Shown piece by piece: positions 1-22,124 of a stretch of DNA of 22,124 bases. Position 1 is the stretch's first letter; each line of letters opens with the position of its first letter. The position numbers and the translations under genes are program-made. The notes beneath the pieces were generated by a model. The model saw nothing but the letters and a program-made list of their open reading frames with translations, made no database searches and was not told the origin of the DNA. This DNA is from a virus, in the IMG/VR virus record IMGVR_UViG_3300030328_001158, positions 1 through 22,124 of that record, one strand, 5' to 3'.

Positions 1-1
1 C

Positions 2-193
2 ATGCAAAATTTATTACCACTAGAAGAGTTTATGGGCTATCTAAAGGGCTGTATTATAAAATACATTAGTAGATATGAACACAAAGATAATCCGCTAGAA
101 GATTTGGCAAAAGCAGAGTGGTATATAAAAAAACTTAAAGAAGTAAGAACAAAACACGATGCGTATATAACTTTAGAGAAACATTTACCATGA
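2..193 (+). CDS. DUF3310-like protein (phage nucleotide kinase-like), 5' end outside window
   Basis: The reading frame is open from the left edge, so the gene probably starts upstream. The ATG at position 2 corresponds to the middle of the family rather than its start. The visible 63 residues carry the typical C-terminal pattern of the DUF3310 family: a G-x-I-I-K-Y-x-x-R-Y-E-H-K stretch (about residues 16-28), then LEDLAKAEWYIKKL. Members are about 70-120 aa, common in phages and often labelled 'nucleotide kinase', but no kinase motif is visible here and the biochemical role is unsettled. Its stop codon overlaps the next start as ATGA, so the two are probably translationally coupled. The family call is fairly secure; the function is not. 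Confidence 0.7.
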   Translation: MQNLLPLEEFMGYLKGCIIKYISRYEHKDNPLEDLAKAEWYIKKLKEVRTKHDAYITLEKHLP

Positions 194-585
194 TGCCAAA
201 ATACAGAACAATGCAAGATGCTGTGACAGAGTTTCAAAAAGCATTTGGAAGACCCACAGATTTAAAGTTTTCTGATATAGAAATATCTAGTGATGTAGCT
301 AATACTTTTGGATTAAGACAAGCGTTAATTGAAGAAGAGTTTTATGAATTAACAAAAGCTATGAATGAAAAAAATGAACAAGAAATAAAAAAAGAATCCG
401 CAGATCTATTGTATGTTTTAGCAGGGTTATTTGTAGACTTTGGTTGGGATATGCAAGTAATATTTAATAGAATACACGAATCAAATATGTCAAAACTTGA
501 CGAAAATGGAAAACCTGTGTATAGAAACGATGGAAAGATAATGAAATCTAATCGTTATAAACAAGCAGATTTAAGTGGAGTGTAA
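190..585 (+). CDS. MazG-like nucleotide pyrophosphohydrolase
   Basis: This 131-aa protein is a small all-alpha NTP pyrophosphatase of the MazG / phosphoribosyl-ATP pyrophosphohydrolase-like superfamily. The Mg-binding signature is complete: E49-E50-x-x-E53 in the first helix and E69-x-x-D72 in the second (KKESADLLYVLAG). The C-terminal tail with SNMSKLDENGKPVYRNDGK is typical of phage versions. Such enzymes hydrolyse (d)NTPs or related nucleotides to monophosphate and pyrophosphate. Marine phage MazG has been proposed to change (p)ppGpp or dNTP pools, but substrates differ between members. It lies between a DUF3310-like gene and an oxygenase, two genes before ribonucleotide reductase, which fits a nucleotide-pool role. 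Two ATGs are adjacent (190 and 193); the first overlaps the upstream stop. Confidence 0.88.
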   Translation: MMPKYRTMQDAVTEFQKAFGRPTDLKFSDIEISSDVANTFGLRQALIEEEFYELTKAMNEKNEQEIKKESADLLYVLAGLFVDFGWDMQVIFNRIHESNMSKLDENGKPVYRNDGKIMKSNRYKQADLSGV

Positions 586-1190
586 TGAGCTATATTGAAG
601 GAAAGTTTTCACCTATTGTTTTAATTGGAATGTCTAGGCATAATCTTTTAAATGAAGTGAATAACACACAGATTATAGCAGATGTTTTAGAAGAACGAGA
701 TATTAAAATAAATTTTGGTTTTGAAGATTCTAGTATTGAAGATTCTTTTTTACCTAAGACACCTGCTGTAAACCTTTTGTTAGAAAAAATAGATAATGTA
801 ATACAGTCTATCAATCCTTATTTATTAAGGGGTGATGAAGCATGGACACATTTAGTAGAACCAGAACAATCTACAATGTTTCATACACATCAAGATCCCG
901 GTCCACCCGGATTGTCATTTGTATATTGGGCTAATTTTCCAAAAAATAGTGGTGATTTTGTAGGAATAGTACAAATAGATAAGTATAGACATTTTCATAA
1001 AGTAGTACCAAGTGAAGGAGATTTAATAATTTTTCCTACTTATCTTCCTCACACAACATCTAGAAATTGTAGTAAAGAAATAAGAATTTCAATATCAGGA
1101 AATTATTATCCACCATTGGATAAACTAAATGAAGTAAGAAACAAACCAAACAAACTATTTAACTACATAGGAGCAATAAGTGGAAAATAA
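585..1190 (+). CDS. 2OG-Fe(II) oxygenase family protein (2OG-FeII_Oxy_5 type)
   Basis: This 201-aa protein shows the facial-triad layout of 2-oxoglutarate/Fe(II) dioxygenases. H102-x-D104 lies in the segment TMFHTHQDPGPPGLSFVYW. H156 is the distal histidine in FPTYLPHTT, and R167 in KEIRISISGNYY is the candidate 2OG carboxylate-binding arginine. The spacing and the FP-x-x-L-x-H ending resemble the Pfam group 2OG-FeII_Oxy_5, a set of phage and marine bacterial proteins with no firmly known substrate. The N-terminal 90 residues hold no recognised domain. It is tightly packed: its ATG overlaps the upstream stop by one base (TAATG), and its end overlaps the ribonucleotide reductase gene by 11 bp. 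The location suggests early expression with the nucleotide genes. Whether it acts on a nucleobase, a protein or a small molecule cannot be told. Confidence 0.8.
   Translation: MSYIEGKFSPIVLIGMSRHNLLNEVNNTQIIADVLEERDIKINFGFEDSSIEDSFLPKTPAVNLLLEKIDNVIQSINPYLLRGDEAWTHLVEPEQSTMFHTHQDPGPPGLSFVYWANFPKNSGDFVGIVQIDKYRHFHKVVPSEGDLIIFPTYLPHTTSRNCSKEIRISISGNYYPPLDKLNEVRNKPNKLFNYIGAISGK
1169..1173 (+). promoter_or_regulatory. Ribosome binding site for the GTG-started ribonucleotide reductase
   Basis: An AGGAG sits six bases before the GTG at 1180. It lies inside the end of the upstream oxygenase gene and supports GTG as the true start. The next in-frame ATG would remove conserved N-terminal residues (SRYSRWL and RRETWEETV). 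Confidence 0.7.
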
Positions 1191-3102
1191 CAAATTACCA
1201 TCAGCATACCAAGAATACATACACACATCACGCTACTCAAGGTGGTTAGATGATGAAAATCGTAGAGAAACATGGGAAGAAACTGTAGGTCGTTACTTTG
1301 ACTACATGAAATCTAGAGAACAAAACAAAAATGTTTTTGACGATAGCACAGTAGAACAATTACAAAAGGCTGTTCTTAATCTTGATATTATGCCTTCTAT
1401 GCGTTTGTTAATGACATCTGGTAAGGCAGTAGAAAAGTGTAACGTGGCTTCTTATAATTGTAGTTATGTTCCTATAGATAGCCCTAGAGCATTTGACGAA
1501 ATACTTTATGTTTTAATGAATGGTACTGGTGTAGGGTTTTCTGTAGAAAGAGAAAGCATAATACAATTACCAGTAGTAGAAGAACACTTTGAAGATAGCA
1601 GTACAGTTATTGTTGTAAAAGATAGTAAGTCTGGTTGGGCTAGGGCATTTAAAGAATTAATATCTTTATTGTATTCCGGTCAAGTTCCTACATGGGATAT
1701 GAGCCAAGTACGACCTGCCGGAGCTAGACTTAAAACTTTTGGTGGAAGGGCAAGTGGTCCTGACCCATTAGAGGATCTGTTCAGATTTGCGGTTAATCTG
1801 TTCAGAAAGAGTGCAGGTAGGCGATTGAGTAGTATAGAGTGCCATGATTTAGTGTGTAAAACGGCACAAGTAGTAGTAGTAGGTGGTGTTCGCAGATCTG
1901 CACTCATTTCTCTTAGTAATCTTAGTGATGATTTATTGCGAGGTGCTAAATCAGGAGACTGGTGGAACCATCATAGTTATAGATCTTATGCTAACAATTC
2001 TGCTGTTTATAAAGATAGACCAGAGATGGGTATATTTATGAAAGAGTGGACATCTCTTTATGAAAGTCGATCTGGTGAAAGAGGTATGTTTAGTCGTTTT
2101 GCAGTAAAAAAACAAGTAGAAGCAAATGGTAGAAGAGATCCTAACTTTGCTTTTGGTACAAATCCGTGTTGTGAGATTATTCTTAGACCTAATCAGTTTT
2201 GTAATTTAACAGAGGTTGTTGTTAAGAAAACAGATACACTAGATACGTTGAAAGAAAAAGTTAGACTAGCAACAATACTAGGAACATATCAATCTACCCT
2301 TACAGACTTTAAATACTTGCGTAAAATATGGCAAAAAACTACAGAAGAAGAAAGATTGCTTGGTGTTAGTCTTACAGGAATAATGGATAACAAAATAACC
2401 AATGGTGCAAAAGGCAACTTAGCAGAGGTTTTAGAAGAACTTAAACACCTTGCTGTTGAAACAAATACAGTATGGGCTGAAGCATTAGGTATTCCTCAAA
2501 GTACAGCAATTACTTGTGTCAAACCATCGGGTACAGTTAGTCAGCTAGTAGATGCCTCAAGTGGTATTCACGCTAGACATAGCCATTACTATATTCGTAG
2601 AGTAAGAGGAGACAAAAAAGATCCACTAACACAATTCTTAATGGATAGTGGCATACCTTGTGAAGATGCAGTTGGAGATATAGAAAGTAAGAATACTGCG
2701 GTGTTTTCTTTTCCTATACAAGCACCTTATGGATCTGTAGTTAATGATGATCTCAATCCTATAAAACATTTAGATTTGTGGTTGACATATCAATTGCATT
2801 GGTGTGAACACAAACCTAGTATAACAATTACTGTTAGAGAACACGAATGGTTAGAGGTTGCCTCATGGGTATATAAGAACTTTGATTATATGTCTGGTGT
2901 GTCATTTTTCCCACACACAGATGCTGTTTATGCTCAAGCACCTTATGAAGAGATAAACAAAGAGGAATATGATAAGTTAGTTTCCTCTATGCCAACAACC
3001 ATAGACTTTTCTAAATTAAGTGAATATGAGAAAGAGGATGGTACAAAAGGCACACAAGAGTTTAGCTGTGTAGGGGATGTATGTGAGGTTGTTGATGTTT
3101 GA
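1180..3102 (+). CDS. Class II (adenosylcobalamin-dependent) ribonucleoside-triphosphate reductase
   Basis: The 640-aa enzyme reduces ribonucleotides to deoxyribonucleotides using a cobalamin-generated thiyl radical, with no oxygen requirement. It matches the monomeric RtpR/NrdJ type. C94 (SYNCSYVP) fits the first redox cysteine. C330, E332 and C341 in NPCCEI...FCNL have the same spacing as the C408/E410/C419 set of the Lactobacillus enzyme. C630 and C635 (CVGDVC) at the tail match the C-terminal cysteine pair that relays electrons from thioredoxin. GTGVGFS and KPSGTVSQL are further family motifs. It is shorter than the roughly 740-aa Lactobacillus protein, with much less sequence just after the first cysteine. 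The start is GTG with a good AGGAG. Activity would need host cobalamin and a thiol donor. It would supply dNTPs for phage replication together with the MazG-like gene. Confidence 0.95.
   Translation: MENNKLPSAYQEYIHTSRYSRWLDDENRRETWEETVGRYFDYMKSREQNKNVFDDSTVEQLQKAVLNLDIMPSMRLLMTSGKAVEKCNVASYNCSYVPIDSPRAFDEILYVLMNGTGVGFSVERESIIQLPVVEEHFEDSSTVIVVKDSKSGWARAFKELISLLYSGQVPTWDMSQVRPAGARLKTFGGRASGPDPLEDLFRFAVNLFRKSAGRRLSSIECHDLVCKTAQVVVVGGVRRSALISLSNLSDDLLRGAKSGDWWNHHSYRSYANNSAVYKDRPEMGIFMKEWTSLYESRSGERGMFSRFAVKKQVEANGRRDPNFAFGTNPCCEIILRPNQFCNLTEVVVKKTDTLDTLKEKVRLATILGTYQSTLTDFKYLRKIWQKTTEEERLLGVSLTGIMDNKITNGAKGNLAEVLEELKHLAVETNTVWAEALGIPQSTAITCVKPSGTVSQLVDASSGIHARHSHYYIRRVRGDKKDPLTQFLMDSGIPCEDAVGDIESKNTAVFSFPIQAPYGSVVNDDLNPIKHLDLWLTYQLHWCEHKPSITITVREHEWLEVASWVYKNFDYMSGVSFFPHTDAVYAQAPYEEINKEEYDKLVSSMPTTIDFSKLSEYEKEDGTKGTQEFSCVGDVCEVVDV
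3085..3088 (+). promoter_or_regulatory. Ribosome binding site deciding the start at 3095
   Basis: A GAGG lies six bases before the ATG at 3095. The earlier in-frame ATG at 3077 has its purine-rich stretch directly against the start codon, which is too close. The later start is therefore preferred. Confidence 0.55.
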
Positions 3103-3439
3103 TGAGGACAAAAAAAAAGAGAACAGATACACTCCTGTTCTCACTTTTTCTTTAATGCTTGATGCTAAAAATGCGTTAAATCCTGCTGTAGAAGTTTCAA
3201 AAATTGATCCTAAAGATTTTGTTACTCACATGGATGAATATATGCCAGACTTTGATTATACTCAAGACATAGCAGGATTAATTACTCATGTTGCAAATTT
3301 AATTGATTTTGTACTAAAAGAAACCGAAGAGTATTGTGGTACAATAACAGATGTTAGCTATCCTAGTGAAAGAGTATCAGGAAAAATACCAGATATTCCT
3401 ACATTACACCAGACTATTAAGAAGAAAAAACTTAATTAA
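3095..3439 (+). CDS. Hypothetical protein, last gene of the + strand block
   Basis: A 114-aa protein of unknown function starting at ATG 3095; a seven-codon-in alternative at 3077 has poorer ribosome-binding spacing. The start overlaps the end of the reductase gene by eight bases. The protein is soluble-looking and acidic in the middle (ITHVANLIDFVLKETEEYCG) with a lysine-rich tail (IKKKKLN). No domain is recognised and no membrane segment or signal peptide is seen. Two oddities affect interpretation. A terminator-like hairpin lies at codons 9-16, so transcripts reading through from the reductase may be cut short here. Its last eight bases also overlap a gene on the opposite strand. Amino-acid composition looks like a real protein, so it is kept as a gene, possibly expressed at low level. 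Confidence 0.6.
   Translation: MFDEDKKKENRYTPVLTFSLMLDAKNALNPAVEVSKIDPKDFVTHMDEYMPDFDYTQDIAGLITHVANLIDFVLKETEEYCGTITDVSYPSERVSGKIPDIPTLHQTIKKKKLN
3110..3149. terminator. Bidirectional intrinsic terminator-like hairpin
   Basis: An 8-bp perfect stem (GAGAACAG at 3119-3126 pairing with CTGTTCTC at 3135-3142) encloses an 8-base loop. On the + side it is followed after two bases by TTTTTC (3145-3150). On the - side it is followed directly by nine T (complement of A 3110-3118). The - strand version is the more canonical and would end the late operon, about 290 bases past its last gene. The + strand version would act just after the reductase stop at 3102. Stem GC is only half, so strength is moderate. 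Confidence 0.6.
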
Positions 3440-3617
3440 TAGGGTTTGCCATCATATCTGCTTCTAGTAATATTTCTTTAATTCTTTTTTTTACCTTTGG
3501 TGTAGGTATTTTTTTTACCGCTTTAGCTTTTTTAACTACCTTTGGTTTTTCTTCCATTTCCCTTATATCTGCTAAAACCTCAAATGGTAAACGTATTTGA
3601 TACTTATCACTATACAC
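3432..3617 (-). CDS. Small lysine-rich hypothetical protein, last gene of the late operon
   Basis: A 61-aa protein starting with GTG at 3617, preceded by AGGAG (3627-3631) at nine bases. The first half is ordinary (YQIRLPFEVLADIREMEE). The middle is highly basic, with repeated KVVKKAKAVKKIP and PKVKKRIK, suggesting nucleic-acid or membrane-surface contact, though no domain is recognised. It begins 13 bases after the stop of the holin-like gene and overlaps the convergent + strand gene by eight bases at its 3' end. The good ribosome site and operon position argue that it is real. The short length and simple composition keep confidence moderate. Confidence 0.5.
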   Translation of the reverse strand: MYSDKYQIRLPFEVLADIREMEEKPKVVKKAKAVKKIPTPKVKKRIKEILLEADMMANPIN

Positions 3618-3629
3618 AACTATATACTC

Positions 3630-4148
3630 CTATTTCTTTACTAATGAACCACCAAAATATAACCCCACGATAGCTGATACTAAATGTGTATCAAGTGGTG
3701 TTATTACTAATCCTGTCATCTGTTCCCATTTAACCATCTCTTTACCTTCAAAGATAAAGAAACCGGGATTGAATTGTGTCCAACCAACAGTTACAGCTAT
3801 GTCAGGATAAAATACAGCCACAACTTTAGGCCATACAATTATTGCACCAATGGCTCCTAAAGCTATTAGCCTTCGTGTCCATTGAAAGTGCGGATTTTCG
3901 TAACGTCTAGCTTTGTCAATAACCTCTGCTTCTTTGGTCATTGCAGCCATCATTAATTTATTGTTTGCTTCTTTTGCTTTAATGCTTTGACCCCATATTG
4001 ACATAACACCACCAAGTAATGATGATCCAAGCATTGTAATCAATTCCATAGGTATTCCACCCATAATACTACCTCCTCCGGAAGATCCGGCTTCTGTTAT
4101 CGTTTCTGCTACAGGTACTATACCTAATAGTGTTAGAAGAATTTCCAT
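3630..4148 (-). CDS. Putative holin-like membrane protein (about three membrane segments)
   Basis: This 172-aa protein has a hydrophobic N-terminal stretch (about residues 31-55, rich in Gly/Ser/Leu), then a charged helical segment (about 56-90). A second membrane segment follows (about 94-115, RRLIALGAIGAIIVWPK), then an amphipathic region. A third hydrophobic segment lies near the end (about 146-169), finishing in KK. The layout and motifs such as RRLIAL and PLDTHL recall holin or holin-like proteins of marine phages. It follows two other small membrane proteins at the end of the late operon, where lysis genes are common. The start overlaps the upstream stop as TAATG. The call as holin is inferred from topology and position; an unknown structural membrane protein is the alternative. 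Confidence 0.5.
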   Translation of the reverse strand: MEILLTLLGIVPVAETITEAGSSGGGSIMGGIPMELITMLGSSLLGGVMSIWGQSIKAKEANNKLMMAAMTKEAEVIDKARRYENPHFQWTRRLIALGAIGAIIVWPKVVAVFYPDIAVTVGWTQFNPGFFIFEGKEMVKWEQMTGLVITPLDTHLVSAIVGLYFGGSLVKK

Positions 4149-4537
4149 TAATCTCCACCAGCATCTTTAATCTGTTCTTTAAGTTCTTCTATTGTTTCAT
4201 GTCTAGTTAATTTACGTTTGGCTTTACCACCAAGAGAGTAGACTGCTCTCATTGTTTCATCGTGTTCAATAAAGTTTTTTTCAAGAATACGAACACGATC
4301 AATTAATCTAACAACCATGACAGTTAATTCAGCTAACTTCTTATCTGACAACTCTCTGGTGTCTCTAATTTCTTCATCTAATTCTTGATGTAAATTTTTA
4401 AGTGCTGTTAGAACATCTTGACGAAAAGTATTTGTGATCCATCGTATCAACCACCATAGCCCATATCCGGCTGCTGCTGCGGTTAAAACAGGAATACCTA
4501 CCTTCTCAAAAAGTTCTATCACAATGCCTACATCCAT
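4148..4537 (-). CDS. Membrane-anchored coiled-coil protein, possible lysis accessory
   Basis: A 129-aa protein with one N-terminal membrane segment (about residues 14-35, GIPVLTAAAAGYGLWWLI), a short basic flank, then a long charged helix likely to form a coiled coil (about 40-92) and a basic/acidic tail. The topology resembles small BhlA/UviB-type holin-like proteins or inner-membrane spanin-like proteins, but no defining motif is present, so neither label is applied. It sits between an XhlA-like gene and a holin-like gene. A weak purine-rich site (AAAGGG) precedes the ATG. Its stop overlaps the next start as TAATG. A role in membrane disruption at lysis is inferred from context only. Confidence 0.5.
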   Translation of the reverse strand: MDVGIVIELFEKVGIPVLTAAAAGYGLWWLIRWITNTFRQDVLTALKNLHQELDEEIRDTRELSDKKLAELTVMVVRLIDRVRILEKNFIEHDETMRAVYSLGGKAKRKLTRHETIEELKEQIKDAGGD

Positions 4538-4553
4538 TGCAATTTCCCTTTCT

Positions 4554-4781
4554 TTATGGACTTTTTAACATACTAATTAACCACATCACACCACTACCGA
4601 CAAGAGCTAGAACAACACCAGCCCCATACATTCTTGATTTTTCTTTTTCAAGTGTATTAACACGCTTGCTAAGTTGTCGAATATCTACTTCAAGGTTTTG
4701 ATGAGATGATACAAGACCATCAACTTTACCCTCTAATCTCCCTATTGCTAAGAGAAGTTCTGTTTGTCTGTCGTCACTCAT
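4554..4781 (-). CDS. XhlA-like coiled-coil protein with C-terminal membrane anchor
   Basis: A 75-aa protein: a heptad-patterned charged helix (about residues 6-48, with IGRLEGKVDGL) followed by one C-terminal membrane segment (about 53-71). This order, coiled coil then a tail anchor, is that of the haemolysin XhlA family, which cooperates with holins in host lysis in some Bacillus phages. Similarity is at the level of topology and pattern, not certain homology. It starts exactly at the stop of the giant internal virion protein gene (TAATG overlap) and leads a run of three membrane-protein genes. An inner-membrane location and a part in lysis are inferred. Confidence 0.55.
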   Translation of the reverse strand: MSDDRQTELLLAIGRLEGKVDGLVSSHQNLEVDIRQLSKRVNTLEKEKSRMYGAGVVLALVGSGVMWLISMLKSP

Positions 4782-7700
4782 TACAGTAGACCAAGATTTT
4801 TCATTTGATCTAAGAGAGGACTATCTTCCGCTCTAGGTCTTAATCTCTCTTTGACCCCTCTTGGTGTACTTACACTTTCTCTCATTATTGTTGGTAGTTT
4901 TGATGGCAATCCTTGATTTGCTCTTTGTAAATCTATTTGTAGTTGTTTTCTTAATTCTGGATTTTTTGATACAAAATACATAGACATGATTAGTTGTACT
5001 GGATCTTGTTTTTGTTTAACAGCTTCTTTAAAAAACCCATTCATATGTTTTTGTATGTCATCTATATCGCTTTGATCATCTTTTTGAGCTATCATAGCAG
5101 CCATAAATTGTGTTTTAAAATAGTTTTGCATCCTAGCTGGTGTTTGTCCGTAACGTACAGCATCCATTATATAAGGAGATAGTTCTGGTGTAGACAATAC
5201 ATTCAGTAGTATACCACTCTTATCATTTAACATATTTCTTAATAAAATTTCTGAACCTATGTAACGTAAACTAACAACACCTCTAGCAGCACCCCAAGCC
5301 CTAGAGAGTAAACCATTTGCTGATAATTTATTGACTGTTTCTGCAAACTGTAAAACACTTCTTGCTGGTTGTTCTGCTAATACAGTCATATCAATAGCAT
5401 GAGCTATACTTCTTGCATGTTTTCCAAAAGCTGTATTCCATAAATCTTCATGTTGAATCCAAATTTTTCTACGAGTCTCTGCATTTTCTCTAAGAATATA
5501 TTGATCTTCTTTTGGTTGAATTTCATTAAGTGCTTTTCTTCTTTTTAGATTTTGATCAAAGACATCAAAAAGTAATGCACGATTTAAAAGTTCTGCAAAG
5601 TTATCAGCATCATCAACACCAACTAGATTTTCCATGTCTTTAATTAATGATTTATATCTAGCAGCAGCTTGTGAGCCATCATTGCTTCTACCAGAACCTA
5701 AAATATGATCTAGTGTAGTTTGAGTAAAACCACTTTTTTCATCTGTACCAGCTAATGCTTTCCAATAACCTACATTAATTTCATCTACAGAATCAAGGTT
5801 TCTTACATTAATTTGTTTTACAGCTTTATTTAAAGATTCGTTTAATTTGTCGCCTTTTTTTAATGCTAATTGTTTTTCCTCGTAAAATTTTAATTTAGAC
5901 AATTCAGATCTAGACTCTTGATCTATTTTAACCATAGGAGCAACTGTATTAACAGCACCAGTCTCTTCTATTTCTGGTAAGAATGTCTCTAAAGTTTTAT
6001 AATCTTTTGCATTTTTTTCACTACCTAAAAGAATATCTAAAAAACCACCTTCAGCTTTTGTTCCAAACATACCCACTTCAAGATTTCTAACTTTTTTTCT
6101 AAGGGCATTTTCAAATTGTTGTTGAGTCATCTTACTTTGGTTACCTATAACAACTCTTAACATTTCTTCTCTTAGTAAGTTTTCAGCTTGTTTTCTATTT
6201 GCACTACCTTCTGGAAACATTTTATCAAAAGCATCTCGTTGTCCATCCATACTTGTAGCATTAAATATTTTAGTAAAAAGATTGCTAAATTTTTCTTCTT
6301 TTGTTGTGCGTAATACTCTACTATTATAAAATAAGCCAGCAACATTATCTTTGTAATTTTTTTGTGCTTCTTCAAAAGCATTTTTTATATTTACATTTTG
6401 AGGTCTTTCTAAAAATGCCTCCATAGAATCATTTATAGTATCTATAGTTTCACCTAGTAAATTTATATATGCCCCATCGGGATTAGCAGTTCTATATTCT
6501 TTAAATAAAGCATCAGCTAAATCTGAACGAAGTTGATGTGCTTCTTTAAAAGTAACAGAATCTCTTGGGGCTTCAAGACCAAGTTCTTTAGCTTCAGCCT
6601 CTAATGGTTTTAATGATTTTCTTAAAATAGTTTTTAATCTAGAAGCAGCAGCAGGTCCATAGTCTAAAGCAGTTGATTGTGTTTCTAGTATATCCCTAAG
6701 TTTTTGTACAGGATATAGTTCCTGCTTTCCTCCTATTTTTTTATAAACTTCGTCATACAAAGCATCAGATTTTTCTTTTGCTTCATCATAGGATTTCATT
6801 ATAATTTTGTGTTGTGCTGTAGCTTTATTAGCAGGTCTTACTGGTCTTTCTCTGCCCTCAAAAGTAACATTGTTTGCAACCAAATTAGAAAATGTTTTTA
6901 TTGATTTGTCTCGTTCATTTATAGCTTTACGAAGATTAGGGAGAGCTTCATCAATTATGTTTTCAAAGCCTTTTATTGTTCCTGTTTCATTAGCCATAAA
7001 AATATTTGAAATAAATATATTTTTATCTACCTCATCGGTTAAACCTGCCAGAGCATTTTTTACTACACGAGTAGCTTCCGCAGTATCAACAACACCAGTA
7101 GCTAAATCCTCTGCGGTGTTAAATAGTGTTTTCATTGAGCGTATAAGTTCGTCTGGATTAACACCACCAATATTATCCCGTAACATTTTTGCAAGCTGTT
7201 CTTGTTGCTTTAACATTGCACGATCAAGACCAGCTTTATCTTCAATACCTGCTGTCTTTGTTTGTCTATCCTCTAATCTGTTTATTTGTTTTATTATGAG
7301 GTTAGCAAGAGTCAATTGAGCATTATTAGCATTAGCTTCAACTATAGCAGCATCTTTAGCTTGATCGGCTAATTTTTTCATGCTGTTTCTACTTAAACTA
7401 CCTTTTATTATGTTCGTTACAGCTTTTGTATCATAAAAACTTCTTGCTGATGCCATAAATAAATAAGTTGTTGCATGGTCAGTAATTTCTTTCATATTTT
7501 TTATATCTTGTTGTAATTCAGCTTCTGGAATACCTGCTTTTCTACCATTCTCAAGATATAGAGCATTACCTTTATTTACTTCATCTAATGATTTGTATAT
7601 CTGATCAAACTGTTCTGGAAATTCATCTCGTAAATTAATTAATTCATCTTGTATTATTTTGTCTATTTTTTTTGCTTGACGAAAAGAAACACCAGAACGA

Positions 7701-9685
7701 TTTTTTACAGCTTTCATAACTTCAAAAAATTCTGGAGATGAAAACATTGACACTTTTTCTGCTAGAGTTTTATCATATCCATATTTTATTATTCCTCTAC
7801 CTACAGGCAAGGCTAATATTGGAGCCATTACAGCAGAAAAAAGAGTAAAGCCAACTGCTCCTGCATTTGATAATTCACCACCAAGAGGAGATACAAATTT
7901 ACCATTCTTATCTGTTATTAATTCTTGAGCACCTTCAGCTGCACCTATACTCATAGCATAAAAAAGTTGCATACCTGCTGCTGTTCGCATAGGATGATTG
8001 GTGCTTCTAATTATACTTTCTTTTAAAAATCTTTTTGATGTAAGTGGTATTCTAAGATTTAATGTTCCTAAACCAGCAACATCTTTTCCTTCATCAAGTG
8101 CGTTAAAAGCTCTGGTTAATTGTTCTCTACTAATCTTACCATTTTGCATGATGTTAAAAGCATCTTCACCTGTTTTAGTTTTAGCAACAAAGTCTTTACC
8201 ACTTCTTCTTAACATACCAGTTGAAACTGCATTGATACCAAACAATGCTGATGCACCACCAAAAATATCTGATATTGTTGCTCCTAAAGGTTTTCCTTCA
8301 AACGCAACTTGTCCTGTTACTTCATCTACTCTAGGTCTAGCACCCGGAATAGTTACATCTGCTTCCATACCTATTTCTTTTGTAACCTTATCAAGATTTG
8401 CAATATCTTCTGGGCTAAACCCAAAGAAAGATGGTGTTGTTTTTGCTATGCTGTACATAATTAAATCAGATACACTCTCAGAACTTGCACCTGTGATGTC
8501 GCTTACTTTAAGATCAGGGTTATTTAATTCTTCTTCAGTAAATTTTGTATAACCTAAAGTTTCAGAAAAAGGCAAACGCATTAAAGTATTAGCCAACTCA
8601 CCAACACCTTTTGGTGTAAACCCTAGTGATTTACCTATTCCATCTTCAAAGAAATCTGTTAGTGTTCTGTTACGAGATTCTTGTCCAGTAATATACCTAC
8701 CGAAAGGTTTACCATCTTTTTTCTCATATATACCAGTAATACCACTAGCAAGTTCAGTAAATAATGCACCTGCATAAGCCATGTGCCAATTTATACCACG
8801 TTTAGCATTGGTAATTGACTCATCTGTTTTTTTAGCTAAGTCTACCATTTCTTGATTAAATGGATCATCAAGAGTAACTGTTTTTAGACCACCAATAACT
8901 TTAGGAAGAGTAAAGTCTAGAGAAAGAAATCTACCAGACTCAGGAGCAAATTCTGGATCTGTTGTTCTTCTAAGAACTTCTGCTTCATCACCAGCTTTAA
9001 ATTCTTTGCCGTATTCGTTTACACCTAAAACAGTATTTAACTCCATCATCGTTTTTTCAAGACCAGCTATTCCTTGCGGATCATTTTCTCTAAAATATTC
9101 TAAAGCATTACGATTGTTTCTTAATATATCGTAAGTATTTTTAGTTATTATTCCTCTCATTGAACGCTTTGCTTGATCACTAGAGGCAGCTATAGCACCA
9201 ATATTTGCATCACCAAGTTGTGCAGAAACAAAAGGCAATACATTATTTACTATAAATTGGTTTAAAGTAAAAGAACTGCCATCTTCATTACCAACACTTC
9301 CATCTTGTCGTCTAGGAAAGTTTACAGCAAACAAAGCTGTGCCATTTTTTGCAGTAAGACTTGTATCAAAATTTTGTACATCATCTTTTGGTGTAAAAGC
9401 ATGACGCATATCTACATCAGCCATAAGAGTTTTTTCAACACCACTTTTAGGTAATTTGTATTTTAATTCTGTAGGTTCACTTATAATACCAAGATTACGC
9501 AAACGTGTACGTTCTTGTTGTTCTTTTATTAATCTTTCTTCTCTATTTGGATCTATTTGTTCAACAACTTCTGGTATATTTGGACCTAATTCTGGAGAAA
9601 CATCTGGCAAAACCTGATCAACGTCTAATGGACCAGTTGCTCTAGCTGCCGGATCTATCTTCATTCCTTCTGTTAAATCAGTCAC
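4781..9685 (-). CDS. Giant internal virion / ejection protein (1634 aa)
   Basis: The largest gene in the window. The protein is mainly alpha-helical with many charged segments. Two hydrophobic, glycine/alanine-rich stretches lie near residues 563-588 and 603-628, and a third weaker one near 1458-1485. The N-terminal 100 residues are proline- and acid-rich. No lysozyme or transglycosylase motif was recognised. Size, composition and place behind several smaller internal virion-like genes fit the role of T7 gp16: a core protein ejected into the cell ahead of the DNA that helps form the trans-envelope channel. This is inference from architecture; sequence identity to gp16 is not claimed. A tape-measure protein is the main alternative, disfavoured by the nozzle/fibre order upstream. 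The start is GTG overlapping the upstream TAG (TAGTG), with GGGAG nine bases earlier. Confidence 0.65.
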   Translation of the reverse strand: MTDLTEGMKIDPAARATGPLDVDQVLPDVSPELGPNIPEVVEQIDPNREERLIKEQQERTRLRNLGIISEPTELKYKLPKSGVEKTLMADVDMRHAFTPKDDVQNFDTSLTAKNGTALFAVNFPRRQDGSVGNEDGSSFTLNQFIVNNVLPFVSAQLGDANIGAIAASSDQAKRSMRGIITKNTYDILRNNRNALEYFRENDPQGIAGLEKTMMELNTVLGVNEYGKEFKAGDEAEVLRRTTDPEFAPESGRFLSLDFTLPKVIGGLKTVTLDDPFNQEMVDLAKKTDESITNAKRGINWHMAYAGALFTELASGITGIYEKKDGKPFGRYITGQESRNRTLTDFFEDGIGKSLGFTPKGVGELANTLMRLPFSETLGYTKFTEEELNNPDLKVSDITGASSESVSDLIMYSIAKTTPSFFGFSPEDIANLDKVTKEIGMEADVTIPGARPRVDEVTGQVAFEGKPLGATISDIFGGASALFGINAVSTGMLRRSGKDFVAKTKTGEDAFNIMQNGKISREQLTRAFNALDEGKDVAGLGTLNLRIPLTSKRFLKESIIRSTNHPMRTAAGMQLFYAMSIGAAEGAQELITDKNGKFVSPLGGELSNAGAVGFTLFSAVMAPILALPVGRGIIKYGYDKTLAEKVSMFSSPEFFEVMKAVKNRSGVSFRQAKKIDKIIQDELINLRDEFPEQFDQIYKSLDEVNKGNALYLENGRKAGIPEAELQQDIKNMKEITDHATTYLFMASARSFYDTKAVTNIIKGSLSRNSMKKLADQAKDAAIVEANANNAQLTLANLIIKQINRLEDRQTKTAGIEDKAGLDRAMLKQQEQLAKMLRDNIGGVNPDELIRSMKTLFNTAEDLATGVVDTAEATRVVKNALAGLTDEVDKNIFISNIFMANETGTIKGFENIIDEALPNLRKAINERDKSIKTFSNLVANNVTFEGRERPVRPANKATAQHKIIMKSYDEAKEKSDALYDEVYKKIGGKQELYPVQKLRDILETQSTALDYGPAAASRLKTILRKSLKPLEAEAKELGLEAPRDSVTFKEAHQLRSDLADALFKEYRTANPDGAYINLLGETIDTINDSMEAFLERPQNVNIKNAFEEAQKNYKDNVAGLFYNSRVLRTTKEEKFSNLFTKIFNATSMDGQRDAFDKMFPEGSANRKQAENLLREEMLRVVIGNQSKMTQQQFENALRKKVRNLEVGMFGTKAEGGFLDILLGSEKNAKDYKTLETFLPEIEETGAVNTVAPMVKIDQESRSELSKLKFYEEKQLALKKGDKLNESLNKAVKQINVRNLDSVDEINVGYWKALAGTDEKSGFTQTTLDHILGSGRSNDGSQAAARYKSLIKDMENLVGVDDADNFAELLNRALLFDVFDQNLKRRKALNEIQPKEDQYILRENAETRRKIWIQHEDLWNTAFGKHARSIAHAIDMTVLAEQPARSVLQFAETVNKLSANGLLSRAWGAARGVVSLRYIGSEILLRNMLNDKSGILLNVLSTPELSPYIMDAVRYGQTPARMQNYFKTQFMAAMIAQKDDQSDIDDIQKHMNGFFKEAVKQKQDPVQLIMSMYFVSKNPELRKQLQIDLQRANQGLPSKLPTIMRESVSTPRGVKERLRPRAEDSPLLDQMKNLGLL

Positions 9686-11757
9686 TAATTTGAACTCCCT
9701 GTTAAACTATTTGCAAGATCTTGATTTTGCTGTTGATTTTGTGCTCCACCGGAAGTTTGAAGGTCTTGTATTATTTCTTCTCCACTTCCTCCGGCTTCTC
9801 CATCAGCACCTTCTCCTAAAATTCGTATTAAATCATTTTGACCTCTAGATACTAACATCGCTCTTAAAAGAGGTGAAGCCTTTTCCACATCTCCATTATG
9901 TAATTCATTAATCCAATATCTAGCTGTTGATTGATAACCCGGTGTACTTAACGAATCTCCTGTTGTATTATTATGATTTCGTATTAATTTTTTTGAAGCT
10001 GGTGATATATAGTATCTATTTTGACCGCCAAGACTAGCTGTAAACTTTTGTCTATCTTCTGCATCTACTATAGAATTTTTTGCATCATTATGTATAGCAC
10101 CGATACCTCTCATCATATCAGCCAATACAACATTTCTATTACTACTATAAATACCAAATAGTGCTTCAAAGTTTCTATCAAAGTCAGCATTAGATACAGC
10201 ATTACCACCGCCACCACCTTGAATAAACTTAGCGTATAAGAAAGCTAGTTTAACTCTTTGAAAGTTAAATAAATATGTTTGATCATCTGTACTATTTGCT
10301 AATCCAGCTTTAAATTTTTGTAATTTTTTACTTAAATTTACTGTTTGTTCTTCTGAAAGCCCAATTACTTTTTTGTCTTTTTGTATATTAGAAATAGTAG
10401 AATCAAGTTCACTAAATAAAGAATCTCTAATTTGTTCTTTGTTTGGTCCTATTATTTCTTCAGTACCAACATTTACAAAACTTTGTCCTGTTAAATCAAC
10501 AGCACCGCCTGTTAAAGATTTCAAACCTTCAGCAAAAACTGTTACAAATGTAGAAATTTTTCTATCAATATTTGCATTTGCAGGAGAAACATCTACATTA
10601 CCCTCAGATGCTATTTTTGCAATAGCTACTGTAGTGCTTTTTAGTTCAGCAGCTGATCTTCCGTGTAATTTATCTCTATCAGAAGCAGTTGTAGGTACTA
10701 TTTCAAAATTAGGATTTACATCACCTTGTCCACTACCTTTTAAAAATCCTCTAGCGGTAACAGCAGGTTGAAAATAACTACTTGCTTCTTTAAATGCTGT
10801 TCTCATTTCTAGTTCGCTTGGAGTGCCACCCATGAGATTTTTCATTTCACCATAAAATTCTTCCATAGATATATCTTCATTTATCATTCTATCGTTAAGA
10901 TTAGCAAATCTATCGTTGGCTAATTTTTGTAATCTTGGTGGTAAACTCTGACCTAAAGTTGTCTTTGTCTGTGCAAAAACACTACCGAGTGCTCTACCAG
11001 CTATGTTCTCACTAGGTCCACTTATCTTCCATCCTGCATTAAGTTCTTTTGCAGCTGGAATCATATTCTTTTCATTTTTCTCTACAATGGCTGCATTAGC
11101 AACACCAGCAAGATTTGGACTAGCTCCAAATAAACTTTGTCCGGTTATGAGAAGAGGCACTCCTATAGTATCTTTAGCAGAACCTCCTTTTTGCATTGCC
11201 TCATCATGTTTAGAATAAATTAAATCTTTGATTGATTGTCCAAAAGTAGGATTATTTTCTAATAGTTGTTGATACGCATCTCTATATGATAAAGTATTAT
11301 CTTCTGCTCTCATTACTCCAATAACTTTGTTAGCGTGTTTTATTATTGCGTCATCTCTTGCAAATTGTCTTTCATCTCTAGTTTTAAATGCACTTAAATC
11401 AAGAGAAGGTACAGCACCAGCAACACTCTCAGGAACACCTCTTAACCTAGCACCACCATTTATCAAAAATTTAGTAGGATCAAGTTTATCATTTTTTCTT
11501 TTCGCAAGTTCTTTTCTCTGTAATTGGTCAGCTATCATTTTATCATAGCCACTACGATCTTCTCCCGGTAAGAAAAATCCTCGTGTTTGTCTTTCTATTT
11601 GAGCTTGCCCTGCTGTAAACTCTCTTTGTTCTCTTGCTTGTTTATCTTGTCTTTCAAACAGAATTTCTTGTTGTCTTCTTGCTTCTTTAGCTTCCATAAA
11701 TCCAGTAAATGCTTGTCCTATGCCACCAAGAACAGCTGCTTTCATTAATTTACCCAT
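9685..11757 (-). CDS. Probable internal virion protein (690 aa)
   Basis: A 690-aa protein. It starts with a short hydrophobic stretch (KAAVLGGIGQAFTGFM) followed by a strongly charged, Gln/Arg/Glu-rich helix (about residues 22-60), and ends in a Gly/Gln/Asn/Ser-rich disordered tail (about 645-690). The middle is helical with no domain recognised. An N-terminal amphipathic helix plus long helical body just before the giant protein suggests the position of T7 gp15, the second core protein ejected with gp16. This is by context. It overlaps the upstream gene by eight bases and the giant gene by one, so the proteins are likely made together in fixed ratio. Confidence 0.6.
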   Translation of the reverse strand: MGKLMKAAVLGGIGQAFTGFMEAKEARRQQEILFERQDKQAREQREFTAGQAQIERQTRGFFLPGEDRSGYDKMIADQLQRKELAKRKNDKLDPTKFLINGGARLRGVPESVAGAVPSLDLSAFKTRDERQFARDDAIIKHANKVIGVMRAEDNTLSYRDAYQQLLENNPTFGQSIKDLIYSKHDEAMQKGGSAKDTIGVPLLITGQSLFGASPNLAGVANAAIVEKNEKNMIPAAKELNAGWKISGPSENIAGRALGSVFAQTKTTLGQSLPPRLQKLANDRFANLNDRMINEDISMEEFYGEMKNLMGGTPSELEMRTAFKEASSYFQPAVTARGFLKGSGQGDVNPNFEIVPTTASDRDKLHGRSAAELKSTTVAIAKIASEGNVDVSPANANIDRKISTFVTVFAEGLKSLTGGAVDLTGQSFVNVGTEEIIGPNKEQIRDSLFSELDSTISNIQKDKKVIGLSEEQTVNLSKKLQKFKAGLANSTDDQTYLFNFQRVKLAFLYAKFIQGGGGGNAVSNADFDRNFEALFGIYSSNRNVVLADMMRGIGAIHNDAKNSIVDAEDRQKFTASLGGQNRYYISPASKKLIRNHNNTTGDSLSTPGYQSTARYWINELHNGDVEKASPLLRAMLVSRGQNDLIRILGEGADGEAGGSGEEIIQDLQTSGGAQNQQQNQDLANSLTGSSN

Positions 11758-12307
11758 CTACTTTCTCCATTTCCATAAAGTTTTCAGCCGTTTTCTTTTC
11801 TTTTGGTTGATCTTCTTCTTCTCCGCTTTCATCTAAAGGCATATCTATTAATTGTAAATATCTTTCAGGATTTAAATCTTTCATTATATCAAAGACTACA
11901 TCACTATCTATTGATGTTTTTGGTGGATTATTTAACATTCTTGGTGTAATCCCTGCTTTGTCTGCTTGTATAGCCATGTGTACAGCTAGTAAGGGATTAA
12001 GAATTTCTGCTACATCTGGTGTAAATTTACCTTCTGTAAATCCTGCAAATGTGATAGTACGCACTAGAGTTTCAATAGGAACACCTGCATCAATTAATTG
12101 AATCATTGTCATTCTATTTTCTGGAACCATCATCTTTGCTTTTATTTCTTCATAAGCATCTTCAACATCAGCGTGTTCTGGTGGTTGTTCCCAAGCCCAT
12201 TTACCCGGAGGTGTAGTTAAGCCATATCCTGCTGGCGGAACAGAGAAAGGATCTATTTTATCTCTGTCATATTGTTGTTGTTTTTTATTTGGTTTTTTTC
12301 TAGCCAT
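11750..12307 (-). CDS. Conserved marine-phage protein of unknown function, ejection block
   Basis: A 185-aa protein with a basic N-terminus (ARKKPNKKQQQ), then a DPFSVPPAGYGLT...PPGKWAWEQPPEH segment, a helical core with IQLIDAGVPIETLVRTITFAGFTEGKFTPDVAEIL, and an acidic/lysine-rich tail. The DPF..P.PG..LT..PG...WE.P opening and the G-V-P-I-E-x-L-V...G-F-x-E-G-K-F core are familiar from proteins encoded next to virion genes of many marine phages, but I know of no assigned function. There is no membrane segment. It starts on the stop of the small glycine-rich gene (TAATG) and overlaps the 690-aa gene. A minor virion or assembly protein is the likely role. Confidence 0.55.
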   Translation of the reverse strand: MARKKPNKKQQQYDRDKIDPFSVPPAGYGLTTPPGKWAWEQPPEHADVEDAYEEIKAKMMVPENRMTMIQLIDAGVPIETLVRTITFAGFTEGKFTPDVAEILNPLLAVHMAIQADKAGITPRMLNNPPKTSIDSDVVFDIMKDLNPERYLQLIDMPLDESGEEEDQPKEKKTAENFMEMEKVDG

Positions 12308-12618
12308 TATACAATATCCTTAAATATTCTTTGAGCAGCTACTTGTGGATCTCTGTACGCTAATTCTAATTCTCTTTGAAGTATTGCTTCTATTTGTGCA
12401 TTAGCTTGTCTACTTGCTACAACTCTATTTTGTATAGATGCTCTACTTTCTTGTGCGCCTTCACTCATTTGCATAAATGCTGCAAGCCTATCTTGAGCCG
12501 TTGTTTGTGGTTTTTGCTGCTGTGAAGATCCACCACCGCCACCACCTTTTAATTTGCTACCAATAAAATTTGTAGCAATTCCACTAATAATTCCTCCTAA
12601 AAATTTTTTTTGTCTCAT
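12307..12618 (-). CDS. Small glycine-rich protein, possible minor virion component
   Basis: The open frame extends to 12669, but the ATG at 12618 is preferred: AGGA lies seven bases before it, and it begins four bases after the stop of the 453-aa gene. The resulting 103-aa protein has a short amphipathic/hydrophobic N-terminal helix (KKFLGGIISGIATNFIG), a glycine run followed by Ser/Gln (GGGGGGSSQQQ), and a charged helix (about residues 44-95) ending in AYRDPQVAAQRIFKDI. The helix-linker-helix shape is common for small membrane-interacting proteins in phage ejection clusters. No domain is recognised. Confidence 0.55.
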   Translation of the reverse strand: MRQKKFLGGIISGIATNFIGSKLKGGGGGGSSQQQKPQTTAQDRLAAFMQMSEGAQESRASIQNRVVASRQANAQIEAILQRELELAYRDPQVAAQRIFKDIV

Positions 12619-12622
12619 AGTA

Positions 12623-13984
12623 TTATCCTTGTCCAAAAATAGATTCAAGTGCAAATTGTCCAACAGCACCTAAAGCAGTACCAAAACTATCAGCGTAAGA
12701 AGCATCAGCAGCTAAATCTGCTCTTTGAGCCAACAAAGCAAATTGATGTGCTCTGTCTAATTTTGCTTCGGTAGTTCCAACAAGCCAACCTGCTTCATCT
12801 CTATATTGTTGCCACAACTGATTTTGTGCGGCTGTACTTAATCCTAATAATGCTTGAGCATTTACTCTATTAACTTCATTTTGTATAGCAGTATTTCTGG
12901 TGTTTACAGTTCTTCTCCACAAAGCATTAGAAGCATCTATTTGAGATCGCATAGTAGCATTAAATCTATCTCTAGCATCTTGTATTTTAGTATTAAACTC
13001 ACCTAGTGCTCTTTTTTGACCTACATTAAATTGGTCAATAGCCACAGATCTATTTGCATTTGCTTCGTCTACTTGTACACCAAGTTGTGCAAAAAACTCT
13101 TCTACCTGTATTTGGTTTTTAGCATTTAATTGTCGTGTAGCATTTTCTTGAGCTTGATCTGTAAATAGCTCTTGAACTTTTGTTTGATGTGAGATGGTGT
13201 TACTGTTTTGTTGATTAGTAAGATTTTGTGTATCTATACTTAAAAAGTTTCTAGCATTATTTACAGCAGATGTCAACCTTGCATTTAAGTTTTCTGTGTC
13301 CATTTGTGCAAAAGTTGCAGCTTTTGTTAATGCAGCCTGTTGTTGATTGGTAAGATTTTGTAATTGAATTTGTTTATAAGATTGTGCATCTGCGGCAGCT
13401 ATTGGTAATGCACTTTCAGCTACTGATTGTGCAATTGCAGCGGCAGCCATTGAAGAAGCACCTAGTCCTCTTTGTTGCATAACTTGTGATGCACCTCTAG
13501 CAGCACCAGAAGCCCAAGCTGGTAATGGTTTACCTTCTTCTATAGTTTTATATAATTCAGATAATTGGTATTGAACAGTAGCTTGTTCTTGTAAATCTTG
13601 TGTTGCTGCAATGGGTATAGCTTGTTCAGAAACACCACGTTGCGGAGCATCTATAACTTGAGTAGGAGCAGAAAGTGTAGCTGCTTGCATAGGAGCAAGT
13701 TGTTCAGCCCTTTGTGCTGTTTGAACTGTTGGAGTAGTAATTGGTGTAAGTTGTGTAGTGGGTGCCTGTGCAATATCAGGAACAGCAACCTGTCCTATAT
13801 CTGTTATTTGTGGTGTTTGTTGTAATTCTTCTGCTTGAACATTTTGTCCAGCCCCAACAAAAGTAGCTCCCGAAGGCAAAACTGGACCTGCTGCTTGGCT
13901 TCCAATAATGTCTATGATAGGAGCATTACGATCTTCTAAACCTATTGGTTGGTTTGTTTCTTCTGCTTCAGATAAATCTGTCAT
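12623..13984 (-). CDS. Ala/Gln/Asn-rich internal virion-like protein (453 aa)
   Basis: The first 130 residues are low-complexity, rich in Pro/Thr/Gln/Ala and probably disordered. The rest is a long Ala/Gln/Asn-rich helical rod. It includes an NLTNQQ motif used twice (near residues 210 and 254) and repeated ARxxFNxTMRSQIDxSNALWRR-like helices around 325-360. A final hydrophobic segment (about 430-450, FGTALGAVGQFALESIFG) closes the protein. No enzyme motif is seen. It opens the ejection block, preceding four more helical proteins, and is likely an internal core or scaffold-like virion component comparable in place to T7 gp14. Homology is not established. AAGGAAAA upstream gives a reasonable ribosome site. 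Confidence 0.55.
   Translation of the reverse strand: MTDLSEAEETNQPIGLEDRNAPIIDIIGSQAAGPVLPSGATFVGAGQNVQAEELQQTPQITDIGQVAVPDIAQAPTTQLTPITTPTVQTAQRAEQLAPMQAATLSAPTQVIDAPQRGVSEQAIPIAATQDLQEQATVQYQLSELYKTIEEGKPLPAWASGAARGASQVMQQRGLGASSMAAAAIAQSVAESALPIAAADAQSYKQIQLQNLTNQQQAALTKAATFAQMDTENLNARLTSAVNNARNFLSIDTQNLTNQQNSNTISHQTKVQELFTDQAQENATRQLNAKNQIQVEEFFAQLGVQVDEANANRSVAIDQFNVGQKRALGEFNTKIQDARDRFNATMRSQIDASNALWRRTVNTRNTAIQNEVNRVNAQALLGLSTAAQNQLWQQYRDEAGWLVGTTEAKLDRAHQFALLAQRADLAADASYADSFGTALGAVGQFALESIFGQG
12626..12629 (-). promoter_or_regulatory. Ribosome binding site deciding the start at 12618
   Basis: AGGA on the - strand lies seven bases upstream of the ATG at 12618. The longer frame beginning at 12669 would run inside the 453-aa gene for 46 bases without a comparable site. 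Confidence 0.55.
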
Positions 13985-14000
13985 ATTATTTTCCTTATAC

Positions 14001-14462
14001 CTACAAAGATTGTTCTAGTATGTTTATGTCTTTTAACCTATCCCAAGCATGACCATCAAAAACAGGATATACTTCTTTACTTTTGTAATCGACAATTATT
14101 AATGTCCAATTATTATCGTCATCAAAACCTATTGACATCAAACTATTGCCACCATCTAATAAACCTGTCGAGGCTGATAGATCTTGTTTCCAGTTAGATC
14201 CGCTAATTACAATGCAATAAGAGTAAGGATTACTTTTAGGTACCATTAATAGTGACCACTTTTTTTGTGGATTTACTGTAATTCCTATTAGAACTCCGTT
14301 ACTTCCTACTCCTTGCTCTGTTAATACTTCGCCAAAACTACTTTTAAGACCTTGTAAAAAACTTTGTCTTTCTCCGCACATTAATTGTTGTGCTTGTGTT
14401 GATGTTGCTAAAAAACTAGCAACTAAAATAAATATTACACCTATTATATTAAATATTTTCAT
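14001..14462 (-). CDS. Secreted small protein with signal peptide
   Basis: A 153-aa protein with a clear Sec signal peptide: MK, a hydrophobic core (residues 5-19), and a TQA-Q cleavage site after A24. The mature part begins QQLMCGERQSFLQGL, continues with GEVLTEQGVGSNGVLIGI, a KKWSLLMV strand and a second cysteine (C83), then an acidic region DDDNNWTLIIVDY. C29 and C83 could form a disulphide. The pattern CG-R-x-x-L...GE...G...W resembles small periplasmic proteins of alphaproteobacteria, which supports an alphaproteobacterial host and suggests capture from one; this is recalled family resemblance. The start overlaps the oxygenase stop as ATGA. A periplasmic role late in infection (lysis timing, envelope change or superinfection exclusion) is possible, but nothing selects one. 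Confidence 0.6.
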   Translation of the reverse strand: MKIFNIIGVIFILVASFLATSTQAQQLMCGERQSFLQGLKSSFGEVLTEQGVGSNGVLIGITVNPQKKWSLLMVPKSNPYSYCIVISGSNWKQDLSASTGLLDGGNSLMSIGFDDDNNWTLIIVDYKSKEVYPVFDGHAWDRLKDINILEQSL

Positions 14463-15031
14463 GCTAATTCAAACCATCCTGTTGCTATATATTTCTCTTC
14501 ATTAGGTGCTGGAACTCCTCTATGTGTATGAGTCCACTCTGATGACCAAATAAGAGTTAATCCTTTTTTTGGTTTTATTGCTGTTTTTTGTAAAAGAAAC
14601 TGTGTCTCTCCACCTTCTTCAACATCATTTAAATATGTCATAAATGCTAACACTCTTCCATTTGTTTTAGACAAATCTGACATACGCTCACAATGCCATG
14701 TTTTATATCCACCACCTTTAGGATATTTTTGAATATTAAACTCATTCGCTAATCTAAAATTTATACTATTTAAATTAGGAAACAATTCTGCATAACCATT
14801 GATACATTGTTGTAAAGAGCTAATGTAATCACTTATTGTTGGATGTTCACAATAAATAGGAATTGTTTTATCCCATGAATCCTTTATATCTTTATTAACT
14901 TTTGTAGTAGTTTTGCCTTCTCTCGCAATAAAATATGTATCGTCATTAAAAAAATCTATTAGTTGACTACAAATTTTTTCATTTATTGTTTTATAACCAA
15001 TAAAAGAATTTGGTACATCTAAAAGTTTCAA
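14459..15031 (-). CDS. 2OG-Fe(II) oxygenase, prolyl 4-hydroxylase-like
   Basis: A 190-aa protein with the full C-terminal catalytic half of prolyl-4-hydroxylase-type dioxygenases. NIQKYPKGGGYKTWHCE supplies H113-x-E115 (H-x-E instead of the commoner H-x-D). LAFMTYLNDVEEGGETQF is the typical strand-turn. SSEWTHTHRGVPAP carries H170, and KYIATGW carries the 2OG-binding K180. It is unrelated in detail to the other oxygenase at 585-1190, which uses arginine at this place. It lies in the late operon between short-fibre genes and a secreted protein, overlapping both by four bases (ATGA). A protein substrate such as a virion fibre or host envelope protein is plausible from this place, but inferred. 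The H-x-E variant still provides an iron ligand. Confidence 0.85.
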   Translation of the reverse strand: MKLLDVPNSFIGYKTINEKICSQLIDFFNDDTYFIAREGKTTTKVNKDIKDSWDKTIPIYCEHPTISDYISSLQQCINGYAELFPNLNSINFRLANEFNIQKYPKGGGYKTWHCERMSDLSKTNGRVLAFMTYLNDVEEGGETQFLLQKTAIKPKKGLTLIWSSEWTHTHRGVPAPNEEKYIATGWFELA

Positions 15032-15291
15032 TTTTTTAATTGTTCTTTAGCGGTCTTATAATTACTTTGAGCGAGAACTTTTGTAACAAAGTCTGCTTTA
15101 TTACTTGGAATGTCATCTGTAAAACTATTATCATCAATAAATTTTTCTGTCCATTCCTTGTGCATTTTTTTCCATGCCCTATTTTGTTCGCCTGTAACAG
15201 CAAGTTCGACCCATGTTTTTATATCTTCAATATCATTTTTTAATATTTTTTGATCGTCATCAGAGAAAGTTATTTTAATCGTATGTGCCAT
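15028..15291 (-). CDS. Small LNDxxxK-type protein, paralogue C
   Basis: The frame is open to 15366, but the ATG at 15291 is chosen: it starts one base after the previous gene's stop, has AGGTGG eight bases upstream, and aligns with the starts of its paralogues (MA...). The 87-aa product matches the next gene over its whole length: ITFSDDDQKILKNDIEDIKTW, AWKKMHKEW, then DDNSFTDDIPSNKADFV and SNYK. The family (short, acidic N-terminus, DIxxW centre) is common beside structural genes of marine phages; its job is unknown. Placement behind fibre genes suggests an assembly helper or a minor tail-tip part. It overlaps the hydroxylase gene by four bases. Confidence 0.7.
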   Translation of the reverse strand: MAHTIKITFSDDDQKILKNDIEDIKTWVELAVTGEQNRAWKKMHKEWTEKFIDDNSFTDDIPSNKADFVTKVLAQSNYKTAKEQLKN

Positions 15292-15292
15292 T

Positions 15293-15580
15293 TTATTCAC
15301 CACCTGCATCTGCATATGCTTTTTCTCTTGCAGCTCTATCTTTATAATCACTACGTTCTGTGACAAGTTTTATGAACTTACTTTTGTCAGAAGGTATGCC
15401 ATCAGTAAAAGAATCATCATTTGTTAATTTAACCGACCATTCCTTTTCCATACGTTTCCAACAGTTATTTGTTTTTTCATTTGCTTCTTTTAAAATCCAA
15501 GCATCAATGTCAGGTAAATGATTGAGCAATATTTTTTCTTCAGTATCATTTAATTCTATCGTTACAGTTAAATCAGCCAT
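15293..15580 (-). CDS. Small LNDxxxK-type protein, paralogue B
   Basis: A 95-aa protein: VTIELNDTEEKILLNHLPDI, then DAWILKEANEK, CWKRMEKEW, and DDSFTDGIPSDKSKFI with a lysine/aspartate-rich tail. It is a tandem paralogue of the 87-aa gene that follows and more distantly of the 81-aa gene at 16264-16509. Secondary structure looks helical after a short N-terminal strand. A good AGGAG precedes the ATG by six bases and overlaps the end of the C1q-like fibre gene. No known enzyme motif and no membrane segment. Function unknown; linked by position to the fibre immediately upstream. Confidence 0.7.
   Translation of the reverse strand: MADLTVTIELNDTEEKILLNHLPDIDAWILKEANEKTNNCWKRMEKEWSVKLTNDDSFTDGIPSDKSKFIKLVTERSDYKDRAAREKAYADAGGE
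15300..15305 (-). promoter_or_regulatory. Ribosome binding site deciding the start at 15291
   Basis: AGGTGG on the - strand lies eight bases before the ATG at 15291, within the last codons of the upstream paralogue. It favours the short start over the ATG at 15366. Confidence 0.5.
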
Positions 15581-15589
15581 TCTTTTCTC

Positions 15590-16264
15590 CTATGTTAATA
15601 AATACGCACAAAACCAACTGTCTTGGTTCGTTCTATCCGTAGCTCCTCCGTCTACTTGAGCAGAACCAGCAGATTGAAAAAACTTTAAAACCGCTGTGTC
15701 CGAAGCATCCATATCAACAATTACATCCATATTAAAAACATAAAAATCTGGGTCGTTTATTCCCCAACTTGCAATATCATTCAATGCTCTATATGTGCAA
15801 TTAGATGTTACTAATTTTAAGTTATAATAATTAGCGGCACTATCTAGAGCTTCAACTCTATACTGGCAGTTAAACATATATTTTCCAGTAACCGGAGCCG
15901 TGAAGGTTTTCGAGGTCGTGTTAAAATCTGCATTTAAATCCCACACCTCTGTATCATAATTGATGGTAAGGTCTGAACCAGTTGCAATGTTATTTTGTGT
16001 TGTTCCTATGTGGGCATGAAACGAAGGTTGCAATGGTTTAGTCATAATTCCATTGGTGTCAATGGTTACATGACTTGTTGTGCCGTGAGCATTTCCTTTT
16101 CCTATTTCAAGTGTATCAGTACCATCATCTATACCAATGCGGAAGTCTAAGGCATTACCATCAAAAACAATTTTTGTATCTTCGGCTGTTCCATCACCTA
16201 CTGTAGCCGAAGCAGCTATACTTCCTGCCGCTGCTGCTGATGGTGAAATTCCTAAATATGGCAT
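15590..16264 (-). CDS. Short tail fibre / receptor-binding protein with C1q-like C-terminal domain, copy 2
   Basis: A 224-aa protein in two parts. Residues 1-80 form a conserved head (MPYLG, VFDGNALDFRIGIDDGTD, LEIGKGNAHGTT, PLQP) almost the same as in the gene at 16522-17145. Residues about 81-224 form a beta-rich C-terminal domain with NYDTEVWDLNADF, FTAPVTGKYMFNCQY and a final WFCAYLLT strand, the pattern of C1q/TNF-like trimeric jelly rolls. A shared head that docks to the virion and a variable C1q-like tip is typical of receptor-binding fibres. The N-terminal extension is longer than in copy 1 (an Ala/Ser-rich SPSAAAAGSIAAS insert). Its start overlaps the upstream small-protein gene by one base (TAATG). 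Confidence 0.7.
   Translation of the reverse strand: MPYLGISPSAAAAGSIAASATVGDGTAEDTKIVFDGNALDFRIGIDDGTDTLEIGKGNAHGTTSHVTIDTNGIMTKPLQPSFHAHIGTTQNNIATGSDLTINYDTEVWDLNADFNTTSKTFTAPVTGKYMFNCQYRVEALDSAANYYNLKLVTSNCTYRALNDIASWGINDPDFYVFNMDVIVDMDASDTAVLKFFQSAGSAQVDGGATDRTNQDSWFCAYLLT
16025..16264 (-). repeat. Duplicated fibre head module, copy 2
   Basis: This segment encodes the first 80 residues of the fibre gene at 15590-16264 and matches 16930-17145. The best block is the code for DGNALDFRIGIDDGTD, where the + strand reads GCGGAAGTCTAAGGCATT here and ACGGAAGTCTAAGGCATT at 17038-17055. The strong nucleotide match points to a fairly recent duplication or ongoing exchange. Confidence 0.75.
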
Positions 16265-16509
16265 TATTCCACTCCAAGTCTTTTATTTTTATCGACAGCG
16301 GTTTCTATTGTAGCATTTGTAATAGTAGTATTTTTTGTAGAATCAGAAGCCTTCTTGCTTACCCCTTCTAAATCACAATAATAGTCAATCGCTTTTCTAG
16401 CTTTGTTATAAACTGCACCTTCTATCCATGTTTGAATATCAATCATTTGACCATTCATAGCTTTTTGTTGAACGTCATTTAAGGTTACTTTATATTCTTT
16501 GTCTGCCAT
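16264..16509 (-). CDS. Small LNDxxxK-type protein, paralogue A
   Basis: An 81-aa protein: YKVTLNDVQQKAMNGQMIDI, QTWIEGAVYNKARKAIDYY, then a Thr/Asn-rich region ending KNKRLGVE. The LND...DIxTW...A pattern places it with paralogues B and C, but its C-terminal half differs and lacks their DDSFTD block. The N-terminal half is close to a small protein frequently found near structural genes in marine and freshwater phages. It is preceded by CTCCTT on the + strand (AAGGAG) and sits between the two C1q-like fibre genes, so each fibre gene has at least one family member directly behind it. Confidence 0.7.
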   Translation of the reverse strand: MADKEYKVTLNDVQQKAMNGQMIDIQTWIEGAVYNKARKAIDYYCDLEGVSKKASDSTKNTTITNATIETAVDKNKRLGVE

Positions 16510-16521
16510 TGTTTTTCTCCT

Positions 16522-17145
16522 TTAGGCTAATAAGTGGGTCATTGCGTAGGTGTATTCTTTAGAACCAGTTATGTTATCATCAGCACCAAAATTATGTACC
16601 CAATACCATTCTAAATAATCACTTGCATCTAATTTTAAAACACCAGATAAAGGAACTTGGTGGTGGTTTGTTCCTCCAGTAAATTGTAATGACCTTAATA
16701 CTTCTGTTCCATTTTTTCTTATAGAAACACCTATTAATTTACCTGTGTCCATGTGAAAACCACCAGTTAATGTGACAAAATAAAGTCCATCAACAGGTGC
16801 TACGAATTTATAATTGGATAAATCCATGTCATTATTCTGGTCATATTCTTCACTAGCCATAGTCGCTTTTGTCCATGTGTTGTCTGCTATTGTTTGGTTA
16901 CCAGATAAATGACAATAAGCTGCTGGTTGTAATGGCATATTCATAATACCATCACCATCCAATGTCATATGGGTTGTTGTTCCATGTGCGTTACCTTTAC
17001 CAATTTCTAATTTATCTGTTCCATCATCAATGCCGATACGGAAGTCTAAGGCATTGCCGTCAAATACAAGCATGGTATCTTCAGCTACACCAGCACCTAT
17101 TGTTGATGTGGCTGATTTGTTTGGTTCTTTACCTAGATATGGCAT
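16522..17145 (-). CDS. Short tail fibre / receptor-binding protein with C1q-like C-terminal domain, copy 1
   Basis: A 207-aa protein sharing its head with the gene at 15590-16264: MPYLGKEPN, VFDGNALDFRIGIDDGTD, KLEIGKGNAHGTTTHM, then MPLQPA. The C-terminal portion (about residues 75-207) has differing sequence but the same pattern: NNDMDLSNYKFVAPVDGLYFVTL, SIRKNGTEVLRS, HQVPLSGVLKLDASDYLEW and a last TYAMTHLLA strand. This fits a C1q-like jelly-roll tip. It follows the small beta-sandwich gene with a TAATG overlap and lies downstream of the long fibre, so the product probably sits on the tail and binds a surface receptor. Receptor binding is inferred. Confidence 0.7.
   Translation of the reverse strand: MPYLGKEPNKSATSTIGAGVAEDTMLVFDGNALDFRIGIDDGTDKLEIGKGNAHGTTTHMTLDGDGIMNMPLQPAAYCHLSGNQTIADNTWTKATMASEEYDQNNDMDLSNYKFVAPVDGLYFVTLTGGFHMDTGKLIGVSIRKNGTEVLRSLQFTGGTNHHQVPLSGVLKLDASDYLEWYWVHNFGADDNITGSKEYTYAMTHLLA
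16930..17145 (-). repeat. Duplicated fibre head module, copy 1
   Basis: This segment encodes the first 72 residues of the fibre gene at 16522-17145 and is paralogous to 16025-16264. Similarity falls away after the PLQP codons, where the tip domain begins, so the module border coincides with a domain border. Confidence 0.75.
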
Positions 17146-17492
17146 TAAGTTATCTCCATTATTGAAACAGCAATATCAGCAGCAGCACTCGCTGTTAAAG
17201 AAAGAGTGTCTGTAGTTTCCATTACTACTTTATTTCCACCCATCATTTCTAAGGTTGAATTTGCAGGTATTGTTGTTGATGTAAGAAGCTCAACGTCTTG
17301 GTTAGCTTCATTGTTAGCTCCTGCCCTTGAACCTGTATCTGTGCCTAGAGTTAAAGTTGCAGTAATATCCGAACTTTGTGTATTACCAATCATAACTCCT
17401 AAAACAACTGTTGTCGTACTACCAGCAACAGTATAAATCACATCAGCACTTGTTACTCCAGCTTTTGTAATTACCTTAAACGTATTTGCCAT
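17145..17492 (-). CDS. Small beta-sandwich virion protein
   Basis: A 115-aa protein made of alternating hydrophobic strands: DVIYTVAGSTTTVVLGVMIGN, ITATLTLGTD, VELLTSTTIPANSTLEMM, NKVVMETTDTLSLTASAAADIAVSIMEIT. It is rich in Thr/Ser/Ala and contains no cysteine. Spacing of strands resembles the 113-aa protein encoded at 21489-21830 and similar small proteins near tail genes of marine phages. No enzyme motif. A decoration, tail-tip or adaptor part is likely. AGGAG seven bases before the ATG overlaps the end of the long-fibre gene; the stop overlaps the next start (TAATG). Confidence 0.6.
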   Translation of the reverse strand: MANTFKVITKAGVTSADVIYTVAGSTTTVVLGVMIGNTQSSDITATLTLGTDTGSRAGANNEANQDVELLTSTTIPANSTLEMMGGNKVVMETTDTLSLTASAAADIAVSIMEIT

Positions 17493-17502
17493 TATGTATC
17501 TC

Positions 17503-19968
17503 CTATCCTAAAGCAACGGCTAATGCTGTGGCATCTCCAACTGAAGCTCCACCTGCATAAGTTTTTATATCGGAAGCTGGTATTTGCTTCGTTGTTGTAC
17601 CATCAATAATTATAATTGCATCACTATCTGCAACAGTTATTGATGATGTTGATTTAGCAGAACCATCAAGTAAATTTAATTCTGCTGCGGTTGATCCTAC
17701 ATTTGTTCCACCAATATCTAGTGTAGTCATAGAGACTTCACCATTAACTGTTAGTATAGCAGAACCTAATTCTAATAAGTCTGTATCTCCTGCACCACCT
17801 ATTGTACCACCAGACTTAATTACTAAATCATCTTTGACTGTTAATAAACCTGCTGAACTTATTGTTAAAGCATCATTGGTAGAAGCAACACCTATTGTTC
17901 CACCATCTTTAATCATAATGTCATCTGCAACAGTAAGTAATCCAGCAGAACTCAATGACATTTTTTCTGATGCAGCTTCTGATGCACCTGTTTTAAATGA
18001 TAACTTAGTAGCATTATTATCCGCAGCAAATGTACCTTCAGCTACAGCTTCTATAGCAGCAGCTACTAAAATAGCATCCGTACCACCAGCCTCATCTGGA
18101 GCTTGGAAATTAATTGTTCCTAAAGGCTCTCCAACAGTTAAAGCTGTTTCACCAGTTTGTAAAGTTAAAGATATTGGAGTACCATCACCTGTAGCTGTAT
18201 GCTTTAGAAGTAGACCTGCATCTGCATTATGAATAAGTTTAACTTCACCATCATCACCGAATAATAATTCAGCAGCATCAGAATCTAATTGAACATTGTC
18301 TGCAAAGTTAGCATCATCTCCAGCAAATGTCAAGGCTGTTGTTGGTGTAGATCCAGATTTTATTACTACTTCACCACCAGAATTTGTAATACTACCAAAA
18401 GTTGTTCCATCATCTTTAAGAACTATATCAGCTCCACCAGCATCTAAATTAATATCTGCAACAGAGTCTAATGTTATATCACCAGAGTTACTTGATTGTA
18501 TTGTAACACCAGTATGACCATCTAAAGTTGCTGTACCCGCTTGTGAATCTACAAGAACATTACCGGAAGATGTTTCTAAACTAACAGCTCCATCACCAGT
18601 TGTAATATTATCAGCAGCTATAGCACTTGATTCAGCACTTGTGTATGTATTAATCTGTGAGGCATTGACCTTTTTAACAGTATTGCTGTCATCTGCATCA
18701 GCAACCAAGAATAAATCACCAGCAGCAATTGTTATTCCTGTACCATCAGCAGCAGCCGTTAAATCAAATTTATCTGGATCAATCGCTGCGGTAGCAGAAA
18801 TATCAGCATTAACAATAACACCTGTGCTAATAGATACAGCACCTGTATTACTAATTCCTATATCACCTGATACTGCAACAGGATTAAAGTTTGTACCATC
18901 TGCCACCATAATATGTCCAGAGGTGTTAGTACCCATTGTAATGTCATCCCCAGAAACTGTCAAGTCTCCTGAGATTGTTAAATTACCACCAGAACTTAGT
19001 GACATCTTTTCACTAGCTGTTTCAGAAGCAGCAGTTCTAAAACTTAATTTTGTTGCATTGTTTGATGAACTAAAATCTCCTTCAGATACAGCAGCTATTC
19101 CAGCAGCAACAAGTATTGCATCTGTACCTGTTGTTTCATCAGGTGCTTGAAAGTCAATACGACCAATCACATCATTTATAGCAATATCTTCTTCACCTGT
19201 TTGTAATGTTAAAACTACAGGTTTATCATCTCCAGTTGCTGTATGTTTTAAATTTAATCCTGTATCAGCAACATGAGTAACAGTTATTTCTTGGTCATCT
19301 CCAAATTTAAGAACACCACTATCAGAGTCCAGTAATACATCATCTGTAATTGTAAGGTCATTTCCTACAGTTAAGTTACCTGCAACTGCCATAGTTGAAC
19401 TAGCTACTGTAGCATTTGGTGTTAATGTTAAATGTGTTACATATGTACCAGCAGAATTTATATCATTGCCTAATGTAATAGTTCCCCCATCTGCTACATT
19501 AAGTTTCCATTCATCTCCAGCGTCATCTCCTTCGTCTGCCATTAATGTAATAGCTAATCCTGCACCTTCTGTTGCAGCTATTTTTAAAGAGTCTGTTGTG
19601 GTTTCATCATAACTTATAGCAACATTTGAATCTGAACCAAAAATTAATTGTTCATCATCAATAATCATTATGTCATCAGAGAACTTAAATTGGTCCTCAT
19701 CTTCCATCCATGTTAAAACACCATCAGATGTTTCACCATCAAATGTTACTGTTATGTCTGTTCCTGCTGTTGCATCACCAATAGTAATTGATGTTCCTAA
19801 TAATTTAGTAACATTACCGCCTTCAGCAGTTGTTCCATCATGGCTATGCCCTGTTGAAGCAGCGAAAGCTGTTACGAGTGCAGCAAATTCATTGTTAAAA
19901 TCAGCAGCATTAATAACTTCACCATCAACAATTTCTGAGCTACTTTGCCTTGTATATGTTGCACCCAT
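17503..19968 (-). CDS. Long tail fibre with internal repeats
   Basis: An 821-aa protein, strongly Thr/Ser/Asp/Gly/Ala-rich with almost no aromatic residues, as in trimeric beta-helical fibres. The N-terminal 50 residues (IVDGEVINAADFNNEFAALVTAF, then GHSHDGT at 40-46) form a probable virion-docking module common at the head of marine phage fibres. A block of about 120 residues occurs twice (about 212-333 and 561-680) with LKHTATGDxxP, TLQTGE, FQAPDE, GTDAILVAA, NNATKLSF and ASEKMSLSS in each. Short SSAGLLTVxDDxxIKxGGTIG units repeat after the second copy. No C-terminal intramolecular chaperone (S74 type) and no lyase domain was recognised. Its start overlaps the nozzle gene stop (TAATG). Confidence 0.75.
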   Translation of the reverse strand: MGATYTRQSSSEIVDGEVINAADFNNEFAALVTAFAASTGHSHDGTTAEGGNVTKLLGTSITIGDATAGTDITVTFDGETSDGVLTWMEDEDQFKFSDDIMIIDDEQLIFGSDSNVAISYDETTTDSLKIAATEGAGLAITLMADEGDDAGDEWKLNVADGGTITLGNDINSAGTYVTHLTLTPNATVASSTMAVAGNLTVGNDLTITDDVLLDSDSGVLKFGDDQEITVTHVADTGLNLKHTATGDDKPVVLTLQTGEEDIAINDVIGRIDFQAPDETTGTDAILVAAGIAAVSEGDFSSSNNATKLSFRTAASETASEKMSLSSGGNLTISGDLTVSGDDITMGTNTSGHIMVADGTNFNPVAVSGDIGISNTGAVSISTGVIVNADISATAAIDPDKFDLTAAADGTGITIAAGDLFLVADADDSNTVKKVNASQINTYTSAESSAIAADNITTGDGAVSLETSSGNVLVDSQAGTATLDGHTGVTIQSSNSGDITLDSVADINLDAGGADIVLKDDGTTFGSITNSGGEVVIKSGSTPTTALTFAGDDANFADNVQLDSDAAELLFGDDGEVKLIHNADAGLLLKHTATGDGTPISLTLQTGETALTVGEPLGTINFQAPDEAGGTDAILVAAAIEAVAEGTFAADNNATKLSFKTGASEAASEKMSLSSAGLLTVADDIMIKDGGTIGVASTNDALTISSAGLLTVKDDLVIKSGGTIGGAGDTDLLELGSAILTVNGEVSMTTLDIGGTNVGSTAAELNLLDGSAKSTSSITVADSDAIIIIDGTTTKQIPASDIKTYAGGASVGDATALAVALG
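17930..18288 (-). repeat. Internal repeat of the long fibre, second copy
   Basis: Encodes residues about 561-680 of the long fibre. It matches residues about 212-333 in order of motifs: LDSD, FGDD, LKHTATGD, TLQTGE, FQAPDE, TDAILVAA, NNATKLSF, EKMSLSS. Confidence 0.7.
18970..19335 (-). repeat. Internal repeat of the long fibre, first copy
   Basis: Encodes residues about 212-333 of the long fibre; partner of 17930-18288. The copies start about 349 residues apart, so a long unrelated segment lies between them. Confidence 0.7.
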
Positions 19969-21485
19969 TATCTACGACCTCCATTTGTAAATTCTAATTG
20001 GTATGAAAATAAAGTAAACGGACTTAGAGCACTATTATGATCCACTTTAACAGCAATTAAAAATCCTGATCCTTCTATTGATTGTCTTTGTATTGGTGCT
20101 CCACTAGATCCATAAACAGCAGAACTATATGTAGAACTAGAACTTCCATACAAAGCTATTCCACCGGGAGAAGAAAGATCAAATGAGTCAGGTTGAGGGG
20201 TATCTTGTGCATCTCCATCAAATCTAACTCTCATATCTACATCTATTGTTCCTTCAACCGCATAATTTATGATAACTCTTTGCATTAATTTTCTAATACC
20301 AGAATCACCAAGAGACAAATCAGGAGAACGATAAATTGCTATCACATTATCTCCATCAAATGTATCTGTTGTGCTTTCTTGTTTACGCACATAACCATCA
20401 TATCCACCTTCTAAAATAACTTCACTATTACTAATAAATCCTGAAGACATTGCGGAAGGCTTTATACCTTTTATATCAGCAAACTCAAACCCTATACCAC
20501 CTTGAGGTGTTCGTGTTAAAGAAGCTAAAACTCCTCTACTATTTCCAACAGAATCTCCATCACTAGGATAAAACAATCTATATTGACTTTTACCTCTAAC
20601 AATAACAGAAGATATACGATCTCTTGATCCAATAACCTCTGTTATTCTTGGTTGAATAGGTTTAGAAATAGTTCCTAATTCTACGTCACCAATTCTCTCT
20701 GTACCTGCAATAGTTCTTAAACCATCAAGTGATAAGAATAATAAATCACCACCAAGTTCTTGAACAGAGAAACCATCAGCACAACCTAATGTTCGTGTTA
20801 CTGGTAATACTTGCCAATCCGCTACACTAGTGCCTACTACTTTATATATTTTATCTATTCCAAATATAAATAAAGCATCACGAAATACTTTTAATTCTAC
20901 AACAGAAGTATCAACTCTTATAGATCCTGCACCATTAGCTGCTGAAAAGTCTGTTTCTGCAAAAGGAGCACTAAATACTATTTCTTGTGGATTACTAGAC
21001 ATACCAGCAAAAAACATATGATCTTTAAATACTGCTACTGAAGAGGGATCTGCTGGTGCTCCAGTTGTACTTATTAAAGTATATGTAGTTCCATCATACG
21101 ATGCTGCTTGATTAACATCATCTACCATTATAAGTTTTTCAGTATTATTAAAATTATATAAATCAAACTTATATCTACCAGCAGATGTTCGTGTTCCTAT
21201 TGTAGAATATGTGCTACCAGAAGTTGCAAATGTTACTACATTACCTGCTGCCGCAACAACACCATTGTTAAATATTTGTAACCCTAATATTTTATTTGAA
21301 CCATTAACTTGATTACTATTCCACTTACTAGTTCCACTTAACCTACGATACCCACCTTGAATACTAGGCTCAAAGTTTTGTAGTGTAACTGCTGCTCCCG
21401 GTGGTAAAGAAAAGTCATCTCTGTCAAGAATTAAACCGCCCCCTAAAGGCACAGTAACAGGAGACATTTGTGATAAATCTGGCAT
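19968..21485 (-). CDS. Probable tail nozzle / tail tube protein (beta-propeller-like)
   Basis: A 505-aa protein of repeated beta-strand units, e.g. KLIMVDDVNQAASYDGTTYTLI, SSVAVFKDHMFFAGMSSNPQEIVFS, ELKVFRDALFIFGIDKIYKVVGTS, DLLFLSLDGLRTIAGT. The recurring 'hydrophobic strand - small loop - Gly/Asp turn' spacing is that of beta-propellers, the core of podovirus nozzle proteins such as T7 gp12 and P22 gp10. The N-terminus (GGLILDRDDFSLPPGAAVTLQNFEPSI) fits the common 'GG...L..G.A....N.' opening of such proteins. Position between an adaptor-like gene and the long fibre agrees. Direct homology to gp12 is not shown, so the role rests on fold pattern and order. The gene begins four bases after the previous stop. 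Confidence 0.6.
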   Translation of the reverse strand: MPDLSQMSPVTVPLGGGLILDRDDFSLPPGAAVTLQNFEPSIQGGYRRLSGTSKWNSNQVNGSNKILGLQIFNNGVVAAAGNVVTFATSGSTYSTIGTRTSAGRYKFDLYNFNNTEKLIMVDDVNQAASYDGTTYTLISTTGAPADPSSVAVFKDHMFFAGMSSNPQEIVFSAPFAETDFSAANGAGSIRVDTSVVELKVFRDALFIFGIDKIYKVVGTSVADWQVLPVTRTLGCADGFSVQELGGDLLFLSLDGLRTIAGTERIGDVELGTISKPIQPRITEVIGSRDRISSVIVRGKSQYRLFYPSDGDSVGNSRGVLASLTRTPQGGIGFEFADIKGIKPSAMSSGFISNSEVILEGGYDGYVRKQESTTDTFDGDNVIAIYRSPDLSLGDSGIRKLMQRVIINYAVEGTIDVDMRVRFDGDAQDTPQPDSFDLSSPGGIALYGSSSSTYSSAVYGSSGAPIQRQSIEGSGFLIAVKVDHNSALSPFTLFSYQLEFTNGGRR

Positions 21486-21488
21486 TTA

Positions 21489-21830
21489 CTATCCTTGCGG
21501 TTTTAAAAATTCTTCTACAAAAACTGTTACTTCTAAATCGTTTGCTGCACCTGCTTGTGCTTTTAAAATATCACCAGTCTCAAGAATAATGTTTGCATCT
21601 TCTATTCTTAAAAAATCATCTGCTGCAATACTTTTTGTACTAATCAATGAAAAAGTTGCACTTGCAGAAGTATCGGTGTATTTTAATGTAGCATCTACAG
21701 CAGCACTACCATCTACATTAGTAAGAAATATTTCTCGTATAATAGCAGTAAATTTAGCTGGACAAGTATATACAGTTGTTAGGTTAGTATCGGATAGAGC
21801 AACCGATGTATTTTTAAATCTACCATTCAT
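21489..21830 (-). CDS. Small beta-sandwich virion protein
   Basis: A 113-aa protein with strand pattern TTVYTCPAKFTAIIREIFLTNVDG, DATLKYTDTSASATFSLI, SIAADDFLRIEDANIILETGDILKAQAG and a last strand DLEVTVFVEEFL. It resembles the protein encoded at 17145-17492 in length and strand order: VYT near residue 20, an IxxxN strand, an 'IxA...L...' turn, then 'E-T-x-D-x-L'. It probably forms an immunoglobulin-like or jelly-roll sandwich. It lies between an adaptor-like gene and the nozzle gene, with one-base overlap of the upstream stop (TAATG). A head-tail joint or tail-ring part is likely; no enzyme motif. Confidence 0.6.
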   Translation of the reverse strand: MNGRFKNTSVALSDTNLTTVYTCPAKFTAIIREIFLTNVDGSAAVDATLKYTDTSASATFSLISTKSIAADDFLRIEDANIILETGDILKAQAGAANDLEVTVFVEEFLKPQG

Positions 21831-22123
21831 TAAACTGCTCTAAAATAATTTTTTTGATTTACTAATTCTGTTCTCATTCTACGCATAATATTATCATATT
21901 CTTGTAACGAGGCTTGAGCAGTTGGAAGATCTGAGCGAAGAACAGATACATAATATCTTGCTCTTGCTATAACTGCGTGTTCAAATCTAGTTGGAACATC
22001 TGATGTATCTGTATCACTAGAAAGCTGTGTAGTTGTTTTCCAATACTCATAACCTATAGTATATGTGCTTTTATCTGGTACAGGAGATAAACCAAACTTT
22101 TGATCTTGTGTACGATAAACACA
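21830..22123 (-). CDS. Adaptor/connector-like tail protein, C-terminal part only (gene runs off the right edge)
   Basis: The - strand frame is open from the right edge (first full codon at 22123) to a TAA at 21830-21832, giving 97 residues of C-terminus. Visible features are FGLSPVPDKSTYTIGYEYWKTT, then DVPTRFEHAVIARARYYV, and a helical end QEYDNIMRRMRTELVNQKNYFRAV. A 'P-x-x-x-H/E-x-x-I-x-x-A...Y' helix followed by a final charged helix is typical of head-tail adaptor or tail-tube-A-like proteins of marine podoviruses, as I recall them. The place just before the nozzle agrees. The N-terminal part is missing, so the call is tentative. Confidence 0.5.
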   Translation of the reverse strand, partial: CVYRTQDQKFGLSPVPDKSTYTIGYEYWKTTTQLSSDTDTSDVPTRFEHAVIARARYYVSVLRSDLPTAQASLQEYDNIMRRMRTELVNQKNYFRAV

Positions 22124-22124
22124 A

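Follow-up and report, generated by a model that had tools for sequence, protein, structure and literature searches.

Modular swapping of fibre tips has long been known in T-even, P2/Mu and Klebsiella phages. The C1q receptor-binding proteins of pelagiphages are known as well; read recruitment showed them in 2014 to combine an N-terminus that is conserved with a hypervariable C1q domain, and their islands also hold genes for XkdW, for fibre assembly and for an Fe(II)-oxygenase (Mizuno et al., PMC3909814). In the myocyanophage Pam3, the chaperone gp25 is complexed with the fibre gp24, which contains a TNF-like domain (PMC9608196). In the Alteromonas phages V22 and A5, a fibre and its cognate chaperone are shared across distant lineages (PMC7289586, PMC10579305).

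We analysed a tail-fibre island in the virus record IMGVR_UViG_3300030328_001158, in which two adjacent short fibre genes, F1 and F2, are accompanied by genes for the small proteins S1, S2 and S3. The window, that is, the whole stretch of DNA that was analysed, is the entire record of 22,124 bases, and L-numbers (L001, L019, L147 and so on) denote related IMG/VR loci used for comparison. As in the pelagiphages of Mizuno et al. (PMC3909814), a C1q gene adjoins a tail fibre in a marine phage. What is new compared with that work, where exchange of C1q tips in marine phages was hitherto inferred from read recruitment, are explicit head/tip recombinants, an exactly mapped border and a companion protein family, S, with near-perfect linkage to C1q tips. 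The locus resembles Pam3 in that the fibre is short, with a docking part at the N-terminus and a TNF-like (C1q-related) fold, and a small companion is encoded alongside. However, gp25 has 162 residues and consists of a Tfa-like beta-sandwich and a helical domain, whereas the S proteins have 80-95 residues and are predicted to be all-helical; no relation between S and gp25 was detected, and gp24 has an extra glycine-rich tip. Compared with V22 and A5, the fibre folds and the chaperone family are different, and whole modules are exchanged in those phages, with no intragenic tip border.

Results

Gene order and limits of the island

The structural genes of the record lie on the minus strand, to which all coordinates below refer, in the order 505-aa tail protein, 821-aa repetitive fibre (17503-19968), 115-aa structural-type protein (17145..17492), F1, S1, F2, S2, S3 and 2OG-Fe(II) oxygenase (14459-15031; PF13640, E = 1.6e-13). 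The 115-aa protein is conserved and forms the upstream limit of the fibre island. F1 (16522..17145) encodes 207 aa, with an anchor-like MPYLG start, a head made of a shaft-type module, here called H (residues 1-68, up to DGDGIM; 16942..17145), and a C1q-like tip (residues 69-207 and the stop codon; 16522..16941). F2 (15590..16264, 224 aa) has the same layout, with a head of residues 1-74 up to DTNGIM (16043..16264) and a tip of residues 75-224 and the stop codon (15590..16042). S1 (16264..16509, 81 aa) is the companion of the F1 tip and S2 (15293..15580, 95 aa) that of the F2 tip, followed by S3 (15028..15291, 87 aa), for which the ATG at 15291 is the best reading of the start and was preferred over a TTG at 15366. 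Shine-Dalgarno-like sequences precede F1, S1, F2 and S2.

The tail protein was 46% identical to gp44 of phage HMO-2011 across the full 505 aa, and this protein suggests a marine podovirus akin to the HMO-2011 type. The likeness extends to the arrangement, in that a homologous tail protein precedes a fibre array; in HMO-2011 (NC_021864), many short fibre genes come after gp44 in a long row, among them a C1q gene whose companion belongs to Phage_tail_APC. Four C1q ORFs are present in HTVC115P (MN698247). Both the head module H and the S family were sought in HMO-2011 and HTVC115P, and neither was found in them.

C1q-like tips

The first-pass annotation had described two adjacent fibres that share a head and differ in a C1q-like tip. 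The contrast held, with 74% aa identity between the heads and 22% between the tips, and there was no uniform divergence along the genes. The alignment of the two tips scored z = 7.2 over shuffles, a pattern well above chance. Both tips matched Pfam C1q with E-values slightly short of the curated cut-off (7.6e-4 for F1 and 2.4e-4 for F2), and the same family was matched by 33 of 43 relatives, at best with 3.9e-13. A profile of the tip family matched cerebellin, adiponectin and C1q-like chains among PDB sequences, with a best E-value of 2.9e-13 for a chain with three C1q copies and 4e-8 for single-domain chains. The predicted model of F2 matched the gC1q crystal structures of C1QL1 and C1QL3 (E about 6e-9, target TM 0.82-0.84), so that the F2 tip, as modelled, has the gC1q fold, a C1q/TNF-like jelly-roll. 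The structural evidence refers to the F2 tip as a monomer, and the F1 tip is tied to it by alignment. The two tips belong to different tip clades.

Small proteins travel with the tips

One or two small proteins of a single family had been proposed behind each fibre. This was correct for S2 and S3, which are clear tandem paralogues (41% aa identity, z = 15 over shuffles), and applies to S1 through its first 38 residues only, the part matched by an S2-type profile in a single comparison (E = 2e-10). The C-terminal halves of S1 and S2 differ. Between S1 and its counterpart in L019, a locus in which the F1 tip has been exchanged, the N-terminal half has diverged (66% aa identity) and the C-terminal half has been kept (91%).

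The predicted model of S2 was all-helical with a mean pLDDT of 94. It had no match in the PDB by Foldseek and matched only unnamed or uncharacterised proteins in BFVD (best E = 2.7e-3). S1 to S3 had no credible match in Pfam or PHROG, family members reached nothing better than 0.004 against PHROG, and an S profile gave only noise against PDB sequences. For scanning the collections, the complete S alignment proved too diverse, and a tighter one was used successfully. IMG/VR yielded 459 relatives; no credible one was found in 50,697 phage records, and a search by patterns in 84,980 prokaryote genomes gave 12 pattern matches and 0 relatives.

An S gene followed 33 of the 40 fibres with head H and C1q tip for which downstream sequence was available, and 0 of 60 head H fibres without a C1q tip. 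A second sample started from the S genes and comprised 80 loci, with upstream sequence for 74 S genes; 71 of these stood directly behind a C1q-tip fibre, at a median gap of 37 nt, 3 stood behind another S gene and none behind anything else. Head H was present in only 15 of the 71 preceding fibres. Since S stands behind C1q-tip fibres of which few carry H, gene order indicates that S tracks the C1q tip and not the head. The S1 subtype was paired with one tip clade (support 100/98). Within S2-type cassettes, the correlation of tip and S distances was weak (r = 0.21, p = 0.07), and in L143 three tandem C1q fibres are accompanied by only a single S2-type and a single S3-type protein, so that a strict rule of one S per tip does not hold.

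Behind C1q fibres without S, the same slot was held by XkdW in 10 of 22 cases and by Phage_tail_APC in 5 of 22. One of the Phage_tail_APC companions, in L031, stands behind a fibre with head H and C1q tip (E 2.7e-17), and its start runs on into the Phage_tail_APC domain; the starts of the companions in L031, L038 and L041, all behind such fibres, resembled the S N-terminus in hhalign (E = 7e-4 over 24 columns, with a probability of only 26%). Because XkdW and Phage_tail_APC, established families of the assembly type, hold this slot elsewhere, S is, by analogy, most likely a new family of tail-fibre chaperones. Its position directly downstream of the fibre that it would serve (71/74) is that of such a chaperone; in sequence and fold it corresponded to no known family in Pfam, PHROG or the PDB.

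Alternatively, S might be a permanent part of the virion and not a transient chaperone, capping the C1q tip as an adhesin or attached to it as an adaptor, the role that gp38 has for gp37 in some T-even-like phages; cassette swapping would be the same in either case. The linkage of S to the tip is as tight as would be expected for a structural partner, and S is under purifying selection. We consider this role unlikely, given the Phage_tail_APC and XkdW proteins in the slot behind other C1q fibres and given Pam3, in which the companion of the fibre with a TNF-like tip was not detected in virions (PMC9608196).

Maintenance of both cassettes

With a chaperone role for S as the preferred reading, each cassette would comprise a fibre and its tip-specific S. 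The ORFs of both cassettes were intact, with plausible starts, and under purifying selection (dN/dS about 0.1-0.4); for tip and S, dN/dS was below 0.4 in both, which indicates that both cassettes have been used over evolutionary time. The number of C1q fibres per island varies from one to four among relatives, as might be expected if only one of the two fibres were displayed and the other cassette served as a passive spare or recombination donor. The intact, selected ORFs and the several C1q ORFs kept by the cultured phages HTVC115P and HTVC019P make display of a single fibre improbable, and both fibres may be present in the virion.

Head modules and the origin of the two cassettes

The heads of F1 and F2 had been called nearly identical. 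They are shared, but near identity did not hold: the 74% aa identity extends over 68 residues and rises to 83% over a 48-residue core, which is 74% identical in nucleotides with saturated synonymous divergence. When the 50-residue core of the head was used as a profile, 207 copies were found among the fetched loci, with up to five tandem copies within one protein, and module H also occurred in fibres in which no C1q tip was recognised, 60 distinct ones in all. Judged from its sequence distribution, head H is a shaft-type module reused across many marine phage fibres and no special dock. The MPYLG start is common to fibres whose bodies differ widely and would be the likelier anchor. In the head tree, F1, F2, L019, L089, L025 and L002 formed one group (support 100/99), and head sequences tracked phage lineage, which fits a part obliged to match the rest of the tail. 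H itself has been exchanged between phages, as in L147 (below). The idea of a constant docking head behind which tips are swapped was thus too simple as to the dock and sound as to the swapping.

The pair of cassettes had also been explained by duplication of the fibre and small protein as a block. This explanation found no support: the saturated synonymous sites of the heads and the split between S1 and S2 speak against a recent block duplication, which was rejected. A recent tandem duplication with later replacement of the tip would account for head cores that are 83% identical and fall within one lineage-specific head clade. It is quite unlikely, since those synonymous sites are saturated, the F1 head has closer kin in the heads of L019 and L089 than in that of F2, S1 and S2 have only 38 residues in common, and L001 has the F2 tip, S2 and S3 without F1 and S1; the tips, moreover, are of different clades. 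The F1 and F2 cassettes look either independently assembled or very old. An old duplication, as opposed to a recent one, stays compatible with the data.

Swap border and recombinants

A sharp border at the PLQP codons and exchange of tips between phages had been predicted from the single record, and both were confirmed in related loci. The change from like head to unlike tip falls at the DxNGIM-xx-PLQP codons, in F1 at 16924..16960 (DxxGIM-xx-PLQP) and in F2 at 16022..16063 (DTNGIM-TK-PLQP). Over the gene before F1 and on through the F1 head, L019 was about 90% identical to the record in nucleotides; its alignment broke at 16923, within the PLQP codons, and restarted at 16529, at the gene end. 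The head of L019 was 88% identical to that of F1, and the tip, which has been replaced, 31%. The L019 tip shared 96% identity with that of L089, where it is found behind another fibre and at another position.

The reciprocal exchange was also found. In L147, the head was 62% and the tip 76% identical to those of F1, with an equal flank at 93-100% per 30-base bin. In L001, an unrelated head is followed by the F2 tip together with S2, S3 and the oxygenase, a stretch 89% identical in nucleotides (head 34%, tip 85% identical to F2), and the alignment of L001 to the record begins at 16063, in the DxNGIM codons. These alignments indicate that the GIM-xx-PLQP border is a real recombination point.

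Among 41 fibres with head H and C1q tip, 83 pairs had heads at least 85% identical; their tips were at least 70% identical in 1 of the 83 pairs and at most 40% identical in 64. The search of related metagenomic phages for other tips behind a like head was thus positive. The comparison of distances drew on 33 cassettes; with S1-type cassettes left out, head and tip distances were uncorrelated (r = 0.007, p = 0.47), which supports free shuffling. In AU tests, the tip data rejected the head grouping of F1, F2, L019, L089, L025 and L002 (p-AU = 2e-50) and that of L147, L148 and L143 (p = 4.6e-6); the p-values are only indicative, because the groups were named after the head tree had been seen. A single clade for S1-type heads was not rejected (p = 0.08), so their scatter is unproven by the head tree alone.

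Orthologous tips that evolve faster than heads by point mutation, without swapping, would fit the finding that tips vary more than heads throughout (mean identity 32% vs 72%), but this is very improbable and is refuted for the listed pairs by reciprocal head/tip incongruence, in that L147 and L001 conserve the tip and not the head, L019 and L089 have near-identical tips behind different heads at different positions, and the AU tests reject the head grouping for tips.

A diversity-generating retroelement was also considered. No reverse transcriptase was found in the record and 11 related records, mostly fragments (0/12), in agreement with the first-pass annotation, which had suggested that host range could be widened without one.

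Discussion

The data are probably best explained by a tail-fibre island of interchangeable cassettes, in which C1q tips are swapped and S is a probable tip chaperone. A cassette consists of a short MPYLG anchor, a beta-rich shaft module H and a tip of C1q fold, followed by a tip-specific S. Phages exchange heads and tips by recombination at the GIM-xx-PLQP codons and close to the start codon, and all of S, or some of it at the least, is carried along with the tip. S most likely serves as an intermolecular chaperone for folding or trimerisation of the C1q tip, filling the slot held by XkdW or Phage_tail_APC behind other C1q fibres. With two cassettes the phage would have two unlike tips, which presumably bind two receptors or variants of a receptor.

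There is an about even chance that S is a chaperone family for C1q tips confined to ocean viruses, with an N-module of 38 residues and varied C-terminal halves, and that a tip with its matching S is a portable unit of specificity shared across marine phages. As a marker, an S gene flags the fibre immediately before it as one with a C1q receptor-binding tip. Should S be a chaperone, the matching S would be required whenever C1q tips are expressed to study receptors of marine bacteria that are difficult to culture.

Companion proteins and additional fibre cassettes

Companions of C1q-tipped fibres, the small proteins encoded directly downstream of them, paired one common C-terminal motif (GDQLDxLYKD...IKAVKDANPK) with N-terminal domains of at least three different types in the related loci L006, L013, L020, L029, L038 and L041, a modular layout resembling that of Tfa proteins. 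An additional fibre cassette was found in L147 (1481-2777), L148 (4222-5509) and L089 (3639-4985); its fibre kept the anchor-like MPYLG-type start, followed by a non-C1q body with an NLLINGxM..QRG motif, and had its own companion of 61-66 residues with a GNTI/GNTV motif, for which no match was found in Pfam.

Other genes of the window and its relatives

The last gene of the fibre island in the window encodes a 2OG-Fe(II) oxygenase (14459-15031) and overlapped the 3' end of the companion gene S3. In L001 the oxygenase gene accompanied the F2 tip cassette, and two such genes were present in L143 (1319-1897 and 4570-5142), one behind an upstream gene and the other behind the C1q array. Its substrate may be a component of the tail or of the host.

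The upstream 821-aa fibre (17503-19968) was made of long beta-type repeats; its relative in L019 was longer, with additional repeat units, which suggests repeat gain or loss. The plus strand carries an ORF of 640 aa (1180-3102), oriented opposite to the structural genes, that looks like a ribonucleotide reductase by its sequence.

C1q-tip ORFs in a cultured phage

Four C1q-tip ORFs, all annotated as hypothetical and three of them adjacent, were present in the cultured pelagiphage HTVC115P (L083, 9032-13547). This phage offers a convenient system in which to study the display of several tips.
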